From Gemmatimonadota bacterium (GTDB lineage: Bacteria; Gemmatimonadota; Gemmatimonadetes; Longimicrobiales; Gaopeijiaceae), in contig JAJDTB010000035.1 in assembly GCA_022827345.1 (NCBI GenBank), positions 62,001 to 126,000 on the forward strand: DNA of 64,000 nucleotides. The letters run 5' to 3'. Of this stretch, positions 1 to 64,000 are shown piece by piece. The notes beneath the pieces were generated by a model, which saw nothing but the letters and a program-made list of their open reading frames with translations, had not been told where the DNA came from and ran no database searches. The position numbers and the translations under genes are program-made. Positions within the stretch are counted from its first letter, which is position 1; each line of letters opens with the position of its first letter.

Positions 1-353
1 TCGGTCGCGTGCGGGCCAGAGAGCGGCAGTGGGAACTTGGGAACCGCGTTCGGGCGCTCCTCGCCGACCGCGGTTTCAAGAGCGTGGCCGCGCCGGGATT
101 CGAGGCCCCGGGGGTCGTGGTCAGCCATACCGACGACCCGGCGATCCAGAACGGCTCCCGATTCGCCGCGGAAGGCCTGCAGATCGCCGCCGGAGTACCC
201 CTGCGCTGCGACGAGCCCGACAGCTTCCGAACCTTCCGGCTGGGGCTCTTCGGCCTCGACAAGCTCGGCAACGTGGACCGCACGGTCGACACCCTGGCCG
301 CGGCGCTGGACCGCGTCCTTGCGGGGGCCGAACCGGCGGTGCCCGTGGGATGA
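1..353 (+). CDS. Class V aminotransferase, C-terminal fragment (alanine-glyoxylate type)
   Basis: The reading frame is open from the window edge, so the gene is cut at its 5' end and only about 117 residues remain. The visible part has the look of the small C-terminal domain of class V PLP-dependent aminotransferases (alanine-glyoxylate, serine-pyruvate type), including the closing segment FRLGLFGLDKLGNVDRTV followed by a final helix. The PLP lysine and the cofactor-binding core lie outside the window, so the substrate cannot be judged. The stop overlaps the next start in an ATGA arrangement, which suggests translational coupling. Confidence 0.75.
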   Translation, partial: GRVRARERQWELGNRVRALLADRGFKSVAAPGFEAPGVVVSHTDDPAIQNGSRFAAEGLQIAAGVPLRCDEPDSFRTFRLGLFGLDKLGNVDRTVDTLAAALDRVLAGAEPAVPVG

Positions 354-763
354 ACGCAAAGATCGTCTCCCGTTTCGAAGTGACCGGCTGGGACGCCACG
401 CCCTACGGTGAAGCGGGCGAAGGCCCCCTGCTCTCCGAAGCGCAGGTCGTGAAGCGCTACCACGGCGACCTCGATGCCGAGGGCCGCGCGCGCGTCCTGA
501 TGTGCCGCGCCAGCGCCGACGGTCCCCTGGCCAACGCGGGGTACGTCGCGTCGGAACAGGTGTCGGGCTCCCTGGACGGGCGCGAGGGCACGTTCGTGCT
601 GCAGCACTGGGGCATCGCCGAAGCGGCTGCTCGACCGAGCACCGCCGGACACGTGGTGCCGGGATCCGGGACTGGCGACCTGGCGGGCCTGTCGGGAACC
701 ATTGGGATCACGGTGGGCGAGGACGGCACTCACACGCTGTCGCTGGATTACCGCATCGAGTAG
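350..763 (+). CDS. DUF3224 family protein
   Basis: A 137-residue protein that covers a complete DUF3224 domain. It starts with the family's opening pattern (a basic N-terminus, then FEVTGWDATPYGE), has the central stretch on a glycine-rich turn SGSLDGREGTFVLQH, and ends with VVPGSGTGDLAGLSG and LDYRIE. The family folds as a small beta barrel. Its function is unknown, although members are often placed near genes of secondary metabolism or detoxification. There is no signal peptide, so it is cytoplasmic. The ATG overlaps the stop of the aminotransferase by four bases, and the longer frame upstream of this ATG is an artefact of the neighbouring gene. Confidence 0.85.
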   Translation: MNAKIVSRFEVTGWDATPYGEAGEGPLLSEAQVVKRYHGDLDAEGRARVLMCRASADGPLANAGYVASEQVSGSLDGREGTFVLQHWGIAEAAARPSTAGHVVPGSGTGDLAGLSGTIGITVGEDGTHTLSLDYRIE

Positions 764-870
764 GGGGCCGGCCTTGCCTCGGGCGCTTGCGCCAAGTCGC
801 GCCGCAGGACCAGCTTTGCAATAGCTGCGGTTGGATCAGCGGCCAAATCAAGCAACCCTTGAGAGCGATC

Positions 871-2451
871 ATGCACGAGACACGAATCGCCACGGCCACC
901 AGGGCAACGGGTTCGCGCGCCGCACATGGTGCGGGGATCGCCACGGTGCTTCTGCTCGCGGCGTGTTCCTTCGCGCCGCCGCCCGCCGTTCCCGAAGCGG
1001 CCGCTGAACTTCCGGAGGATTTCGCAGGGGACGGTGGCGCCGGCAGCTACGAAGCTCGCGAATGGTGGACGGCCTTCGAGGACCCGGTCCTCAACACCGT
1101 GGTCGATTCCGTCCTGGCCGCCAACTTCGATCTCGCCGAAGCGGTGGCCCGGGTCCAGCAGGCCCGCGCCCAGGCGGGGATCGCCCGTGCCGCGCTCTTC
1201 CCCAGCATCGGAGCCAGCGCCTCGGCGACCGACTCCGACAGCCCCAGCAACGCCGGATTCGGTCAGCAGTTCCGGGAGTTGGCCGGCGGCGAGGACAGTC
1301 CGCTGCCGGGTGGTTTCCAGTTCCCCGACCGGCTCGGGATCACCACCTATTCGCTCGGCACGGACTTCGCCTACGAACTCGACTTCTGGGGGCGGGCCCG
1401 CAACGACGCCAGGGCGGCCGGAATGGACTACCTGGCCTCCGAATCGGACTACGACGCGGCGCGCATCGGTGTCCTCGCCACGACGATCACGACCTATTTC
1501 GAGATCGTCGACCTGCGCCGCCGCACCGCCCTGGCCCGCGAGAGCGTCGACGTGCTGCTCGAGCGCGAGGAGCTGGCAGAGACCCGGTACGACCGCGGCC
1601 TCGTCACCTCCTTCGAGCTCTACCAGGTGCGGCAGGAGCTGCGCAACACCCAGGCCGGGCTGCCCCAGATCGAAAGCGCGCTCGTCAACGCCGAGGGACG
1701 CCTCGCCGTGCTGCTCGGCGGCTTCCGCGGCAAGCTGGAGGCGATCCTGCCGGACTCGCTGGCCCCCATGACGGCGGGCGACCCCGTTGCCGCGGGCGTG
1801 CCGGCCGACCTTCTGCTGCAGCGACCGGACGTGCGGGCGTCCTGGCTGCGCCTCGAGGGCGCCCGCTACGCCATTGGAGCCCGGCGCGCCGAACTGCTTC
1901 CCTCGCTGTCCTTCTCCGGCACGATCGGCGTTCAGGCGTCCGAGGTCGACGGGCTGTTCAGCGTGGACCAGTGGTTCCGCAATCTGCTGGGCAACCTGAC
2001 CGCGCCGATCTTCCAGGGCGGCCGAATCCGGAACAACCTGGCCATCGCGCAAGCCCGCTTCAATCAGGCGGCGGCCGCCTACGGGCGAACCGTGGTGACG
2101 GCGGTGCACGAGGTCGAGGCCGCGCTCGCGACCCTGGACAACGAGGGGCGGCGCCACGAATTCCTCAGCTCACAGAGGGAGGAGGCGCTCGCTTCGGTGG
2201 CGCTGCAGTCGCAGCGGTACGCGTCCGGCGTGGGCGGCTACACCGACTACCTCGACGCCCTGCGCTCCCTGCTCAACGTGGAGTCGACGCTGGCCGGCGC
2301 GCGGCGTGACCTCGCCCTGGCCCGGCTGGCCGTACACCGCGCCCTCGGGGGCGAATGGACCGCACCGCCGGAGGTGCTCGAAGGACTGCAGATGACGCCC
2401 GTCAACGGGTCGGACGAAACGAACGGCAATCCCGATGGAGGGAACGAATAG
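871..2451 (+). CDS. RND efflux outer-membrane factor, TolC/NodT-type lipoprotein
   Basis: A 526-residue outer-membrane channel subunit of a tripartite efflux pump. The N-terminus is a lipoprotein signal with lipobox LLLAAC, followed by a proline-rich linker. The body has two long helical repeats typical of the OEP family (NodT/OprM), for example ARVQQARAQAGIARAALFPS and the second-half equivalent ARRAELLPSLSFSG. I chose the ATG at 871 because it places the signal peptide at the N-terminus; the frame remains open further upstream but has no plausible start or signal there. A weak purine stretch (GAGAG) lies just upstream. The next gene begins directly after the stop codon, and the three pump genes clearly form one operon. 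Confidence 0.93.
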   Translation: MHETRIATATRATGSRAAHGAGIATVLLLAACSFAPPPAVPEAAAELPEDFAGDGGAGSYEAREWWTAFEDPVLNTVVDSVLAANFDLAEAVARVQQARAQAGIARAALFPSIGASASATDSDSPSNAGFGQQFRELAGGEDSPLPGGFQFPDRLGITTYSLGTDFAYELDFWGRARNDARAAGMDYLASESDYDAARIGVLATTITTYFEIVDLRRRTALARESVDVLLEREELAETRYDRGLVTSFELYQVRQELRNTQAGLPQIESALVNAEGRLAVLLGGFRGKLEAILPDSLAPMTAGDPVAAGVPADLLLQRPDVRASWLRLEGARYAIGARRAELLPSLSFSGTIGVQASEVDGLFSVDQWFRNLLGNLTAPIFQGGRIRNNLAIAQARFNQAAAAYGRTVVTAVHEVEAALATLDNEGRRHEFLSSQREEALASVALQSQRYASGVGGYTDYLDALRSLLNVESTLAGARRDLALARLAVHRALGGEWTAPPEVLEGLQMTPVNGSDETNGNPDGGNE

Positions 2452-3672
2452 ATGAGACGCTTTCGCAGCTGGCTGCTCCCGACCGGGATCCTCCTGGGCG
2501 CCGTCGCCCTTGCCGCCATTCTGATCGGGCTGCGGCCCGACCCGCCGCTACGACCCGCCCCCTCCCGGCTTCCCTTCGTTACGACCGCCCAGGCCGAAGC
2601 GCTCGACGGCGCCATCCCCGTCTTCGGCGCAGGCACCGTGCGACCGCGGGCCGAGATCGACGTGGCCGCCGAGGTCAACGGCAAGGTCGCGTGGGTGGAT
2701 CCCGCCTTCCAGAGCGGCGGACGCGTCGCCGCGGAGCAGGTCCTCTTCCGCATCGACGACGCCGACTACCTGAACCGGGTGCAGCAGGCCAGCGCCAACG
2801 TGGCCGCACAGCAGGTGGCCCTGTTGCAGGCCGAGGAAGAGGCGCGGATCGCGCGGGCCGAGTACGAGGGGTTCCAGCGCCGCCGCTCCGGGGATTCCGG
2901 GTCGGGCGAGGCGAGCCCGCTCACCCTGCGGGTGCCTCAGCTGGAGGCCGCGAGGGCCGCGCTCGCGCGTGACAGCGCCGTGCTGGCCGACGCCGAACTC
3001 GCGCTGTCGCGCACCGAGGTCGCGGCCCCGTTCAGCGGGATCGTGCGTTTCGAGACGGTCGACCCGGGTCAGTTCGTGGGCCCGGGCCAGAGCGTCGGGC
3101 GCCTCTACGCCGACGACGCGGTCGAGGTGGTCGTGCCGCTTTCGGACAGCGACGCCGCCCTGATCGCCGGACTCTGGGACCTCGCCGCGGGCGACGGCGA
3201 CCGGAGCGTGCAGGCGACGGTATCCGCCGGATACGGCGACGACGTGTACACCTGGACGGGGTACGTCGATCGCGCCGAAGCCGCCCTCGACGAGCAGACG
3301 CGCACCATCGACGTGGTGGTGCGCATCCCCAGGCCCATGGCCGGGGGCACACCCGCGGCGACCGACGGCCAACCCGGCGACCGGGAGGCGCCTCCCCTCC
3401 TCGTCGGGCAATTCGTGGAGGTGACGATCGATGGCGCCTCGCCGGAGCCCTACTTCGCGATCCCCCGCGCCGCCCTCAGAACGGGCAACGAGGTGTGGGC
3501 GCTGCGCGGGGGGAACATGGTGACGATCGTCCCGGTCCGCGTGCTGCAGCGCTCCGACGACCTGGTGTACGTCACCGGAGGGCTGGAGGATGCGCAGGAC
3601 GTCGTGGTCAGCGGCCTTCAGCTCGCCACCGAGGGGATGGCCGTGCAGACGGGGGCCGGGAGTCCTGAATGA
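2452..3672 (+). CDS. RND efflux periplasmic adaptor (membrane fusion protein, HlyD type)
   Basis: A 406-residue adaptor that would link the inner-membrane pump to the outer-membrane channel. An N-terminal membrane anchor (about residues 8-28, LLPTGILLGAVALAAILIGL) is followed by a lipoyl-like half (AEIDVAAEVNGKVAWVDP), a coiled-coil hairpin rich in Ala/Gln/Glu (about 105-175), the second lipoyl half (LSRTEVAAPFSGIVRFETVD) and a beta-barrel domain. The hairpin carries a short Ser/Gly-rich insertion (RRRSGDSGSGEASP). The start is immediately after the stop of the channel gene, with GGAGGGAA about 7 bases upstream. The 3' end overlaps the permease start by four bases. Confidence 0.93.
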   Translation: MRRFRSWLLPTGILLGAVALAAILIGLRPDPPLRPAPSRLPFVTTAQAEALDGAIPVFGAGTVRPRAEIDVAAEVNGKVAWVDPAFQSGGRVAAEQVLFRIDDADYLNRVQQASANVAAQQVALLQAEEEARIARAEYEGFQRRRSGDSGSGEASPLTLRVPQLEAARAALARDSAVLADAELALSRTEVAAPFSGIVRFETVDPGQFVGPGQSVGRLYADDAVEVVVPLSDSDAALIAGLWDLAAGDGDRSVQATVSAGYGDDVYTWTGYVDRAEAALDEQTRTIDVVVRIPRPMAGGTPAATDGQPGDREAPPLLVGQFVEVTIDGASPEPYFAIPRAALRTGNEVWALRGGNMVTIVPVRVLQRSDDLVYVTGGLEDAQDVVVSGLQLATEGMAVQTGAGSPE

Positions 3673-6600
3673 CCGATGAGGGCGGCCTGCGCTCCCGGGA
3701 ACGCCGGGGGCCCGTCGCCTACATGGCGCGCAACGGGGTCGCTGCCAATCTCCTGATGTTCTTCATCCTGGCCGGCGGGCTGTTCGCCTTGCGCGGCCTG
3801 GTTCAGGAGGTCTTCCCGGAGGTGTCGCTGGACCGCGTCAACATCGCGGTCCCCTACCCGGGCGCGACCCCGGACGAGATCGAGGAATCGATCATCGTCA
3901 AGATCGAGGAGCAGATCGAGGGAGTGGAGGGGATCAAGCGGATCCGCTCGACCGCGTCCGAGGGCCGTGGGTCAGTCGTCGCCGAACTCAACCTGGGAGA
4001 GGATGTCAGCCGGGCCCTCGACGACATCAAGGCCCAGATCGACCGTATCCAGACGTTCCCCGCCGGTGCGGAGCGCCCGGAGATCACCGAACTCACCAAC
4101 CGGCAGAGCGTGATCCGGATCGTCCTCTACGGCGACGTGTCGGAGCGGAGCCTCAAGGAGCTGGCCTACCGCACCGAGGACGCCCTTGCCGACCTTCCCG
4201 AGGTCTCCTTCGTAGAGACGACCGGCGTCCGCCAGTACGAGATCTCCATCGAGGTTTCGCTGCGGCAGTTGCGTTCCCTCGGCCTCACCCTGCGGGACAT
4301 CTCCGCGGCCGTGCGCGGTGGCTCGCTGGACCTCTCCGCCGGGAGCATCGACACCCGCGACGAAGAGGTGCGGATCCGCACGACCGGCCAGAACTACACC
4401 CAGCAGGACTTCGAGGAGATCATCGTCCTCAGCCGGGTGGACGGGACGGTGGTGAGGCTTGGCGACATCGCGCGGGTGCGCGACGGATTCCAGGACGTGG
4501 ACCTGATCGGCCGCTACAAGGGGCAGCGCGCCGCCTACGTCGAGGTGTTCCGGACCGCCGACGAGAAGGTCCTCCGCATCGTGGACGCGGTGGAGCAGCA
4601 CCTCGACGACGAGGTGACCCCGTCCCTGCCCGCCGGCGTGACGCTGGAGATCTGGAACAACGACGCGGACATCCTCCAGTCCCGTTTGGGGCTCCTGGTC
4701 AAGAACGGGCTGATCGGGCTCGCCCTCGTCCTGCTCGCGCTGACCCTCTTCCTGGAAATACGGCTGGCCTTCTGGGTCGCGGTGGGGATCGCGGTCTCCT
4801 TCGTCGGCACCTTCGGGGTGATGGCGATCCTCGGGGTGTCCATCAACCTCATGTCCCTCTTCGCCTTCATCCTGGCCATCGGGATCGTGGTGGACGACGC
4901 GATCGTGGTGGGCGAGAACATCTACGCGGAGCGCGAGAAGGGGACGAAGGGCGTGATCGCGTCGATCCGCGGCACCCGGCGCATCACCAGGCCGGTGATC
5001 TTCGCGGTGCTGACCACCATGGTTGCGTTCGGCCCGCTCTTCTTCATCCCCAGTTCGATCGGCAAGATCATCGGGGAGATCCCGATCATCGTGATGTCGG
5101 TACTCTTCTTCTCGCTGGTCGAGTCGCTGCTCGTACTCCCCAACCACCTGTCGCACCTGCCGCGCCCGGGCGCGCCGCGGATGGCCGGCCAGCGCGTCCG
5201 TTTCGTAAAGCGGACCCAGATGCGGGTGGACGAGGGACTGCGCCGTTTCATCGACGGGCCTCTCGACCGCAGCCTCCGCTTCGCCACGGGGCGGCCGGGC
5301 GTCGTGATCGCGACCGGCGTAGCCATGGTCATCCTTTGCGTCGCGACGATTCCGGCCGGCATCATCCGGGTCAACTTCATGCCCACCGTGGAAGGCGACC
5401 TGGTGACCGCGACCCTGGAGATGCCCGAGGGCACTCCCGTCCAGCGCACGGCGAACATGGCCGCGGTGGTGGAGAGTGCAGGCCACCAGGCGCTCGAACA
5501 ACTCGCCGCCGGCGCAGGAGAAGAGGTGGACGACCTCCTCGCAGGCGTGAACGTGACGATCGGGGAGGATGCACGGCGCAGCGGACCCGCCGGAGACCCC
5601 GGCGCCGGTGCCGGCCCACAGGCCACGATCGCGGCCGTCGAATTCAAGCTCGTGACGGCGGACCGGCGGGACATCTCGGCGATCGATTTCCAGCGGGAAT
5701 GGCGTAGCGCGCTGGGTCCCCTGCCGCGGGCGAAATCCCTCACCGTAACGGCCGACCTTCTGAGCTTCGGCGACCCGATCCACGTCGAGATGTCCCACCC
5801 GGACCCGGCGCGGCTGGCCGTCATCGCGGACACGGTGAAGGCGCGGCTCCGGGAATTCGACGGCGTGTACGACGTGCAGGCCGACCAGGACCAGGGGCTC
5901 CGCGAAATCCAGCTCGACCTGCTCCCGGAGGCCCGCACGCTGGGACTCACCCTCGACAACCTGGCCCGGCAGGTGCGTTCGGCGTTCTTCGGCGACGAAG
6001 CGCTGCGCGTCCAGCGGGGCCGCGAGGACGTGCGGGTCTACGTGCGACTGCCCGAGGAGGAGCGCAACGCGATCGCCGACGTGGAGGGGTACCAGGTACG
6101 GACGCCGGCCGGTGGCGAGGTGCCCCTGGGACGGGTCGCATCCGTTCGATTCGGCAGCTCGCCCACGACCATCCGCCGCAAGGACGGCCACCGGGTTCTG
6201 ACCGTGACCGCGGACGTCTACCCCGGCGTGGTAACCGGCAACGAGATGAACAGCGTCCTGGAAGCCTCGATCCTGCCCGAACTCACCGCCCGAGATCCTG
6301 ACCTGACCTACACCTTCGGCGGCGAACAACAGGAGCAGATCGAGTCCTTCAGCGCCCTCGGCGGCGGCTTCGCACTCGCCCTGCTGGCCATCTACGCCCT
6401 GCTAGCCGTCCCGTTCGGCTCCTACACCAAACCGCTCATCATCATGGCGGCGATCCCGTTCGGGATCATCGGCGCCGTCCTCGGCCACCTCCTCCTCGGC
6501 GTCAACGTCGCGATCATGTCGCTCTTCGGCATCGTCGGCCTGAGCGGCGTGGTGGTGAACGACTCGCTGGTCATGATCGACTTCATCAACGAGCGCCTGC

Positions 6601-6854
6601 GCCAGGGCATGTCCGGCCGGGAAGCGATCATCGCCGGCGCCAAGGCGCGGTTCCGCCCGATCTTCCTGACCTCGGTAACGACCTTCCTGGGCGTGGCGCC
6701 CCTCGTGTTCGAGACGAGCCTGCAGGCGCAGTTCCTGATCCCGATGGCAGCCTCGCTCGGCTTCGGGATCGTGTTCGGCACAGCCGTGCTGATGATGATC
6801 GTGCCCTCGCTGGCGATGGTGCACCACAGGGTGACGGGGGGGCGGGCACCATGA
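3669..6854 (+). CDS. RND efflux inner-membrane permease
   Basis: A full-length (1061 residues) resistance-nodulation-division transporter. Two sets of transmembrane helices flank two large periplasmic loops. The first helix is MARNGVAANLLMFFILAGGL. The proton-relay acidic pair is present in the fourth helix as VDDAIVVGEN. The helix-10 equivalent reads VVVNDSLVMIDFIN, with Asn where AcrB has the relay Lys; this variant is common in one branch of hydrophobe/amphiphile exporters. The substrate cannot be read from the sequence. The gene overlaps the adaptor by four bases (ATGA), and the HicB-like gene overlaps its stop in the same way. Confidence 0.95.
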   Translation: MTDEGGLRSRERRGPVAYMARNGVAANLLMFFILAGGLFALRGLVQEVFPEVSLDRVNIAVPYPGATPDEIEESIIVKIEEQIEGVEGIKRIRSTASEGRGSVVAELNLGEDVSRALDDIKAQIDRIQTFPAGAERPEITELTNRQSVIRIVLYGDVSERSLKELAYRTEDALADLPEVSFVETTGVRQYEISIEVSLRQLRSLGLTLRDISAAVRGGSLDLSAGSIDTRDEEVRIRTTGQNYTQQDFEEIIVLSRVDGTVVRLGDIARVRDGFQDVDLIGRYKGQRAAYVEVFRTADEKVLRIVDAVEQHLDDEVTPSLPAGVTLEIWNNDADILQSRLGLLVKNGLIGLALVLLALTLFLEIRLAFWVAVGIAVSFVGTFGVMAILGVSINLMSLFAFILAIGIVVDDAIVVGENIYAEREKGTKGVIASIRGTRRITRPVIFAVLTTMVAFGPLFFIPSSIGKIIGEIPIIVMSVLFFSLVESLLVLPNHLSHLPRPGAPRMAGQRVRFVKRTQMRVDEGLRRFIDGPLDRSLRFATGRPGVVIATGVAMVILCVATIPAGIIRVNFMPTVEGDLVTATLEMPEGTPVQRTANMAAVVESAGHQALEQLAAGAGEEVDDLLAGVNVTIGEDARRSGPAGDPGAGAGPQATIAAVEFKLVTADRRDISAIDFQREWRSALGPLPRAKSLTVTADLLSFGDPIHVEMSHPDPARLAVIADTVKARLREFDGVYDVQADQDQGLREIQLDLLPEARTLGLTLDNLARQVRSAFFGDEALRVQRGREDVRVYVRLPEEERNAIADVEGYQVRTPAGGEVPLGRVASVRFGSSPTTIRRKDGHRVLTVTADVYPGVVTGNEMNSVLEASILPELTARDPDLTYTFGGEQQEQIESFSALGGGFALALLAIYALLAVPFGSYTKPLIIMAAIPFGIIGAVLGHLLLGVNVAIMSLFGIVGLSGVVVNDSLVMIDFINERLRQGMSGREAIIAGAKARFRPIFLTSVTTFLGVAPLVFETSLQAQFLIPMAASLGFGIVFGTAVLMMIVPSLAMVHHRVTGGRAP

Positions 6855-7264
6855 TCCAATACAAGGGATATACAGGCGTCTTCGAGTACGACGAGGAATG
6901 CGGGTTCTTCGCCGGGCATGTGGTGGGGACCAGGGACGGAATCTGCTTCGAGGGGCAGTCGGTCGGCGAGCTGGAAGACTCCATGCGGTGCGCGGTGGAC
7001 GCATACCTCGATGCCTGCGCAGAAAAAGGGCGGCGGCCGAGTCAGCCGCGCCCGGCCAGGGTGCTTCAAGACGCCTCGGGCCGAGAGACCGCTGCGGCGC
7101 AGCAAAAGACCCGTCGCCCCTCCTACGGGAACATCGTGCCGCCCGGGGAGCCGTCGCGCGGATCGCGACCGGTCTCGACGGGGAGGTCGGTTCTGTCCCC
7201 CCAGTCGCGCCAGCTGCCGTCGTACAGGTGGACGTCCAGTCCGCTCATGCGGGCCGCCATATAG
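6851..7264 (+). CDS. HicB-like antitoxin domain protein, atypical C-terminus
   Basis: The first 65 residues (MIQYKGYTGVFEYDEECGFF, then HVVGTRDGICFEGQSVGEL and a Glu/Asp-rich helix ending YLDACAEKGRRP) match the HicB RNase-H-like partial fold of type II antitoxins. Family members normally continue into a ribbon-helix-helix DNA-binding segment of about 40 residues. Here that part is missing. It is replaced by low-complexity, Arg/Pro/Ser-rich sequence that runs antisense through the last 140 bases of the rhodanese gene, so the tail is probably not conserved. No HicA toxin lies nearby. The ATG overlaps the permease stop (ATGA), so it is translated from the pump mRNA. It may be a decayed antitoxin or a small regulator or accessory domain. 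Confidence 0.7.
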   Translation: MIQYKGYTGVFEYDEECGFFAGHVVGTRDGICFEGQSVGELEDSMRCAVDAYLDACAEKGRRPSQPRPARVLQDASGRETAAAQQKTRRPSYGNIVPPGEPSRGSRPVSTGRSVLSPQSRQLPSYRWTSSPLMRAAI

Positions 7265-8127
7265 ACGACGCTGGCGCGCATCCCGATCATGCAGTAGGAG
7301 ACGTGGGTCTTGCCTGCGCCGGCTCCGTGGCGCTCCAGGATCCGCGCGATCTCGTCACGCGCCCGGAAGCGGGTGTTGTTGGCGGGATCCATCAGCTCTT
7401 CCCAGTAGAGCTGGGCCGCGCCCGGGATGTGACCCGGCCTTCCCCCGTTGCCCAGTCCCCCGTCGGCACCGGTGTACTCGTCGTCGGGGCGCGCGTCGAG
7501 GAGGACCACCGAGGCATCGTCCAGCCGCTCGTGGATCCAGTCGGCGGATACGCGGAAGTCCACCCGCTCGCCGGGCTCGACATCGCCGGGCTCGACAGCC
7601 GGCGCCTCCCCGCTCTCTACCGCGCCGCCCGCCGCCTTCCAGTCCGCGATCCCCCCGTCCAGCAGGAAGGCGCGGTCCCCGAGGCCGAGGTATTCGAATG
7701 TGACCCAGGTCCGGGCGGTGGCCGTCATGCTCCTCCCGTAGATCACCACCTTCGAGTCGCGCCGGATGCCGGCGGCCCGGAGCGCGCCGATCAAATCATC
7801 CACCTCCGGGAACTCCACGATCCACCCCTCCTCGCCCTCCCAGGTGATCGCGTCGAAGCGCAGGGGACGGGCCCCGGCGATGTGCTCCTCCTCGAACCGG
7901 CCGGGCCCGCGGACGGACTCGACCACCACGACGTCCTCGTCGCCGATGTGCTCGAGCAGCCAGTCGACCTCGACGAGCGGGTCGACGCGCATGGTCTGCA
8001 ACGCCGCGGCGGGCTCAGCTCCCGGAGCTGCCTGGGACGCCGCCGGGCGGGGGGCGACGGGGTGGAAAACGGTCGCTGCAGCCGCAATGGCGCACACGAC
8101 AGGGGCATGGATGGATGACTTCTTCAT
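7123..8127 (-). CDS. Exported thiosulfate sulfurtransferase (double rhodanese)
   Basis: About 334 residues from the ATG at 8127, which puts a signal peptide (MKKSSIHAPVVCAIAAAATV) at the N-terminus. Two rhodanese domains follow. The first (DPLVEVDWLLEHI onward) lacks the active-site Cys and reads GRSMTATART at that position. The second contains the catalytic loop CMIGMRAS, a CxxGxR loop of the thiosulfate or mercaptopyruvate sulfurtransferase type. Export places it in the periplasm. The start lies 16 bases after the stop of the TonB receptor gene, so lipoprotein, receptor and sulfurtransferase are probably co-transcribed. Its 3' end overlaps the convergent HicB-like frame. Confidence 0.9.
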   Translation of the reverse strand: MKKSSIHAPVVCAIAAAATVFHPVAPRPAASQAAPGAEPAAALQTMRVDPLVEVDWLLEHIGDEDVVVVESVRGPGRFEEEHIAGARPLRFDAITWEGEEGWIVEFPEVDDLIGALRAAGIRRDSKVVIYGRSMTATARTWVTFEYLGLGDRAFLLDGGIADWKAAGGAVESGEAPAVEPGDVEPGERVDFRVSADWIHERLDDASVVLLDARPDDEYTGADGGLGNGGRPGHIPGAAQLYWEELMDPANNTRFRARDEIARILERHGAGAGKTHVSYCMIGMRASVVYMAARMSGLDVHLYDGSWRDWGDRTDLPVETGRDPRDGSPGGTMFP

Positions 8128-8143
8128 CGGGATGAGTCCGGGT

Positions 8144-10339
8144 TCAGAAACGGGAGGTGACGGTGATGCGGAAGCTGCGGCTGGCTCCGGGGTTGCGCTC
8201 CTGCACATCCACGTATTCGGCCTGCAGGAGATTGGAGACCTTGGCCTGGACTTCCATGTCCTTGATGGTAGTGCCCATGCGCAGGTCGACCAGCGTGATG
8301 TTGCCCCGCTCGTCCAGCGGGTAGACGAGCACCTGATCCGACCGGCTGCGGTAGCGGATATCCAGCCCGACGCGGTCGGCCCAGGCGAGCGTGGTCGTCA
8401 GGTTGTGGGTAGAACGGTAGGGCAGCGGCCGCCCGGTGCTCTTGTCATGCGAATCGAGGAGCAGATAGGTGGTGTGGAGATTGAGCTTCTCGGGGACGAT
8501 GACGAACTGCGCGCCCGCGTCGAATCCCCGCACGCGCGCCTCCGAAACATTGCGGAACTGGAAGGTGAGAACCTGGCCGGGAGCGCCCGACACTTCGATC
8601 AGGCCCTCGTATTCGCTCCAGAAGAGCCCGGCGTCGAACCAGAGCCGCTCGCTGGGGGTCAGGGTCGCACCCAGTTCGCCGGCCCAGGCCGATTCGCCGC
8701 GAAGCTCCAGATTCGGGACGACGCGGAAGCCGAACACCGTCGTCGAGGTATACTGCTCGGCCACGCTGGGGGCGCGGTATCCCCGGCTGAGGGAGGTGCG
8801 CAGGCTCAGGCGGTCGGAGGGCTCGAAGACGACGCCGACCTTGGGGTTGATGGACAGATCATCCTCCACGTGGGACGCCTTGTGCTGGTCCACGCGGATT
8901 CCGGTCGTGGCGCGCACCCGCTCCGAGAACTCGATCTCGTCCTGGATGAAGGCGGCCAGATCGGTCACGTTCGGGTCCGGCGACAGGTAATTCGACGAGA
9001 AGCGGGTATACGCGGCCTCCGCTCCGGTGGTGACGGAGTGGCGGCCATCGGTGAAGCGGGAGACCTGAAAGTCCGTCCCGTAGCGGGTGGAACGGTGGAA
9101 GTCCTCGTTGTCGTGGAAGTAGTTGTTGGCGCGCACATGCTGGATCTGCGGGCGCAGCTGCACCTTCATGACCGGGGTGGCGAAGGGCGTTGCCGTGATA
9201 CCCACGACCAGGTCGGATTCCCGCTTCCAGTCCCCCAGTTGCTCGGGTACCACCTCGAGCGGCCGGTCCGGCGACCGCCAGGTGAAGAACTCCTCCGCGT
9301 CGTCGCGCTTCCAGTTGACGAAGACCTCCAGGGGCGTCAGCGATTCCGCGCCGAACACGGTCTTGGCCCGGAAAGTCCAGCGCTGCAGGTCGTTGTTCTG
9401 GCGGAAGCCGTCGGATCCCTCGCGGCCGATGAAGAGCGTCGCGTCCGCGCCGCCGACCCGGCGGGTGTGCTGAAGCTGCAGCCCCTGCATGTTGAGCCGT
9501 TCTTCGGTGAAGCTCAGGTTCCCGGGCGTGTCGAAGATCCCGTAGTACCCGCGCACGATCGTGTGCCGGCCCCCGATCGGTGGACGGGTGATGACGTTGA
9601 CCACGCCCCCCATCGCGTTCGTGCCGAAGAGCGTGGAGTGGGGGCCCTTGACGATCTCGATGCGCTCCACGTCGAGGAGCGGGAGGATCGCGAAGTCGAT
9701 GGACGAGCCCACGCCGGTGAGGACGCGGTGTCCGTCGAGCAGCATGAGCACCCGGCTCCCCACGCCGCGGGCGATCCCGCTCGATCCCCGGATGTCCATA
9801 TGGCCGGCGTTGAAGGTCACGCCCTGGGCGAAGGGGAGTGCTTCGTTCAGGCCGGTGACGTCCCTGCGCTCGACTTCGTCTCCGCTGATTATCGCGACGC
9901 TCACGGGAGCATCGCCGGGACGGGCGTTGCCCCTGCTGGCGGTAACGGTCAGTCCGGGAACCTCGAAGAGCGACCGTTCCAGAGAGATGATGACCGGTCC
10001 TGTAGTGGCAGCCTGAATCTCGACCGCGTGCTCGACGGTCTTGAACCCCGCGGCGACGACCACGAGGTGAATGTGCTCGCCGAGATCCGGCAGGTCGATC
10101 TCGAAGCTGCCGTCCTCTCCCGTGAAGGTGCGGAGCTGGGTGGAGCGGACCAGCACCTCGGCGCGCGCGACCCCGTCCCCCGACTCCGCGGCGAGCACCT
10201 CACCCCGCAGGGTCGTCGTGGTCTGGGCGGCCGCGGATACGGGGATCGAAGTCGAAAGTGCAACCGCCGCGACGAATACGTGGAACCGCCCCCGGGTGGC
10301 GCCCTGGCCAGCAACCTGCCTCGGGAACCGGCCGGCCAC
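8144..10339 (-). CDS. TonB-dependent outer-membrane receptor with N-terminal CarboxypepD-reg domain
   Basis: A 731-residue receptor. A signal peptide ending SAAAQ is followed by a carboxypeptidase-regulatory-like domain (LRGEVLAAESGDGVARAEVL), a plug domain (TASRGNARPGDAPVSVAIIS, ending VERIEIVKGPHSTLFGTNAM) and a 22-strand-type barrel that ends in an aromatic residue (VTSRF). I chose a GTG start at 10339, two bases after the stop of the lipoprotein gene, because it gives a normal signal length; the frame open upstream overlaps that gene. The barrel has short loops typical of cobalamin or siderophore-type receptors. The substrate is unknown, but the downstream rhodanese suggests a sulfur-containing or metal-sulfur ligand. 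Confidence 0.92.
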   Translation of the reverse strand: MAGRFPRQVAGQGATRGRFHVFVAAVALSTSIPVSAAAQTTTTLRGEVLAAESGDGVARAEVLVRSTQLRTFTGEDGSFEIDLPDLGEHIHLVVVAAGFKTVEHAVEIQAATTGPVIISLERSLFEVPGLTVTASRGNARPGDAPVSVAIISGDEVERRDVTGLNEALPFAQGVTFNAGHMDIRGSSGIARGVGSRVLMLLDGHRVLTGVGSSIDFAILPLLDVERIEIVKGPHSTLFGTNAMGGVVNVITRPPIGGRHTIVRGYYGIFDTPGNLSFTEERLNMQGLQLQHTRRVGGADATLFIGREGSDGFRQNNDLQRWTFRAKTVFGAESLTPLEVFVNWKRDDAEEFFTWRSPDRPLEVVPEQLGDWKRESDLVVGITATPFATPVMKVQLRPQIQHVRANNYFHDNEDFHRSTRYGTDFQVSRFTDGRHSVTTGAEAAYTRFSSNYLSPDPNVTDLAAFIQDEIEFSERVRATTGIRVDQHKASHVEDDLSINPKVGVVFEPSDRLSLRTSLSRGYRAPSVAEQYTSTTVFGFRVVPNLELRGESAWAGELGATLTPSERLWFDAGLFWSEYEGLIEVSGAPGQVLTFQFRNVSEARVRGFDAGAQFVIVPEKLNLHTTYLLLDSHDKSTGRPLPYRSTHNLTTTLAWADRVGLDIRYRSRSDQVLVYPLDERGNITLVDLRMGTTIKDMEVQAKVSNLLQAEYVDVQERNPGASRSFRITVTSRF

Positions 10340-10341
10340 GG

Positions 10342-10806
10342 CTATTGGCGTTGCCAGACGGTGGTCGAGACGTTGATTGGCGGTTCGGTGACCTCGACCG
10401 TAAGCCTGCCCCCGACGAGCGTGTAGGTGCCCCTGGCCTGCACCACGTTCCCCTTCTGCTCCCATGTCCCGTCGCTACGCACGGTGTAGGTGCCGGTATC
10501 CACGATGGGGGCGGTACCTCCGAGGCCATCCGGTATCGTGACATCCATCGTCATGGTGCCCGACGCCTGATCCCCTACGGGAGGGGACTGTTGCAGGGTG
10601 AAGGTCCCGGTCACATCGGGCGGGGTCATTTCCTCAAAACCGGTCACCAGCGCAACGATGGAGACCAGGGAGTAGGTCCCGGTGAGGTCGGGGGGAGCAT
10701 TGTCGGGTTCGACCGGGTCCTCACCTCCGCAAGCAGCCCCCAGGAGCGCACACGCCAGGAGCGGCCAGAGCCTGCCGGTCGAACCGCTGAGCATCTTGCA
10801 AGCCAC
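10342..10806 (-). CDS. Lipoprotein of unknown function
   Basis: A 154-residue protein with lipoprotein signal LLACALLGAAC followed by GGEDPVEPD, then a beta-rich domain with repeated Thr/Gly strand patterns (TGTYSLVSI, GTFTLQQSP, TGTYTVRSDGTW, RGTYTLVGG). This looks like a lipocalin-like or small barrel lipoprotein of the kind often annotated in Gemmatimonadota. The GTG at 10806 is preferred to the ATG twelve bases later because a strong ribosome-binding site (GGGAGGAGA on the minus strand, 10811-10819) lies about 5 bases before it. The TonB receptor follows after two bases, so the pair probably works together at the outer membrane. Confidence 0.75.
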   Translation of the reverse strand: MACKMLSGSTGRLWPLLACALLGAACGGEDPVEPDNAPPDLTGTYSLVSIVALVTGFEEMTPPDVTGTFTLQQSPPVGDQASGTMTMDVTIPDGLGGTAPIVDTGTYTVRSDGTWEQKGNVVQARGTYTLVGGRLTVEVTEPPINVSTTVWQRQ

Positions 10807-10942
10807 TGATTCTCCTCCCTGGTTGGTACAAGGATCGCGCCGCGGGAAGGCACGTTACCCGAGCGCCACGCTTGGACAACCGGCAACCGTCATGACAACG
10901 TAAGGTGCCGCCGTGTCAGCCACCAGCACAGGGAACGATTCG

Positions 10943-11470
10943 ATGCCCCACACCCAGCCACCACTCATTGACGGAGGCAAGCCCAGGGGCACCGCCGACC
11001 TGATGAGCCGGCTGGACGAATTGGGCATCGCCCACAGCACGATGGAGCATGCCCCGGTCTTCACGGTAGAGGAAGCCCGCCGCCTACGCGGCCGCATCGA
11101 CGGAGCCCACTCCAAGAACCTCTTCGTGCGCGACAAGAAGGAGAACCACTGGCTGGTGTCCTGCCTCAGCGAGCGCCGGGTGGATCTCAAATGGCTGGCC
11201 GGCGCTCTCGGAACCAAGCGCCTCACATTCTGCAGCGAGCGCCGGTTGACGGGCTACCTGGGGATCAGGCGGGGCGCCGTCTCCCCGTTCGCGATCCTCA
11301 ACGACGTCGGCGGCGTGGTGCGCGTGGCGCTCGATGCGGAGCTGGTCGAAGCCGAACCGCTCAACTTCCATCCTCTCGACAATTCGAAGACCACCACAAT
11401 CTCCAGGGCGGGACTGCTGCGCTTTCTCGAGGCGGAGGGGCACGCGCCCCTGATCGTCCGGTTTCCCTGA
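10943..11470 (+). CDS. Prolyl-tRNA editing protein (YbaK/ProX family)
   Basis: About 175 residues containing the whole YbaK/ProX deacylase domain, which hydrolyses mischarged tRNA (Ala-tRNA(Pro) or Cys-tRNA(Pro)). Family landmarks seen are EHAPVFTVEEA, the catalytic Lys region HSKNLFVRDKKENHWLV, GAVSPFAILND and LNFHPLDNSKTTTIS. The size and motifs resemble the free-standing PrdX/ProXp-ala group. An alternative GTG at 10913 would add ten residues; the ATG at 10943 has AGGGAA upstream at a normal distance. The gene stands alone, divergent from the lipoprotein operon. Confidence 0.92.
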   Translation: MPHTQPPLIDGGKPRGTADLMSRLDELGIAHSTMEHAPVFTVEEARRLRGRIDGAHSKNLFVRDKKENHWLVSCLSERRVDLKWLAGALGTKRLTFCSERRLTGYLGIRRGAVSPFAILNDVGGVVRVALDAELVEAEPLNFHPLDNSKTTTISRAGLLRFLEAEGHAPLIVRFP

Positions 11471-11558
11471 GGGCGCCGGGCATTCCCCGATGCAATCGGG
11501 CGTTGTCCCTGAGCCGCCGGACGTTTCCCCCAGCGGCCGGGCGTCTCCCGGATTACGC
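11459..11558. repeat. Five degenerate 18-21 bp tandem units
   Basis: Units beginning near 11459, 11477, 11497, 11518 and 11538 share the pattern CGG-N-(C/T)-(G/A)-TT-N-CCC, for example CGGGCGTTGTCCC and CGGACGTTTCCCC. They start inside the last codons of the tRNA editing gene and fill most of the 100-base gap between two convergent genes. No open frame or long hairpin explains them. They may be a worn tandem repeat or a terminator-region repeat. Confidence 0.5.
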
Positions 11559-11569
11559 GCGGGCCGCTA

Positions 11570-12742
11570 CTAGCGAAATGCCGGGATGATGTCCTGGATG
11601 AGCAGGTCCATCGTGAGGCGCTCGTAGTGCTCGTTGCCGCCGTCCTGGCTGACGCGGTACCAGTCGTTGGTGGCAACGACCACGAGCTGCAGGTCCGGCA
11701 CGACGACGACGTACTGGCCGCCGTAGCCCCACGCGAAGTAGAGCGGCTCGCTCGTCCCCGGAACCACCCACCACAGGGAGCCGTAGGAAATCCCTCTGAG
11801 CGCTCCCGAGTGCATCCGCCAGTCGAACCTCTCCTCCGTGGAGAATCCGATCCAGTCGGCGGGAATGATCTGGCGTCCTCCGCTCGAGCCGTCCTGGAGG
11901 AAAAGCTGGCCGAAGCGGGCGAGGTCGCGGGGGCGCAGATCGAGCCCGGCCCCGCCGTTGTAATATCCCCCGCCCAACTGTTCCCAGCGGCTCACGGAAA
12001 TCCCCATCGGTTCGAAGAGCGCGAACCTTGCCAGCGTGGGAAGCTGCATGACGGTCGCCTGCTCCAGCACGACGCCGAGCAGGTGAACCGCGGCCGAGTT
12101 ATAGGTGAACTCCGTCCCGGGCGGTGACGTGAACTGCTTGCGCAGAAGGAAGCCCAGGTGGTCGCCGGAACGGATCCACTCATTGTAGGAGCCGGCTCCG
12201 CCCGACTCGTCCCATTCGAATCCGCTGGTCATCGTGAGCAGGTGCCGGATGGTGATCGCACCCTTGTCGGGGTCGAGATCCGGCAGAAGCGAACCCAGGT
12301 AGTCCGATATCGGGTCGTCCAGACTGCGGATGTCGCCGCGCGCCAGCGCGACCCCCGTCAGCGCCGACACCACGCTCTTCGTCACGGAGCGCACATCGTG
12401 CAGGTCGTCGGGGCCACCGGCGCCGAAGTACTCCTCGACGACCAGCCGCCCGTCCTTGACGACCAGCAGGCTGCGCATGCGGTGGTTTCCGGCGGCCCGC
12501 GCGACCCCGCTTGCCACCATGTCGGGAGAGCCGCCCGCCTCGGCGACGGTGGCCGTGGTCCAGGGCAGCGCGAGGTCGATTTCGACGGGTCCATCGGCGC
12601 CCGGGCCGACCGCGGCCTCCGCGCAGGCTCCCAGCGCCAGCGCCAGGAGTGCGTGCGGCAACCCGCGGGCGCTCCCGGAGCGGCGAGGCACCGCGTTGGC
12701 GGACACGCCGCGGGACTTCACGTCAACCATGGGAATCGGCAC
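11570..12742 (-). CDS. Serine hydrolase, beta-lactamase class C fold, lipoprotein
   Basis: A 390-residue exported hydrolase. The N-terminal signal ends in lipobox LALGAC. The catalytic SxxK motif is SVTK (in VRSVTKSVVSALTG), the YxN motif is YNS in FTYNSAAVHLLG, and the third motif is replaced by WGYGG near the C-terminus. This family includes esterases, D-aminopeptidases and 6-aminohexanoate-dimer hydrolase-like enzymes; the phrase RSLLVVKDGRLVVEEYF is typical of the last group. The frame starts at GTG 12742, and an ATG at 12730 is equally possible. No operon partner is evident. Confidence 0.88.
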   Translation of the reverse strand: MPIPMVDVKSRGVSANAVPRRSGSARGLPHALLALALGACAEAAVGPGADGPVEIDLALPWTTATVAEAGGSPDMVASGVARAAGNHRMRSLLVVKDGRLVVEEYFGAGGPDDLHDVRSVTKSVVSALTGVALARGDIRSLDDPISDYLGSLLPDLDPDKGAITIRHLLTMTSGFEWDESGGAGSYNEWIRSGDHLGFLLRKQFTSPPGTEFTYNSAAVHLLGVVLEQATVMQLPTLARFALFEPMGISVSRWEQLGGGYYNGGAGLDLRPRDLARFGQLFLQDGSSGGRQIIPADWIGFSTEERFDWRMHSGALRGISYGSLWWVVPGTSEPLYFAWGYGGQYVVVVPDLQLVVVATNDWYRVSQDGGNEHYERLTMDLLIQDIIPAFR

Positions 12743-12973
12743 GAATCCGGGGGCTCCGCCGTGCAGTCATCTTTCTCGTCCATATATGGAATCTGGAACG
12801 TGAACCGTCACCGGCGCCAGTCAGGGGGACACGGCCGCCACGGTTCAATGCGGGCAAACGCAGGGCGGAAATCGCGCAGGGCCTGTATGTTGGACACCAT
12901 GATGTCCCGCGCCGTTGCCCGATGAGCCTCGGGATCGGCCCATGGGCTCCGTTCCCTGCACCAGAGGTGATGA

Positions 12974-13561
12974 ATGCACATCGAACGTATTTCCCTAGGT
13001 CTCGCCGTACTCGCCGTCTCCGCATCGTGGAGCTGCGTTTCGTCGCAGGTCGCCAATCCTGACGAACAGATCGCCCAGGCGCTCACGGCCGCACCGGAGG
13101 ACAAGGCCGACGGCGCACGGGTGCTCGGCTACGCGACCGACGGGAAGGTCGTTGAACTGAGACCCGGATCCAACGACTTCATCTGCCTCGCCTCGAATCC
13201 GGCCAACGAACGCTTCTCGAGTTCGTGCTACCACGCGTCGCTGGAACCCTACTTCGCCCGGGGCCGCGAACTGAGCGCCGAAGGCGCGTCGCGGGAAGAC
13301 CGGTACCGCATTCGCTTTGAGGAAATGGAGGCGGGCACTCTCGCGAAGCCCGTCATGTCGGCGACGCAATACGTCCTGGACGGCACCTGGGACTCCGCCA
13401 TGCAGACCGCAACCGGAATGGTCCGGTGGGTCATCTATGTTCCGGGAGCCACTCCGGAATCGACGGGCCTGTCGGTCATGCCTCAGGAGGGCGGACCCTG
13501 GATCATGGATCCTGGCACGCCCGGCGCCCACATCATGATCGTACCACCTCGGGGCGGGTAG
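12974..13561 (+). CDS. Secreted or lipid-anchored protein of unknown function
   Basis: A 195-residue protein with an N-terminal export signal (MHIERISLGLAVLAVSASWS followed by Cys) that could be a lipobox. The mature part has one pair of Cys residues (ICLAS and SSSCYH) and the conserved-looking segments GARVLGYATDGKVVELRPG, PVMSATQYVLDGTW and GPWIMDPGTPGAHIMIVPPR. I do not recognise the family; similar proteins occur in acidobacterial-type genomes as hypothetical proteins. The start is well supported by AGAGGTG just upstream of the ATG. Cardiolipin synthase follows after 54 bases on the same strand. Confidence 0.75.
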   Translation: MHIERISLGLAVLAVSASWSCVSSQVANPDEQIAQALTAAPEDKADGARVLGYATDGKVVELRPGSNDFICLASNPANERFSSSCYHASLEPYFARGRELSAEGASREDRYRIRFEEMEAGTLAKPVMSATQYVLDGTWDSAMQTATGMVRWVIYVPGATPESTGLSVMPQEGGPWIMDPGTPGAHIMIVPPRGG

Positions 13562-13615
13562 TCCCGTGGCGCCGGCGGCGCCGCTTGGCGAAGGGATGCG
13601 CTTGATGGCCACAGT

Positions 13616-15058
13616 ATGCTAGGGAACATCTCTGCGTTCGCCTTTTCGGCCGGCACGTACGCACTTCACCTGCTCTTCGTGGTGTACGTCCTCCTTCGCC
13701 CGCGGTCCAGGCAGAACTCGTCGATGGCGTGGATCGTCTTCATCGTCGCGGTGCCATTCGTGGGAATCGTCCTGTACCTGGTGGTCGGGGAGGTGCGTCC
13801 GGGGAGTTCCCGGAAACGCCGGCACAGAACGATCGTGGCGAACATCCGCAAGGTGCTGAACGAGAGCTGGAACGACCCGAAGGACGCGGCAGTGGTTCCC
13901 CGGGAGACCGAGTCCATTGCGCGGCTCGCGCGGCTGGGAAGCGACACGCCGCCACGCGACGGGAACAGGCTGACGCTGCTCGCGGGTGCCCAGGAGTTCA
14001 TCACGTCGCTGGTCCGGGACATCGACCGCGCCGAGGATCACGTCCACCTGCTCTTCTACGTCTATCTGGAAGACGGGGCGGGACGCGCAGTCACGGATGC
14101 GCTGGTCCGCGCCGAGGAGAGGGGCGTGGAGTGCCGACTTCTGGTCGACAACGTCGGATCGAGCGACTTTCTGAAGTCGGAACTCTGCCGGGAACTGCGG
14201 AAGGGCGGCGTCGAGGTGGTGGCGGCGCTGCCGACGCGAATCACCCAGATCGCCTCGATCCGCTTCGACATGCGCAACCACCGCAAGATCGCGGTCCTCG
14301 ACGGCCGGGTGGGGTACACCGGCAGCCACAACATCGCGGAGGAGGCGTTTCACCCCAAGCCGCGATTCGCGCCATGGGTCGACGCCACCCTCCGGATCGA
14401 GGGGCCGACCGTGCGCGACCTCCAGGTGCTGTTCGTCGAGGACTGGTACATGGACAGCGCCCAGAACCTGGATCACCTGATCGCGCTGGCGCCCGAGGAG
14501 CACGAGGGTGGACGGACGGTGCAGGTCGTGGGCACCGGCGTGAATTCCCAGAACGAGGCGCTGGTCCGGGTAATCCAGTCGGCGATCCACATGGCGCGCG
14601 AGGAACTCATCCTCACAACCCCGTATTTCGTGCCCGACGAAGGGACGCTCGCGGCGCTCACGACCGCGGCCGTGCGCGGGGTGCACACGATCGTCGTCGT
14701 GCCCGAGCGCAATGATTCCCCCATCGTCGCACTGGCCAGCCGCAGCTTCTACCAGCCCCTGCTCGAGGTGGGAGCGGAGATCCACGAGTTCACGAAGGGA
14801 CTCCTCCACGCAAAGACCATCACGGTGGACCGCGAGTTCGCGATGGTCAGCACCGCCAACCTCGACCGGCGCAGCTTCGAGATCAATTTCGAGCTCAGCA
14901 CCCTGGTCTACGACAGCGACTTCGCCTCCGAACTGCGCTTGCTCCAGAAACGGTACCTCGAGGATTGCCGCAGGGTCGACGCGCGACGATGGGCCGCCCG
15001 GCGCTGGCCGAGGCGGCTGGTGGAGAACGTGGCCGGCCTCTTCAGCCCGCTGCTGTGA
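13616..15058 (+). CDS. cls: Cardiolipin synthase
   Basis: A 480-residue phospholipase-D superfamily enzyme that condenses two phosphatidylglycerols into cardiolipin at the inner membrane. Two N-terminal transmembrane segments (about residues 5-27 and 38-58) precede two catalytic HKD repeats, the first being HRKIAVLDGRVGYTGSHN and the second HAKTITVDREFAMVSTANLD. Length and organisation match bacterial ClsA. The C-terminus is basic (RRWAARRWPRRL). The stop overlaps the GTG of the methyltransferase gene by four bases. Confidence 0.95.
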   Translation: MLGNISAFAFSAGTYALHLLFVVYVLLRPRSRQNSSMAWIVFIVAVPFVGIVLYLVVGEVRPGSSRKRRHRTIVANIRKVLNESWNDPKDAAVVPRETESIARLARLGSDTPPRDGNRLTLLAGAQEFITSLVRDIDRAEDHVHLLFYVYLEDGAGRAVTDALVRAEERGVECRLLVDNVGSSDFLKSELCRELRKGGVEVVAALPTRITQIASIRFDMRNHRKIAVLDGRVGYTGSHNIAEEAFHPKPRFAPWVDATLRIEGPTVRDLQVLFVEDWYMDSAQNLDHLIALAPEEHEGGRTVQVVGTGVNSQNEALVRVIQSAIHMAREELILTTPYFVPDEGTLAALTTAAVRGVHTIVVVPERNDSPIVALASRSFYQPLLEVGAEIHEFTKGLLHAKTITVDREFAMVSTANLDRRSFEINFELSTLVYDSDFASELRLLQKRYLEDCRRVDARRWAARRWPRRLVENVAGLFSPLL

Positions 15059-16074
15059 GCCGCCGGGGCGGTGAGATCCCGTCGCAGGTGGCGGCGGAGT
15101 GGGCGCATGCACGTCCCCACCCCGCCGCCCCCCCCGAGACCTCCCTGATCCTGGGCGACCCCGCCCCCCACCTCGCCCGCGCGCTGCACGATTGCGGCCA
15201 CACCGTCACCCGCTGGAGCCGCCACCTCACGCGGGGCCAGCGCTGCGCACCCTGGCCCCCGGCCGGCCCGTTCGGCGAGGTCTGGGCGCGCATGCCCCGG
15301 TCCTCGCTGGAAGCGGCCATGCTCCTCCACGCTGCCGCGGCCCGGATCGACGACGGCGCCCAGCTGTACCTCTACGGCGCCGGCAACGAGGGCATCCGCT
15401 CGGCCGGCCGGCACTTCCCGCCGGGGACCGCACCGCCCCGCCCCCTCCTCATCAAGCGCCGCTGCCGCGTCCTCGCGGCCACGCGAACCGCCGCTCCACC
15501 GCGCGAAGACGGCCTCGACAGCTGGCAGATCCGGACCCCGGTCGACTGGGGCGCGGGCGAGCGCGACTGGACCTTCTTCCCCGGAATGTTCGCGGGCGGC
15601 CGCATCGACCCGGCGACCGCGCTGCTCATCGAGTACCTGCCGACCGTCTCCACCGGCGCCCGCGTCCTCGACTTCGGCGCGGGCAGCGGGGTCATCGCCG
15701 CCGCGGTGCTCGCCCGCACCCCCGCCGCGCGCGCCGTGCTCCTCGATCGGGACGCGATCGCGCTGGTCGCCGCCGCGCGCAACGTCCCGGGAGGCACCCT
15801 GGTCCTGGGGAGCGGCCTCGGCCATGTGGAAGGCCGCTTCGACCTCATCGTCTCGAATCCGCCCATCCACGCGGGCAGCGCGCAGAGCCTGGCCACGGTG
15901 GAGGCGCTGATCCGCGAGGCTCCGGGAGCGCTGGCCCCCCGCGGCTCCATGATGCTGGTCACCCAGCGCCGACTACCGATTCCGCGAATGCTGGCCGAGT
16001 GCTTCCGCGACGTTCGAACCGTCGCGGACCGGGGCCCGCACCGCGTGTGGGCGGCGGATGGGCCGCAGTGCTAG
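15055..16074 (+). CDS. Class I SAM methyltransferase, RsmC-like (16S rRNA G1207 type)
   Basis: About 339 residues. The C-terminal half is a methyltransferase domain with the SAM-binding loop VLDFGAGSGVIAAAV and the N2-guanine catalytic motif NPPIH (within VSNPPIHAG), as in RsmC and RlmG. The N-terminal half is a diverged duplicate domain without the motifs, which also fits RsmC. I chose the GTG at 15055 because it overlaps the cardiolipin synthase stop (GTGA) and gives a normal length; the frame open upstream lies inside that gene. It would act in the cytoplasm on small-subunit rRNA. Exact target is an inference. Confidence 0.82.
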   Translation: MSRRGGEIPSQVAAEWAHARPHPAAPPETSLILGDPAPHLARALHDCGHTVTRWSRHLTRGQRCAPWPPAGPFGEVWARMPRSSLEAAMLLHAAAARIDDGAQLYLYGAGNEGIRSAGRHFPPGTAPPRPLLIKRRCRVLAATRTAAPPREDGLDSWQIRTPVDWGAGERDWTFFPGMFAGGRIDPATALLIEYLPTVSTGARVLDFGAGSGVIAAAVLARTPAARAVLLDRDAIALVAAARNVPGGTLVLGSGLGHVEGRFDLIVSNPPIHAGSAQSLATVEALIREAPGALAPRGSMMLVTQRRLPIPRMLAECFRDVRTVADRGPHRVWAADGPQC

Positions 16075-16143
16075 CACTTTGTGCATGCATACCCTGACGC
16101 AATCGCCGGGGTGGCCGACCGGCGACGCACACTCGGCGGCCCG

Positions 16144-17838
16144 CTACCGCGCGTCGTGGACGACCCGTCCGTTCACCACCGTGATCACTGCCGCCAGGTC
16201 GCCGATCTCGTCGTCCGGCACCGTCATGTAGTCGCCCGACAGCACGGCCAGGTCGGCCGCCATGCCGGGGGCCAGCGTCCCGCGCTCCGACTCGGCGAAG
16301 ACCTGGTACGCGTACCCCGACGTCATGAGGCGCAGGGCCTCCTCACGCGTCACCGCGTACTCCGCGCCCATCGTGCCGGCCGAAAGGGTGCCCCGCGTGG
16401 CGAAGTGGTAGAGCACGTCGAAGGGGTTGTGCGGGATGACCGGCGAATCGGTGCCGAGCGAGACGGGGATCCGCTCGGCGACGTAGAGGCCGACCGGGGT
16501 CGTCAGCGCCGCCCGGGCCGCGCCCCAGTAGTCGACCAGGCTGGGGGCCGCGACGAAGAGGTGGTTCTGGGCGGTGACGGTGACGCCGAGGGCGCGGACG
16601 CGATCGAAGTGGTCGGGGGCGGGGATGAAGCCGTGCTCGATGGTCCACCGCCGGTCGCGGATCGGGTGCCGGGCGTGGGCCTGCTCATAGGCGTCGAGAA
16701 CCAGGTCGATCGCGGCATCGCCCACGGCGTGGGTCGCAACGCGCCACCCAAGGGCGTTGAGTTCGTGGACGACTCCGTGGAAGACGTCGGTGGGCATCGT
16801 CTGGAGGCCGAAGAAGGTCCCTCCCCTGCCCCACGGCTCCTCGTAGGGCTCGCGCATCCACCCACCCTCGAATCCCCCGTCCACGCCCAGCTTGACGCCG
16901 CCGACCGTCAGCAATCCGGCGGCGAAGTCCGGCGTCACACCCCAGGATTCCACCGCAGCCACCACACCCTCCGGCGCCACCCCGCGCAGCCTGAAGAGGA
17001 AGTCGATCCGCATCGGCAGCCGGTCCTCCTCGGCCAGCCGCCGGTACAGCGCGAACTGCTCCGCCGACGCCCCGGGTATGCGAAGCGAGGTGACGCCCAG
17101 GCCGCTCATGGTCCGCAGCGACGCGAGCAGCCGCTCGGCGGGATCGTCCCCGACCTCGCCAGCCGGGAGGCGCACGGGGTCTTTGGCGCGATCGACCAAT
17201 TCGCCGTTGAGGCGTCCGTCGTCGTAGCGCCCGATGCGGCCGCCGGGCGGCGAGACGGCGTCCTCCCCGATGCCGAAGCGCTCCAGCGCCATCGAGTTGA
17301 GAATGAACTCGTGGCCTCCGCGCACCACCACGACAGGGTGATTCGGGGCCGCCCGGTCGAGGTCGTCGCGCAGCGGCAGCCGCTGCTCCGCCAGCTGGCC
17401 CTCGTGCCAGTTGCTGTTCGTGACGACGAGTGCGCCGGGTGCGGTCCCGGCGGCGCGCGCCGAGATCGCGCCGAGCACGTCGGACATGGCACGCGCGCCC
17501 GACAGGTCCACGCCGGAACCGCCGCCCAGCGCGTGGAAGTGATTGTCCGTCAGCCCGGGCACGACCGTGCGGCCCTCGAGGTCGACGACTTCCGTACCGG
17601 CTCCACGGAGCTGGAGCATATCGTCGTCCGGACCCGCCGCCGTCACGCGTCCATCGCGCACGGCCAGCGCGGACACGTCGCCAACTTCGGGGTCGAGGGT
17701 GACCACGGCGCCGTTGTGGAGGATCAGGTCGGCCGGGGAGGCGCTTTCGGAGCAACCGGCAACAGCCGCGAACACCGCGGCCGCCGTGAAGCCGCCGAGG
17801 GCCGACCTACAGGTCACTACATGGATCGTGTTTCCCAT
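16144..17838 (-). CDS. Exported amidohydrolase, YtcJ-like, lipoprotein
   Basis: A 564-residue metal-dependent hydrolase of the amidohydrolase superfamily (amidohydrolase_3, YtcJ branch). The lipoprotein signal ends in AAVAGC. Metal-site landmarks seen are DNHFHALG (the HxH motif), a probable carbamate region GVKLGVDGG, RVATHAVGDAAIDL, TIEHGFI and LGTDSPV. The substrate is unknown. It begins only 32 bases after the second pstB gene on the same strand, so it may be read from the phosphate operon, although no functional link is obvious. Confidence 0.88.
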   Translation of the reverse strand: MGNTIHVVTCRSALGGFTAAAVFAAVAGCSESASPADLILHNGAVVTLDPEVGDVSALAVRDGRVTAAGPDDDMLQLRGAGTEVVDLEGRTVVPGLTDNHFHALGGGSGVDLSGARAMSDVLGAISARAAGTAPGALVVTNSNWHEGQLAEQRLPLRDDLDRAAPNHPVVVVRGGHEFILNSMALERFGIGEDAVSPPGGRIGRYDDGRLNGELVDRAKDPVRLPAGEVGDDPAERLLASLRTMSGLGVTSLRIPGASAEQFALYRRLAEEDRLPMRIDFLFRLRGVAPEGVVAAVESWGVTPDFAAGLLTVGGVKLGVDGGFEGGWMREPYEEPWGRGGTFFGLQTMPTDVFHGVVHELNALGWRVATHAVGDAAIDLVLDAYEQAHARHPIRDRRWTIEHGFIPAPDHFDRVRALGVTVTAQNHLFVAAPSLVDYWGAARAALTTPVGLYVAERIPVSLGTDSPVIPHNPFDVLYHFATRGTLSAGTMGAEYAVTREEALRLMTSGYAYQVFAESERGTLAPGMAADLAVLSGDYMTVPDDEIGDLAAVITVVNGRVVHDAR

Positions 17839-17870
17839 GACCGGGACAATTCACCGCGCGAGGCTCCCGG

Positions 17871-18644
17871 TCAACCATACCGCCCCTCAATGTAGTCGGC
17901 CGTTTCGCTGTTCAGCGGATTCAGGAAGACCTCTTCCGTCCGGCCGTGCTCGATGATCTTGCCCAACAGCATGAACACGCACTCGTCCGACGCCCGTCGC
18001 GCCTGCGCCATGTTGTGCGTGACGATAAGGATGGTGTAGTCGCCGCGAAGCTGCCAGATCATCTCTTCCACGGCCTCGGTCCCGGCGGGATCCAGCGCCG
18101 AGCAGGGCTCGTCCATGAGGAGCACCTCCGGCTTCACCGGCAGCAACCGCGCGATGCACAGCTTCTGCTGCTCCTCGAGCGACAGGCCGGTCGCGGGCTG
18201 GTCCAGCCGGTCCTTCACGGCATCCCACAGCAGGACCTGCCGGAGCGCCGACTCCAGGACCGCGGCCTCTTCCCCGGCCGGCACCTTGCGCATCCGGGCC
18301 TCGTGAAGCCGGAACCCGAAGAGGACATTGTCGCGGATCGAAATCGGGAGCGGGTTGGGGCGCTGGAAGACCATGCCCACCTCCTTGCGCACCTGCACGA
18401 TCTCGACGTCGTCCGCGAAGATGTCGTGGCCGAGGACGAACACGTTGCCCGTGGTCCGCACGTACCCGAGGCGTTCGTTGATGCGGTTGCAAGTCCTGAG
18501 CAGCGTGGTCTTGCCGCACCCCGACGGGCCGATCATCGAGGTGATGATCCCCTTTTTTACCCCCAGATCGACGTCGAATAGGGCCTGGAAGTCGCCGTAC
18601 CAGAGGTTGAGGCCCCGGGTCTCGATGGCGTAGCCGTTATCCAA
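17871..18644 (-). CDS. pstB: Phosphate ABC transporter ATPase PstB, copy A (degenerate signature motif)
   Basis: A 257-residue PstB. Walker A is GPSGCGKT (residues 39-46), the Q-loop Gln is in VGMVFQRP (94), Walker B and D-loop read LLMDEPCSALDP (D178, E179), and the switch His is in IVTHN (210). All are normal. The ABC signature is not: LSGGQ is replaced by LSLEE (154-158), followed by the usual QQ and then KLCIAR. In an ABC dimer the signature acts on the ATP bound by the partner, so this subunit should spoil the partner's site while keeping its own Walker site. The start overlaps the stop of copy B by eight bases. Confidence 0.93.
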   Translation of the reverse strand: MDNGYAIETRGLNLWYGDFQALFDVDLGVKKGIITSMIGPSGCGKTTLLRTCNRINERLGYVRTTGNVFVLGHDIFADDVEIVQVRKEVGMVFQRPNPLPISIRDNVLFGFRLHEARMRKVPAGEEAAVLESALRQVLLWDAVKDRLDQPATGLSLEEQQKLCIARLLPVKPEVLLMDEPCSALDPAGTEAVEEMIWQLRGDYTILIVTHNMAQARRASDECVFMLLGKIIEHGRTEEVFLNPLNSETADYIEGRYG

Positions 18645-19434
18645 AACGTCCCTCGATGTAGCCGGTGGTGCGTTCGTCCTTCACCTTGCCCTCGAACATC
18701 TCCTCCGTGTCACCGATCTCGACCACTTCTCCGGTCAGGAAGAACGCGGTGCGGTCCGCCAGGCGGCGCGCCTGCTGCACCAGGTTCGTCACCAGTACGA
18801 TCGTCAGTTCGGCGCGCAACTCCTTGAGCACGTCCTCGATCCGCATGGTCGTTACGGGGTCGACGGCGATCGAGAACTCGTCCAGCAGCAGCAGCTCGGG
18901 TTCCTGCGACAGCGCCCGTGCAATCGTCAGGCGCTGCTGCTGTCCACCCGAAAGGAGGCTCCCCAGCGAGTCCAGCCGGTCCTTCACCTCGTCCCACAGC
19001 GCGGCGCGGGTCAGGCACCGCTCCACCACCTCGTCCAGCTCGGCCTTCCTGCGGATCCCGCGCAGCCGCGGCGAGAAGGCCACGTTCTCGTAGATGCTGA
19101 GCGGCAGCCCCACCGGGAGCGGGAACACCACCCCGATCCGGCTCCTGAGCGCGTACACGTTCTGCCAGGCGTTGACGTCCTTGCCGTTGATTTCGACGCT
19201 GCCCCGCACCTTCATGCCCGCGTTGAAGTCGTTCATCCGGTTCAGCGCGCGCAGAAACGAGGTCTTGCCGCTGTTCGCGGGCCCGATGATGCCGAAGATC
19301 TCGTGCCGGTAGATGTCCAGCGACACGTCCTTCAGCGCCGGCTTGCCCCCGTAGCTGATCGCCAGGTCGCGCACCTCGACTACGGGACGCTCGCCGTAAC
19401 GGGGTCCCGCGCCGGCGCCGTTCGCCTCTACCAT
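18637..19434 (-). CDS. pstB: Phosphate ABC transporter ATPase PstB, copy B (Q-loop and H-loop lost)
   Basis: 265 residues from the ATG at 19434, which overlaps the end of pstA by seven bases; the longer open frame upstream belongs to pstA and pstC. Walker A is GPANSGKT (51-58) and the signature LSGGQQQRL is intact (from 161). Three nucleotide-site motifs differ from PstB. The Q-loop Gln is Pro (VFPLP, residue 105, codon 19120-19122). The D-loop reads DEFSIAVDP instead of DEPCSALDP. The switch His is Asn (VTNLVQQA, residue 217, codon 18784-18786). The Walker B Asp-Glu pair remains (185-186). These losses complement copy A, predicting an asymmetric heterodimer. Confidence 0.92.
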   Translation of the reverse strand: MVEANGAGAGPRYGERPVVEVRDLAISYGGKPALKDVSLDIYRHEIFGIIGPANSGKTSFLRALNRMNDFNAGMKVRGSVEINGKDVNAWQNVYALRSRIGVVFPLPVGLPLSIYENVAFSPRLRGIRRKAELDEVVERCLTRAALWDEVKDRLDSLGSLLSGGQQQRLTIARALSQEPELLLLDEFSIAVDPVTTMRIEDVLKELRAELTIVLVTNLVQQARRLADRTAFFLTGEVVEIGDTEEMFEGKVKDERTTGYIEGRFG

Positions 19435-20297
19435 TTCTTGAGGCCCCGCAGGTACACCCGGAATGCGATCGAAATCGCGTTCATGAGCAGCACGATCGAG
19501 ATGAGCACGAGGGCCACCCCGTAGGGAATCTCCTCCGGGACGCTGGGCTGCTGGGTGGCGATCACGTACAGGTGGAGCGACATGGCCATTGTCTGGTCGA
19601 ATACGCTCTGCGGCAGGAACATCAGGTAGGCGGCCGCACCGGTGAACATGATCGGGGCCGTCTCTCCGGCCGCTCGGGAGACCTCGAGGATTACGCCCGT
19701 CAGGATGCCGCTCACCGAATTGGGCAACACCACCTTGCGGATCGTCTGCCAGCGGGTCGCGCCCATGTTCCAGCAGGCTTCGCGGAAGGCCTGGGGCACG
19801 GCCTGAAGCGATTCGCGGGTGGCGACGATCACGACCGGCAGCGTCATCACCGCGAGCGTAAGGCTCGCCGCCAGGATGCTCGTACCGAAACGGAAGAAGA
19901 GGACGAAGGCACCGACCCCGAAGAGCGCGTGCACGATCGAGGGAACGCCCGCCAGATTGATGATCGCGAGGTTGATGGTCCGGGTCAGGAAGTTGTCGGG
20001 AGCGTACTCGCTCAGGTAGAGCGCGGCCGCGATCCCGATCGGCACCGAGGCGATCAGCGCCACTACGACCAGCCAGATCGTGCCGATGAGCGCCGGCAGG
20101 ATACCCCCCTCGGTCATGCCGTTGACAGGCGGCGTGAAGAGGAATTCCCAGGAGATGGCCGGTCCGCCGCGGACGATCAGCGCGCCGAGGATCACCAGCA
20201 CCGGGATCACGAGGGCCACCGTCATCAGGCCGAAAACGGCCTTGGCGACCGCCTGGTTGCGATAGCTGCGCCGATTCAGCGAAGTGGCTGCGAACAC
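19428..20297 (-). CDS. pstA: Phosphate ABC transporter permease PstA
   Basis: A 289-residue inner-membrane permease with about six hydrophobic helices. The binding-protein-dependent transport loop that contacts the ATPases is seen as REACWNMGATRWQTIRKVVLP. The segment AISWEFLFTPP and the closing helices before RVYLRGLKKW are typical of PstA. It starts three bases after the pstC stop and overlaps pstB copy B. With PstC it forms the phosphate channel. Because PstA and PstC differ, each could contact a different PstB. Confidence 0.94.
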   Translation of the reverse strand: MFAATSLNRRSYRNQAVAKAVFGLMTVALVIPVLVILGALIVRGGPAISWEFLFTPPVNGMTEGGILPALIGTIWLVVVALIASVPIGIAAALYLSEYAPDNFLTRTINLAIINLAGVPSIVHALFGVGAFVLFFRFGTSILAASLTLAVMTLPVVIVATRESLQAVPQAFREACWNMGATRWQTIRKVVLPNSVSGILTGVILEVSRAAGETAPIMFTGAAAYLMFLPQSVFDQTMAMSLHLYVIATQQPSVPEEIPYGVALVLISIVLLMNAISIAFRVYLRGLKKW

Positions 20298-20300
20298 GGG

Positions 20301-21188
20301 CTACTTCTTCCGGATTCCCTTGACCACCAGGTCGGCGGTCAGGTTGATGAGGAACGTGACGACGAAGAGAAAGATCCCGAGGGTGAAGAGGGATCCGTAG
20401 TGCGGCGATCCGGTGGCGGTGTCGCCGAGCTCCGAGGCGATCGTCGCCGTAAGCGCGCGGACGCCGTCGAAGGGGCTGGTGGGGATGTTGATCGAATGTC
20501 CGGTCGCCATCAGCACCGCCATCGTCTCGCCGAATCCCCTGCCTACGCCAAGCAGCACGGCGGCCACGAGACCGTTCTTGCTCGCGGGGATCACGACCTT
20601 GAGGATGACCTCCCAGCGCGTGGCGCCGAGCGCCTCCGCGGCCTCCCGGTAGGAGTCGGGCACGGCCTTGAGCGCGTCCTCCGCGATGGTCGTCATGATC
20701 GGCGCCGCCATGAGCCCCAGGATGATCCCCGCGTTGAGCGCACTCAGTCCCACGGGCACGTCGAAGACCTGGATGATGAGCGGATTCATGATCGACATGC
20801 CGACGAATCCCCACACCACCGACGGAATCGCCGCTAGCATCTCGACCAGAATCTTGAGCGCTTCCCGTGTCTTGCCCTTCGCGAACTCGCCGATGTACAG
20901 GGCCGCACCGAGCGACAGAGGCACGGAGAAGAGCATCGCCAGTCCGGTAACGCTCAGCGTCCCCACCATCAGCGCCAGCGCCCCGTACCCGGGATTGTCC
21001 GAGGTGGGCCGCCACTCGATCGAAGAGAAGAACTGGCCAAGGTCGAGGGGCCCGAAAACGAAGCCGAGCCCTTCGCGAGTCACAAAGACGAAGATCCCGA
21101 TGATGAAGACGATCGCCGAAATGCCCCCGGCGAAAATGAGCACCTGGGCGCACCTGTCGGCGTACCACGCCAGGTCGCGCCGGTCCAT
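20301..21188 (-). CDS. pstC: Phosphate ABC transporter permease PstC
   Basis: About 295 residues from the ATG at 21188, where the first hydrophobic helix begins shortly afterwards (AQVLIFAGGISAIVFIIGIF). The EAA-like ATPase contact loop is REAAEALGATRWEVILKVVIP. Other PstC marks are IPSVVWGFVGM and GRGFGETMAVLMATGHS. An upstream extension of the frame lies inside pstS and has no membrane character, so it was rejected. The gap to pstS is 26 bases. Confidence 0.94.
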   Translation of the reverse strand: MDRRDLAWYADRCAQVLIFAGGISAIVFIIGIFVFVTREGLGFVFGPLDLGQFFSSIEWRPTSDNPGYGALALMVGTLSVTGLAMLFSVPLSLGAALYIGEFAKGKTREALKILVEMLAAIPSVVWGFVGMSIMNPLIIQVFDVPVGLSALNAGIILGLMAAPIMTTIAEDALKAVPDSYREAAEALGATRWEVILKVVIPASKNGLVAAVLLGVGRGFGETMAVLMATGHSINIPTSPFDGVRALTATIASELGDTATGSPHYGSLFTLGIFLFVVTFLINLTADLVVKGIRKK

Positions 21189-21214
21189 CACGCCGGTTCT
21201 GTCCCTGGGGTGGC

Positions 21215-22087
21215 TCAAGTGCAGGTGACCTCCCTGACCGGAGCGTACCCGCGCTGCTGGATGACACACTGGCCTGCATCCGACAGGATCCAGTCCATGT
21301 AGTCCCTGATCGCCCCGATGGGTTGGCCGGCGGTGTACATCAGCAGGGGCCGCGATATCGGATAGCTGCCCTCGATGGCGGTCTGCACGGCCGGACCGAC
21401 GCACGCCGACACGTCGTCAGCTGCGACGCAGGGCATGTGGATGTGCTCGGTGGCGTATGCGAGACCGCTGTACCCGATCGCGCAGGGGGTATTCTCGACC
21501 AGATCCACGACGTCCTTCGACCCGTGCATGTCGTACGAGCCCAGCTTGAAGTCGTTCCCCGCGCCGAGCACCGCTTCGCGGAAGTAGATGTAGGTGCCGG
21601 AGTTGTTCTGGCGGCTCACCCGGATGATCTCGTCGGAGGGGCAACCCGGGACCGAGGCCCCGAGGTCCGACCAGCGCTCCAGTCCACCGCCTTCGCCGAA
21701 GATCCCTCGGAGCTGGTCCATGGTGATCCCGCTCATCGGATTGTCTTCGTGCATGAAGATCGCGAGCGCGTCGTGGCCAACGACGAATTCGATCGGCTCG
21801 ATCCCGTTCGCCCGCGCCGCCTCGATCTCCGAGTCGCGCATGGCCCGCGAGGAGTTGGCGATGTCCACCGTTCCGTTGATCATGGCCGAAATGCCGGTAC
21901 CCGAGCCGCCGCCGGTGACCGCGACCGCCACATTCGGGTTGACCGCGCCGTAGGTCTCCGCCCAGGCCTGTGCGACGTTGAGCAGGGTATCGGAGCCCTT
22001 GTTCTGGATCAGGGCCCTTTGCGCGCGGTCGCCATCTCCGCCACAGGCGAGGATGGCAACCGTCGTCAGGGAGATGATTCGCTTCAT
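21215..22087 (-). CDS. pstS: Phosphate-binding lipoprotein PstS
   Basis: About 290 residues from the ATG at 22087. The short signal has lipobox AILAC (Cys 15). The phosphate-binding loops of PstS/SphX-type proteins are visible as KGSDTLLNVAQAW, VTGGGSGTGISAMINGTVDI and RQNNSGTYIYFREAVLG. It delivers periplasmic phosphate to PstC/PstA. It is first in the operon, as usual. No phoU or phoB/phoR gene is present in the window; the upstream neighbour is flotillin. Confidence 0.94.
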   Translation of the reverse strand: MKRIISLTTVAILACGGDGDRAQRALIQNKGSDTLLNVAQAWAETYGAVNPNVAVAVTGGGSGTGISAMINGTVDIANSSRAMRDSEIEAARANGIEPIEFVVGHDALAIFMHEDNPMSGITMDQLRGIFGEGGGLERWSDLGASVPGCPSDEIIRVSRQNNSGTYIYFREAVLGAGNDFKLGSYDMHGSKDVVDLVENTPCAIGYSGLAYATEHIHMPCVAADDVSACVGPAVQTAIEGSYPISRPLLMYTAGQPIGAIRDYMDWILSDAGQCVIQQRGYAPVREVTCT

Positions 22088-22157
22088 GTCCGTTGGGGTC
22101 GGTCCCGTCGGTTGGGTCCACTTGGGGTTGGCATCAAGGTGACACGCTACCCGCAAC

Positions 22158-22175
22158 TTGTCACGGGCCGGTCAC
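22158..22175. promoter_or_regulatory. PHO-box-like direct repeat upstream of pstS
   Basis: Two 7-base elements, TTGTCAC and CGGTCAC, are separated by 4 bases, giving the 11-base period that PhoB/PhoP-type response regulators recognise. They lie about 70-90 bases upstream of the pstS start. On the pst strand they read GTGACCG and GTGACAA. Five of seven positions match between the repeats, so this is suggestive only. Confidence 0.3.
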
Positions 22176-22257
22176 TCCGCAGTAGCGAACCCGTACCGCG
22201 GGGGCGGCAGGAGGACAGTCCGGCGCGGACCCACCAGCGAAGGTGGCCGCGCGCGGC

Positions 22258-23529
22258 CTACTCTTCGGGGTCCCCGACAGCCTTCGTGAGCACCTTCTGG
22301 ATGTCGAGACCCAGCACCGACGCGAGCCCTTCCAGCGTCCCGTACGCCCCCCTGACCCGCTGGTTGACCGCGTTCGAGACACCCTGGCCCTCGCCCCCGT
22401 CCATGACGACCACCCTGTCGATGTCGACGCCCTCGACCGCGCCCACCGCGATCTCCAGCAGCTCGGGCAGCTTCTCGGCCAGGAAGACCGCGAAGGCGGC
22501 GTCACCACCCGCCTGTACCTCCCCATACAGCCGCCGGAGCACCTCGACCTGCGCCTTCCCGCGCTCCAGGATCGGCGCCGCATCCGCCTCGGCCTGCGCG
22601 AACGCCGCCATCTTCGCGGCCTTGGCAGGCTCCACCACATCGGCCCGGAGGCGCTGTTCCTCGCGCTCCACGCGCTTCATCTCGAGGATCTTCTCGGCCT
22701 CGACCTCGGCCTCCTGCGCCTTCACCCGCGCGATCTTCTCGGCGGTCTCACCCTCGCGATCCAGTTCGGCCTGCCTCACCCGGAGCGAGTTCCGCGCCTC
22801 GGCCACCTTGATCGACGCGGCGGCCTCCCGCACCTCGGCCCTCCGCCTCGCCTCGGCACGCGCCTCCCGCGTATCCGCTTCGGCCTGCGCCTCCGCGATC
22901 TCGGCCTGCCGAATCGCTTCGGCGGACTTCTCGCGGCCGATCGCCTCGAGGTAGCCGCGCTCGTCGCTCACGTTCTGGATCTTGAGCACGTCCAGGTGGA
23001 ACCCCAGCGACGCCAGGTCCTCCCCGGCGTCCTCCGACAGGGCCTTCGCGAAGCCGAGCCGGTCCTCGTTGACGGCCTCTGGCGTGAGCGTCGCCAGGAC
23101 GCCGCGCAGGTTCCCCGTCAGCGTGTCCTGGGCCAGCGCTTGGATCTCTTCGTCGGTCTTCCCCAGCAGGCGCTCGACCGCGTTGTTGAACACCCACTCG
23201 GGCTGGGAGGCGATCTTCACGTTGGCGATCGCCTCGACGTTCAGGGGAATGTTCCCCTTCGAGAAGGCGTTGCTGACCATCACGTCGATCGGGATGGTCT
23301 CGAGATTCATGTGCTGAACCGTCTCGATGATCGGCACCCGGAAGGTGCGACCCCCGGAGATCGACCGGTATCCGACCTTGTTGCCGTCGCCGAGCAGCCG
23401 GTTTCGCCCCGTGAGCACGGCGGCCTCGTTGGGCGGCGCGATCACGATGAGGTTCTTGATGGTCACGATGACCATGATGATGACGATGACTGTGACTACG
23501 CCCAGTCCCAAAGCAGCTACGGGATCCAC
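22258..23529 (-). CDS. Flotillin-like SPFH-domain membrane protein
   Basis: A 423-residue protein with one N-terminal membrane helix (about residues 5-27), an SPFH domain (about 30-200, ending at SDERGYLEAIGREKSAEAIR) and a long coiled-coil tail rich in Glu-Ala repeats (about 200-330), as in FloT and YqiK. Such proteins oligomerise into membrane scaffolds that organise signalling and secretion complexes. The NfeD-like gene lies 66 bases upstream on the same strand, and that pairing is the standard one for bacterial SPFH proteins. Confidence 0.93.
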   Translation of the reverse strand: MDPVAALGLGVVTVIVIIMVIVTIKNLIVIAPPNEAAVLTGRNRLLGDGNKVGYRSISGGRTFRVPIIETVQHMNLETIPIDVMVSNAFSKGNIPLNVEAIANVKIASQPEWVFNNAVERLLGKTDEEIQALAQDTLTGNLRGVLATLTPEAVNEDRLGFAKALSEDAGEDLASLGFHLDVLKIQNVSDERGYLEAIGREKSAEAIRQAEIAEAQAEADTREARAEARRRAEVREAAASIKVAEARNSLRVRQAELDREGETAEKIARVKAQEAEVEAEKILEMKRVEREEQRLRADVVEPAKAAKMAAFAQAEADAAPILERGKAQVEVLRRLYGEVQAGGDAAFAVFLAEKLPELLEIAVGAVEGVDIDRVVVMDGGEGQGVSNAVNQRVRGAYGTLEGLASVLGLDIQKVLTKAVGDPEE

Positions 23530-23595
23530 TCTGTTGCTCCTTGTTGTAGAGGGGCCTGCACCCGCTGAAGGGTCCTGCGGGCCCCGTTGTCGTGA

Positions 23596-24177
23596 TCAGT
23601 CTTCCAGCAGTTTCATTCCCACGGGAGCAACGTAGGCCACTCCGTCCTTCACCTCCACCACCATCACCGGGCGGCCGGCTTCCAGCGTCCCGTCAACCCC
23701 CGCGGGATCGTCGGAGCGCGCCCGCATCCGGTACTGGCGCTCGCCGCTCCGGATCCGAACCTCGCCGATGTCGCCGGCGGCGATGGTCATCACGACCTCG
23801 CCGCGCAGCCCCGCCAGCGCCGACTCGCCCGGAATCTCCCCGGCCTCCGTGCGCCTGAGGTAGCCGAAGACGGTGCTGACCAGCGCCCCGGATCCCAGAC
23901 CCATTCCGGCGGCGATCGCGGCCGTCAGGACGGGCTGCGCGCCGCTCCAGATGAGGTGAAGAACCACGCCGGCGCCCCCGAATCCGAAGAGCGTGTACAC
24001 GAGTGCCCGCAGCGAGAGCAGTTTTGCGACCTCGCTTCCGTCCAGGGCGGCATCCGCTTCGCCACCCAGATCGATTCCCGCGTCGGCGTCGACTTCGCTG
24101 TCGAAGAAGTCGCCGAAGAGCGAAAGGGCCAGGAGCCCCCCGCCCACGGCGAGCGAAAAGATGTAGGCTGCGAGCAT
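23596..24177 (-). CDS. NfeD-like membrane protein (flotillin partner)
   Basis: About 193 residues from the ATG at 24177. It has a first hydrophobic helix (AAYIFSLAVGGGLLALSLFG), two more in the middle (about residues 55-105) and a C-terminal small beta-barrel (OB-fold) domain (LAGLRGEVVMTIAAGDIGEV to the end) as in NfeD1b proteins. There is no ClpP-like protease domain, so it is the short type that pairs with flotillins. The longer open frame upstream has no membrane character and was not used. Confidence 0.87.
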   Translation of the reverse strand: MLAAYIFSLAVGGGLLALSLFGDFFDSEVDADAGIDLGGEADAALDGSEVAKLLSLRALVYTLFGFGGAGVVLHLIWSGAQPVLTAAIAAGMGLGSGALVSTVFGYLRRTEAGEIPGESALAGLRGEVVMTIAAGDIGEVRIRSGERQYRMRARSDDPAGVDGTLEAGRPVMVVEVKDGVAYVAPVGMKLLED

Positions 24178-24334
24178 CGGTATCCTCCCCGGATGTCCTC
24201 CGGATATCCTCCTCGTTGGTGGACAATACTTTTCTACGGGCCCCGCACGCATCATCTTCACCCGCAAGCGGCCCGGCAAGTTCCCCCCAAGCGGTTGCCC
24301 GCCGGACACCCCTCACACCGGACCGGAGTCCACC

Positions 24335-26299
24335 TTGCGAACTCGTTCTACCACCCTGGCGTGCGCCTTCGCGCCCTTGCTGCTGGCCGCGCTGTGCATC
24401 CCCGGCACGGCCGATGCCCAGAGCGGCGCAGCGAACGGTCAGTGGCGCTACTACGCCGGCGATGCCGGCAGCACCCGCTACGCTCCCCTCAGCCAGATCG
24501 ACCGGGACAACGTAGCGGACCTCGAGGTGGCCTGGCGCTGGCAGGCGGCCAACTTCGGCCCGCAGCCCGAATTCAACTACCGCACGACTCCGCTCATGGT
24601 GGACGGCGTGCTCTACGCCACCGCAGGGTACCGGCGCACCGTCGTGGCGATCGACGCGGGCACCGGCGAGACGCTGTGGACGTATCGACTGGACGACGGG
24701 GACCGGGCGGCGCCGAGGCGGAACTCGGGCCGGGGAGTCGCCTGGTGGGAGGCGCCCGGGATCGCGCCACGCATCTTCATGGTGACCCCGGGGTTCCAGC
24801 TGGTCGCGCTTGACGCGGCGACGGGCCGTCCCATCCAGGACTTCGGCGATGGCGGCGTGGTGGAGTTGCGCGTTGGGCTGGGCCGGGAGCTGGACCTGAT
24901 CGATGCGCCCATCGGCTCCAGTTCACCGCCGATCGTGGTGGACGACGTGATCGTAATCGGGTCCGCGCTGCCCTCGGGGGGAGCCCCCCGGTCGCGCGAG
25001 ATGCCGCCCGGCCACGTCCGCGGGTACGACGCAGTCACCGGCGAACTGCGCTGGACCTTCCACACGATCCCGCAGCCGGGCGAGTACGGCAACGAGACCT
25101 GGGAGGACGGATCCTGGGAATACACCGGCAACGCGGCCGTGTGGACGCCGATCAGTGCCGATCCCGAACTCGGCCTCGTCTACCTGCCCGTCGAACTCGG
25201 CACCGGCGACTACTACGGGGGCCACCGCCCGGGCGACAACCTCTTCTCGCAGAGCATCGTCGCACTGGACGCCTCCACCGGCGAGCGCGCCTGGCACTTC
25301 CAGACCGTCCACCACGGCATCTGGGACTACGACCCCCCGGCGGCGCCCATCCTGGCCGACCTTGTGGTCGACGGGCGCGAGATTCCGGCCGTCGCGCTGA
25401 TCACCAAGCAGACGTTCACCTTCGTCTTCGACCGTCGCACGGGCGAGCCGGTCTGGCCGATCGAGGACCGGCCGGTGCCCCAGACCGATGTGCCGGGCGA
25501 ACGCACCGCGGCCACCCAGCCCTTCCCCACGAAGCCGCCCCCGTACGACCGGCAGGGCGTGGACCCCGCCGACCTCATCGACTTCACGCCGGAGCTCAGG
25601 GCCGAGGCCGAGGAGATTCTGGCACAGCTGCACTACGGCCCCCTGTACGAGCCGCCCACCGTGCCCGTGGAGGGCGGCACCCAGGGCACCTTGATGGTCC
25701 CGGGCTCGCTGGGCGGCGCCAACTGGCCGGGGGGCGCGCTCGATCCCGAAAGCGGCTACCTGTACGTGCAGTCGGCGACCGCGCCCAGCGTCATCTCGCT
25801 GATCAACGTGCCCGAGGTCTCCGACATGGACTACATCCGCGGCGGCGGCCTCCGGCTCCGCCAGGGCGGCGGGCCCCAGGGCCTTCCGCTCTTCAAGCCG
25901 CCGTGGGGCCGCGTCACCGCGATCGACCTCAACCGGGGCGAGATCGCGTGGCAGGTACCCAACGGCGACGCGCCCGAATACGTGAAGAACCACCCCGCGC
26001 TCGAAGGGATCGACGTGGGGAGGACCGGGCGGCCGGATCGCGGCGGCGTGCTGGTGACGAGCACGCTGCTCTTCGCCGGGGAGGGCGGCGGGATGTTCGG
26101 CGCGTTCGGATCGGGGGGCAACAAGTTCCGGGCGCACGACAAGGCCACCGGCGAGATCGTCGCCGAGATCGAGCTGCCCGCCAACCAGACCGGCCTGCCG
26201 ATGACCTATATGCACGAGGGGCGGCAGTACATCGTGGTGGCCGTCGGGGCGCGGCGGCACCCGGCGGAGCTGGTGGCGCTGGCGCTGCCGGAGGGTTGA
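24335..26299 (+). CDS. PQQ-dependent dehydrogenase, exported quinoprotein
   Basis: A 654-residue periplasmic quinoprotein with a signal peptide cleaved near TADAQ. The eight-bladed propeller shows repeated tryptophan-docking segments such as VADLEVAWRWQA, GETLWTYRLDDG, TGELRWTFHTIPQPGEYG and RGEIAWQVPNGD. It resembles membrane-bound glucose dehydrogenase-like and pyrroloquinoline quinone alcohol dehydrogenase-type enzymes, without a fused cytochrome domain. The alcohol or sugar oxidised cannot be told. The start is a TTG with GGAG about 8 bases upstream. Electrons probably go to quinone or to a c-type cytochrome. Confidence 0.92.
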   Translation: MRTRSTTLACAFAPLLLAALCIPGTADAQSGAANGQWRYYAGDAGSTRYAPLSQIDRDNVADLEVAWRWQAANFGPQPEFNYRTTPLMVDGVLYATAGYRRTVVAIDAGTGETLWTYRLDDGDRAAPRRNSGRGVAWWEAPGIAPRIFMVTPGFQLVALDAATGRPIQDFGDGGVVELRVGLGRELDLIDAPIGSSSPPIVVDDVIVIGSALPSGGAPRSREMPPGHVRGYDAVTGELRWTFHTIPQPGEYGNETWEDGSWEYTGNAAVWTPISADPELGLVYLPVELGTGDYYGGHRPGDNLFSQSIVALDASTGERAWHFQTVHHGIWDYDPPAAPILADLVVDGREIPAVALITKQTFTFVFDRRTGEPVWPIEDRPVPQTDVPGERTAATQPFPTKPPPYDRQGVDPADLIDFTPELRAEAEEILAQLHYGPLYEPPTVPVEGGTQGTLMVPGSLGGANWPGGALDPESGYLYVQSATAPSVISLINVPEVSDMDYIRGGGLRLRQGGGPQGLPLFKPPWGRVTAIDLNRGEIAWQVPNGDAPEYVKNHPALEGIDVGRTGRPDRGGVLVTSTLLFAGEGGGMFGAFGSGGNKFRAHDKATGEIVAEIELPANQTGLPMTYMHEGRQYIVVAVGARRHPAELVALALPEG

Positions 26300-26320
26300 G
26301 GCCGCGCAACCACCGATGTA

Positions 26321-26358
26321 GTATTCCTTGTATCCTTACTTCAAGGAAAGAGGAATAC
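26321..26358. promoter_or_regulatory. Nested inverted repeat before the AbrB-type antitoxin gene
   Basis: Outer arms GTATTCC (26321-26327) and GGAATAC (26352-26358) enclose CCTTG (26326-26330) and CAAGG (26342-26346). The right arm contains the AGAGGA ribosome-binding sequence and ends one base before the GTG start. Antitoxins of this kind usually repress their own promoter by binding such repeats, so this is the likely operator. Confidence 0.55.
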
Positions 26359-26359
26359 G

Positions 26360-26584
26360 GTGTTGGCAAAACTGACGTCCAAGAACCAACTGACCCTCCC
26401 CAAGGCCGTCCTCTCCTCCCTGGGGGACGTCTCCTACTTTGATGTAACCAGCGACAAGGGGCAGATCGTCCTTACACCGGTGCGGCTCAACCGGGCTGAT
26501 GCCGTGCGGGCCAAGCTGGCCGACATCGGGATCTCCGAAGCGGATGTGGCTGCGGCGGTGAGGTGGGCCCGCCGGGCCGAATGA
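26360..26584 (+). CDS. AbrB/SpoVT-type antitoxin
   Basis: A 74-residue DNA-binding antitoxin. The swapped-hairpin AbrB fold is indicated by LAKLTSKNQLTLPKAVLSSL and the following strand YFDVTSDKGQIVLTPV; the C-terminal helix (ADVAAAVRWARR) would hold the toxin. It starts with GTG at 26360, inside or next to an inverted repeat that carries its ribosome-binding site. The stop overlaps the PIN toxin start (ATGA), the usual arrangement for a type II toxin-antitoxin operon. Confidence 0.85.
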   Translation: MLAKLTSKNQLTLPKAVLSSLGDVSYFDVTSDKGQIVLTPVRLNRADAVRAKLADIGISEADVAAAVRWARRAE

Positions 26585-27012
26585 CCCCGCGTCGATGGGT
26601 CCTGGACACAAACGTACTTCTGTCAGCGCTTCTGTTTCCGGGCGGAAGAGTCACCTGGCTGCGCGACGCCTGGCGTACGGGAGTGGTAACGCCGTTGGTC
26701 AGTCGAGAGACGACAACCGAGCTGATCCGCGTGCTCTGTTACCCTAAGTTCCGGCTTGGCGCCTCGGAGCGGGAGGACCTCCTCGCCGACTACATTGCGT
26801 ACGCCGAGACGGTGCCGGTGTCGGAGGCTCCCCCCGTCCCCGAATGCCGAGACCCCTGCGACCGCCCCTTTCTGGAACTGGCTCTGGCGGGACGAGCGGA
26901 TGCCCTGGTTACGGGGGACAACGACCTCCTCTCCCTGGCCCAGGTATTCCCCGTTCCTGTCATGAGCCCCGGGGCTGCGAGAGCTTTACTGCAACAGGCA
27001 ACGTCAGGATAG
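26581..27012 (+). CDS. PIN-domain toxin (COG1569-type putative RNase)
   Basis: About 143 residues from the ATG at 26581. The PIN nuclease acidic residues are visible in VLDTNVLLSALLFPGGR (Asp), the central Glu of TTELIRVLCYPKF, and the late pair in DRPFLELALAGRADALVTGD followed by NDLL. The LLFPGGR sequence after the first motif is typical of the COG1569 group of putative toxins. The substrate is probably RNA, inhibiting translation. An in-frame ATG six codons upstream lies inside the antitoxin gene and is less likely. Overlap with the antitoxin is four bases. Confidence 0.88.
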   Translation: MTPRRWVLDTNVLLSALLFPGGRVTWLRDAWRTGVVTPLVSRETTTELIRVLCYPKFRLGASEREDLLADYIAYAETVPVSEAPPVPECRDPCDRPFLELALAGRADALVTGDNDLLSLAQVFPVPVMSPGAARALLQQATSG

Positions 27013-27066
27013 CTTTAGGGGCCCCGCAAATTCTCTCTTCAACACCGGTCAACACGCACGCTTGAC

Positions 27067-28593
27067 ATGACCCGACCCACCCACATCCCCGAACTCCTCC
27101 GCACCGGAACCGGCAACGCCGTCGCCTTCTCCGCCCCGGGGCGCCCCGATCTCACCTACGACGGTCTCCGCACGCACGTCGAAGCCACCGTAGCCGCGCT
27201 CAACGCTCGCGGCATCGGGCGCAACGACCGCGTCGCGATCGTTCTGCCGAACGGGTCCGAGATGGCGAGCGCGTTCGTGGCGATCGCCGCCGGGGCGACC
27301 ACGGCCCCTCTCAACCCCGCGTACCGCAGGCCCGAGTTCGAGTTCTACCTGCAGGACCTCGGTGCGAAGGCCGTGGTGCTCGCCGAGGGCGACGATTCGC
27401 CGGCCCGTGCGGCCGCCGCCGCGCTCGGAGTGCCGGTCATGGACATCGCCAGCGACCCGGACAGCCCCGCGGGCACCTTTTCCTTCGTGGCCGAGCCCGG
27501 AGCGGCCGCCGCAGCGCATGGAGGCATGGCCGCACCCGACGACGTCGCCCTCGTCCTCCACACCTCCGGCACCACCTCGAGGCCCAAGATCGTGCCACTG
27601 CTTCACCGCAACGTGTGCGCGACCGCGGCCAACATCCGCCGGACGCTGCGGCTGGAGCCCGAGGACCGCTGCCTCAACGTCATGCCGCTCTTCCACATTC
27701 ACGGGCTCATGGCGTGCGTGCTGTCGACGCTGCACGCGGGCGCGAGCGTCTACTGCGCGCCGGGTTTCAACGCGCTGAAGGTCTTCGGATGGCTGGCCGA
27801 CGCCGATCCGACCTGGTACTCGGCGGTGCCGACCATGCACCAGACGATCCTGGCGCGGGCGGGGCGGAACGCCGAGATCGTCGAGCGGCTGCGGCTGCGC
27901 TTCATCCGCTCCTCGTCGGCGGCGCTCCCGTCGCGCGTCATGGCCGAGGTGGAGGAGCTGTTCGGCGCGCCCCTCGTCGAGGCCTACGCGATGACCGAGG
28001 CCGCGCACCAGATGACCTGCAACCCGCTGCCGCCCGCGCCCCGCAAGCCCGGCACGGTGGGGATCGCGGCGGGTCCCGAAGTCTCGGTGATGGACGCCGA
28101 AGGCAACCACCTCGCGCCGGACGAGGAGGGCGAGATCGTCATCCGCGGGCCGAACGTCACGCCGGGCTACGAGAACAACGAGGCCGCGAACCGCGAAGCC
28201 TTCACGCACGGGTGGTTCCGCACCGGCGATCAGGGCTTCCGCGACAACGACGGCTATTTCACGATCACGGGGCGCCTCAAGGAGATCATCAACCGGGGCG
28301 GTGAGAAGATCTCGCCGCGCGAGGTCGACGAGGCGCTCATGGACCACCCGGCCGTGCAGCAGGTGGTCACTTTTGCGATGCCGCATCCGAAGCTGGGCGA
28401 GGAGGTGGCCGCGGCGGTGGTGCTGCGGGAGGGGGCGGAGGCCGCGCCGGGCGACATTCGCGCGTTCGCGAGCGGGCGGCTGGCCGGCTTCAAGGTGCCG
28501 CGCAAGGTGGTGATCCTGGACGAGATCCCGAAGGGCCCGACGGGGAAGCTGCGCCGGATCGGGCTGGCGGATCAGCTGGGGTTGGGGGATTGA
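27067..28593 (+). CDS. Acyl-CoA synthetase (AMP-binding), oxalate-CoA ligase-like
   Basis: A 508-residue adenylate-forming enzyme. The P-loop-like A3 motif is LHTSGTTSRPKIVPL, A5 is YAMTEAAHQM, the hinge motif is YFTITGRLKEIINRGGEKIS, and the C-terminal catalytic lysine lies in GPTGKLRR. The blocks CLNVMPLFHIHGLMACVLST, TWYSAVPTMHQTIL and NPLPPAPRKPGTVGIAAGPE are characteristic of the AAE3/Pcs60 oxalyl-CoA synthetase branch, so oxalate or another small dicarboxylate is the best guess. No oxalyl-CoA decarboxylase is seen nearby. The PanE-like gene follows after 79 bases. Confidence 0.88.
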   Translation: MTRPTHIPELLRTGTGNAVAFSAPGRPDLTYDGLRTHVEATVAALNARGIGRNDRVAIVLPNGSEMASAFVAIAAGATTAPLNPAYRRPEFEFYLQDLGAKAVVLAEGDDSPARAAAAALGVPVMDIASDPDSPAGTFSFVAEPGAAAAAHGGMAAPDDVALVLHTSGTTSRPKIVPLLHRNVCATAANIRRTLRLEPEDRCLNVMPLFHIHGLMACVLSTLHAGASVYCAPGFNALKVFGWLADADPTWYSAVPTMHQTILARAGRNAEIVERLRLRFIRSSSAALPSRVMAEVEELFGAPLVEAYAMTEAAHQMTCNPLPPAPRKPGTVGIAAGPEVSVMDAEGNHLAPDEEGEIVIRGPNVTPGYENNEAANREAFTHGWFRTGDQGFRDNDGYFTITGRLKEIINRGGEKISPREVDEALMDHPAVQQVVTFAMPHPKLGEEVAAAVVLREGAEAAPGDIRAFASGRLAGFKVPRKVVILDEIPKGPTGKLRRIGLADQLGLGD

Positions 28594-28672
28594 GGAGGAT
28601 GAGGGCGGCGATTCGGGGCCCGGCGGCGACTGGCGTCAGCACCGGCGGCCCAGCCATGCAGGCGCGCCTGCG

Positions 28673-29650
28673 ATGAAGATCGCGATCTACGGCGCGGGGG
28701 CGACGGGCGGCTACCTCGGGGCGAAGCTGGCGCTGGCCGGGGTCGACACCACCCTGATCGCCCGCGGACCCCACCTGGAAGCGATGCAGCGGAACGGCGT
28801 GCGGCTGCTCATCGACGGCGACGAACAGGTCGCCCGTCCCTTCTGCACGGACGACCCGGCCGAGGCCGGCCCCCACGACTTCGTCATCATCACGCTGAAG
28901 GCCCACTCGGCAACGCGCGTGGTGGAGGCGATGCAGCCGCTGCTCGGACCCGACACGGCCGTGATCACCGCGCAGAACGGCGTCCCGTGGTGGTATTTCC
29001 ACGGGATCGGCGGCGAGTGGGAGGGGATGCGCCTGGAGAGCGTGGATCCGGGCGGCCGCCAGTGGGACGGCATCGGCCCGGGGCGCGCGATCGGCTGCGT
29101 GGTTTACGCGGCGACCGAGATCGCGGAGCCGGGGGTGATCAGGCACTCCTACGGCAACAAGTTCAGCCTGGGCGAGCCCTCGGGCAGGAAGACCGCGCGG
29201 ATCAAGGTCCTGAGCCGGACGCTGTCAGGGGCCGGGGTGCGCGCGCCCGTGCGTCGGATCCGCCAGGAGATCTGGGTGAAGCTTCTCGGCAACGTGTGCT
29301 TCAACCCGATCAGCGCGCTGACCCTGGCCACCCTGGACAGGGTCGCCACCGAGCCCGGCACGCGGGGAGTGGCCCGCGCCATGATGGAGGAGACCCTGGC
29401 GATCGGCGAGGCGATGGGCGTGCGCGTTCGGCTCGACATCGAGCGGCGGATCGACGGGGCGGCCGCGGTGGGCACGCATCGCACCTCGATGCTGCAGGAC
29501 CTGGAGAAGGGCCGCGCGATGGAGATCGACGCGCTGGTCACGTCGGTGCAGGAGCTGGGGCGCCTGGCGGGGGTCCCCACGCCGACGATCGATGTGGTGC
29601 TGGCGCTGGTGCGGCAGCGGGCGGAGGTGGCGGGGCTGTACGGGGACTAA
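28673..29650 (+). CDS. 2-dehydropantoate 2-reductase family (PanE/ApbA)
   Basis: A 325-residue NADPH-dependent reductase. The N-terminal Rossmann motif is IAIYGAGATGGYLGAKLA; the substrate side shows AQNGVPWWYFHG, then the C-terminal helical domain with EIWVKLLGNVCFNPISALT (catalytic Lys and Asn) and HRTSMLQDLEKGRAMEIDAL. This fits ketopantoate reductase of pantothenate synthesis, though many paralogues in this family act on other 2-oxoacids. The stop overlaps the convergent Nramp-like gene by four bases. Confidence 0.88.
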   Translation: MKIAIYGAGATGGYLGAKLALAGVDTTLIARGPHLEAMQRNGVRLLIDGDEQVARPFCTDDPAEAGPHDFVIITLKAHSATRVVEAMQPLLGPDTAVITAQNGVPWWYFHGIGGEWEGMRLESVDPGGRQWDGIGPGRAIGCVVYAATEIAEPGVIRHSYGNKFSLGEPSGRKTARIKVLSRTLSGAGVRAPVRRIRQEIWVKLLGNVCFNPISALTLATLDRVATEPGTRGVARAMMEETLAIGEAMGVRVRLDIERRIDGAAAVGTHRTSMLQDLEKGRAMEIDALVTSVQELGRLAGVPTPTIDVVLALVRQRAEVAGLYGD

Positions 29651-31140
29651 CCCCCGAAGAGCGTCACCCCGAAGATCCTGCCCAGAATGAGGATGAGGCT
29701 CATTCCGGTGAACACCACGATGCTGATCCAGGTGAAGGCGCGCGCAAAGGTCGACGGGTAGAAGTGCGGGTCGTCCTTCGGGATCACCTTCAGGCAGTAG
29801 TAGAAGTTCAGGATGAAGATCACCGGGGCCACGAAGTAGGCCAGCGCCGAGGCGACCAGCACCAGGAACACCGGCCGCGGCACCAGCGCGATGAAGACGA
29901 CCGCGGTGACCAGGGAGTACAGCATCGTCATCCGGTAGATGTTGTACTCGGAGTACCACGCGCGGCGGTGTTCCCCGGTAACCTCGTCCGCGGCCGTCCC
30001 CGCGAGCGCCGCGGTCGGGCGGAACAGGTTGCGGCAGCAGGCGCCCACGATCCGCGGCCACCCGTCGAAGTAGTTGAACGCCGTCGAGAAGGTCGCCGCG
30101 AAGGCGCCGAGCATGAAGATCGTCATCATCCACGGACCCACGCTCTCGGTGAACATCCCCGCGATCTCGCCCATGACCGCCTGCCCCTCGATGGGGCTGG
30201 GATAGAGCCACACGGCGGCGAGCAGCAGGAAGATGGTCGCGATGATGAACGACACCACATGGCCCAGCCGGAAGTCCCAGATGCTGATCGTGAAGCAGCG
30301 CCGGCTGTATTCGACCGCTCGCTTGGGCAGCCGGCGGACATCGACGGTGAGGTCGGACATCCTCGGCGCGAAAGGATCGAAGGTAGGCGCCAGTCCCGCG
30401 GCCTCGAGCCGATCCCTGATCCTGGCCATCCCGGTGCGCTTCGCCTTCCCCCATTCCGAAGCCTGCAACGAGACATCGATCCCGGTCGGCAGCAGTCCGA
30501 GGAATCCCGCAATCACCAGCCACGAGCCCTCCGGCGCATCGAAGATCAGGAAATGCTCGAGCTCGCCGATCGGGGCGGGGCGCACGAAATAGACGATCAC
30601 CGCGGAGACGAACAGCAATCCGCCGGCGATCTTCGCGCCCGTTTCGAGCGCGGTGTAGCGGCCCCAGAGCAGGATGACGACCGACGCCGTGCCCAGGAAC
30701 GCCCCCCAGCCCCATAGCGGCACCGGCAGCCCCATCTGCGCCGAGAACAGGTAGTACATCACGGCTGCGGCCGCGATCAGCCGCCCCGCCTGCCCCACCG
30801 CGCACTGCACGATCGTCGTCACCAGCACGTACCAGACCGGCAGCTTCCCGGGCGCGGTCGCATAGGCCGCCATCAGGCTCTTGCCGGTGGCGTTGGTAAA
30901 CCGAAAGGCCAGCTCGAAGCCGTAGTACTTGAAGACGTATGCGAGCAGGACGCACCAGAGCAGCGCGAACTCGAAGCGCCCGCCGGCCGTCGGCGCCGTG
31001 ACCAGGTGGCTCGTCCCGATCCCCGTCATCATCAGGATGATCCCCGGCCCGAACTGGCCCAGGAGACTGCGCGGGCTCATGTCGGGGACCTTGAGGTCGT
31101 CGAAGGAGGGAGCGGCTGGCTGTCGGGTGGATTCGGACAC
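29647..31140 (-). CDS. Nramp-superfamily transporter lacking the canonical metal motifs
   Basis: A 497-residue protein with about 11 hydrophobic helices. The first helix begins GQFGPGIILMMTGIGTSHLV, which aligns with the Nramp helix 1. Where Nramp proteins have the metal-binding DPGN, this one reads GTSH. The helix-6 motif MPHN is also absent; the region reads LLPTGIDVSLQASEWGK. A basic cytoplasmic insert follows (KRAVEYSRRCFTISIWDFRL). The fold looks conserved but the metal site does not, so the substrate may be another cation or a non-metal. It may be expressed from the AT-rich stretch near 31205-31250. Confidence 0.8.
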   Translation of the reverse strand: MSESTRQPAAPSFDDLKVPDMSPRSLLGQFGPGIILMMTGIGTSHLVTAPTAGGRFEFALLWCVLLAYVFKYYGFELAFRFTNATGKSLMAAYATAPGKLPVWYVLVTTIVQCAVGQAGRLIAAAAVMYYLFSAQMGLPVPLWGWGAFLGTASVVILLWGRYTALETGAKIAGGLLFVSAVIVYFVRPAPIGELEHFLIFDAPEGSWLVIAGFLGLLPTGIDVSLQASEWGKAKRTGMARIRDRLEAAGLAPTFDPFAPRMSDLTVDVRRLPKRAVEYSRRCFTISIWDFRLGHVVSFIIATIFLLLAAVWLYPSPIEGQAVMGEIAGMFTESVGPWMMTIFMLGAFAATFSTAFNYFDGWPRIVGACCRNLFRPTAALAGTAADEVTGEHRRAWYSEYNIYRMTMLYSLVTAVVFIALVPRPVFLVLVASALAYFVAPVIFILNFYYCLKVIPKDDPHFYPSTFARAFTWISIVVFTGMSLILILGRIFGVTLFGG

Positions 31141-31258
31141 GGCTGGATCCGGGGCCGGAGACGTTGGATCGGACCGGGTCAGAATACCGCGATGGCGTCG
31201 GCCGAGGCAAGAATGTCAACTACAGTTTACATGTTGTCTACTTAAGATTACATCGGCG

Positions 31259-31591
31259 CTAGCCGTCGGCCACGACCGGCTCCATTTCCTCAGGCTGCCT
31301 GTACCAGAAGATCGTGTCGATCAACAGCTCTTCCTTCACCATCATGTCGTCGACCGTCTCCTGGAAATCCAGAGTATTCCTTCCCCGGAAATTCTCCCAG
31401 TCAGGGCCTCCCAGCTCCTTGGGCAGGGCGTCGAAGACGATGTAGATGTCCACGAGATCGTCGCCGTACAGAAAGTCCGTGCCCGGTTCGAGCCGGATGT
31501 CGGTCGGATGGCTCCCGAAGTGGTCGCTACATGCCCTCTTCACGATCTCCTCGATCCTCGTCAACTCTCTCTGTTTCACCATTCTCGCCAT
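31259..31591 (-). CDS. Small protein of unknown function
   Basis: A 110-residue cytoplasmic protein. It has a basic N-terminal helix (MARMVKQRELTRIEEIVKRA), an alternating alpha/beta core with DDLVDIYIVFDALPKELGG, and an acidic tail ending EEMEPVVADG. I recall small proteins of this general look beside HEPN-domain genes, and a possible HEPN remnant lies just upstream on the same strand. This link is weak. The Nramp-like gene lies downstream, about 120 bases away. Confidence 0.6.
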   Translation of the reverse strand: MARMVKQRELTRIEEIVKRACSDHFGSHPTDIRLEPGTDFLYGDDLVDIYIVFDALPKELGGPDWENFRGRNTLDFQETVDDMMVKEELLIDTIFWYRQPEEMEPVVADG

Positions 31592-31679
31592 CCTCCGTGC
31601 GCGGCAGTGTTTCGAATCCAGCCACGATGCCAGTGCTAATCACGTCGTCCCGCGAAGAGGATGTGCACCGCGAATGCCC

Positions 31680-31748
31680 GCGGGGTGCACCGGGACGGTC
31701 CTCGCCGACCAGATGATCGGCGGCATCCAGCAGGTGAGTCGGATTCAC
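31680..31748 (-). pseudogene. Possible 5' remnant of a HEPN-domain gene
   Basis: A GTG-started frame reads MNPTHLLDAADHLVGEDRPG followed by APR. This resembles the N-terminus of small HEPN-domain proteins, which normally continue into an R-A-V-x-x-A-Y-Y-x-L-F-H helix. Here the reading loses that pattern after about 23 codons. A different frame shows RAFAVHILFAG before a stop, which could be the frameshifted continuation. The evidence is short and could be chance. Confidence 0.3.
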
Positions 31749-31959
31749 GATAGTTGACTTACCGGCGAATCGAGTGGATTGAACGGGGGCTGCATTGCCG
31801 TCCGGCCATCCTACGCTACCGGCCTCATGAATCGATCAGCGCCCCGAGGTTCGGGCTCATCTCTCGTTGGAAACCGCTTCCCCGCTCAGGCTCGCTGCTC
31901 GTTGGACACGATTCCCCTACCGTCCCCAATCCCCCGTGCGTACATTGGTGCGGGTTTGC

Positions 31960-31994
31960 GGGCGGGGAGGGATTCGACTCCCGCGTCTCCGCCC
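31960..31994. other. Two-part hairpin in the gene-poor interval
   Basis: Outer arms GGGCGGGGA and TCTCCGCCC (8 of 9 pairs) enclose an inner stem GGGA/TCCC with loop TTCGAC. The centre resembles a tRNA or tmRNA T-arm, but no acceptor, D-arm or tag frame is found. It lies about 30 bases before the short frame at 32022 and could be an attenuator, a terminator without T-run, or a transcript 5' structure. Confidence 0.35.
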
Positions 31995-32021
31995 TGTCGC
32001 TCGGGCCGAAGGAGTGATAGC

Positions 32022-32090
32022 ATGGCAACCGACTTGACGCCGGACCGCCGTTCGTCATCGAACGGTTACATCCCGGACGGGATCCCGTAG
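32022..32090 (+). CDS. Possible 22-residue leader peptide
   Basis: A short frame (starting MATDLTPDRR, ending YIPDGIP) with a strong AAGGAG ribosome-binding site about 7 bases before its ATG. It stops 14 bases before the TTG that opens the large flavoprotein gene, which has no visible ribosome-binding site of its own. It could provide translational coupling. Alternatively it is the displaced N-terminus of that protein in another frame. Confidence 0.35.
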   Translation: MATDLTPDRRSSSNGYIPDGIP

Positions 32091-32104
32091 CCGCGCTGCC
32101 GCCC

Positions 32105-33934
32105 TTGCTGAAACCCACCGACACACGGAATCCCGACCACTACCACCGCGTGGTGGACTGCCAGTGGGGCTGTCCGGCCCACACGAACGTGCCCGAGTAC
32201 ATCCGGCTCATCGCGAACGGGCAGTACACCGAGTCGTACCTGCTCAACCGGAAGTCGAACATCTTTCCGGGGATTCTCGGACGAACCTGCGACCGTCCCT
32301 GCGAACCGGTGTGCCGCCGGGTGCGGCTGGATGGCGAACCGGTCGCGATCTGCCGCCTGAAGCGGGTCGCCTCCGATCTGCGCGACGACATCACGGGCTT
32401 CCTGCCGACCATTCCCGAGGAAAAGAACGGCAAACGCATCGCCTGCATCGGCGCGGGCTGCGCATCGCTCACGGTCGCCAACGACCTGATGCCGCTCGGC
32501 TACGAGGTCACGATCTTCGAGAAGCTCGCCAAGCCCGGCGGTCTGATGTGGACCAACATCCCCGAATTCCGCCTACCGGCCAAGGTTCTGTGGGAAGAGA
32601 TCGACTACATCCTCGACATGGGCGTCGACCTGCGCCTGAACAGCCCCATCGACAGCCTGGCCGCGCTCCTGGAAGAGGACTATGACGCCGTCTTCATCGG
32701 TTCGGGCGCGCCCAAGGGCAAGGAACTGAACCTGCCGGGCCGCTGGGACTCCGAGCAGATCCACATCGGCATCGAGTGGCTGGAATCGGTGCGCTTCGGG
32801 CACATCGACAGCTGCGGGGACCGCGTGCTGGTGATCGGCGTCGGCAACACCGCGATGGACTGCTGCCGCACCGCGCAGCGCCTGGGCGCCAGCGACGTCA
32901 AGGTCATGGCGCGCAAGACCAAGCCGTATTTCAAGGCGTCGCCGTGGGAGCTCGACGACGCGATCGAAGAGCTGGTCGAGGTCCTGGAGAACCACTCGCC
33001 GTCGCGGTTCATCATCGAGGACGGCAAGTTGGTGGGGATGGAGTTCGACCTGGTCACCTGGACACCTGGCGAGAACGGGCGGCTGAAGGCCGAGGTCCAC
33101 GACAGCAAGATCATCGAGTGCGACGAGGTGATCCTGGCGATCGGGCAGGACACCGCGTTCCCGTGGATCGAGCGCGACATCGGCATCGACTTCAACAAGT
33201 GGGAGATGCCGATCGTCGACAAGACGACGTTCATGACTTCGCGCCCCGGTGTCTTCATGGGCGGCGATGCGGCGTGGGGCCCCGAGAACATCATCTGGGG
33301 GGTCGAGCACGGGCATCAGGCCGCGATCTCGATCCACGCGTGGTGCGAGGGCCGGCCGCTGACCGACCGCCCGCCCGAAGGCATGAACCTGGTCAGCCAG
33401 AAGATGGGACTGCACGAGTGGTCGTACTCCAACGACTACGACGAGGCCGAGCGCGTGAAGATGCGCCACGTGGATCTGCAGGAGCGCTTCAAGCGCATGG
33501 ACATCGAGGTCGAGGAGGGATTCGACTTCGAACAGACGCTGACCGAGGTGGAGCGCTGTCTCAACTGCGACATCCAGACGCACTTCGAGGCGCACCTCTG
33601 CATCGAGTGCGACGCCTGCATCGACATCTGCCCTCTCGACTGCCTGACGATCACCCACAACGGGGCGCGGGAAGACCTTTCCCAGCGGCTGACGGCCCCG
33701 CTCCTCAACCCCGACGAGCCCCTGTTCATCTCCGATGACCTGCCGCAGACCGGGAGGATCATGGTCAAGGACGAAGACCTCTGCATTCACTGCGGCCTCT
33801 GCGCCGAGCGATGTCCGACGGCGGCCTGGGACATGCGCAAGTCCGACCTTCTGGTCCCCTACGCGGGGCTCGGTGCGGGCGAGATGCATCCGAGCCCCCT
33901 CTCTGTCGTCCTCGCGGGAACGGCGATCGGCTGA
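32105..33934 (+). CDS. GltD-like FAD/NAD(P)H oxidoreductase fused to a 4Fe-4S ferredoxin domain
   Basis: A 609-residue electron-transfer subunit. The N-terminal part has the Cys pattern of glutamate synthase small subunits (CQWGCPAH, and GRTCDRPCEPVCRR) that binds 4Fe-4S clusters. An FAD-binding motif IACIGAGCASLTVAND and a nucleotide motif VLVIGVGNTAMDCCRTAQRL follow. The C-terminus has two ferredoxin motifs, CIECDACIDICP and CIHCGLCAERCP. Such a chain would move electrons between NAD(P)H and the 2-oxoacid oxidoreductase encoded next. The TTG start follows the conserved-looking LKPTDTRNPDHYHRVVDCQW. The next gene overlaps the stop by one base (TGATG). Confidence 0.9.
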   Translation: MLKPTDTRNPDHYHRVVDCQWGCPAHTNVPEYIRLIANGQYTESYLLNRKSNIFPGILGRTCDRPCEPVCRRVRLDGEPVAICRLKRVASDLRDDITGFLPTIPEEKNGKRIACIGAGCASLTVANDLMPLGYEVTIFEKLAKPGGLMWTNIPEFRLPAKVLWEEIDYILDMGVDLRLNSPIDSLAALLEEDYDAVFIGSGAPKGKELNLPGRWDSEQIHIGIEWLESVRFGHIDSCGDRVLVIGVGNTAMDCCRTAQRLGASDVKVMARKTKPYFKASPWELDDAIEELVEVLENHSPSRFIIEDGKLVGMEFDLVTWTPGENGRLKAEVHDSKIIECDEVILAIGQDTAFPWIERDIGIDFNKWEMPIVDKTTFMTSRPGVFMGGDAAWGPENIIWGVEHGHQAAISIHAWCEGRPLTDRPPEGMNLVSQKMGLHEWSYSNDYDEAERVKMRHVDLQERFKRMDIEVEEGFDFEQTLTEVERCLNCDIQTHFEAHLCIECDACIDICPLDCLTITHNGAREDLSQRLTAPLLNPDEPLFISDDLPQTGRIMVKDEDLCIHCGLCAERCPTAAWDMRKSDLLVPYAGLGAGEMHPSPLSVVLAGTAIG

Positions 33935-35838
33935 TGGTCATTACCAACGGCGAGCGGCCCGCGCCCCGCATCAACGACCTCGCCTTCAAGATCGGCACAG
34001 TCAACGGAACCGGGTCGGCCAGCGCCAACGGACTGCTGCGGCGCGCGATCTTCCGCATGGGGATTCCGGTTTCGGGCAAAAACCTCTTCCCGTCGAACAT
34101 CCAGGGGCTGCCGACCTGGTACGAGATCCGCGCCAACGCGAGCGGCCACACCGCGCGCACGGAGCGCTTCGACCTGGTCGTCGCGATGAACCCGGCCACC
34201 TACGCCCGCGACGTCGCCGAGGTGACATCGGGCGGCTGGGTCATGTACGACTCCACCTGGCCGCTGCCCAGGGAGCTGAACCGCGACGACATCACCTTCC
34301 TGGGCGTCCCGCTCGCGAAGATGACGGTCGACAACTTCAAGGGATCGCGCGTCCGGATCCTGATGAAGAACATCTGCTACGTGGGCGCGCTCGCGGCCCT
34401 GCTCGACATCGACATGGAGATCGTGCGGGGGCTGCTCAAGGAGACCTTCGCCGCCAAGGCGAAGCTGCTCGACGCCAACTACCTTGCGATCGACCTGGGG
34501 TACGAGTACGCGCTGGAGCACTTCGACTGCCCCCTGCCCGTCCGCCTCGAGCCGATGGACGGCAACGAGGACTCGATCGTCATCGACGGCAACACGGCTG
34601 CGGCGCTCGGGTGCGTCTACGCAGGCGCGACGGTCGCGGCGTGGTACCCGATCACGCCGTCCACCTCGCTGGTCGACGCCTTCACCGCCTTCTGTCACCA
34701 GTTCCGCAAGGATCCGGAGACCGGCCGTAACCGGTTCGCGATCATCCAGGCGGAAGACGAACTGGCGGCCGCGGGGATGGTGATCGGGGCCGCGTGGGCC
34801 GGGGCGCGCGCGTTCACCTCGACGAGCGGGGCCGGGCTGTCGCTGATGAGCGAGTTCATCGGGCTGGCGTACTACGCCGAGGTGCCGTCGGTGTTCTTCG
34901 ACGTGCAGCGGGTGGGGCCGTCGACGGGGATGCCCACGCGGACCCAGCAGGGCGACATCCAGTTCGCGGCCTACGCGTCGCACGGTGACACGAAGCACAT
35001 CGTCATCTTCCCCGCGAATCCGCACGAGTGCTTCGAGATGGCGGTGGAGGCGTTCGACCTGGCAGAGCGGTTCCAGACGCCGATCTTCGTCCTTTCGGAC
35101 CTGGACATCGGCATGAACGACTGGGTCATCCCGAAGCTCGAATGGGACAACTCGTATCGGCCGGATCGTGGCAAGGTGCTGACCGCGGAGGAGCTGGAAG
35201 CGGCAACGGGGCCCTTCCACCGCTACCTGGATGTGGACGGCGACGGGATCCCGTGGCGGACGCTGCCGGGGGTACATCCCAGGGGGGCGTACCTTACGCG
35301 CGGCTCCGGTCACGACCGTTACGGCAACTACACCGAGGACTCGGAGCCGTATGCGGACGTGCTGGCGCGTGTGGGACGCAAGATCGAGCGAGCGGCCGCG
35401 CACCTGCCGGCACCCGAGATTCGGCTGCGCGAAGGTGCGGAGATCGGGCTGGTGACGATCGGCGGGTGCCGCGGGGCCGTGCTGGAGGCGGTGGACGCGT
35501 TGGCCGAGCGCGGCGTCGAGGCGGACTACATGCGGGTGCGGGCGTTTCCGTTCCACCCCGATGTGGAGCCGTTCCTGGCCGCTCACGAAGTCAACTTCAT
35601 CATCGAGCAGAACCGCGATGGGCAGTTGCGCAAGCTGCTGATCGCCGAGACTGGAGCGAAGAAGGATGCGCTGGTGTCGATCCGCTACTTTGGCGGCTAC
35701 CCGATGAGCTGCCATCATGTGATGGACGGGCTCGCGTCGTATCTGGATGGGGCCGCCGCTGCCGCCCCGGACGGTACCGGCCCGCACGAAGCGGCTTCGG
35801 GCGCGCTCGCCCCGGCCCGCGAAGGAGCGACCCCGTGA
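33934..35838 (+). CDS. korA: 2-oxoacid:acceptor oxidoreductase, fused gamma-alpha subunit (KorA type)
   Basis: About 634 residues from the ATG at 33934. The N-terminal part is the gamma domain (FKIGTVNGTGSASANGLLRR onward), and the alpha domain begins near residue 230 with AWYPITPSTSLVDAFTAFC and continues through EDELAAAGMVIGAAWAGARA and TSTSGAGLSLMSEFIGLAYY. This gamma-alpha fusion is the layout of 2-oxoglutarate (and some pyruvate or indolepyruvate) ferredoxin oxidoreductases, which interconvert a 2-oxoacid, CoA and acyl-CoA plus CO2. The C-terminal tail is low-complexity Ala/Gly/Pro. Its stop overlaps the GTG of korB. Confidence 0.9.
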   Translation: MVITNGERPAPRINDLAFKIGTVNGTGSASANGLLRRAIFRMGIPVSGKNLFPSNIQGLPTWYEIRANASGHTARTERFDLVVAMNPATYARDVAEVTSGGWVMYDSTWPLPRELNRDDITFLGVPLAKMTVDNFKGSRVRILMKNICYVGALAALLDIDMEIVRGLLKETFAAKAKLLDANYLAIDLGYEYALEHFDCPLPVRLEPMDGNEDSIVIDGNTAAALGCVYAGATVAAWYPITPSTSLVDAFTAFCHQFRKDPETGRNRFAIIQAEDELAAAGMVIGAAWAGARAFTSTSGAGLSLMSEFIGLAYYAEVPSVFFDVQRVGPSTGMPTRTQQGDIQFAAYASHGDTKHIVIFPANPHECFEMAVEAFDLAERFQTPIFVLSDLDIGMNDWVIPKLEWDNSYRPDRGKVLTAEELEAATGPFHRYLDVDGDGIPWRTLPGVHPRGAYLTRGSGHDRYGNYTEDSEPYADVLARVGRKIERAAAHLPAPEIRLREGAEIGLVTIGGCRGAVLEAVDALAERGVEADYMRVRAFPFHPDVEPFLAAHEVNFIIEQNRDGQLRKLLIAETGAKKDALVSIRYFGGYPMSCHHVMDGLASYLDGAAAAAPDGTGPHEAASGALAPAREGATP

Positions 35839-36908
35839 GTTACATCAAGAAGCCCCGCATCCACCACCCGGCCCTGACCCGCAACCGGCTCGGGCTGACC
35901 CGGCGCGACTACGAAGGCACCATGTCCACCCTGTGCGCCGGGTGCGGCCACGACTCGATCACCGCAGCGATCATCGAGGCCTTCTGGGAGCTGGAGATCG
36001 CGCCGCATGAGGTGGCCAAGACCTCTGGGATCGGGTGCAGCGGGAAGACGCCCACCTACTTCCTGAAGGAAGCGCACGGCTTCAACGGCGTGCACGGGCG
36101 GATGCCGTCGATCACGACCGGGGCGCACGCCGCCAACCGCGAGCTCGTGTGCATCGGGGTCTCGGGCGACGGCGACAGCCTCTCGATCGGCATGGGCCAG
36201 TTCGCGCACGTCGTGCGGCGCAACGTGGACATGCTCTACATCATCGAGAACAACGGCGTCTACGGGCTCACCAAGGGGCAGTTCTCGGCGTCGGCCGATG
36301 TCGGTTCGACCGCCAAGCGCGGCCAGGTCAACCGGGAGCATCCCATCGACTCGGTCCTCCTCAGCCTGAATCTGGGCGCGGGATTCGTGGCGCGGAGCTT
36401 TTCCGGCGACAAGGAGCAGCTCGTCCCCATCCTCAAGGCGGGTCTGCGCCACCGGGGGTTCGCGCTGATCGACGTGATCTCGCCTTGCGTCACCTTCAAC
36501 GACCACCGCGGCTCGACCAAGAGCTACCAGTACACGCGCGACAACTACAACCAGCTGGTGTACGCCGACTTCGTGCCGCCGGCCCAGGAGATCGCGACTT
36601 CGATCGAGGTCGGCGACGCGCGCTCGGTGAGAATGCACGACGGAAGCCACATCACATTCCGCAAGGTGCCCGAGGACTACGACCCCACCGACCGCGACCA
36701 GGTGTACGGCTACATCAGGGAGCGCCAGCGTGCCGGTGAAGTCGCGACCGGGCTGCTGTACGTGGAGCCCGCGCCGCAGGATGCGACCGACGCGGTCGAC
36801 TTCCACGGCCTGCAGGGGACGGTGGACGAGCCGCTGGCGAACTACCCGTTCGAGGACCTGTGTCCGGGGGCGGACGCGCTGGAGAAGCTGCAGAAGCGGT
36901 TTCGGTAG
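35835..36908 (+). CDS. korB: 2-oxoacid:acceptor oxidoreductase, beta subunit (KorB type)
   Basis: About 357 residues with the thiamine-diphosphate motif GDGDSLSIGMGQF ending at the NN pair in YIIENNGVYGLTKGQ. The N-terminal CAGCGHDS supplies Cys residues usual for cluster binding in this subunit. The chain is longer than many KorB proteins, with a C-terminal extension of about 60 residues. The GTG at 35835 overlaps the korA stop and has AAGGAG about 8 bases upstream; the frame open upstream runs inside korA. Together with the two preceding genes it would form a three-subunit NAD(P)-linked enzyme. Confidence 0.92.
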   Translation: MSYIKKPRIHHPALTRNRLGLTRRDYEGTMSTLCAGCGHDSITAAIIEAFWELEIAPHEVAKTSGIGCSGKTPTYFLKEAHGFNGVHGRMPSITTGAHAANRELVCIGVSGDGDSLSIGMGQFAHVVRRNVDMLYIIENNGVYGLTKGQFSASADVGSTAKRGQVNREHPIDSVLLSLNLGAGFVARSFSGDKEQLVPILKAGLRHRGFALIDVISPCVTFNDHRGSTKSYQYTRDNYNQLVYADFVPPAQEIATSIEVGDARSVRMHDGSHITFRKVPEDYDPTDRDQVYGYIRERQRAGEVATGLLYVEPAPQDATDAVDFHGLQGTVDEPLANYPFEDLCPGADALEKLQKRFR

Positions 36909-37058
36909 GGGGCCGCAAACGGCTGCGGTTATCCGGCCATCAGGGGATCGCCGCCTCGCGGAATTGGTCGTACCTCTCCGCCAGCAACTGGACCGAGAGC
37001 CGCTCGACCCGGTTACGAGGCAGAATGATACGTCTACCGTGTAGTCCCTGAATCGAGT

Positions 37059-37075
37059 GGGGCCAAGGAGGCCCC
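37059..37075. terminator. Hairpin between convergent korB and HNH genes
   Basis: A perfect 6-base stem, GGGGCC and GGCCCC, with loop AAGGA. It lies between two convergent genes, 150 bases after korB and 23 bases before the HNH stop. There is no following T-run on either strand, so it is only terminator-like. Confidence 0.35.
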
Positions 37076-37097
37076 GCGAGGCTGGGGAGAACGGGCG

Positions 37098-38015
37098 TCA
37101 ACCCTTGAAGCAGTGCTCATTGTGCCATTGCAGGCTTTCGGGATCCGGCTGAAGTGCCAGGGTTGTTGGTGCCCGCACCCTCCGGCCATGCAAACGATAG
37201 TAGTCCCGTCCGTTTTCGTATTCTTCACGGATGCGCTGACTTACCTCGAACCGGAGCCCTGGAGTTACGGTGACATAGCCCGAATCGAATAGGCTATGAA
37301 TGTCTCGACGGAGCAGCAGGCCGTTGGAAAGCTGGTGCTTGCGTTCCTGAGCGTAGGGTCGAATGTGGGCTGCTTCCAGCGCTGGCAACGTTCGTTCCTT
37401 CGTAACAGCGCACTTCCGCCGATATGCGTCGATGACCCCCACGCGGAATCCGCCCTGGCCCAGCCGAGGCTCAATGATGTGGGGAGCGCCAAAGGCTCCT
37501 GAGACGAGCGGATCAGCCCACGGCGTCCGCGAGAGCCGATCGCAAACCGCATCCCACAGTGCCCTCCCGTCAGGTTCATCCGTACGGTAGCCCTTCAGGC
37601 TGACGATATTCGGACTCCAACTCGATGGCGTCGGTATCCAATCCGATTCGGGAAGGAAGAATGGCATCGCAAGGATGCGGCACCCGATTGGAAAATCGCT
37701 TCGGTCGCCCCGGGCCGCCTTTCGATACTTGATAATCCTCTCGCGCATCTGCTGGAACGTTGTCGCGCCGTTCAACGTGTCGAACGTTTCCCAGGCAATG
37801 GAACAGGGGAGCGACGTGGCGTAAGTGAAGATTCCGCCGCCCACGATGAAGTTCTTCGGCGCGTGCAGCTTGAAGAGAAACAACTCGCCGGATCGCAACG
37901 CCTTGAAGGACGTGTTGGAAGGCGCCCAGAAATTGACTTCATTTGGGGTGGGCAGCCGCCGCAAATGGTTGAACCAGTCCCAATCGGTTACGGCTACAAC
38001 CAACTTGATCGCCAT
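37098..38015 (-). CDS. HNH endonuclease with N-terminal PUA/EVE-like domain
   Basis: A 305-residue protein. The N-terminal half (FNHLRRLPTPNEVNFWAPSN, FLFKLHAPKNFIVGGGIF) resembles PUA-superfamily (EVE/ASCH-like) readers of modified bases. The C-terminal half holds an HNH nuclease: LEAAHIRPYAQERKHQLSNG, then LLLRRDIHSLFDSGYVTV, the HNH_2 type. Such fusions are found in modification-dependent restriction systems. No methyltransferase is nearby. Its base composition looks lower in G+C than its neighbours, and its upstream region has an unusual palindrome cluster, both consistent with horizontal acquisition. Confidence 0.88.
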   Translation of the reverse strand: MAIKLVVAVTDWDWFNHLRRLPTPNEVNFWAPSNTSFKALRSGELFLFKLHAPKNFIVGGGIFTYATSLPCSIAWETFDTLNGATTFQQMRERIIKYRKAARGDRSDFPIGCRILAMPFFLPESDWIPTPSSWSPNIVSLKGYRTDEPDGRALWDAVCDRLSRTPWADPLVSGAFGAPHIIEPRLGQGGFRVGVIDAYRRKCAVTKERTLPALEAAHIRPYAQERKHQLSNGLLLRRDIHSLFDSGYVTVTPGLRFEVSQRIREEYENGRDYYRLHGRRVRAPTTLALQPDPESLQWHNEHCFKG

Positions 38016-38120
38016 GGTTCAGTTCAGCCTTGATCCGCTGTTTCGATGAGCCGCGAGTGACGCCGCATTATGGGACATCCACACCTGCGGCGCCATGGAA
38101 TGGCCTCGTGCCGCCATGGC

Positions 38121-38213
38121 TTCCGAAAACCTCGGAGTCCACTCCCGGATAACTTGATTGATTCGGAGGCTACTCCGAAATAGTTGAGTTATTTCGGAGT
38201 TCGTTCCGAATAT
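38121..38213. promoter_or_regulatory. Palindrome cluster upstream of the HNH gene
   Basis: Alternating half sites of TTCGGAG and CTCCGAA. One pair is TTCGGAG (38162-38168) with CTCCGAA (38173-38179), perfect 7-base arms 4 bases apart. Another is TTCGGA (38193-38198) with TCCGAA (38205-38210). Between them CTCCGAAATA and TATTTCGGAG form a perfect 10-base dyad (38173-38199). A weaker copy is at 38122-38137. The cluster lies about 105-200 bases upstream of the HNH start and may be an operator array. Confidence 0.5.
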
Positions 38214-38277
38214 GTTCGCCTCGTCGGTCCGCAGGGCGCTCGGCGAACTGTGGGGGTGTCGGGCGCAGTAAAAGGGT

Positions 38278-38625
38278 TCAATCCCCCTCCCCGAACACCC
38301 GGTCCGTCTTCGCCGCCATGACAAAGTCGTTCACGTGCAGGTTGCGGATCTTGTGCGTCCACCAGGTCACGGTCACCCGCCCCCACTCCGTCAGCAGCGC
38401 GGGATGATGGCCCTGCTCCTCCGCCAACTCACCCACACGGTTGGTGAACTCCATCGCCGCCACGAAGTTCCGGAACGCGAACACCCGCTCCAGCGTCGGG
38501 ATTCCCCCGCGGTCGACGATCTCCCACTCCGGAATCTGCCTGCTGTACTCCGCGATCTCCGCCTCGGTCGCGGGCGGCGCCCCCGCCCGGCACGCCTCGC
38601 AGGTCTGCCCGACGAGCTCCGTCAT
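38278..38625 (-). CDS. 4a-hydroxytetrahydrobiopterin dehydratase (pterin-4-alpha-carbinolamine dehydratase)
   Basis: A 115-residue protein with the PCD/DCoH fold. The catalytic His residues are in [20 protein letters not shown] and the family pattern continues as [20 protein letters not shown]. An N-terminal extension carries the CxxC of QTCEACRAG, which is common in bacterial members. It recycles the pterin cofactor after aromatic hydroxylation. The ATG at 38625 overlaps the stop of the membrane protein gene by four bases. No phenylalanine hydroxylase is present in the window. Confidence 0.92.
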
Positions 38626-39182
38626 GGCCACAGCCACCCGAGGGCGCCTCCGGTGAGCAGCGCGTAGATCAGCCCGTCCAGCATGCTGCGGAACGTCGCG
38701 GGCCACCCCTGCGACATCCAGATCGCGTCCTGGGCGTGCGCGAGCGCGTATCCCATGAAGGCCGCGGTCGAAGCGACCTTGAAGACCGCCATGTACTCGG
38801 CCCCGGGCCCGAGCGCCAGGCCCGTCACGTAGGCCGCGAACAGACCCACGACCAGGCAGTACACGAACCATTGGACGAACTGCTTGCCCATGTCCGACGG
38901 ATTCCCGGGGCGCAGCACCGTCATGAACAGGCAGGGGCCGCGCTTCGCCCTGGCCTGAAACTCCTCGCTCTTCATGACCTCCATGCTCTCCGCACGGGGG
39001 ATCAGGTAGTTGCCCGGCGGGATGTCAAAGCCGCGCAGGGCGTCCATGACCCCGTCCTCGTCGGAGACGCCCTGGAAGTCGTGCTTGTGCCAGTTGAGGA
39101 ACATGTGAATGACCGAGCTCGCCACGAACACGAGCACGGCCGCAAGCAGGATGGGGAGCCAGAGGCTCAGGGCGGGAACCAT
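38622..39182 (-). CDS. Membrane protein of unknown function
   Basis: About 186 residues from the ATG at 39182. One N-terminal hydrophobic helix ([19 protein letters not shown]) is followed by [20 protein letters not shown] and a soluble part with [20 protein letters not shown]. Three further hydrophobic helices follow (about residues 100-185). I have seen similar unnamed proteins in marine and soil bacteria but do not know a function. The gene is translationally coupled to the pterin dehydratase. A dyad lies 62-81 bases upstream of its start and could be its operator. Confidence 0.75.
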
Positions 39183-39243
39183 GTGATTACTCCGTTGTGA
39201 GAGGGTTTGGATGAGAGAGCGCCGATCCGGACCCGGCGACAAC

Positions 39244-39263
39244 ACTAAACAACACTGTTAAGT
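39244..39263. promoter_or_regulatory. Dyad ACTAAAC-N6-GTTAAGT upstream of the membrane protein gene
   Basis: Arms ACTAAAC and GTTAAGT (6 of 7 pairs) with a 6-base spacer. The site is AT-rich against a GC-rich background and lies 62-81 bases before the start at 39182. A second dyad of the same design occurs at 39465-39488. Confidence 0.45.
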
Positions 39264-39339
39264 ATTGCAAACGGGACGGAGGATGAAGGCGGCGATGCGC
39301 GCGGCGACCGGGTCGTGCTACGGACCACCATGCCCGGTG

Positions 39340-39465
39340 CTACCACGGCAGCTGCGGCAGGTCCGCGATCAGGTCGGCGTACACGTGTTGCAACCCGTTC
39401 GCGATGATCAGCGGCATCACGGTGAAGTGGTCGCGGTCGGTGTAGAGCCGCGTGCGCAGGTCGCA
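39340..39465 (-). pseudogene. Duplicated 3' end of the esterase gene
   Basis: A 41-codon stretch ending in a stop reads LRTRLYTDRDHFTVMPLIIA then NGLQHVYADLIADLPQLPW. The complete esterase next to it ends LRTRFYADRDHFTSMPPIIG then DGLQHVYADLIEDLPKPNW. The two are clearly paralogous over their last 40 residues. The remnant has no start or upstream coding sequence. It is the tail of a second, lost esterase gene arranged in tandem. Confidence 0.8.
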
Positions 39466-39488
39466 TAGTAAACAAAATGGTTTAGTAT
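39465..39488. promoter_or_regulatory. Second dyad of the ACTAAAC type beside the esterase remnant
   Basis: Arms ATAGTAAAC (39465-39473) and GTTTAGTAT (39480-39488) pair at 8 of 9 positions with a 6-base spacer, the same geometry as the dyad at 39244-39263. It sits between the esterase stop and its duplicated tail. Confidence 0.4.
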
Positions 39489-39500
39489 CGCACAAGACGC

Positions 39501-40391
39501 TTACCAATTCGGCTTCGGCAGATCCTCGATCAGATCGGCATACACGTGCTGCAGGCCGTCGCCGATGATCGGCGGCATCGAGGTGAAGTGGTCGCGGTCC
39601 GCGTAGAACCGGGTGCGCAGGTCCAGGCTCGGGTAGCCGCGCAGCCGGAGGTTTTCGGCAAGCAGCGTCGTCCGGCTGACCAGGCGCTGCGCGCACAGCG
39701 GCGTGTGGTTGATCTCGCCGTCGGCCATGCCGATGAACACCCTGGCATCCAGGTCGTCGTGGCGTTTCGCGTATTCGGCCTCGAGGTCGATCGTGAGGCC
39801 GTTGGTCCCGCTGCCGATGATGAAGCGGCCGAACGCGCCCGGACGAGCCAGCAGCGCGTAGCTCGCGAACCCGCCCCCCGCCGAGTGGCCCCAAAGCGTG
39901 TGGTCGTCGGCCATGCGATACCGCTCGCCGAGCGAGGGGCGCAACTGCTCCACCAGGAAATCGAGGAACAGGTCGCCTGTCAGAAACGGGCGCGACATCT
40001 CGAAGGTGAACCCCATCCTCTTCATGTATTCATCGCCCAGACCCGGGTCGGACCACACACTGCCCGGCGGGAACAGATCGAAGGTGCGGTTGGCGAGCCC
40101 CAGCATCCCCTGCTCACTCCGGTGACCGACCCCCACCACGATGATCTCGGGAATGCGCTTGCCGACGATATAGAGATTCGCGACACCGGCTGTCACCGCG
40201 AAGGTCATGGCTCCGTCCATCGACCAGACCACCGGGTAGCTGCGGTCCGGCGCTACGTGGTAGGACGGGGGCAGCGCGACCAGGATCTCGTGGTCGTAGT
40301 CGTATCCCTCGGCCCGCGCGTAGGAGGGCTCCTCCCACGACATGGCGTAGGGGACCGCAGTCCGCGCGCCCGGTCCGCCCGACCCGCTCAC
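39501..40391 (-). CDS. Esterase-D-like alpha/beta hydrolase
   Basis: About 296 residues, PF00756-type esterase (esterase D, siderophore-esterase-like). The nucleophile elbow is LWGHSAGGGFASYAL, an oxyanion region is PVVWSMDGAMTFAV, an acid is likely in VFIGMADGE, and the catalytic His is in RDHFTSMPP. The GTG at 40391 overlaps the M24 peptidase stop (GTGA) and is preferred over frames that run inside that gene. No signal peptide is evident. The substrate could be a small ester or a siderophore lactone. A duplicated tail fragment follows. Confidence 0.88.
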   Translation of the reverse strand: MSGSGGPGARTAVPYAMSWEEPSYARAEGYDYDHEILVALPPSYHVAPDRSYPVVWSMDGAMTFAVTAGVANLYIVGKRIPEIIVVGVGHRSEQGMLGLANRTFDLFPPGSVWSDPGLGDEYMKRMGFTFEMSRPFLTGDLFLDFLVEQLRPSLGERYRMADDHTLWGHSAGGGFASYALLARPGAFGRFIIGSGTNGLTIDLEAEYAKRHDDLDARVFIGMADGEINHTPLCAQRLVSRTTLLAENLRLRGYPSLDLRTRFYADRDHFTSMPPIIGDGLQHVYADLIEDLPKPNW

Positions 40392-41836
40392 CGGATCAGG
40401 TACCACTCGGTCTGATACGGCCGGAAGTACTCGTAGCCGTCCGGGGTCAGGTAGCCGTCGTCCTCCATGGGAATCCGGACGGTGCCGCCGCCGTATTCGG
40501 GGATCGCGGTCGTGGCGCTGAACTCGATGGAGCGGTAAGAACCGTCCCGCAGGTGCGAGTCCCACTCGGGCGGCGAGGACAGGTCCATGTCCCGGGCGTT
40601 GATCGCGGGGCCGAGCGCGTGGCCGTGGTAGCCGATGGGGTGCGAGTACAGGCTGGGCAGGAAGTCGACATCCTCGAGCATCGCCGCGATCGCCAGCGTG
40701 GCCTCCCAGCCCGTCATGCCGGGACGGGGTGCCGCCGCAAACGCCTCGTGCACGAGGTTCGCGTTGGCCAGCGCTGTCTTCAGCCCGTCCGGGACATCGT
40801 CCTCACCCTCGCGCAGGATGTAGGCCACCTTCTGCCAGTCGCTGGCGAAGCCCACGTAGTCGAAGCCGCAGTCCAGGTGGATGATGTCGCCGCGCCTGAA
40901 GACCAGGTCGTCGGGCGAAGGGTGTATGTACAGGATCATCTCGCCGCTCTCCTCGTTGAAGCGCTGGACCGCGACGTGGATCTCGAACCACGGTTTGCCC
41001 CCGACCCCCAGCTCGGCAATGGTCTCGTCGAAGAACCACTTGATGTCCTGGGCCTGCGTCACCCCGGGCGTGATCACGACGTTGGAGAGCGCGGTCTGCG
41101 CAATGACGTCGGTTGCGAGGACGAGCTGCCGGCAGTGCTCCAGCTCGCCGGGCAGCCGCGTATCGAAGACCTCCTCGATGAGCGGGGCCGCCGACACGAA
41201 TCGCGACTCCCCCTCCGGCCCGAAGGCGTCCGCAAGGAACTGGTAGCTGTCGTGGGTGAGGCTGCTGTCGTGGCCGCGGTTGCCGCCGATGGCGAGGCCG
41301 ATGGTGGCCGGATCATAGCGTTCCCACAGGACCTGCAGGCCGCTGCGCGTGTCCTGGATACCGCGGGCATTGCGGGCGGCGGGCATGGGCTCGAAGAAGC
41401 GCCGGAAGTCGGCGGTCGGACGCCAGTAGTCGGAGTAGGCGGCGAGCCCGTCGTCGCCCCCGTCGACGAATACCATCACGTCGCGGCGGCGGGCGTACTG
41501 GAGCGGCGGCGCGACGTAGTACAGCGCCGGATCCTGGTGGAACTCCTCGCTGACCACGATCCACATCTCGATCCCGTGCGTACGCATCTGGTCGAGCAGC
41601 AGCGCGCGCTTTTCGGCAAGCCATTCGAGGCGCAACTCGTACTGGTCGCGCATCCCAAGCAGTTCAGGCATGCCGGGGATGACGCGGCCGTCGAAGAGCT
41701 TGACGGGCTCGGCGCTTACCCTCGCGCGGTCGGTGCCGGCAGGCGCAGCAGCGGGTGTGCAGGAGGAGAGGAGGGCGGCCATGGCGACCGCGGCGGCCCT
41801 CGCGGCGCGCGGCGGGACGCTGAAGCCACAGGTCAC
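40388..41836 (-). CDS. M24-family metallopeptidase (Xaa-Pro aminopeptidase-like), lipoprotein
   Basis: Creatinase/aminopeptidase-P-like protein. From the GTG at 41836 it has about 482 residues and begins with a signal ending AALLSSC. The frame is open to 42094 and starts at 41929 or 41977 are possible, so the N-terminus is uncertain. Metal ligands are suggested by HLDCGFDYVGFASDW (two Asp), SHPIGYHGHALGP (His), YRSIEFSATTAIPE and VRIPMEDDGYLTPDG (Glu). It would remove N-terminal residues before proline in imported peptides, probably outside the inner membrane. It is coupled to the esterase gene. Confidence 0.85.
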   Translation of the reverse strand: MTCGFSVPPRAARAAAVAMAALLSSCTPAAAPAGTDRARVSAEPVKLFDGRVIPGMPELLGMRDQYELRLEWLAEKRALLLDQMRTHGIEMWIVVSEEFHQDPALYYVAPPLQYARRRDVMVFVDGGDDGLAAYSDYWRPTADFRRFFEPMPAARNARGIQDTRSGLQVLWERYDPATIGLAIGGNRGHDSSLTHDSYQFLADAFGPEGESRFVSAAPLIEEVFDTRLPGELEHCRQLVLATDVIAQTALSNVVITPGVTQAQDIKWFFDETIAELGVGGKPWFEIHVAVQRFNEESGEMILYIHPSPDDLVFRRGDIIHLDCGFDYVGFASDWQKVAYILREGEDDVPDGLKTALANANLVHEAFAAAPRPGMTGWEATLAIAAMLEDVDFLPSLYSHPIGYHGHALGPAINARDMDLSSPPEWDSHLRDGSYRSIEFSATTAIPEYGGGTVRIPMEDDGYLTPDGYEYFRPYQTEWYLIR

Positions 41837-42092
41837 GGGGGATGCGGAGCGGCTCGGTACGTCGACCGAAGCGCCGCTCGCAAGGTCCCACGCGCGGGCA
41901 GTACGGTCACGGCTTGGCGATCGGTTCATTGCTGCCATCCAGATACGGGAAACGGTTGAAGCACGCGCCACCTTCATCTTGCCGCCCACCGTTCGCGCCG
42001 CAAGTCTACCAGTCCGTGGATGATCCCCGCGCGGACCCGTCCACGGGCCGCTAGTCCTCCGCCCAGGACCACCCGAGCCACGAGCTTCCGCC

Positions 42093-43154
42093 ATGCGAAT
42101 CCTCCGTCTCAGCGCCCTTGCCGCCCTGTCCGTCCTCGCCGCCTGTCAGCCCGCCGACGCGCCCAGCGAAGACGCCGCCCCACCCCCCGGGTCCGATTTC
42201 GAGGGCGCGGCGTTCGAGTTCGAGGAGGTCGTGCCGGGCGTCTTCCACGCGCGGGGGACAGGCAACCTCTCGGTCGGATCGCACGGCGCCGTGATCGTCA
42301 ACGAGGACGACGTGCTCCTGGTCGAGTCGCACATCTCGCCCGCGGCCGCACACGCGGTCGTGACGGAGATCGAGGCGCTCACCGACAAGCCCGTCCGGTA
42401 CGTGGTCAACACGCACTACCACTTCGACCACGCGCACGGCAACCAGATCTACCCGGACGACGTGCACGTGATCGGCCACGAGGTCACCCGCGAGATGCTC
42501 GAGAACGGCGGCTCGATGGGGCGCTCGTTCCAGGGGTTCGTGGGTGGGCTGCCGGATCAGGTGGCGGCGTTGGAAGAGCGGGTCGCAGCGACCCAGGACG
42601 CGGACGAGCGGGCGGGGCTCGAAGGCCAGCTGGCGTTCATGCGGAACTACCTGGCCGGGCAGGAGGCCGTCGTGCCCGTGGGTCCGAACACGACGCTGTC
42701 CGAGCGCATGACGCTGTTCCGCGGCGAGCGCGAGATCCGGCTGCTCTTCTTCGGACGCGGCCACACCGGGGGCGATGTGGTCGTGCACCTGCCCCGGGAG
42801 CGCGTACTCATCACCGGAGACCTGCTGCTACCCGGCCTGCCCTACATGGGCGACGGCTACCTCGACGAATGGGACGACACGCTGGAGCACCTGAAGTCAT
42901 TGGACTTCGACTGGGTCCTGCCCGGCCACGGCAACCCGTTCCAGGACAGGGAGCGCATCACCTACCAGCAGGAGTACATGCGGGACCTGCAGGCGCAGGC
43001 GGCGGAGCTGCACGCGCAGGGGTTGTCGTACGAAGAGGCCGCCCAGCGGATCGACATGTCGGATCACGCGGAGAACTATCCGCAAGTCAGCGGGTCCGGG
43101 GTTCCGGCGGTCACGGTGCAGCGGATCTTCGAATTGCTGGACGAGGGGAACTGA
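42093..43154 (+). CDS. MBL-fold hydrolase, lipoprotein
   Basis: A 353-residue metallo-beta-lactamase-fold enzyme with lipoprotein signal ALSVLAAC. The zinc motif HxHxDH is HYHFDH in VNTHYHFDHAHGN; further ligands are in FGRGHTGGDVVV (His), LITGDLLLPG (Asp) and VLPGHGNPF (His). A helical insert of about 60 residues (DQVAALEERVAATQDADERA and on) separates the halves, as in several quorum-quenching or arylsulfatase-like exported members. The substrate is unknown. It starts divergently from the M24 peptidase gene. Confidence 0.9.
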   Translation: MRILRLSALAALSVLAACQPADAPSEDAAPPPGSDFEGAAFEFEEVVPGVFHARGTGNLSVGSHGAVIVNEDDVLLVESHISPAAAHAVVTEIEALTDKPVRYVVNTHYHFDHAHGNQIYPDDVHVIGHEVTREMLENGGSMGRSFQGFVGGLPDQVAALEERVAATQDADERAGLEGQLAFMRNYLAGQEAVVPVGPNTTLSERMTLFRGEREIRLLFFGRGHTGGDVVVHLPRERVLITGDLLLPGLPYMGDGYLDEWDDTLEHLKSLDFDWVLPGHGNPFQDRERITYQQEYMRDLQAQAAELHAQGLSYEEAAQRIDMSDHAENYPQVSGSGVPAVTVQRIFELLDEGN

Positions 43155-43266
43155 ACGGTTCCGCAAGCGGCGTGGGCGTGGGAGGCGGTGCCGCGGGAGG
43201 CGTGGGCATAGCCGGGCCAGGACATGACAAGTGGACCCGTCCGCCAGTCACGGAATGCCGGCAACG

Positions 43267-43324
43267 TTTCAGCTGAAATCCTATCTATTCATGTTGTGAA
43301 TGATTATCATTCATGCCATGAATA
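43267..43324. promoter_or_regulatory. Large palindrome over the DUF4143 ATPase start codon
   Basis: A 12-base perfect palindrome, TTTCAGCTGAAA (43267-43278), is followed by a 39-base symmetrical element centred on 43305. The inner part TGAATGAT-T-ATCATTCA (43297-43313) is perfect. Outer arms TATTCATG (43286-43293) and CATGAATA (43317-43324) share the same centre. The right arm includes the ATG at 43318, so a bound protein or RNA hairpin would block translation initiation. The inner core also resembles a Fur-type box. Confidence 0.6.
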
Positions 43325-44577
43325 ACTCTGTGTTACCTCGACTTGCTTCAGCGAATCTGGAATCCGCTTTGCGGGTCATGCCCGCCGTGGTCGTCACCGG
43401 CGCGCGCCAGACGGGCAAGACCACCCTCGCTCAAACACTCGGACATGCGGAGCACGTTCAGGGAACCCGCCCGGACGCGCCGCCGGGTCGGCGATACATG
43501 TCCCTGGACGACCTTGACGTACTCGACCTCGCTCGGCGTGATCCGGACGCCCTGGTCCGTTGCTCGCACCCGGTAACGCTGGACGAGGTTCAGCGCGAGC
43601 CGACCCTTCTCAGCGCCGTCAAGCGGGAGATCGACCGGGATCGTCGGCCAGGCCGGTTTTTGCTGACAGGTTCCGCCAATCTGCTCCTGATGCACCGCGT
43701 CTCGGAGTCCCTGGCCGGCCGCGCCAGCTACCTGACGTTGTGGCCGATGACGCGTCGGGAACAATTGGGCCTTGGGCGGTGCGGCGTGTGGGAGGAGCTC
43801 GTTGGGGCAGACGACCGCGACTGGATGGACCTGATCGGTGCGGACTCCGGCGGCCGGGAGGAATGGCGTCTGCTTGCACGACGCGGCGGCTTCCCCGTGC
43901 CGGCGGTCCATCTGAGCACCGCGGATGACAGAGCGATCTGGTTCGACAGCTACGTGCGTACGTATCTGGAACGCGATCTTCAGGCGCTCGCGTCGATCAC
44001 GGCCCTGCCGGACTTCCGCCGACTCATGAGACCCGCCTGTCTGCGCCTTGGGTCGACGGTGAACCAGAGCGAGCTGGGGCGCGACATCGGACTGCCGCAG
44101 CCAACGGTTCACCGCTACCTCAACCTGCTCGAGACCTCCTGCCTGCTGGTGCGGGTTCCAGCATACTCCGTGAATCGCACGAAGAGGCTCATGAAGTCGC
44201 CCAAGCTGTATTGGGCGGACACGGGTCTTGCGATGTACCTCTCGCAGGAGGACGAGCCGCGCGGTGCCCACCTGGAGAACCTGGTGCTGCAGGACCTGTT
44301 GGCGTGGCGCGACTCGCGTTCCGTGAGAACCGAGATCCTGCATTGGCGTACGACCACCGGCGACGAGGTGGACTTTGTGATCGAGGCGGGAGAGTCTCTG
44401 CTCCCCATCGAGGTCAAGGCGACGAGGCGGCCGCGCCTCCGCGACGCAAGGCACCTCCGGGCGTTCCGCGCGGAGTATGGGCGCCGGGCTCGGCCGGGGC
44501 TGCTACTGCACGGCGGAGAAACGCTGGCGTGGCTCACCCCCGAGGTACTCGCCGTGCCGTGGTGGATGGTGGTCTGA
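43318..44577 (+). CDS. AAA-type ATPase with DUF4143 domain
   Basis: About 419 residues. The N-terminal AAA_14 domain has Walker A VTGARQTGKTTLAQTL, Walker B VTLDEVQREPTLL and the sensor LLTGSANLLLM. A winged-helix-like middle (NQSELGRDIGLPQPTVHRYL) and the C-terminal DUF4143 nuclease-like domain follow (LENLVLQDLLAWRD, then GDEVDFVIEAGESLLPIEVK with the D/ExK-type pattern). These proteins are widespread, often patchily distributed and of unclear role. The start lies inside a long palindrome. Its stop is three bases from that of the convergent BNR gene. Confidence 0.9.
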   Translation: MNNSVLPRLASANLESALRVMPAVVVTGARQTGKTTLAQTLGHAEHVQGTRPDAPPGRRYMSLDDLDVLDLARRDPDALVRCSHPVTLDEVQREPTLLSAVKREIDRDRRPGRFLLTGSANLLLMHRVSESLAGRASYLTLWPMTRREQLGLGRCGVWEELVGADDRDWMDLIGADSGGREEWRLLARRGGFPVPAVHLSTADDRAIWFDSYVRTYLERDLQALASITALPDFRRLMRPACLRLGSTVNQSELGRDIGLPQPTVHRYLNLLETSCLLVRVPAYSVNRTKRLMKSPKLYWADTGLAMYLSQEDEPRGAHLENLVLQDLLAWRDSRSVRTEILHWRTTTGDEVDFVIEAGESLLPIEVKATRRPRLRDARHLRAFRAEYGRRARPGLLLHGGETLAWLTPEVLAVPWWMVV

Positions 44578-44580
44578 TCC

Positions 44581-47500
44581 TCACCGCCCCCCCACCACCA
44601 CCTCCTCACCCGGCTTCGGCCTGACGCCCTCGGCGTAGAGCTGCGCATTGAGCGCCGGCACGCGGGACGTGATCAGCTCGTTGAGCGGGCCGGCCAGCTC
44701 CTCCATCAGCTCCCAGGCGCGGTCGATCTGCCACATCTGGTCCTCGGTCGGCAGCGTCGACGAGCCCTGGATGGCCCCGGACACCCAGGCGTTGGTGCGC
44801 GCGTCGCCCACGTCGTCGTCGACCGCCTCGAGCGCCTCGCGGATCGCTTCCAGCTCTTCCCGGACGCCCTCGGGCGGCTCCTCGACGCCGTCGATGAGCT
44901 CCTCGGCCGCATCGAGCTGCTCCTCGAGGCGGTCGATGGCGCGGCCGGCCTCGTAGATCGGGGCGGCGAGGGCGTGCAGGCTCATCAGCGCATCCTGGCG
45001 GGCCATGCGGTCGGCGCGGCTCATGGGGCGGCGCGGGTCGGCCTGGATCTCCACGGTCGAGGAGAAGGTCTGCCCGTCGACCGTCATGCTCACGGTGTAG
45101 ACTCCGGGCATCGCGATCGGGCCCTGCGGCGTGCCCGGCTGGCCGAATCCGACCGGTCCCTGCGGGCCTTCGGGCTCGTAGGGCGCGTCCATGCGCCAGT
45201 CCCACACGACCTCGTTGACGCCAGCCTCTGACGGCGCCTCCAGGGTGCGGATGTGGCTGCCGTCCGAAGCGGTGATGGTCAGCGCGAAGGGGGACTCTTC
45301 CGCAGGCTCACCGTCGGCCATGTCGTCGCCGTTTTCCGTGCCCGGATCGTCGCCGCCGCCGGAATCGCCGCCCTCCTCCCCCTCCTCCTCGGCCATCGGC
45401 GCGGCCTGGGCATCGCGCAGGTAGTAGCGGATGAGCGTGCCGCGCGGAGGGTTCGGCGCCGAATACGTGGCGCCGGCGAAGGGCCAGTCGCCGCGCTGAG
45501 CCCACATGATCGTCTCGCGGGCCTGGGGGAAGACGCGGCCGGCTTCGGCGAGGGTCTCGGACGAGAGGTGCTCGAGCGCACTGACGTCGGCCATGATCCA
45601 GAAGGAGCGGCCGTGGGTGCCGACGAGCAGGTCGTTGTCGCGGGGGTGGATGAGGATGTCGTCGACGGGGACGACGGGGAGGTTGTTCTTGAGCTGGACC
45701 CATTGCTCGCCGCGGTCGACCGAGACGAAGACACCGACCTCGTTGCCCACGAAGAGGAGGTTGGGCGCGCGGTGGTGCTCGGTGACGACGTTGACCGACC
45801 AGCCGTCGGGCAGGCCGTCGGTGATGCGGCGCCAGCTGTCGCCGTGGTCCTCGCTGACGTAGACGTAGGCCGCGTAGTCGGCGTTGCGGTGCCCGTCGAA
45901 GCTGGCGTAGACGCGGCCTTCGGCGTGGTGCGATGGCTCGACGCGGCTCACGTAGGTGCGCTCGGGGAGCCCGGGGATCCGGTCTGTGACGTTGGTCCAG
46001 GTGGCGCCGTCGTCCCGGCTGATCTGGACATTGCCGTCGTCGGTGCCGACGTAAAGGAGCCCGGGGGTGAGCGGCGACTCGGCGAAGGCGGTGAGGTTGC
46101 CGTAGGTCGAGATGCCGTCGTTGACCGACATCTGCGGCTCGGAGCCGGGCACGCCCATGATCTCGAGCTCGTCGCGGTCGATCTGGCGGGTGAGGTCGAG
46201 GCCGCCGACCTCCTCCCACGACATGCCGCGGTCGCGCGAGCGCAGGAGGTAGTTGGCGCCGAGGTACACGGTGGCGGGGTCGTGGGGCGACAGCTGCAGC
46301 GGCGAGTTCCAGTTGAAGCGGTAGGTCTTGGCGGTGTCGCCGTCGGCGCGCGGGCCGGTGATCGGGCGCATCGGGGTCTTCTCGCCGGTGGTCAGGTCGT
46401 ACCGGTTCATGTTCCCGTTCTGCGACTCGGAGAAGACGATGGTCGAGTCGGTGGGGTCCACGATGGTGAAGAAGCCGTCGCCGTACGCGGTCTCGTACCA
46501 GTCCTGGTGGCGGATGCCGTGGAACGAGCGCGTGTTCGAGGGCCCGCACCAGGGATCGTTGTCCTGGAGGCCGCCGCAGACGAAGTACGGGTCGCGCATG
46601 TCAAAGCCGATGGCGTAGAACTGCCCCAGCGGCAGGTTGTCGAACATGCGCCAGTGGCCGGTGCCGTCCCAGCTCGCGGCCACGCCGCCGTCGCTGCCGA
46701 GGATGAGGTGGTCCGGGTCGTTCGGGTTGATCCAGAGCGCGTGGTGATCGACGTGGACCTGGGCGGCGCCGTCGCTGCGGAAGGTGCGGCCGCCGTCGTC
46801 GGAAACCTCCAGATTGCCGCCGAGGACGTAGATGCGGTCGGGGTTGCTGGGGTCGATGCGGACCTGGGAGTAGTACATGGGGCGGGGGTTGGTGCTGGAC
46901 ATCTTCTCCCACGTGTCGCCGCGGTCGAGGGAGCGGAAGAGGCCACTGCGGGACTGGCCGCCGCCTCCGCCGAAGAAGCCGGCGTCGGGATCGCGCGCGT
47001 CCGCCTCGACGAGCGCGTAGACGACGTTGCCGTCCTGGCGGAAGATGTCGACGCCGATGCGTCCCTTGTCGCCGTCCGGGAGGCCCTCGGTGAGCTCGGC
47101 CCAGCTGTCGCCGCCATCGAAGGTGCGGTAGAGGCCGCTGCCGGGGCCGCCGCCGTTGAAGCCCCAGCCGGTGCGCTGCCGCTGGTACATGGCGGCGAAG
47201 ATCGTGTTGGGGTCGCCGGGGTCCATGGCGAGGTCGATCGCGCCGGTATGCTGGTCGATATGGAGGACGTTGTCCCAGGTCTCGCCGCCGTCGTGCGTGC
47301 GGTAGACGCCGCGTTCCTCGTTCGGGCCCCAGAGGTCGCCGACGGCCGCCACGTACACGATGTCGGGGTTGCGGGGGTGGATGAGGATGCGGCCGATGTG
47401 CTTGGTGGCGTCGAGGCCCATGTGGCGCCAGGTGTTCCCGGCGTCGGTGGATTTGTAGACCCCGTTGCCCCAGCCCGACGACTGCCGGTTCTGCGGCTCG

Positions 47501-47826
47501 CCGGTGCCGACCCAGACGAGGTTGGGGTTCGACTGGTCGAGGGTGACGTCGCCGATGGAACTGGTCGGCTGATCGTCGAAGAGCGGCGTCCACGAGGTGC
47601 CGTGGTTTTCGGTCTTCCAGACGCCTCCGGTGCCGGTCGCGATGTAGAAGACCTGCGGCTTCGACTCGACGACGTCGAGGTCGGCGATGCGTCCGCCCAT
47701 GAGCGCGGGGCCGATCTCGCGGTACTGGAGATGCGAGATGGCGGTCTCGAGGGTGGTCTGGGCGGTGGCGGACGTGGTGGCGAGGAGCGGTGCTGAGAGG
47801 AAGAGGAGGATGCGCGCGGTCTTCAT
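44581..47826 (-). CDS. Exported BNR/VPS10 (sortilin-like) beta-propeller protein
   Basis: About 1081 residues from the ATG at 47826, which gives a signal peptide (MKTARILLFLSAPLLATTSA). BNR Asp-box repeats are abundant (STDAGNTWRHMG, THDGGETWDN, SLDRGDTWEKM, SRDDGATWTNV, SVDRGEQWVQL), making one or two ten-bladed propellers. The acidic linker EEEGEEGGDSGGGDDPG precedes an Ig-like domain (TITASDGSHIRTLEAPSEAG) and a C-terminal coiled coil (about residues 970-1010, AIDRLEEQLDAAEELIDGV). Databases often call this family glycosyl hydrolase, but no catalytic residues are evident. It is probably periplasmic or surface-bound. Confidence 0.88.
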   Translation of the reverse strand: MKTARILLFLSAPLLATTSATAQTTLETAISHLQYREIGPALMGGRIADLDVVESKPQVFYIATGTGGVWKTENHGTSWTPLFDDQPTSSIGDVTLDQSNPNLVWVGTGEPQNRQSSGWGNGVYKSTDAGNTWRHMGLDATKHIGRILIHPRNPDIVYVAAVGDLWGPNEERGVYRTHDGGETWDNVLHIDQHTGAIDLAMDPGDPNTIFAAMYQRQRTGWGFNGGGPGSGLYRTFDGGDSWAELTEGLPDGDKGRIGVDIFRQDGNVVYALVEADARDPDAGFFGGGGGQSRSGLFRSLDRGDTWEKMSSTNPRPMYYSQVRIDPSNPDRIYVLGGNLEVSDDGGRTFRSDGAAQVHVDHHALWINPNDPDHLILGSDGGVAASWDGTGHWRMFDNLPLGQFYAIGFDMRDPYFVCGGLQDNDPWCGPSNTRSFHGIRHQDWYETAYGDGFFTIVDPTDSTIVFSESQNGNMNRYDLTTGEKTPMRPITGPRADGDTAKTYRFNWNSPLQLSPHDPATVYLGANYLLRSRDRGMSWEEVGGLDLTRQIDRDELEIMGVPGSEPQMSVNDGISTYGNLTAFAESPLTPGLLYVGTDDGNVQISRDDGATWTNVTDRIPGLPERTYVSRVEPSHHAEGRVYASFDGHRNADYAAYVYVSEDHGDSWRRITDGLPDGWSVNVVTEHHRAPNLLFVGNEVGVFVSVDRGEQWVQLKNNLPVVPVDDILIHPRDNDLLVGTHGRSFWIMADVSALEHLSSETLAEAGRVFPQARETIMWAQRGDWPFAGATYSAPNPPRGTLIRYYLRDAQAAPMAEEEGEEGGDSGGGDDPGTENGDDMADGEPAEESPFALTITASDGSHIRTLEAPSEAGVNEVVWDWRMDAPYEPEGPQGPVGFGQPGTPQGPIAMPGVYTVSMTVDGQTFSSTVEIQADPRRPMSRADRMARQDALMSLHALAAPIYEAGRAIDRLEEQLDAAEELIDGVEEPPEGVREELEAIREALEAVDDDVGDARTNAWVSGAIQGSSTLPTEDQMWQIDRAWELMEELAGPLNELITSRVPALNAQLYAEGVRPKPGEEVVVGGR

Positions 47827-47915
47827 CGGGTCGGCCTTGGGATCGGGTGGGTTGGCTGTCCGAGCAAAGTCCGTTTCCGGGGACGGCTGCGCAATCGCCC
47901 CGTCCGACCTCCCAC

Positions 47916-48128
47916 CTACCGCTCGTTCGGCAGCATCCGCTTCACCACCGTTTGCACACCCAGCTCGTCCACCTCGATGAACGCAACGAGCCCATTCGGA
48001 CCGAAGGCGGCCGGCAGCGGAGTGGTTCCGGCAGGATAGCTGCCTAGATAGCGACCGTCCGGAAGGACTCCCCAGTGCAGTTCGGGGCTGAACTCGGGGA
48101 GGTGCGCCGTGGGCCTGGGTGCGGCATT
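47916..48128 (-). pseudogene. 3' remnant of a six-bladed beta-propeller gene (copy 1)
   Basis: About 70 codons ending in a stop, with no start or upstream propeller. The end reads [20 protein letters not shown] then [20 protein letters not shown]. It matches the similar fragment at 55519-55707, and both look like the last blade of secreted six-bladed propeller proteins common in this type of genome. The rest of the 545-base interval 47827-48372 holds only this and the VapBC control region. Confidence 0.65.
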
Positions 48129-48289
48129 CACCAGGTCCGTATGGTCCATGCCGCTGACGTCGACCGGGGGCAGCCAAGCCTCCGCGACCCATGACACGGC
48201 AAGAGTGAACGCAGGAATAGTAGGCGATGACAACCGCAGAACGCGATCATGGCCAGGTGGCGCCGGTGCCCGGCAGGTTCCGGCAACGA

Positions 48290-48332
48290 TTGCCATATAT
48301 GTGGTATCGGATGTATGGTTGTACCATACCAC
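48290..48332 (+). promoter_or_regulatory. vapBC promoter and operator
   Basis: A perfect dyad TATGGT-TGT-ACCATA (48314-48328) lies inside wider arms GTGGTAT (48301-48307) and ATACCAC (48326-48332). A possible promoter has -35 TTGCCA (48290-48295) and -10 TATGGT (48314-48319) with an 18-base spacer, so the -10 falls in the dyad. This is the expected layout for autoregulation by the VapB-VapC complex, about 40 bases before the antitoxin start. Confidence 0.55.
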
Positions 48333-48372
48333 ACCTTGGAAGCGATTCCATTCAGCGAGCGATTGTAGACCC

Positions 48373-48609
48373 ATGAAGACAACGATCAACGTCAACGACC
48401 AGCTGCTGCGACAGGCAAAACAGCGGGCTGCGCACCGGGGCATCACGCTCACCCGGTTCATAGAGGACGCCCTGCGCGCGAAGCTGATGGACGGGGACAG
48501 CGCTCCGTCGGCTTTCAAGCTGCGGCTCAGGACAGTTCGCGGGCTTGCACCACCCACCGTGGACATCTCGGACCGCGAGGCGCTTTACGACGTCCTGGAC
48601 CGGTCGTGA
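48373..48609 (+). CDS. vapB: Ribbon-helix-helix antitoxin (VapB type)
   Basis: 78 residues from the ATG at 48373. The N-terminal ribbon-helix-helix DNA-binding segment is [20 protein letters not shown] followed by [18 protein letters not shown]; the C-terminal part ([20 protein letters not shown]) is the usual toxin-wrapping tail. It overlaps the toxin start by four bases (GTGA). The frame open upstream of this ATG is not antitoxin-like. Together with the next gene it is a complete type II toxin-antitoxin unit. Confidence 0.88.
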
Positions 48610-49037
48610 TCGCGGTTGATACCAACGTCCTGATCTACGCCCATCGGGCGGAGGCCAGTCTCCACGCCGTCGCGAGTCGTGAGTTGGTCGCATTGGCTGA
48701 GGGATCTGCCCGCTGGGGACTGCCGGTGTTCTGCGTCACCGAGTTCATTCGCGTGGTGACCCACCGGCGGGTGTTCAATCCCCCATCGACGCTCACGCAG
48801 GCGACCGGATTCCTCGAAGAGCTTGTCGCATCTCCGTCCTGTCGCATCGTTCGGCCCGGAACCCAATTCACCAGCCTGCTCATCGAAACCGTTCATGGGG
48901 CCGGTGCTCGGGGTAACCTGGTGTTCGACGCACAGATCGTCGCCCTCTGCCGTGAGCATGGCATCGCGACGATTCTCACGAACGATCGCGACTTCGACCG
49001 CTTCAGAGACGTGCGGGCCCGTTACCTGGAGCAATAA
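48606..49037 (+). CDS. vapC: PIN-domain ribonuclease toxin (VapC type)
   Basis: 143 residues starting with GTG. The PIN active site is visible as [20 protein letters not shown] (Asp), FCVTEFIRVVTHRRVF (Glu), NLVFDAQIVALCREHG (Asp) and TILTNDRDFDRF (Asp). This is the standard VapC layout, a site-specific RNase of tRNA or rRNA. It is the second PIN toxin in the window, from a different branch than the one at 26581. Confidence 0.9.
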   Translation: MIAVDTNVLIYAHRAEASLHAVASRELVALAEGSARWGLPVFCVTEFIRVVTHRRVFNPPSTLTQATGFLEELVASPSCRIVRPGTQFTSLLIETVHGAGARGNLVFDAQIVALCREHGIATILTNDRDFDRFRDVRARYLEQ

Positions 49038-49063
49038 CCGGCGGGGAGCATCATTGGCTGGCG

Positions 49064-49099
49064 TTTGTTCGCCAAAATCGGCCCGAAATGGCGGACAAA
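49064..49099. terminator. Inverted repeat between convergent vapC and CocE genes
   Basis: Arms TTTGTTCGCC (49064-49073) and GGCGGACAAA (49090-49099) pair at 9 of 10 positions around a 16-base loop. It fills the gap between two convergent genes and may terminate transcription from both sides, though there is no T-run. Confidence 0.4.
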
Positions 49100-49107
49100 C
49101 CGGCCTG

Positions 49108-51048
49108 CTACGGCACCGCCTGCATGGGCAGCACGATCGCCGACGGGTACGTCGCGTTCCGCTGCACCGACAGTACCGGGACGCTGCCGTCGCGCGGGTA
49201 GCGCAGGAAGGTGTCCGCGTCGGCGCCCGCGACCGCCACCCGAATCCGGTGTCCTTCCCGAATCAGCACCGATGTCGCCCACAGGTCGAAGCTGATCTCG
49301 GCCACCTGGCCCGGCACGAGCGGCATCGCGTCGGCGCGCAGTTCCGAGCGGTGGGGGCCGTACTTGCGATACAGTGGCGGATCGTCGGTGACGGCACGCA
49401 TCACGGCGCGCAGTTGCCCCTCGGTGATGTAGGTCACCGTCCCGTCGGGTGCGACGTCCTCCAGATAGACGATGAACGCTCCGTCGCTCTCGGTGGAGGA
49501 CACCCGCAGCGTAACGACCGGGTGGCCCGTGATCTCGGTGTCGATCGCCATCGGGGCACTGGTGTAGGTGAGCAGCTTCGCGTCCTCGTCCCGGCGGTCC
49601 CCGTACACCACATCGCCGCCACCGCCGTTGGTGTACCAGCGGTTCCGCGTGCCCGTGGTCGCCGTGAAGTCGACGGTGTAGCTGTCCGCCCCCTGCGCGC
49701 CGGCGGGTGATTCCCGGCTCAGCGTGCCGTCCGCGCCGAAGTACCAGATCACGTCATCGAAGCCGTCCGGCGGCCAGGTTTCGGTCCGCGTCCAACGGTC
49801 CGCGCCGAGCGTGTAGTAGTTGATCTCGGTCGGCGTCTGCCCCGACCCGCCCTCCTTGAGATGCTCGTCGAAGAACGCAACGAGCGCGGCGAACTGCTCA
49901 TCCGCGTCCGGTGCCACCGGCGTGCCCTCGGCCCGGAAGGGATCGGCGTCGTTGCGCGCCCCATGATCCCACGGCCCGATGTACACCTGCTGCGCGTTCG
50001 AGATCGTGTTGTAACGGCCCAGCGTGCCGTTCACCGTCGCGGCGTCCTGCCATCCCGCGCGGATGAACATCGCCACGCCCGACTCCTCGATCTGCGGGAG
50101 GTGTCCCGAGGGACTGCGCCGGTGCCCGACGTTGGTCTCCTCGTAGCGGCCGAAGGGGTCGTCGCGGTACTCGTACTCCAGGGCCGCTCCGAACGGCACC
50201 GTGTTGGCCTCGTGTTCGGCGACGGCCGCGGCGAGAAGCGCTCCGTCCACGTCCGCGTCGACGGGCTTCACGCCGGTGACCGTGCCGCGCAATGCGTCGC
50301 ACTCCGCCCCGCTCACTCCCGAAAGGCCGCAGATGTCGTTGAGGTCCTGCATGCGGGTGCGGTTGGACCAGTTCTCGAGGAAGCCGACCGTGAGCACGCC
50401 GCCGGGGAAGACCAGGTGGCCGAAGTTGTCGAAGTCGTTGAAGAGCGGCGCCACGGCCTTCACCGCCGGATGCCCGTTGACCGCCAGCATCTCGGCCGTG
50501 TTGCCGGCGTACGACACGCCGTAGGCCCCAACCCTCTCGTTCGACCAGGGTTGCGTCGCGATCCAGTCCGCGACCTCGCCGTAGTCCAGCACCTCGTCTT
50601 CCGCAAGTTCGAAGCGCCGGATGCCGAACGAGGCCCCGCTACCGCGCCCGTCGACGAGCACCAGCGCATACCCCGCCGCGTTCCAACGCTCCGCCTCGTC
50701 GAAGTTGGAGTCGTCTTCGAGCGGCGCATCGACGAATCCTCGCGCACGCCAATAGCGCGTCGCCCGCATCATGGTGGGGAGGAGGGCGCCCTCCTCGATC
50801 CCTTCGGGCAGCCACACGTCGACAGCGATCCTCACGCCGTCGCGCATGGGAAGGTGCAGCGCCTGGTTGCGGGTGAGCGTGCTGCGCGGGCCCTCCGTGG
50901 CCGCGCGGCTCGGAGTGACTGCTTCGCCGGAAGGGGCGTCGCCGCCACACGACGCCGTGCCCCCAAGGGCCGTCAGCCCCACGGCGGTCGCCAGGAGTCT
51001 CCCGGGACGGGTCAGGCCTGCCACGCGCGCCAACCCGGCCATCACCAT
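49108..51048 (-). CDS. CocE/NonD-family X-Pro dipeptidyl-peptidase-like hydrolase, lipoprotein
   Basis: About 646 residues from the ATG at 51048. The lipoprotein signal ends GGTASC. The alpha/beta-hydrolase nucleophile lies in VGAYGVSYAGNTAEMLA (GxSYxG), the oxyanion-type region is VLVDGRGSGASFG, a catalytic His is likely in IGPWDHGARND, and the C-terminal jelly-roll domain follows (from about residue 430). Such enzymes hydrolyse acyl-prolyl peptides or esters such as cocaine. The start overlaps the stop of the gamma-glutamyltransferase gene by seven bases, so both peptide-degrading enzymes are made together. Confidence 0.9.
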   Translation of the reverse strand: MVMAGLARVAGLTRPGRLLATAVGLTALGGTASCGGDAPSGEAVTPSRAATEGPRSTLTRNQALHLPMRDGVRIAVDVWLPEGIEEGALLPTMMRATRYWRARGFVDAPLEDDSNFDEAERWNAAGYALVLVDGRGSGASFGIRRFELAEDEVLDYGEVADWIATQPWSNERVGAYGVSYAGNTAEMLAVNGHPAVKAVAPLFNDFDNFGHLVFPGGVLTVGFLENWSNRTRMQDLNDICGLSGVSGAECDALRGTVTGVKPVDADVDGALLAAAVAEHEANTVPFGAALEYEYRDDPFGRYEETNVGHRRSPSGHLPQIEESGVAMFIRAGWQDAATVNGTLGRYNTISNAQQVYIGPWDHGARNDADPFRAEGTPVAPDADEQFAALVAFFDEHLKEGGSGQTPTEINYYTLGADRWTRTETWPPDGFDDVIWYFGADGTLSRESPAGAQGADSYTVDFTATTGTRNRWYTNGGGGDVVYGDRRDEDAKLLTYTSAPMAIDTEITGHPVVTLRVSSTESDGAFIVYLEDVAPDGTVTYITEGQLRAVMRAVTDDPPLYRKYGPHRSELRADAMPLVPGQVAEISFDLWATSVLIREGHRIRVAVAGADADTFLRYPRDGSVPVLSVQRNATYPSAIVLPMQAVP

Positions 51049-52757
51049 GCGATTGCGTGACCGTCGCGGCGAGGATCCGATCCGCCCGCCAGCGCCCCGG
51101 TCTCCGCATCCCTGTACACCCCCTGCACCCCTCCCATATTGCCTGGCTCGACCAGGTGATGGCCCCGATCCGCCAGCTCCTGGTACACGTTGGGCGGGAA
51201 CCCGGCCTCGAGATAGGTGACCGAGTCCTCCGGGATCGGCGTCCGGCCGCCACCGCGGTTGATGGCCATTCGCGGCGAGGCGATCGCGAGCTGCATGTCC
51301 ATCCCGCCAACGACCAGCTTCGTGATCGTCTGCCCGACGGTCTGCGGGATTGTGTACCCACCCGCGGCGCCGACCGCCGCGACGAGCTGGCCGTCCTTCA
51401 TCACCACACACGGCGTCATCACGCCCTTGGCCCGCTGGCCGCCCTCCAGGTGGTTGACGTGGCCCTCCTCCAGCACGAAGCCGAAGGTGTGGCCGTTGTT
51501 GAGGAAAATCCCGGTGTCGCCCGCGATCACGCCGCTGCCGTAGATGCTCACCAGCGACTGCGTGAAGGCGACGGCGTTGCCCCAGCGGTCGGCGGCCGAG
51601 AGGCTCGTCGTGCCGAAGAAGGGGAGCGGATCGCCGGCGAAGGAAGCGACGCGCGCGGGGTCGATCCTGGCGCGCTGCTCGTCCGCATACGCCTTCGAGA
51701 TGATGCGGTCGACCGGGATGTCGACGTTGTCCCTGCCCGTGTTGTACCGGTCGTCGTCCGCCATCGCCAGCTTGTACGCCTCGAGCCACAGGTGGGCGAA
51801 CTCGCTGCCGTACAGATCCATGCCCGCCAGATCGAACCCGTCCATGATGTTGAGCGCCTGGAACATGGACATCCCGCAGGACCCGGGCGGCATCGCGTAG
51901 AGGTCGTGGCCCTGGAAGGCGGTCGTGATCGGATCGCGCCATTCGACTTCGTATGACTCGAGGTCGGCCTTCGTCATGTGACCGCCGTTTTCCGCAAGGA
52001 AGCCGACGACCCGGTCCGCCAGGTCACCCTTGTAGAAGTCGTCCGCGCCGGCGCGGGCCAGGTGCCGCATGCTGGCGGCGAGTTCGGGCTGTTTGATGAC
52101 TTCGCCCATGCGCGGCGGGCGGCCGTGCGGGAAGAAGACCCGCGTCGTGGACGGGAAGCGCCCCAGCTTTTCGGCGGCGCCGTTGGTGTGGAGCTGGTCG
52201 AACTTCGAGATCACGAAGCCGTCTTGGGCGAGCTGGATCGCGGGCTCGAAGACGTCGCCGAGGCTCATCGTGCCGTAGCGTTCCAGCACGGCGGCCCATC
52301 CCTTGAGCGCGCCCGGGACGATCGGCGCCTTGTAGCCGGCGTCGAAGTCCTCGAGGGTCACCGTGCCGGGTGAGGAGGCAGCGGGCGACTTGCCCATCGC
52401 ATCGAGGCCGACGACGCGGTTTTCCTCCGCCAGGTGGATCACCATGAAGCCGCCGAAGCCGCCGATCCCCGACATGTAGGGCTCGGAGACGTTGAGCGTG
52501 GCCGCGGCGGCCACGATCGCGTCGATGGCGTTGCCGCCCTGCATCATGATCGTGGTGCCGGCGAGGGAGGCGTAGTAGTCGGCGGCGGCGGTGACGCCCC
52601 GCCGGCCCCAGACGCTGCCGTGGGCGACGCCGAGGCGCCCGGTATCGGGGGGTCTGTAGGCCTCGGACGACTGACCTCCCTGTGTCGACGGTTCGCATGC
52701 CAGAAGGCTGGTGCCGGCCGCAGCGGCGGACGCGGCGAGGAAGTCCCGGCGTTTCAT
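51042..52757 (-). CDS. ggt: Gamma-glutamyltransferase family protein, Tat-exported
   Basis: A 571-residue Ntn-hydrolase. A twin-arginine-type signal (MKRRDFLAASAAAAGTSLLA) ends at a lipobox-like Cys. The autoprocessing Thr and catalytic motif are in GTTSLSAADRWGNAVAFTQS. The donor-binding elements PYMSGIGGFGGFMV, PPGSCGMSMFQALNIM and MTPCVVMKDGQLV are also present. It cleaves glutathione or other gamma-glutamyl compounds in the periplasm. It is followed by the overlapping CocE-type hydrolase gene. Confidence 0.92.
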   Translation of the reverse strand: MKRRDFLAASAAAAGTSLLACEPSTQGGQSSEAYRPPDTGRLGVAHGSVWGRRGVTAAADYYASLAGTTIMMQGGNAIDAIVAAAATLNVSEPYMSGIGGFGGFMVIHLAEENRVVGLDAMGKSPAASSPGTVTLEDFDAGYKAPIVPGALKGWAAVLERYGTMSLGDVFEPAIQLAQDGFVISKFDQLHTNGAAEKLGRFPSTTRVFFPHGRPPRMGEVIKQPELAASMRHLARAGADDFYKGDLADRVVGFLAENGGHMTKADLESYEVEWRDPITTAFQGHDLYAMPPGSCGMSMFQALNIMDGFDLAGMDLYGSEFAHLWLEAYKLAMADDDRYNTGRDNVDIPVDRIISKAYADEQRARIDPARVASFAGDPLPFFGTTSLSAADRWGNAVAFTQSLVSIYGSGVIAGDTGIFLNNGHTFGFVLEEGHVNHLEGGQRAKGVMTPCVVMKDGQLVAAVGAAGGYTIPQTVGQTITKLVVGGMDMQLAIASPRMAINRGGGRTPIPEDSVTYLEAGFPPNVYQELADRGHHLVEPGNMGGVQGVYRDAETGALAGGSDPRRDGHAIAW

Positions 52758-52997
52758 GGGGCGACTCCTTGGGCGATTGGGGACGGACGGCTATCGTAGG
52801 CCGCGAGGCGAGTGCGTTCAAGCAAGGCGGCGCCGAGCCCACGGTCAGGCCGGGACGCAATCGCTCCGCGGACGGGCTACGAGTCAGCTGGCGCGTGGGA
52901 CCCGCGCGGCCTACCCTACCGCCTGACTCACAGCGGGCCGGGACCCCGTCCTCACCAAACCGTCCCGCCCTACCCTCTTACGGAGAGCTGCCCGACC

Positions 52998-53915
52998 GTG
53001 TCCGTCTCCATGGATCCCCGCGTCTTCCTCTTCACGGCACTGGGGCTGCTGACCGCCTACCTCCTCTTTGCCTGGTACCGCGCGGCGTCCGCCGCAACCC
53101 GCGCCGGCCGCACCAGCGACGGATGGAGCGGGCGACCCAACTTCTTTGAGAACGCGGTCGGCTTCGTCACCAATTTCTTCGACACGCTGGGGATCGGGTC
53201 GTTCGCGCCCACAACCTCGCTCTTCAAGCTGAAGCGTGTCGTACCGGACGACGAGATTCCAGGCACGATGATGATCGGCCACACGGCACCGGTCGTGATC
53301 CAGGCCTTCATCTTCATCGCGATCATATCGGTCGACCCGGTCACCCTCATCTCAATGCTGATCGCCGCCGTCCTGGGGGCGTGGCTGGGCGCGGGCGTGG
53401 TGGCCAGGCTGCCCCGCTACAAGATCCAGGTGGGGATGGGCGTCGCGCTGCTCATCGCGGCGGTGACCTTCATCCTGTCGATCTTCGAGATCACCGCGGC
53501 AGGGGGCGACGCGACGGGTCTCGCCGGCGTGAACCTCGCAATTGCCGTCGCGGCGATGTGCGTGCTGGGCGCACTGATGACCATCGGCATCGGCATGTAC
53601 GCCCCGACGATGATCGTCATCAGCCTGATGGGCATGAACCCGACCGTGGCCTTCCCGATCATGATGGGCGCTTCGGCGTTTCTGATGCCGGTGGCGAGCC
53701 TGCGGTTCCTGAAGGCCGGACGCTATGGGCTGAAGGCCGCGCTCGGGCTGGCGATCGGGGGCGTGCCCGCGGTGCTGATCGCGGCCTTCATCGTCAGGTC
53801 GCTACCTCTGAACGCGATGCGCTGGCTGGTGGTCGCGGTGGTGCTCTACGCCGCGATTCTGATGTTGCGGTCGGCGGTGCAGGAGCGGCGGGGGACGACG
53901 GCCGCGCCCGGTTGA
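52998..53915 (+). CDS. TauE/SafE-family membrane permease (sulfite exporter type)
   Basis: About 305 residues with eight or so hydrophobic helices. The family repeats are NFFENAVGFVTNFFDTLGIG and, in the second half, GALMTIGIGMYAPTMIVISL and MMGASAFLMPVASLRFLKAG. TauE/SafE proteins export sulfite or organic anions, but function varies. A GTG at 52998 with GGAGAG upstream is preferred; an ATG four codons later is also possible. The last helix ends RSAVQERRG. Confidence 0.88.
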   Translation: MSVSMDPRVFLFTALGLLTAYLLFAWYRAASAATRAGRTSDGWSGRPNFFENAVGFVTNFFDTLGIGSFAPTTSLFKLKRVVPDDEIPGTMMIGHTAPVVIQAFIFIAIISVDPVTLISMLIAAVLGAWLGAGVVARLPRYKIQVGMGVALLIAAVTFILSIFEITAAGGDATGLAGVNLAIAVAAMCVLGALMTIGIGMYAPTMIVISLMGMNPTVAFPIMMGASAFLMPVASLRFLKAGRYGLKAALGLAIGGVPAVLIAAFIVRSLPLNAMRWLVVAVVLYAAILMLRSAVQERRGTTAAPG

Positions 53916-53930
53916 GGTCGCTTTTCCGGG

Positions 53931-55394
53931 CTACCCCACCTTCCTCGAGAAGTTCCCGTGCACCGTGTAGCTCTCGATCGCGCCCGAATCGTCGCGCTGG
54001 AAGATGTAGGCCTCACCCAGCTCGCCGTCGTCGCGCACCCGCTGAAAGACATCGTCGGCCGTTCGGCGCAGCTTGGTCATCGCGTCGACCGGATTGCCGG
54101 TGGGCAGGCCGACCGCGATGATGCTGTCGTCCCAGCGCAGGATCGCCGTCTCTCCCCAGTTGGACTCGTACAGCCCCTCGTACTCCGCCAGCGAGGCCGG
54201 ACGCGCGGTCCCGCCCCCGGGATCATTCTGGATCGATTCCAGAGCCGTGCCCACCGTCGACATCATCCTTGCCCACACGTCGCCCGGGTTGGCCTGCGCG
54301 CTGATCATCGCGATCCCGGCCAGCTTCTTCGCGGGCACCAGCTGGAACGTCGTCCGAAAGCCCGGGCAGCTGCCCCCGTGCCCGACCGTGCGCTCGCCGT
54401 CGCGCTCCGATACCGAGAAACCAAGCCCCCACATGCTGTCGAAGTCGGGGTCCACCCAGTGCACCCGGTGCATCTCGCGCAGCGTATTGACGTCGAGGAT
54501 CTCCGTGCCCCCGTTCTCAAGCAGCCGAAACTGCCACGACGCCAGCCTGGCCAGATCCTCGACGGTCGATGAGAAACCCGCCGCGGGCGCGATCCCGTGG
54601 GCCTGGAAGAAGGGCGACTCCATGCGCATCCCGTCCCGCTTGAGTCGGCCATAGCCCGTGGCGTATCGGCCTCCCTTGTGCTGCTCGGGGATGTCGGTGT
54701 AGGTGTCCGACATGCCGAGCGGATCCAGGATGTTCGCCCGGATGTAGTCGTCGTAGGTCATCCCCGACGCCTGCTCCACGATCTGTCCGGCCAGGGCCAT
54801 CCCCAGGTTGGAGTACTGGAAGTAGCGCTCGCCCGGGTACAGCGTCTCCTGATCCGAGAGCCCGTCGATGATCTCGTCCCGGGTCGGGAACGGGAACTCG
54901 GGACCGGTCCAGTACGGATGCGCCGACTCGCGCGGCAGTCCCGAGGAATGGGTGAGGATCCCCTCGACACGCACAGGAGCCCCCCCCGGATACGCCTGCT
55001 CCAGATCGTACCAGGGCAGGATCTTCGACACCGGGTCGTCCAGCCGCAGCTTCCCCGCATCGCGTTGCTGCATCACCCCGATCGAGGTGAACAGTTTCGA
55101 GATCGAGCAGATCGAGTACATCGTCGACGGCGTCGCTTCCACACCCGTCTCGGGGTGCGCGTACCCGTAGCCCTTCGCCCAGACCAGATCCTGGTCGTGC
55201 ACCAGCCCGACCGATACGGCGGGTATCTTCTCGTAGTCCATCTTGGCGTCGAGCCAGACTTCGAAGAGGTCCAGGGCCTGCTGGAAGCGGGGATCCTGCG
55301 TGGGGTCGCCCGACTGGGCGCAGCCTGCCGAGGGGGCGAGGAGCAGGGCAAGCAGGACGGCGGTGTGGGACCAGGGGCGGGGCGAGCGGTTCAT
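53931..55394 (-). CDS. Serine hydrolase of the beta-lactamase class C fold, lipoprotein
   Basis: About 487 residues from the ATG at 55394, giving a lipoprotein signal ending LLAPSAGC. The SxxK motif is SISK in YSICSISKLFTS, YxN is YSN in YFQYSNLGMALAG, and the third motif is HGG in RTVGHGGSCPG. A C-terminal beta-barrel-like domain follows (from ARPASLAEYEGLYESNWG). This is the layout of D-aminopeptidase and esterase-like members, not of resistance beta-lactamases. It is the second such enzyme in the window, with complete motifs. Confidence 0.9.
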   Translation of the reverse strand: MNRSPRPWSHTAVLLALLLAPSAGCAQSGDPTQDPRFQQALDLFEVWLDAKMDYEKIPAVSVGLVHDQDLVWAKGYGYAHPETGVEATPSTMYSICSISKLFTSIGVMQQRDAGKLRLDDPVSKILPWYDLEQAYPGGAPVRVEGILTHSSGLPRESAHPYWTGPEFPFPTRDEIIDGLSDQETLYPGERYFQYSNLGMALAGQIVEQASGMTYDDYIRANILDPLGMSDTYTDIPEQHKGGRYATGYGRLKRDGMRMESPFFQAHGIAPAAGFSSTVEDLARLASWQFRLLENGGTEILDVNTLREMHRVHWVDPDFDSMWGLGFSVSERDGERTVGHGGSCPGFRTTFQLVPAKKLAGIAMISAQANPGDVWARMMSTVGTALESIQNDPGGGTARPASLAEYEGLYESNWGETAILRWDDSIIAVGLPTGNPVDAMTKLRRTADDVFQRVRDDGELGEAYIFQRDDSGAIESYTVHGNFSRKVG

Positions 55395-55518
55395 GGGGCC
55401 TCCTTGGGGAGCGCGGTCGGCGCCGAAACAGATGGAGCCCGTCCATAGTGCGGAGCCTGGCGGACAACTGGCAAGCGCACACGGGCGAGAGCTTGCTGGC
55501 GCCCAGTGACGACTGGTG

Positions 55519-55707
55519 TCAGTTCGCCAACGCGGCAACCCGCCTCACCACCACGATCGACTCGCCCAGTTCGCCGGTCTCGAGAAACGCCACCAGTCCA
55601 TCCGGTCCGAAGGCGTCCGGCATCGGGGTCTCGCCGGGATAGCTCCCCAGGTAGTGGCCGTCAGGAGTGAGCACGTCGATGGGGCCGTCGCCGAGCAGGT
55701 CAGAATG
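55519..55707 (-). pseudogene. 3' remnant of a six-bladed beta-propeller gene (copy 2)
   Basis: About 62 codons ending in a stop, with [20 protein letters not shown] then [20 protein letters not shown], closely similar to the fragment at 47916-48128. No matching propeller lies upstream; the 5' edge runs into the end of the HupE-like gene (8-base overlap). It occupies most of the roughly 300-base interval upstream of the serine hydrolase. Confidence 0.65.
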
Positions 55708-57145
55708 TGGCTTCGCCCTCCTGCCCGACTGGCCTCTTTTCGGCCCCCATCGCCGTGTCCGCAGTCGGCGTCGCCTCGCGTGAGGCGTCCTCCCCCTCCC
55801 CCACCCCAAACCGCCGCCCCACCCGCCGGTACGCCTCCGCCAGCCCCCACGCCGCCCCGACCACGATCAGCACCAGAATCACCCACCTCATCACCACCCC
55901 CCAGAACGCCATGTCCCACGCAGGCGCCTGGAAGTCGTAGGCGGTCAGCACGCCCCAGCGGTCGGCCATCCAGTGCCAGCTGGTGTGGGCGACCAGCGCC
56001 GACACGAGGATCGCCCCGATCCGCGGCGCGATCACCTTGCCGAAGAGCAGCGCCAGCGCCGGCACCATGAACAGCAGCGCGAAGAGCTGGCCGAATTCCA
56101 CACCCACGTTGAACCCGAGCAGCGAGGTGTACAGGTGGGAGCCCGCGAACTGCAGCGATTCACGCAGCTGGAATGAAAAGCCGAAGCCGTGCACCAGGCC
56201 GAAGCCGAAGGCCCACATCCAGCGCCGCCGCTGCGTCTTGCCGACGATGTTCTCGAGTGCCATGAAGACGATGGACGCCGCGATGAGCGTCTCGATCAGC
56301 GGCGGGAACCAGAGCGTGTTGGGTGCGATGCCGAGGACCGAAGCCCCCAGGGTGATCGAGTGGGCGACCGTGAACGCGGTGACAACCGACACGAGGGGCC
56401 AGAAGCGCCGCAGCGGGATCACCAGGCAGAGCAGGAAGAGGAGGTGGTCGATCCCGTCCAGGATGTGCCCGAAGCCGAGCGCGACGAAGCGCAGGAAGGC
56501 CTGGTGCCACCTGGGGTCGAGGCGGACGGCGCCGGGATTCCCCGTGTACTGGAAGATGCGCTCCGCACCGTCCGGCGTGACGAAGCGCAGCACGGTCGAT
56601 GTGCGGATGCCGAGGTGGGCCCACGCCGGGTCGATCGAGAAGCGTGATTCGGCGGACCGGATGGGGGTATCGAGGACGACGTCCAGCATGGCCTGTTCCA
56701 GCACGAGGTCGACGCCGGGCCGGATGGGCGGGGCGGACATGTGGGCGACGGCGCGGTCGTAGTCCGCGAAGGAGGGGTCGGAGGGGAGCGAGATGCGGGT
56801 GGCCGTGACGGTGGGGGAGGGGAGCGGGGCGTCCTCTTCGTAGAGCGTCACGTAGCCGGCGATCCAGAGGGTGGCCAGGTCGGGCAGCAGCTCGGAGGCC
56901 TCCGCGATCTCGACGTAGCCGGGGCCGCGCACCGGGAAGTCCACGTCGCGCATCGAGGTGAGAGGGACGCGCAGGACGATCCGCAGCTCGCCGTCTTCGG
57001 CCTTGACGAAGGCGCGCACGACGACATCGGCGGGGATTTCGTGGGGAACCGGAGCGGTGCGGATCGCGGCCCCCGATGCCGCGGCGGCCAACGCCATCAT
57101 CCCCCCGACCAGCACCCAAAGACCCGGCCTTCCGCAACGCTTCAT
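55700..57145 (-). CDS. HupE/UreJ-family membrane protein with exported N-terminal domain
   Basis: About 481 residues from the ATG at 57145; the longer frame upstream is antisense to the propeller gene. A signal peptide ([20 protein letters not shown]) leads to a soluble domain of about 200 residues. The HupE/UreJ membrane domain follows with [35 protein letters not shown] and [16 protein letters not shown]; the conserved His residues suggest metal handling. Members are annotated as possible nickel or cobalt permeases or accessory proteins, but the large-domain type is uncharacterised. No hydrogenase or urease is nearby. Confidence 0.85.
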
Positions 57146-57289
57146 TCGCTGTCTCCAAAGGGGTCGCCCTGCCCGGCGCAGCCGGGAACCACAACTACGG
57201 TCAGGCCTTGGCCCTTGGCTGACAAGCGAGTGATGCCGTACTTTGCCCCTCGTCCCACTGCATCTCCGCCCCACCAAGGGAGATTTCCC

Positions 57290-58465
57290 ATGAAGCGCAA
57301 GCTGCTTCTCGTAGTCGCATTCGTCATCGCCGTCGTCGTCGCCTGCGTGGCGCAGGACGGTGCCGAACAGACCGTGGCGTCGGACGGCGTCATGGCCCCG
57401 ATGTTCGAGGTCGATCCGTTCTGGCCCAAGCCGCTGCCCGACCACATGGTGCTCGGGTCGGCCATCGGGGTCGGCGTGGACTCGCGCGATCATGTGTTCA
57501 TCGTGCACCGCGGCAACCTGACCGAACGCACGGAGGGCGGCGCCGACGCGGATCCGCCGATCGGCGAGTGCTGCCGGGCCGCGCCGCCGGTGCTCGAGTT
57601 CGATCCGGAGGGGAATCTGGTGAACTCGTGGGGCGGGCCGTCGGACGACTACGTGTGGCCCGCGTCGAATCACGGGATCACGGTCGACCACATGGACAAC
57701 ATCTGGATCGGCGGGAACGGGCCCAACGACACGCATGTCCTGAAGTTCTCGCGCGACGGCGAGTTCCTGGCTTCGTACGGCGAGCCCGAGGCCGGCCCGG
57801 CAGACAGCAACAGCCGCACGCGCTTCAACCGGGTCGCCAAGCTGGCGTTCGATGCCGAGGCCAACGAGGCCTACCTGGCCGACGGGTACGGGGGACGGCG
57901 GGTGGCGGTGCTGGACGCCTCTACCGGCGAGTTCAAGCGCTACTGGGGCGCCTACGGCAACGAGCCGGACGACACGCGGACGCCGCCCTACGACCCGGAC
58001 GCGCCGCTGATCCAGCAGTTCCGCACCCCCGTGCACTGCGCGGATCCGTCGCGCGACGGGCTCGTCTACGTATGCGACCGTCCCAACAACCGCGTCCAGG
58101 TCTTCCGGACGGACGGGACGTTCGTCGACGAGGTGCAGCTCGCGCCGCGGACGCTGGGCGACGGGTCGACGTGGGACGTGGCCTTCTCGCGCGACGCCGA
58201 ACAGAAGTACATGTACGTCGCCGACGGGAAGAACATGCGGGTCTACGTGATGGACCGGCTGAACCTCGAGGTGCTGACCAGCTTCGGGGACGGCGGGCGG
58301 CAGCCCGGGCTCTTCTTCGCGGTGCATTCGATCGCGACCGACTCCGACGGCAACATCTACACGACCGAGACCTACGAAGGGAAGCGCGTCCAGAAATTCG
58401 TCTACATGGGGATGGGCCCCGTGACGGCGGAGCATCAGGGAGCGCCCTGGCCGAGGGGGGACTGA
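57290..58465 (+). CDS. Exported NHL-type beta-propeller protein, probable lipoprotein
   Basis: About 391 residues with an N-terminal signal (MKRKLLLVVAFVIAVVVAC). NHL/six-bladed propeller blades are visible as GVGVDSRDHVFIVHRG, LEFDPEGNLVNSWG, HGITVDHMDNIWIGG, FSRDGEFLASYG and HSIATDSDGNIYTTE. It resembles peptidyl-alpha-hydroxyglycine alpha-amidating lyase-like proteins but a catalytic assignment is not safe. AAGGGAG lies about 7 bases upstream of the ATG. It is divergent from the HupE-like gene and 81 bases before the lectin-like gene. Confidence 0.87.
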   Translation: MKRKLLLVVAFVIAVVVACVAQDGAEQTVASDGVMAPMFEVDPFWPKPLPDHMVLGSAIGVGVDSRDHVFIVHRGNLTERTEGGADADPPIGECCRAAPPVLEFDPEGNLVNSWGGPSDDYVWPASNHGITVDHMDNIWIGGNGPNDTHVLKFSRDGEFLASYGEPEAGPADSNSRTRFNRVAKLAFDAEANEAYLADGYGGRRVAVLDASTGEFKRYWGAYGNEPDDTRTPPYDPDAPLIQQFRTPVHCADPSRDGLVYVCDRPNNRVQVFRTDGTFVDEVQLAPRTLGDGSTWDVAFSRDAEQKYMYVADGKNMRVYVMDRLNLEVLTSFGDGGRQPGLFFAVHSIATDSDGNIYTTETYEGKRVQKFVYMGMGPVTAEHQGAPWPRGD

Positions 58466-58546
58466 GGGGGGCGGAGCGCGGAGCGCGGATACACACGCAA
58501 ACGGACGTGAGCAATACCGGACACCAGCAGAAGGAGCGGTGACACC

Positions 58547-59230
58547 ATGAAGAACCTCCCACTCGCAACCTGTGCCGTGATCGCTGGCGCACTCGCCATG
58601 GGCGCCTGTGCGCCGGGCGGCGATGCGCCTGAACCCGAGGCGGAGCAGGCCGCCATGACCTTCTTCATCACCAGCGCGGGCCCGGGAGACGGCGCCAACC
58701 TGGGCGGACTCGAGGGGGCGGACGCCCACTGCGAGACGCTGGCTTCGGCCGTTGGCGCCGGCGGCATGGGCTGGATGGCGTACCTCAGCACGATCGGGGA
58801 GGACGGCGGCGGCGCCGTGAACGCGCGCGACCGGATCGGGATGGGGCCGTGGCACAACCAGGCGGGCGTGCTGATCGCCAACAACGTCGACGAACTGCAC
58901 TCCGACGCGGCCAACCTCACCAAGGAGACGATCCTCACCGAGAACGGCGACATGGTGAACGGCCGCGGCGACGACCCCAACATGCACGACATCCTGACCG
59001 GTTCGAACATGGACGGAACCGCGTTTACCGGCGAAGACTACGACAACTGCGGCAACTGGACGAGCAACGGCGAGGACGGCAGCGCGGCGGTGGGTCACCA
59101 CGACCGCACCGGCGGCGGCCAGAACCCGGAGTCGTGGAACTCGGCCCACGCCTCGCGCGGCTGCAGCCAGGAGAACCTGCAGGGGACCGGCGGCAACGGC
59201 TTCTACTACTGCTTCGCGGCGGGGAATTGA
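58547..59230 (+). CDS. Lectin-like (endostatin-fold) lipoprotein
   Basis: 227 residues with a lipoprotein signal ending ALAMGAC. The mature domain has the pattern FFITSAGPGDGANLGGLEGA, then AHCETLASAVGAG, GWMAYLSTIGEDGGGAVNAR, DDPNMHDILTGSNMDG, DNCGNWTSNGEDGSAAVGHH and WNSAHASRGCSQENLQGTGG. This resembles the C-type-lectin/endostatin-like fold of bacterial DUF1554-type proteins, held by two disulfides. The ligand is unknown. The next gene overlaps its stop by one base (TGATG). Confidence 0.8.
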   Translation: MKNLPLATCAVIAGALAMGACAPGGDAPEPEAEQAAMTFFITSAGPGDGANLGGLEGADAHCETLASAVGAGGMGWMAYLSTIGEDGGGAVNARDRIGMGPWHNQAGVLIANNVDELHSDAANLTKETILTENGDMVNGRGDDPNMHDILTGSNMDGTAFTGEDYDNCGNWTSNGEDGSAAVGHHDRTGGGQNPESWNSAHASRGCSQENLQGTGGNGFYYCFAAGN

Positions 59231-60060
59231 TGCGGGGGACACCGGCGCTGCTGGCCGTACTCACGCTTGCGGGGTGCACCGCCCAGGACACCTCCGAAGT
59301 TGACTCCGGGGCAGTTGCCGGGTCGGAAGAGACCGGCACCGTCTTCATCGAGGAGATGACCTGGACCGAGATCCGCGACGCGATCGACGCCGGCATGACC
59401 ACGGTGATCCTGCCCACCGCCGGGACCGAGCAGAACGGGCCCCACATGGTGATGGGCAAGCACCGCTACATCATCGAGGAGGCCAGCGACCGCATCGCGC
59501 GCGAGCTCGGCAACGCCCTGGTCGCGCCGACGGTGACCTACGTGCCGGAGGGCGACGTGGACCCGCCGTCGGGGCACATGCGCTTCGCCGGCTCGATCAC
59601 GCTGCCGAACGAGTTCTTCATGAAGCTGGTCGAGTACGCCGCCCGCAGTTTCCGCGTCCACGGCTTCACCGACATCGTCTTCATCGGCGACAGCGGCGGG
59701 AACCAGCGGGGGATGCAGGCCGTCGCGGAGCTGTTGAACGAGGAGTGGGGCGGCGATGGTGCGACCGTGCACTTCATCGGCGACTACTACGCGAACAACG
59801 GTTTCCGCGACTGGTTGATGCAACAGGGCGAGACGGACGAGACGATCGGGCGCCACGCGGGGATCTCCGACACTTCGATTCTGCTGTACGTGGAGCCGAA
59901 GCACATCCGCGAGGATCAGCTGGCACCGGGTGGCGGGTTTGAGAACAGCGGCGTTTCGGGGGATCCGACGAGGGCCTCGGCCGAGTACGGTGAAGTGGGC
60001 ATGGAGATGCGCGTCGATGCGGCGGTCAGGCAGATCCGGGCGGCGATGGGGTCGATGTAG
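59230..60060 (+). CDS. Creatininase-family lipoprotein with altered metal ligands
   Basis: About 276 residues with lipoprotein signal AVLTLAGC. The creatininase fold is seen in TVILPTAGTEQNGPHMVMGK, TYVPEGDVDPPSGHMRFAGS and IVFIGDSGGNQRGMQAVAE. Known family members bind metals through E-x-H (EQHGPH), an Asp in GTD and the His of NGHGGN. Here these read EQNGPH, GKH and GDSGGN, so three ligand positions differ. It could be non-catalytic or use a different metal arrangement. It lies in an exported-protein cluster just before the tandem family. Confidence 0.82.
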   Translation: MRGTPALLAVLTLAGCTAQDTSEVDSGAVAGSEETGTVFIEEMTWTEIRDAIDAGMTTVILPTAGTEQNGPHMVMGKHRYIIEEASDRIARELGNALVAPTVTYVPEGDVDPPSGHMRFAGSITLPNEFFMKLVEYAARSFRVHGFTDIVFIGDSGGNQRGMQAVAELLNEEWGGDGATVHFIGDYYANNGFRDWLMQQGETDETIGRHAGISDTSILLYVEPKHIREDQLAPGGGFENSGVSGDPTRASAEYGEVGMEMRVDAAVRQIRAAMGSM

Positions 60061-60076
60061 GGGCTCGGTCTACTCC

Positions 60077-60403
60077 ATGAGACAGCGGGCGCGGTCGCGG
60101 GCAGGGTGGATTGCAGTGTTCGCCACCGCCGCCATTGTCCGACCCGCGGGGGGTCAGGAAAACGTGCCTCCGGTGCCGTCGTTCTCCCTCTCCGGGCATA
60201 TCATCGACGACTTCAACGGTGCCCCGGTGGTATCCGCGGTGGTAAAGGTCCCGCAGCTCAAACGGTACGTATTCTCGGACCTGCGAGGACGCTTTCACTT
60301 CCCCAACTTCCCCGAAGGCACATGGGACATCGTCGTCGAGATGCTGGGGTATCACACGCTCGAAGGATCGGTGATGGCGACGTTCCCGTGGGGACCCGGG
60401 TGA
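60077..60403 (+). CDS. Tandem paralogue 1: CarboxypepD-reg domain protein, C-terminally truncated
   Basis: 108 residues with an export signal (MRQRARSRAGWIAVFATAAI) and one carboxypeptidase-regulatory-like domain: SLSGHIIDDFNGAPVVSAVV, KVPQLKRYVFSDLRGRFHF, WDIVVEMLGYHTLEG. The three copies downstream continue for another 140 residues after this point. This copy ends abruptly with MATFPWGPG, and its stop overlaps the GTG of copy 2. It looks like a copy that lost its plug-like half by deletion and kept coupling to the next gene. Confidence 0.78.
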   Translation: MRQRARSRAGWIAVFATAAIVRPAGGQENVPPVPSFSLSGHIIDDFNGAPVVSAVVKVPQLKRYVFSDLRGRFHFPNFPEGTWDIVVEMLGYHTLEGSVMATFPWGPG

Positions 60404-61176
60404 GGGTGCACCGGGCATCAGCGAGGGTGCTGCTCGCACTGCTCCTGTCGGTTGCAGCCCCGGACCGTGGCACCGCGCAGGACACCGTCCCGCCACTCCC
60501 GACCTTCACGCTTACCGGCCAGATCGTCGACGCGCTCAACGAGGCGCCGGTCGTCTCCGCGGTGATCAAGGTCCCGGAGCTGAGGCGGTACGCCTTCTCG
60601 AACACGAACGGGCGTTTCCGGTTCGCCGACTTTCCGGAGGGGACGTGGAATGTCGTGGTCGAGATGCTGGGGTATCACTCGCTCGACGGTTCGATCACCG
60701 TGTCGGAAGGAAACGGGCTCCTCCTGAGACTTAATCCGAACCCGATCGCCCTGGAGGGCCTGCGGGTGCGCACCCGAGCCGAGGGGCTGCTCGACCGGAG
60801 GCGGCGGCGCTATCCGTTCCGCGTTACCACGATCTCGGCCCAGATGCTGGCCGACGCCGTGATCGGCGACCCCGCCGCGATCTTCAGGCGCAACGCCAAT
60901 GCGCCCGTCGTGGGGTGCGCGGATCGCCTCGGGCAATGGGTCTCGGGGGGTTGCTATTGGGGTCGCCGTGCGAGAAAGAGCCGCATCAAGGTCTTCCTTG
61001 ACGAAGGCCTGCTCCCTGGAGGAATGTGGGAGCTTTCGATCTTCCCGAAGCAGGATATCCATTCCATGGATTGGCTGAAGGACACCGGGGAGCTTCACGT
61101 CTACACCACATGGTTCATCGATCGCCTCAACAGGTCGCGAACGAGGCTGGCTCCGTTCAAGTGGCCGATTCCGTAG
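60400..61176 (+). CDS. Tandem paralogue 2: CarboxypepD-reg plus TonB-plug-like protein
   Basis: 258 residues from the GTG at 60400, with signal LLALLLSVAAPDRGTAQ. The regulatory-like domain spans about 35-115. The second half has a layout like a TonB receptor plug: ALEGLRVRTRAEG, PFRVTTISAQMLAD, DPAAIFRRNANAPVVGC, then IKVFLDEGLLPGG, ELSIFPKQDIHSMDWLKD and a final YTTWFIDRL. Two Cys (VVGC and GGC) are conserved among copies 2-4 and may form a disulfide. There is no barrel. It ends WPIP. Confidence 0.8.
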   Translation: MRVHRASARVLLALLLSVAAPDRGTAQDTVPPLPTFTLTGQIVDALNEAPVVSAVIKVPELRRYAFSNTNGRFRFADFPEGTWNVVVEMLGYHSLDGSITVSEGNGLLLRLNPNPIALEGLRVRTRAEGLLDRRRRRYPFRVTTISAQMLADAVIGDPAAIFRRNANAPVVGCADRLGQWVSGGCYWGRRARKSRIKVFLDEGLLPGGMWELSIFPKQDIHSMDWLKDTGELHVYTTWFIDRLNRSRTRLAPFKWPIP

Positions 61177-61189
61177 GGAGGCTGGTAGA

Positions 61190-61960
61190 GTGGGTACCAA
61201 GGTAGCGTTGATCGCACTGGCAGCCCTCGCGCCGGCGATGGCGTCAGGCCACGTCGCTGGCCAGGACACCATTCCGGCGCCGCCGACCTTCGTGCTCGCC
61301 GGCCAGATCGTCGACGCGTTGACCGAGACACCGGTGATCTCCGCGGTGATCAAGGTGCCCGAACTCAGGCGTTACGTGTTCTCGGATGTGAACGGGCGGT
61401 TCGCGTTTCCGGACTTCCCGGAGGGGACCTGGGAGATCGTCGTCGAGATGCTGGGCTACCACACGTTGGACGGTCCGGTGACGGTGGCGGCGGGAAACGG
61501 CCTTCTCCTGCGGTTGAATCCCGATCCGATTGCGCTCGAAGGACTGCGGGTGCGCACGCGCGCCGACGGTTTGCTGGCCGAGCGGCGACTCCGGATCCCA
61601 TACAAGGTGACAACCCTCTCCGCCGCGGTCTTCGCAAACAGCATCAACCCGGATCCCACCGCGGTTTTCCGGCGGAACTCCCGTTCATTCATCGTTCCGT
61701 GCCCGGAAACCGAGGAAGATCCCGACGAGCAGATGGCGCCAGGCTGCTTCATCACCCGGGGCCGACCCGCGAAGATCGTGGTGTATCTCGACGAGGGCCG
61801 GTTGCCGGAAGGAATGGTCCAGCTCACCATGCTGGATCAGCGCGACATCCATGCCATGGAGTGGATTCCGGAGATGGCCGAACTGCGCGTCTACACACGC
61901 CGCTTCATCGAAAAGCTGAACAGTTCGCAGATCAGCCTGTCGCCGCTGGTGTACCCGTGA
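61190..61960 (+). CDS. Tandem paralogue 3: CarboxypepD-reg plus TonB-plug-like protein
   Basis: 256 residues from a GTG start with signal LIALAALAPAMASGHVAGQ. The same two-domain plan is present: LAGQIVDALTETPVISAVIK, FAFPDFPEGTWEIVVEMLGY, then ALEGLRVRTRADGLLAER, the Cys pair (IVPC and APGC), VVYLDEGRLPEGMVQLTML and QRDIHAMEWIPEMAELRVYT. It is the most diverged of the long copies in the plug-like half, with an acidic insert (EEDPDEQ) between the Cys residues. Fourteen bases separate it from copy 2. Confidence 0.8.
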   Translation: MGTKVALIALAALAPAMASGHVAGQDTIPAPPTFVLAGQIVDALTETPVISAVIKVPELRRYVFSDVNGRFAFPDFPEGTWEIVVEMLGYHTLDGPVTVAAGNGLLLRLNPDPIALEGLRVRTRADGLLAERRLRIPYKVTTLSAAVFANSINPDPTAVFRRNSRSFIVPCPETEEDPDEQMAPGCFITRGRPAKIVVYLDEGRLPEGMVQLTMLDQRDIHAMEWIPEMAELRVYTRRFIEKLNSSQISLSPLVYP

Positions 61961-62035
61961 TTGGGCCCATGCGCCGGGGCGGTGCCAGGAGGTCTTTGTC
62001 GAGTTCTGATGACTATCGATAACGGGCGAAACTGA

Positions 62036-62806
62036 ATGACGCGACCCGGACCACTGCGATTTGCGGCGACCCTGCTGGCAGCAGGCACTGCGGCAGGCGG
62101 CGTCGCGGGACAGGACACGCTCCCGCCGGGACCGACCTTCACTCTCTCGGGCCAGATCGTCGACGCGCTGAACGATGCGCCCGTCGTATCCGCGGTGATC
62201 AAGGTGCCGGAGCTCAGGCGATACGTCTTCTCGAACACGAGCGGCCGCTTTCGTTTCCCCGACTTTCCGCAAGGGACGTGGAACATCGTGGTCGAGATGC
62301 TGGGGTACCACACCCTCGACGGCTCGATGACGGTCTCGGAAGGCAACGGGCTCCTCCTTCGGCTCAATCCGGACCCGATTGCGCTGGAGGGGCTGCGCGC
62401 GCGCAGCCGGGCGGCCGGACTGCTCGACAATCGGCGGCGGCGCTATCCCTTCCGCGTTACCACGATTTCGGCCCAGGTGATTGCCGACGCGGCGGGCCTG
62501 GACCCAGCCGCAATCTTCAAGCGGAATGCAAACTCCTACGTTACCGCCTGCTCGAACAAATTTGGAGAATGGGTGCTGGCGGGTTGCTTTTACAGGCGGA
62601 ACTACCTTCGCCCGATAACGGTATTCCTCAACGGCGGACCGGTTCTGGGCGGAATGCAGGAGCTGTCGATGTTCCCGAGGCAGGACATCCATTCGATGGA
62701 CTGGCTTAAGGACACCGGAGAGCTTCACGTTTACACGAAATGGTTCATCGATCGTCTCAACAAGTCTCGAACGAGGCTTGCACCGTTCAAGTGGCCAATC
62801 GGGTAG
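62036..62806 (+). CDS. Tandem paralogue 4: CarboxypepD-reg plus TonB-plug-like protein
   Basis: 256 residues with signal FAATLLAAGTAAGGVAGQ. It is close to copy 2: SGQIVDALNDAPVVSAVIK, FRFPDFPQGTWNIVVEMLGY, ALEGLRARSRAAGLLDNRRR, Cys pair (TAC and AGC), ITVFLNGGPVLGGMQELSMF, QDIHSMDWLKDTGELHVYTK. Its end (WFIDRLNKSRTRLAPFKWPI) is nearly the same as copy 2, so the two are recent duplicates or have exchanged sequence. It starts 75 bases after copy 3 with no obvious promoter. Confidence 0.8.
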   Translation: MTRPGPLRFAATLLAAGTAAGGVAGQDTLPPGPTFTLSGQIVDALNDAPVVSAVIKVPELRRYVFSNTSGRFRFPDFPQGTWNIVVEMLGYHTLDGSMTVSEGNGLLLRLNPDPIALEGLRARSRAAGLLDNRRRRYPFRVTTISAQVIADAAGLDPAAIFKRNANSYVTACSNKFGEWVLAGCFYRRNYLRPITVFLNGGPVLGGMQELSMFPRQDIHSMDWLKDTGELHVYTKWFIDRLNKSRTRLAPFKWPIG

Positions 62807-62856
62807 CCGCGAGCGACGGCCAACTGTGCCGAGCCCGGGCGACGAGGGGTCCAGGC

Positions 62857-64000
62857 GTGCGCCGTTCGGGTCGTGTCGCACGATGCCGGCGGCGACATCG
62901 GTTGCTGGCCAGACTGGTCGTTGGAGGAGTGATTTCCGGCGCAATATCGGGCTGCACCCGCCAGGTCCCCGAAGCCCAGGCCCTCGGTGACCCGGTGCCG
63001 GGCCTGACGGACGACGAGCTTGCCCGCTTCGAAGCCGGACGGGCTCTTTTCGACCGGGTGTTTTCGGTGGAGGAAGGAACCGGGCCGCTCTTCAACGAGA
63101 ACCAGTGCAGCGCCTGTCACACGGTCCCGGCGGTTGGGGGGACGGGGGAACAGCTCGTCATCAAGGCCACCAGGCGGCGAGGGGACGGCAGCTGCGACAT
63201 CCTCGCGAGCGAGAGCGGCGAGAACCTGCGGCGGCAGGCAACCCCCGTCCTCGCCCGGCACGGCATCGAGCGCGACACGCTCCCGTCCGCGACGGCCGAC
63301 ATCGCCACCTTCTCGGTCCCCTTCCTCTTCGGGCTCGGCGCGGCCGACCTGGTCCCGGAGGACGCCCTGCGCGCCGCCGCCGATCCCGACGACGCGGACG
63401 GCGACGGCATCTCGGGCCGGGTCGGCCTCACCCCGGACGGCCGCGTCGGCCGTTTCGGGCGGAAGGCCGACGTAGCCTCCCTGCACGACTTCACGCACCT
63501 CGCCTTCTTCAACGAGATGGGGATCACCACCACCTCACACCCCGTCGAGCGCGGGCCGAACGGGGCACCGCTTCCACCCGGCACCGATCCCGCGCCCGAC
63601 CCCGAGATCGACGACGCCTCCGCCGACCTCATCACCGACTTCGTGCGCATGCTCGCCCCCCCACCCCGCCCCACACCCACCCCCGACGCGGCCGCCCTGA
63701 TCGAACGCGGCGAAGCCCTCTTCACCGCCACCGGCTGCGCCGCCTGCCACACGCCCCACGTCACCACCGGCCCGTCCGCCGTCGCAGCCCTCGACCGCGT
63801 CCGCGCCCGCCTGTACTCCGACCTGCTCCTCCACGACCTCGGCCCCGCCCTGGCCAGCACCTGCGCCCCCGGCGCCTCCGAGACCGAATACCGCACCGCG
63901 CCGCTCCTCGGCCTCGCGGCCAGGCGCAGCTACCTTCACGACCTGCGCGCCTTCAGCCTGGAGCGCGCCATCGAACTGCACGGCGGCGAGGCGCAGGGGG
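62857..64000 (+). CDS. Di-haem oxidoreductase (DHOR, DUF1111-like), lipoprotein, truncated by window end
   Basis: The frame runs off the window; 381 codons are seen. From a GTG at 62857 with GAGGGG about 8 bases upstream, the N-terminus is basic (VRRSGRVARCRRRH) and then gives a lipoprotein signal VVGGVISGAISGC. Two c-type haem motifs follow, CSACH (from residue 84) and CAACH (from residue 294). Between them lie PFLFGLGAADLVPEDAL and DDADGDGISGRVGLTPDGRV, typical of the DHOR/MauG-related family. The role is probably periplasmic peroxidase or electron transfer. It starts 50 bases after tandem copy 4 on the same strand. Confidence 0.88.
   Translation, partial: MRRSGRVARCRRRHRLLARLVVGGVISGAISGCTRQVPEAQALGDPVPGLTDDELARFEAGRALFDRVFSVEEGTGPLFNENQCSACHTVPAVGGTGEQLVIKATRRRGDGSCDILASESGENLRRQATPVLARHGIERDTLPSATADIATFSVPFLFGLGAADLVPEDALRAAADPDDADGDGISGRVGLTPDGRVGRFGRKADVASLHDFTHLAFFNEMGITTTSHPVERGPNGAPLPPGTDPAPDPEIDDASADLITDFVRMLAPPPRPTPTPDAAALIERGEALFTATGCAACHTPHVTTGPSAVAALDRVRARLYSDLLLHDLGPALASTCAPGASETEYRTAPLLGLAARRSYLHDLRAFSLERAIELHGGEAQG

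Follow-up and report, generated by a model that had tools for sequence, protein, structure and literature searches.

A conserved KorC-KorA-KorB gene trio of a Gemmatimonadota bacterium predicted to encode a three-subunit 2-oxoacid:NADP+ oxidoreductase

Three overlapping genes in a 64,000-nucleotide stretch of Gemmatimonadota DNA (the whole of the DNA analysed, hereafter the window) probably encode a three-subunit KorABC-type 2-oxoacid:NADP+ oxidoreductase that acts most probably on 2-oxoglutarate and passes electrons to NADP, not to free ferredoxin. The KorC-KorA-KorB gene set is widespread and tightly conserved. The kind of enzyme is itself already known: a 2-oxoglutarate:NADP+ oxidoreductase of Azoarcus (Aromatoleum) evansii is on record, here by the title of the study (J Bacteriol 2003;185:6119, cited in PMC8163825). 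Our literature search found no paper on a KorC-KorA-KorB operon, though most subscription papers lay outside its coverage. The three genes are as follows.

32105..33934, + strand: KorC, a GltD/NfnL-type flavoprotein of 609 aa (ORF, domain matches, conservation, predicted fold)
33934..35838, + strand: KorA, a fused gamma-alpha subunit of 634 aa (ORF, domain matches, invariant residues)
35835..36908, + strand: KorB, a TPP and [4Fe-4S] subunit of 357 aa with a GTG start (ORF, domain, invariant residues)

The open reading frames and both overlaps are as described in an earlier note on this DNA. KorC and KorA overlap by one base, the A common to the stop codon TGA (33932-33934) and the start codon ATG (33934-33936). 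KorA and KorB overlap by four bases (GTGA), the KorB GTG at 35835 running into the KorA stop codon, and this four-base overlap recurs in 84 of 108 colinear trios. As read from the ORF, KorC starts with TTG at 32105. All 122 close homologues, the window's gene included, have a start codon at KorC residue 1 or 2 (residue 2 in 117, residue 1 only in 5), and 64 of the 122 have an additional in-frame start farther upstream. An ATG at 32023, which lies in another frame and would imply an N-terminal frameshift of KorC, was rejected because the start codon sits at residue 1 or 2 throughout this set.

KorA contains POR and POR_N domains and scores 553.6 bits against TIGR03710 (cut-off 482.75), while KorB matches TPP_enzyme_C. 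Alignments of representatives chosen from 123 records revealed that KorA T241, R326, T331 and S54 are invariant (39/39), as are KorB C34, C37, C68, C218, K71, L145 and K147 (54/54). T241 is the threonine of the YPITP motif, R326 occupies the substrate arginine position of R344 in Sulfolobus StOFOR, and the four KorB cysteines provide for one [4Fe-4S] cluster, as in OFOR beta subunits. Judged by sequence, KorA and KorB are an OFOR of the KorAB type with the catalytic residues present.

KorB K71 and L145 agree with StOFOR, which accepts 2-oxoglutarate, and not with the pyruvate enzyme DaPFOR. The best-scoring solved enzyme for both KorA and KorB is 6n2n/6n2o, which we take to be the Magnetococcus marinus 2-oxoglutarate enzyme (OGOR). 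Both observations count against the possible, if unlikely, alternative that the same enzyme and wiring serve another 2-oxoacid, be it pyruvate, a branched-chain or aryl 2-oxoacid, or a ring-cleavage product. Nor did the neighbourhood yield a substrate clue: no catabolic neighbours are conserved, the commonest family occurring at 10 of 122 loci among raw ORFs within the flanks covered (at least 3 kb upstream at 106 of the 122, mostly a few kb downstream of the trio, and at least 7 kb past korC at only 5). In StOFOR1, the lysine matching KorB K71 (K49 of the beta subunit) is required for 2-oxoglutarate and not for pyruvate, and D468 of the alpha subunit is likewise required for 2-oxoglutarate, according to the available part of PMC5020499. 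In our alignments the counterpart of K49 is retained as K71 in every KorB; the D468 position is S or T in KorA, which favours a different acid. The 2-oxoglutarate-specific KorAB of Hydrogenobacter has Leu at the D468 position and does not have the lysine (PMC5020499, in part), so these two positions are weak specificity markers. OFORs can also be broad, StOFOR itself taking pyruvate as well as 2-oxoglutarate (PMC5020499, in part), and a 2-oxoacid oxidoreductase of Sphingomonas KC8 acts on an estrogen meta-cleavage product, as stated in the accessible text of a review (PMC6678751). We retain 2-oxoglutarate as the most probable substrate.

Of the 123 records, 108 carry all three genes colinearly, and a further 13, which end at a locus edge, carry KorC-KorA. 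One distant KorC-like protein (L161) is a miss among the 123 and was omitted from the conservation, neighbourhood and start-codon counts. Among 200 genomes of the phylum, KorC is present in 93 and a matching KorA in 92, all of which are among the 93; 8 and 48 genomes with merely weak, distant matches were set aside from the KorC and KorA counts. The trio falls into two deep branches, one of the window's phylum and the other mostly of Proteobacteria. It is complete in A. aromaticum EbN1 (52/50/57% identity) and in A. buckelii, which carries two further KorAB pairs without an adjacent KorC. In the tree, KorC-linked KorAs form a single clade (106/106, support 0.995), separate from 17 KorAs that have no adjacent KorC. 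The colinearity, the clade and the co-occurrence of KorC and KorA suggest the three-subunit enzyme that the earlier note had predicted, and the operon and co-occurrence, together with the domains and conserved cysteines of KorC, point to a GltD-ferredoxin flavoprotein dedicated to it.

The 17 KorAB loci without an adjacent KorC would also suit an arrangement with KorC as a separate NADPH:ferredoxin reductase, joined to KorAB by the shared operon only, and with KorAB working on free ferredoxin, as would M. tuberculosis KorAB, whose physiological acceptor the authors did not identify in the available part of PMC2773412. We consider this arrangement improbable in view of the co-occurrence and the single clade, the ferredoxin domain built into KorC, and the GltD-PorD fusion that elsewhere adjoins PorC-PorA-PorB (Propionivibrio limicola locus L170). 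The features of KorC that bear on its wiring are the following.

32156..32380, + strand: Fer4_20 domain, KorC residues 18-92, with invariant C19, C23, C62, C66, C70, C83 and K86
33557..33568, + strand: C485-C488 of the KorC RCLNC motif (alignment)
33599..33814, + strand: two CxxCxxCxxxCP ferredoxin motifs of KorC, C499/502/505/509 and C560/563/566/570 (domain match, alignment)

KorC matches Fer4_20 (56 bits), Pyr_redox_2 (72.3 bits) and Fer4_7 (36.5 bits), and all parts of a GltD/NfnL module are present, namely Fer4_20 and the FAD and NADP(H) Rossmann folds. Its score against NCBIfam PRK12771, 385.3, is under the cut-off of 516. The AlphaFold2 model (pLDDT 87.7) has its best fold matches in NfnABC subunit A (9bov, Z 33.9) and StnC (8oh5, Z 33.4). 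In an alignment of 72 representatives picked out of the 123 records, in which L161 was retained, K86 and R270 are found in 72/72, K277 in 71/72, and the Rossmann glycines are invariant. The second arginine position of the GltD/NfnL 'YRR' loop varies (S in 42, R in 17 and K in 13 of 72), and the use of NADP over NAD by KorC is thus a prediction. The earlier description of a GltD-like FAD/NAD(P)H flavoprotein with a ferredoxin part holds, but its count of only two 4Fe-4S motifs is too low. By prediction, two [4Fe-4S] clusters sit partly in the Fer4_20 domain, and the cysteines of this domain and those of RCLNC allow two clusters beyond the ferredoxin pair. We infer that the invariant cysteines suffice for four [4Fe-4S] clusters, in the order given below.

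KorC, KorA and KorB are predicted to form one complex that runs in the oxidative direction. On the thiamine pyrophosphate of KorAB, the bound 2-oxoacid (most probably 2-oxoglutarate) would be decarboxylated oxidatively with CoA to give succinyl-CoA and CO2. Electrons would leave singly via the [4Fe-4S] cluster of KorB, enter KorC at the two ferredoxin-type clusters of its C-terminus, and continue through the two clusters of the N-terminal domain to FAD, which would reduce NADP+ through hydride transfer. With one entry and one exit, the KorC flavin would not bifurcate. Delivery of electrons to NAD(P)+, as first proposed in the earlier note, is favoured by the domains, fold matches and conserved residues of KorC. 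A C-terminal extension of KorB was considered as a dock for KorC and dropped, since a KorB from a pair that lacks KorC, at 341 aa, is long as well.

We give little credence to a further possibility, that KorC is a two-way junction whose ferredoxin-type clusters allow electrons from 2-oxoglutarate to pass either to free ferredoxin or, via a lysine-tuned cluster and FAD, to NADP+. Respiring cells could then tap the TCA cycle for low-potential ferredoxin or for NADPH as required, or use NADPH to drive carboxylation if another acceptor provides the coupling. Least probable of all is flavin-based bifurcation or confurcation, which the earlier note had raised and in which the KorC FAD would split electrons between NADP and ferredoxin or drive reductive carboxylation of succinyl-CoA: the GltD module of KorC is homologous to bifurcating NfnL, R156 matches the NfnL arginine R201, and the closest folds belong to complexes titled electron-bifurcating, but the FAD of the homologous StnC is described as non-bifurcating despite the same arginine (PMC10482914, in part), and K86 aligns with StnC K170 where NfnL has E126 (positions counted on the alignments), the glutamate ligand to its FAD-proximal [4Fe-4S] cluster (PMC9503767, in part). 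Only the trio is conserved across loci, and the genes scanned beside it in the window (Nramp, ApbA, HNH_2, Peptidase_M24, Esterase and one without a match) are unrelated, none being of NfnS type. Electron transfer from 2-oxoglutarate to NADP+ is downhill by redox potentials, so energetic coupling is not needed.

As a non-bifurcating, NADP-linked enzyme, KorCAB in the window's genome would provide the oxidative TCA cycle with a parallel step that yields NADPH. This genome has citrate synthase, a match to 2-oxoglutarate dehydrogenase (OGDH) E1 and two COX1-family proteins, a combination more in keeping with NADPH-yielding oxidation than with CO2 fixation; operation in reverse for CO2 fixation, also suggested earlier, is therefore unsupported. 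As to the reductive TCA genes that the earlier note had pointed to, citrate synthase is present, and the ATP-citrate lyase model PF16114 had no match in the window's genome, although its control likewise matched nowhere. The OGDH E1 model is matched in 89 of the 93 phylum genomes with KorC. Closing the TCA cycle thus does not by itself call for KorCAB, and a distinct role is implied, most simply NADPH supply. The trio bears on how 'anaerobic-type' OFORs deliver electrons to the redox pools of aerobic organisms, M. tuberculosis KorAB being stable aerobically (PMC2773412, in part); here the operon encodes the likely acceptor arm, a StnC-type adaptor apparently employed without a bifurcating module.

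KorCAB is predicted to share its substrate, its acceptor and its subunit plan with the A. evansii enzyme, the comparison being made via the A. aromaticum and A. buckelii trios and not A. evansii sequences. The A. evansii enzyme is reportedly a three-subunit KorABC with FAD, and its defining trait is presumably the joint encoding of KorA, KorB and an FAD/NADP(H) flavoprotein, which is also found in the window. Given the extra KorAB pairs of A. buckelii, the genes for the A. evansii enzyme are not certain. A link to benzoyl-CoA reductase was considered for the window and rejected: its host genome, in a difference from the A. evansii system, has no match to HGD-D, the family used as a stand-in for that reductase. 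6n2n/6n2o and StOFOR (5b46-5b48) share with KorAB the fused gamma-alpha subunit, the TPP/[4Fe-4S] beta subunit and the active-site residues. 6n2n matches KorA and KorB, whereas the matches of KorC fall elsewhere; StOFOR has two subunits only and passes electrons to free ferredoxin (PMC5020499, in part), whereas the window's trio includes KorC. At L170, a PRK12771-type GltD-PorD flavoprotein lies beside PorC-PorA-PorB, as KorC lies beside an OFOR. The L170 OFOR belongs to another branch, with separate gamma and alpha subunits where KorA is fused, and KorC falls under the PRK12771 cut-off.

NfnL of NfnSL (5jfc, 5jca, 4ylf), GltD and DPD contain the Fer4_20 domain and FAD/NADP(H) folds of KorC (Z about 24-28), but the NfnL and GltD chains align with the KorC model only to about residue 424. 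Pyrococcus NfnL has an ERCLQC segment before the GltD module, whereas RCLNC follows that module in KorC. In Sporomusa ovata StnC (StnABC, 8oh5) and NfnABC subunit A (9bov, 9n5u), the GltD-like FAD/NADPH module is followed, as in KorC, by an RCL-C or RCM-C segment, and the structural match runs to model residue 578, past the GltD part. KorC is about half their length, and its C83 is alanine in StnC. StnC carries a NuoG/Fdh-like part and feeds an FMN-bearing bifurcating module (PMC10482914, in part), whereas KorC is encoded with KorAB. In StnC the NADPH module feeds an Fe-S chain (PMC10482914, in part), and the lysine at the FAD-proximal cluster is common to StnC and KorC.

The three reading frames and their overlaps were found where the earlier note had placed them:

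32105-33934, plus strand, KorC, the GltD-ferredoxin flavoprotein (609 aa, TTG start)
33934-35838, plus strand, KorA, the fused gamma-alpha subunit (634 aa)
35835-36908, plus strand, KorB, the TPP/[4Fe-4S] subunit (357 aa, GTG start)

KorC and KorA overlap by 1 base and KorA and KorB by 4 bases. Pfam and NCBIfam searches identified Fer4_20, Pyr_redox_2 and 4Fe-4S dicluster domains in KorC, POR and POR_N domains in KorA, whose TIGR03710 score exceeds the cut-off, and a TPP domain in KorB. A 110-aa frame without a Pfam match lies on the minus strand (31259-31591) between an Nramp-like transporter gene and korC.

We collected 123 records, all through KorC: 80 named-genome loci, 2 plasmid loci, 40 Gemmatimonadota stretches and the window. 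The named-genome loci are the best 80 of at least 595 confirmed relatives of the Aromatoleum aromaticum EbN1 KorC; nearly all of these 80 are labelled Proteobacteria, and their cultured genera include Aromatoleum, Propionivibrio, Caldovatus, Neoroseomonas, Sphingomonas and Bradyrhizobium, several of them aerobes. Using tblastn with the window's KorC, we located the trio on EbN1 plasmid 2 and one Variovorax plasmid; two other Variovorax plasmids also gave KorC matches. The trio is colinear in 108/123 records. Thirteen records run out within KorA or shortly past it, where the locus ends; one (L123) carries KorC without KorA on 1.4 kb of contig, with KorA at the edge of a different contig of that genome; and the last is a distant locus, L161. 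The KorC-like protein of L161 (14-2366, genome G064; 34% identity) has serine at C509 and keeps the other cluster cysteines. A short frame resembling nitrite/sulfite reductase sits immediately upstream of its gene, and KorAB was not found in the 8 kb examined.

For the reverse test we first excluded 8 genomes whose KorC-like matches all fell at 30-40%, and 48 in which every KorA match was a distant one. Among 200 Gemmatimonadota genomes, KorC was present in 93 and its KorA in 92, all within the 93; in the single exception (G141) the KorC piece lies in a 270-aa open frame. In two single-contig genomes (G040 C1, G161 C1) the KorC match comes in two widely separated parts, one on each strand, suggestive of either a gene broken by inversion or an assembly error. 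A tree of 106 KorC-linked and 17 other KorAs united the 106 in one clade (support 0.995), and grouped the Gemmatimonadota sequences (37/37, support 0.972) and, weakly, the named-genome and plasmid loci (69/69, support 0.682). No KorC match at E 1e-3 was found in the stretches examined around the 17.

An AlphaFold2 model of KorC, built from 70 sequences, had a mean pLDDT of 87.7 and pTM of 0.89, with residues 435-441 under 50. Its top structural match was NfnABC-A 9bov (Z 33.9, rmsd 6.5, 504 aligned), effectively tied with StnC 8oh5 (Z 33.4, rmsd 6.3, 507 aligned) and 9n5v/9n5u (Z 32.5/32.2), in the same order by Foldseek; NfnL, GltD and DPD rank next at about Z 24-28. Leaving out L161, each of 17 cysteines in the regions that carry clusters is kept by no fewer than 121 of the 122 sequences (C19, C23, C62, C66, C70, C83, C485, C488, C499, C502, C505, C509, C513, C560, C563, C566, C570). 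Eight form the two ferredoxin motifs that the earlier note reported, and most others align with cluster cysteines of NfnL/StnC GltD modules. The ERCLQC segment of Pyrococcus NfnL precedes the GltD fold, whereas the matching KorC segment follows it, the same order as in NfnABC-A and StnC. Given these cysteine matches and the two [4Fe-4S] clusters that a passage of PMC10482914 assigns to the GltD part of StnC, KorC is predicted to hold four [4Fe-4S] clusters rather than two.

KorC K86, a lysine in 72/72 representatives, aligns with StnC K170 and NfnL E126. Passages of PMC10482914 describe the GltD-like FAD of StnC as non-bifurcating and place K170 at the FAD-proximal cluster, where NfnB (NfnL) has a glutamate, numbered E126 in part of PMC9503767; KorC thus shares the StnC lysine instead of the NfnL glutamate. 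In the aligned representatives an extra invariant cysteine, C83, lies three residues ahead of K86. KorC R156, the kept counterpart of NfnL R201, does not discriminate between the two modes because StnC has that arginine too. Since no second flavoprotein was found among the flanking genes scanned beside the trio, the simpler reading of the sequence is that the KorC FAD would pass electrons along one linear path to NADP+, and the bifurcation raised earlier was not borne out.

Sequence searches ranked 6n2n/6n2o and the Sulfolobus 2-oxoacid oxidoreductases (OFORs) highest among solved enzymes for KorA/KorB. Active-site residues, taken from passages of PMC5020499, were placed by counting along HMMER alignments. 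KorA T241 (YPITP), R326, T331 and S54 are invariant in 39/39 aligned representatives, as are KorB C34, C37, C68, C218, K71, L145 and K147 in 54/54. KorB K71 aligns with a lysine of Sulfolobus StOFOR1 whose loss, in those passages, abolished 2-oxoglutarate turnover and kept pyruvate turnover; the other residue needed for 2-oxoglutarate, D468, corresponds to S or T in KorA. The same passages give neither residue to the 2-oxoglutarate-specific Hydrogenobacter KorAB, so 2-oxoglutarate specificity is likely, not settled, for the trio.

KorA is the only POR_N match in its genome. At E 0.001, KorC is the only Fer4_20 match in this genome (97% complete), and the search therefore revealed no small subunit of a GltD-type glutamate synthase. 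The genome also encodes a protein matching 2-oxoglutarate dehydrogenase E1 (E 3.7e-289), citrate synthase and two proteins of the COX1 family, which also includes NO reductases; HGD-D had no match. The E1 model matched in 89 of the 93 KorC genomes; in the other four the main route may run through the trio. No conservation of neighbouring genes was found within the flanks covered, and the trio reads more readily as a self-contained enzyme at the level of the TCA cycle than as an accessory to a catabolic pathway.

We consider it quite probable that the trio is a KorABC-type 2-oxoacid:NADP+ oxidoreductase with a non-bifurcating flavin, most probably for 2-oxoglutarate; our confidence is lowered slightly by the Hydrogenobacter residues, which weaken the substrate markers. 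In Propionivibrio limicola (L170:4044-8586), a GltD-PorD fusion that scores above the PRK12771 cut-off (766.9 bits) comes after PorC-PorA-PorB. This is a second case of a GltD-ferredoxin flavoprotein paired with an OFOR, like KorC with KorAB. The 2-oxoglutarate:NADP+ oxidoreductase of Azoarcus evansii reportedly has three subunits. An excerpt of PMC8163825 cites it as a 2-oxoglutarate:NADP+ oxidoreductase. Because A. buckelii carries, besides the trio, two KorAB pairs without KorC, membership of the A. evansii enzyme in the KorC-linked branch is only likely. The trio likely adds a member to this already known A. evansii kind.

Follow-up and report, generated by a model that had tools for sequence, protein, structure and literature searches.

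Tandem exported proteins in a Gemmatimonadota genome that carry a TonB-receptor plug domain and end where the barrel would begin

The plug of a TonB receptor is a cork in the receptor pore, on which the TonB motor pulls. In SusC BT1763 the N-terminal extension (NTE) is followed immediately by the TonB box, VDEVVV, which mutation has shown to be needed for growth on levan (PMC7782687). The plug of FhuA is fixed to its barrel by residues R93 and R133 (PMC11658791), while the isolated plug of FepA is described as unfolded in a passage of the same paper that cites Usher et al. 2001. Open questions in this field are what purpose the NTE of SusC serves and whether the plug is still folded as one unit when it leaves the barrel (PMC7782687, PMC11658791).

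The window analysed here is a stretch of 64,000 nucleotides which forms positions 62001-126000 of contig C5 in a 4.8-Mb draft genome, and it contains, at 60077-62806, four tandem paralogues, all of them open frames on the plus strand. The features of this array are given below in window coordinates; copy 4 is the protein that was taken for models and searches.

60077..60403, plus strand: copy 1, export signal and CarboxypepD_reg (NTE-like) domain only, 108 aa
60400..61176, plus strand: copy 2, export signal, CarboxypepD_reg and plug domain, 258 aa, GTG start
60730..60768, plus strand: copy 2, segment at the TonB-box position, LNPNPIALEGLRV
60775..61134, plus strand: copy 2, plug domain
61190..61960, plus strand: copy 3, export signal, CarboxypepD_reg and plug domain, 256 aa, GTG start
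61514..61552, plus strand: copy 3, segment at the TonB-box position, LNPDPIALEGLRV
61559..61927, plus strand: copy 3, plug domain
62036..62806, plus strand: copy 4, export signal, CarboxypepD_reg and plug domain, 256 aa
62141..62353, plus strand: copy 4, CarboxypepD_reg/NTE domain, aa 36-106 (Pfam, model and Foldseek)
62363..62401, plus strand: copy 4, TonB-box position: conserved segment, predicted to be flexible, aa 110-122, LNPDPIALEGLRA
62408..62767, plus strand: copy 4, plug domain, aa 125-244, without the GP..LYG loop
62549..62551, plus strand: copy 4, Cys172 of the conserved pair
62585..62587, plus strand: copy 4, Cys184 of the conserved pair

Every copy begins with a signal-peptide-like N-terminus that ends near AQ/GQ-D and has no lipobox Cys, and the CarboxypepD_reg domain exceeds the Pfam cut-off in copies 1-4 (E 3e-10 to 7e-12). 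A fifth, full-length copy, 71% identical to copy 4, lies past the window end (contig 126068-126877, equivalent to window 64068-64877), behind a di-haem oxidoreductase gene. Copies 2-5 continue for about 140 residues beyond CarboxypepD_reg. Copy 1, a truncated paralogue, is without these residues and ends near the end of that domain, as if its second half had been deleted; it is 49-52% identical to copies 2-4, its N-terminus resembles that of the middle array copy in three related genomes (G013, G015 and G020), and its stop overlaps the GTG start of copy 2 (GTGA). The identities of copies 2 and 3 to copy 4 are 75% and 58%. A simple scan for promoters and terminators was uninformative.

Since the Pfam Plug model (PF07715) matches only copy 4 of the window copies, and weakly (13.9 bits against a cut-off of 23.9), the assignment of the second domain required evidence from profiles and from the fold. 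Across the family, Plug is matched at E<=0.1 in 7 of 40 members, with a best value of 9.9e-8. When the profile of the second domain was compared by hhalign with that of 19 receptor plugs from the same genus, the two aligned colinearly over 115 columns with a probability of 97.8% and an E-value of 1.1e-12, where the highest value from 60 column shuffles was 0.4% and reversing the profile gave 0.2%; with the close family alone the value was 65.9%, against controls of at most 0.9%. A search by Foldseek with the full-length model of copy 4 returned only CarboxypepD-type domains at the top, its matches including the NTE of SusC BT3090 (PDB 9hfj), and the second domain was therefore modelled alone. 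AlphaFold2, run on it without templates, gave a pLDDT of 89.6 and a pTM of 0.84, and the top 14 PDB matches to this model are all TonB-dependent receptors, with probabilities of up to 1.00; SusC, RagA, BtuB, CirA, FhuA, ChuA and PirA are among the receptors matched. The Foldseek E-values are modest (3e-3 at best) and the TM-scores about 0.4-0.5, which show the predicted structure to be that of a modified plug. Two individual alignments link the family to receptors: a protein encoded elsewhere in the genome (C19:91972) is related to copy 4 (E 4e-16) and also passes the Pfam threshold for Plug with 34.6 bits, and in a tblastn search residues 41-225 of copy 4 align in one stretch with an annotated Hymenobacter TonB-dependent receptor (E 8e-4). 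The second domain is thus a TonB plug, homologous to those of receptors and of the same fold. A sequence-profile search against PDB chains matched nothing relevant, and NCBIfam gave only matches below its cut-offs.

The plug of these proteins departs from that of a receptor in three respects. One striking deletion stands out in the alignment, where the loop GPAA-TLYG-EA, which precedes the last plug strand, has been lost: the GP..LYG motif is present in 18 of 19 receptor plugs and in 0 of 40 family members. Second, a pair of cysteines (C172 and C184 in copy 4), both retained in 35 of 40 members, brackets a loop of variable length; these are often the sole cysteines of the mature protein, and to judge from this pattern they probably form a disulfide. 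Third, the proteins stop about 20 residues past the last plug strand, after a short helix and a Pro-containing tail, and PF00593, the barrel domain, has no match at the array. Stabilising changes are plausible in a barrel-less plug, because the isolated FepA plug is unfolded according to the passage cited above, and the loss of the loop and the Cys pair are two changes that would suit an existence without a barrel. A preliminary description of this DNA had recognized four adjacent paralogues with an export signal and a carboxypeptidase-regulatory-like domain, a plug-like second domain arranged as at the N-terminus of SusC, a conserved Cys pair and an end at the point where the barrel would begin; all of these points are borne out by the frames, the Pfam matches, the colinearity with receptors and the two checks that it had proposed for the plug part, profile comparison and structure prediction. 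In a divergent subtype, seen in the first array copies of loci L079, L081, L086, L091 and L092, Tyr replaces the first Cys, and a longer C-terminal tail carries an extra Cys and a motif resembling TYKTRLxRRRN.

The segment LxPDPIALEGLRV joins CarboxypepD_reg to the plug domain. Among the 10-residue blocks of the mature protein, residues 108-117 have the highest conservation (3.06 bits), and in the model of copy 4 residues 111-120 have the lowest pLDDT of any block outside the termini (67). A stretch that is conserved yet predicted to be flexible is best explained by binding. The sequence LEGLRV differs from the textbook TonB box; receptors of the same genus have LEGVIVTG, LEGIIATG and LDQIVVTG at the aligned place. 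TonB is a candidate partner of the LxPDPIALEGL segment, and TonB proteins are available, since the genome contains seven TonB_C matches above the cut-off. The conservation of LEGLRV could alternatively serve the packing of the two domains against each other.

Compared with the SusC/RagA transporters (BT1763, BT3090 and RagA), the array proteins have the same order of NTE (CarboxypepD_reg), TonB-box position and plug, and a plug that is homologous in sequence and fold, but they are barrel-less (256 against about 1000 aa), are without the GP..LYG loop, and have a Cys pair and soluble export with no lipobox. By homology the family is to be placed with the plugs; lacking a barrel, it does not count among the TonB-dependent transporters. 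Its domain is homologous to PF07715, whose cut-off some members exceed or approach, but the plugs of this family are freestanding, shortened and mostly under that cut-off, so that domain searches usually report CarboxypepD_reg alone. The isolated FepA plug, an experimental construct, is likewise a plug without a barrel; it is unfolded by the account in PMC11658791, whereas the array proteins are predicted to be folded. The individual domains are known, and no description of barrel-less plug proteins or of a phylum-wide standalone NTE-plug family was found in the open-access literature; a standalone family with these common changes is apparently undescribed and unnamed.

Freestanding plugs are a recurrent feature of this genome: of its 61 Plug matches, 14 are without a PF00593 barrel in the vicinity, and half of these 14, seven, are in frames of <440 aa. 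A second barrel-less type lies on the minus strand past the window end, as a frame of 436 aa (contig C5:126936-128243; L039:10936-12243) with CarboxypepD_reg, a full Plug match (45.5 bits) and a Gly/Ala-rich C-terminal part that is probably membrane-associated. It has the two-domain order of the array proteins and a Cys pair before the VYLDG strand, and differs from them in keeping the full plug end and in its extra C-terminal part. In several genomes of the genus this type, 70-77% conserved, lies between the array and SusC.

Of the 121 genomes in the taxonomic family, 29 have relatives of the array proteins at E <= 1e-20; these include most genomes of the genus, and there are single copies in other genera. 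At E <= 1e-15 the wider protein family is present in 290 of 297 genomes of the phylum, often in multiple copies and again in tandem. Across the genus the array has 1 to 5 copies. Tandem runs found elsewhere comprise five members in G303 and three or four in G003, G334 and G023; since G303 belongs to a different taxonomic family (G303:C306:31369-35895, L153), free plugs in tandem are found repeatedly in the phylum. The genome studied here has nine full-length members. Orthologous arrays are present in many genomes of the genus, well beyond what chance would produce. In the tree, copy 3 groups with its orthologue, the first array copy of G015 (99/98), and copy 5 with the third (93/95), while copies 2 and 4 form a pair (87/90) near the middle copy of G013; at least three paralogue types are therefore older than the split of the related species. 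Identities among the full-length array paralogues are 76-87% in the first domain and 46-72% in the second, which thus diverges faster, and the earlier suggestion of diversification within the array holds. Some middle copies (in G017, G026, G029 and G032) were flagged as containing one TGA, but these are apparently terminal stops that fall within the match, and the frames end there.

These features suggest how the proteins might act. The array would encode soluble proteins, exported by the Sec route and probably resident in the periplasm, which are built from the three leading modules of a SusC-type transporter (NTE, TonB-box segment and compact plug) minus the barrel. A disulfide between the paired cysteines would close the variable loop and help the plug to stay folded without a barrel; the flexible LxPDPIALEGL segment would remain available for contact with TonB, and specificity could come from the NTE and the plug. 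The proteins would then be adaptors addressed to TonB, or competitors for it, which modulate which receptor or exported system TonB serves. That these are periplasmic free plugs which have kept the segment as a contact to TonB and so modulate or redirect TonB action is the reading that we tentatively prefer, as a real possibility that falls short of being probable on the sequence evidence. Several observations count against it: LEGLRV departs from the textbook TonB box, copy 1 is without both the TonB-box segment and the plug, and the distant members sampled lie away from tonB and receptor genes. A broader version, in which the phylum as a whole has a multi-copy class of free NTE-TonB box-plug proteins that are soluble periplasmic clients of TonB or titrate it, is more doubtful; if it is true, one branch of TonB biology in Gemmatimonadota does without a barrel in the outer membrane.

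The neighbourhood of the array bears on this question, and the relevant genes in the window are as follows.

58547..59230, plus strand: exported protein with no Pfam match ('lectin' label), conserved upstream neighbour
59203..60060, plus strand: creatininase-family exported lipoprotein, 16 bp upstream of copy 1, adjoining the array in nearly all related loci
62875..64000, plus strand, running past the window: di-haem oxidoreductase (DHOR) between copies 4 and 5, start codon uncertain

In nearly all loci with enough sequence the upstream order is NHL-repeat protein, 'lectin'-labelled exported protein, creatininase-family lipoprotein and array, and this order is also found in two other genera (L084 and L085), with L083 as the exception. 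The lipoprotein carries the motif GTEQNGPHMVMGKH, in which the His and Asp that we would expect from the canonical metal-binding motif look replaced. Downstream, part of the genus has the di-haem oxidoreductase, the minus-strand barrel-less plug protein, SusC, SusD and erythromycin-esterase-like genes, and other members have a PepSY protein instead. A SusC/SusD pair, in which SusC has its own plug, follows the array in at least seven genomes of the genus and is absent in others, and about half of the loci of the genus have no adjoining receptor. The linkage to the exported creatininase-like operon is thus steadier than the linkage to SusC/SusD, which is partial. The distant family members that were sampled have no tonB or receptor genes nearby; one orthologous group has fumarase, short-chain dehydrogenase and AP-endonuclease-like neighbours. 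Because the surroundings of distant members are so varied, the idea of reading a common function from them was rejected.

This steady linkage favours a reading in which the NTE and plug have been repurposed as a soluble periplasmic or secreted binding or scaffold module with no role for TonB, which at this locus serves the creatininase-like operon, the copies being, for instance, ligand- or partner-binding subunits that differ in specificity. Operon-like spacing (16 bp from the creatininase gene to copy 1, and then a 4-bp overlap, 13 bp and 75 bp between copies) fits such a module, as does the greater variability of the second domain, which would be expected if each copy had a different partner. 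It leaves unexplained, however, why the segment at the TonB-box position should be the most conserved of the protein, and since relatives in the phylum have other neighbours, the operon link is not the general role of the family. We regard a binding module without TonB as nearly as likely as the TonB-engaging role.

The preliminary description had also suggested that free plugs might regulate or block receptors. Action on barrels in trans, as spare or inhibitory plugs, as receptor caps or as the plug half of a split receptor, would be in keeping with the finding that the whole plug of SusC BT1763 can leave its barrel in vitro (PMC7782687) and with the SusC/SusD pair downstream of some arrays. 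This proposal fared poorly and we consider it improbable: the genome has 49 PF00593 barrel matches, each with a plug nearby (0 of 49 plugless), and receptor genes adjoin the array in some genomes of the genus only, with none close to the distant relatives that were sampled. Blocking in trans is weakened further by the missing GP..LYG loop, the region into which we take FhuA R93 to fall. The split receptor was rejected as unlikely, as no plugless barrel was found among these 49 matches.

A further alternative is that the array consists of decaying remnants of duplicated receptors which have lost the barrel, and the truncation of copy 1 and the variation in array size across the genus might be taken in this sense. 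Orthologues in several genera nevertheless share their end point, dN/dS values between orthologues (0.12-0.24, Nei-Gojobori) indicate purifying selection, ancient paralogue types have been kept, and the family is nearly universal in the phylum, all of which makes decay very unlikely and disfavours a reading of these proteins as broken receptors. They are almost certainly free-standing NTE-plug proteins under selection. That the second domain is merely plug-like and has an unrelated fold is scarcely credible: window copies under the Pfam cut-off and a PDB profile search that matched no chain speak for it, but hhalign, Foldseek on an untemplated model, the bridging family member and the Hymenobacter alignment all point to a plug.

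A natural barrel-less family with NTE, TonB-box segment and plug provides soluble proteins on which TonB binding and plug folding could be measured directly. For annotation, the consequence is that entries labelled with CarboxypepD_reg only can conceal plug domains, across most Gemmatimonadota. Other loci in the same genome contain related frames. A cluster of three more family members lies on contig C13:241668-248637 (L040), where a 58-aa frame (C13:246898-247032) that matches only the last 45 profile positions is perhaps the remnant of a further copy. On contig C42:1035-1979 (L046:978-2045), a frame of 375 aa has two CarboxypepD_reg domains followed by a Cys-bearing plug and no barrel.
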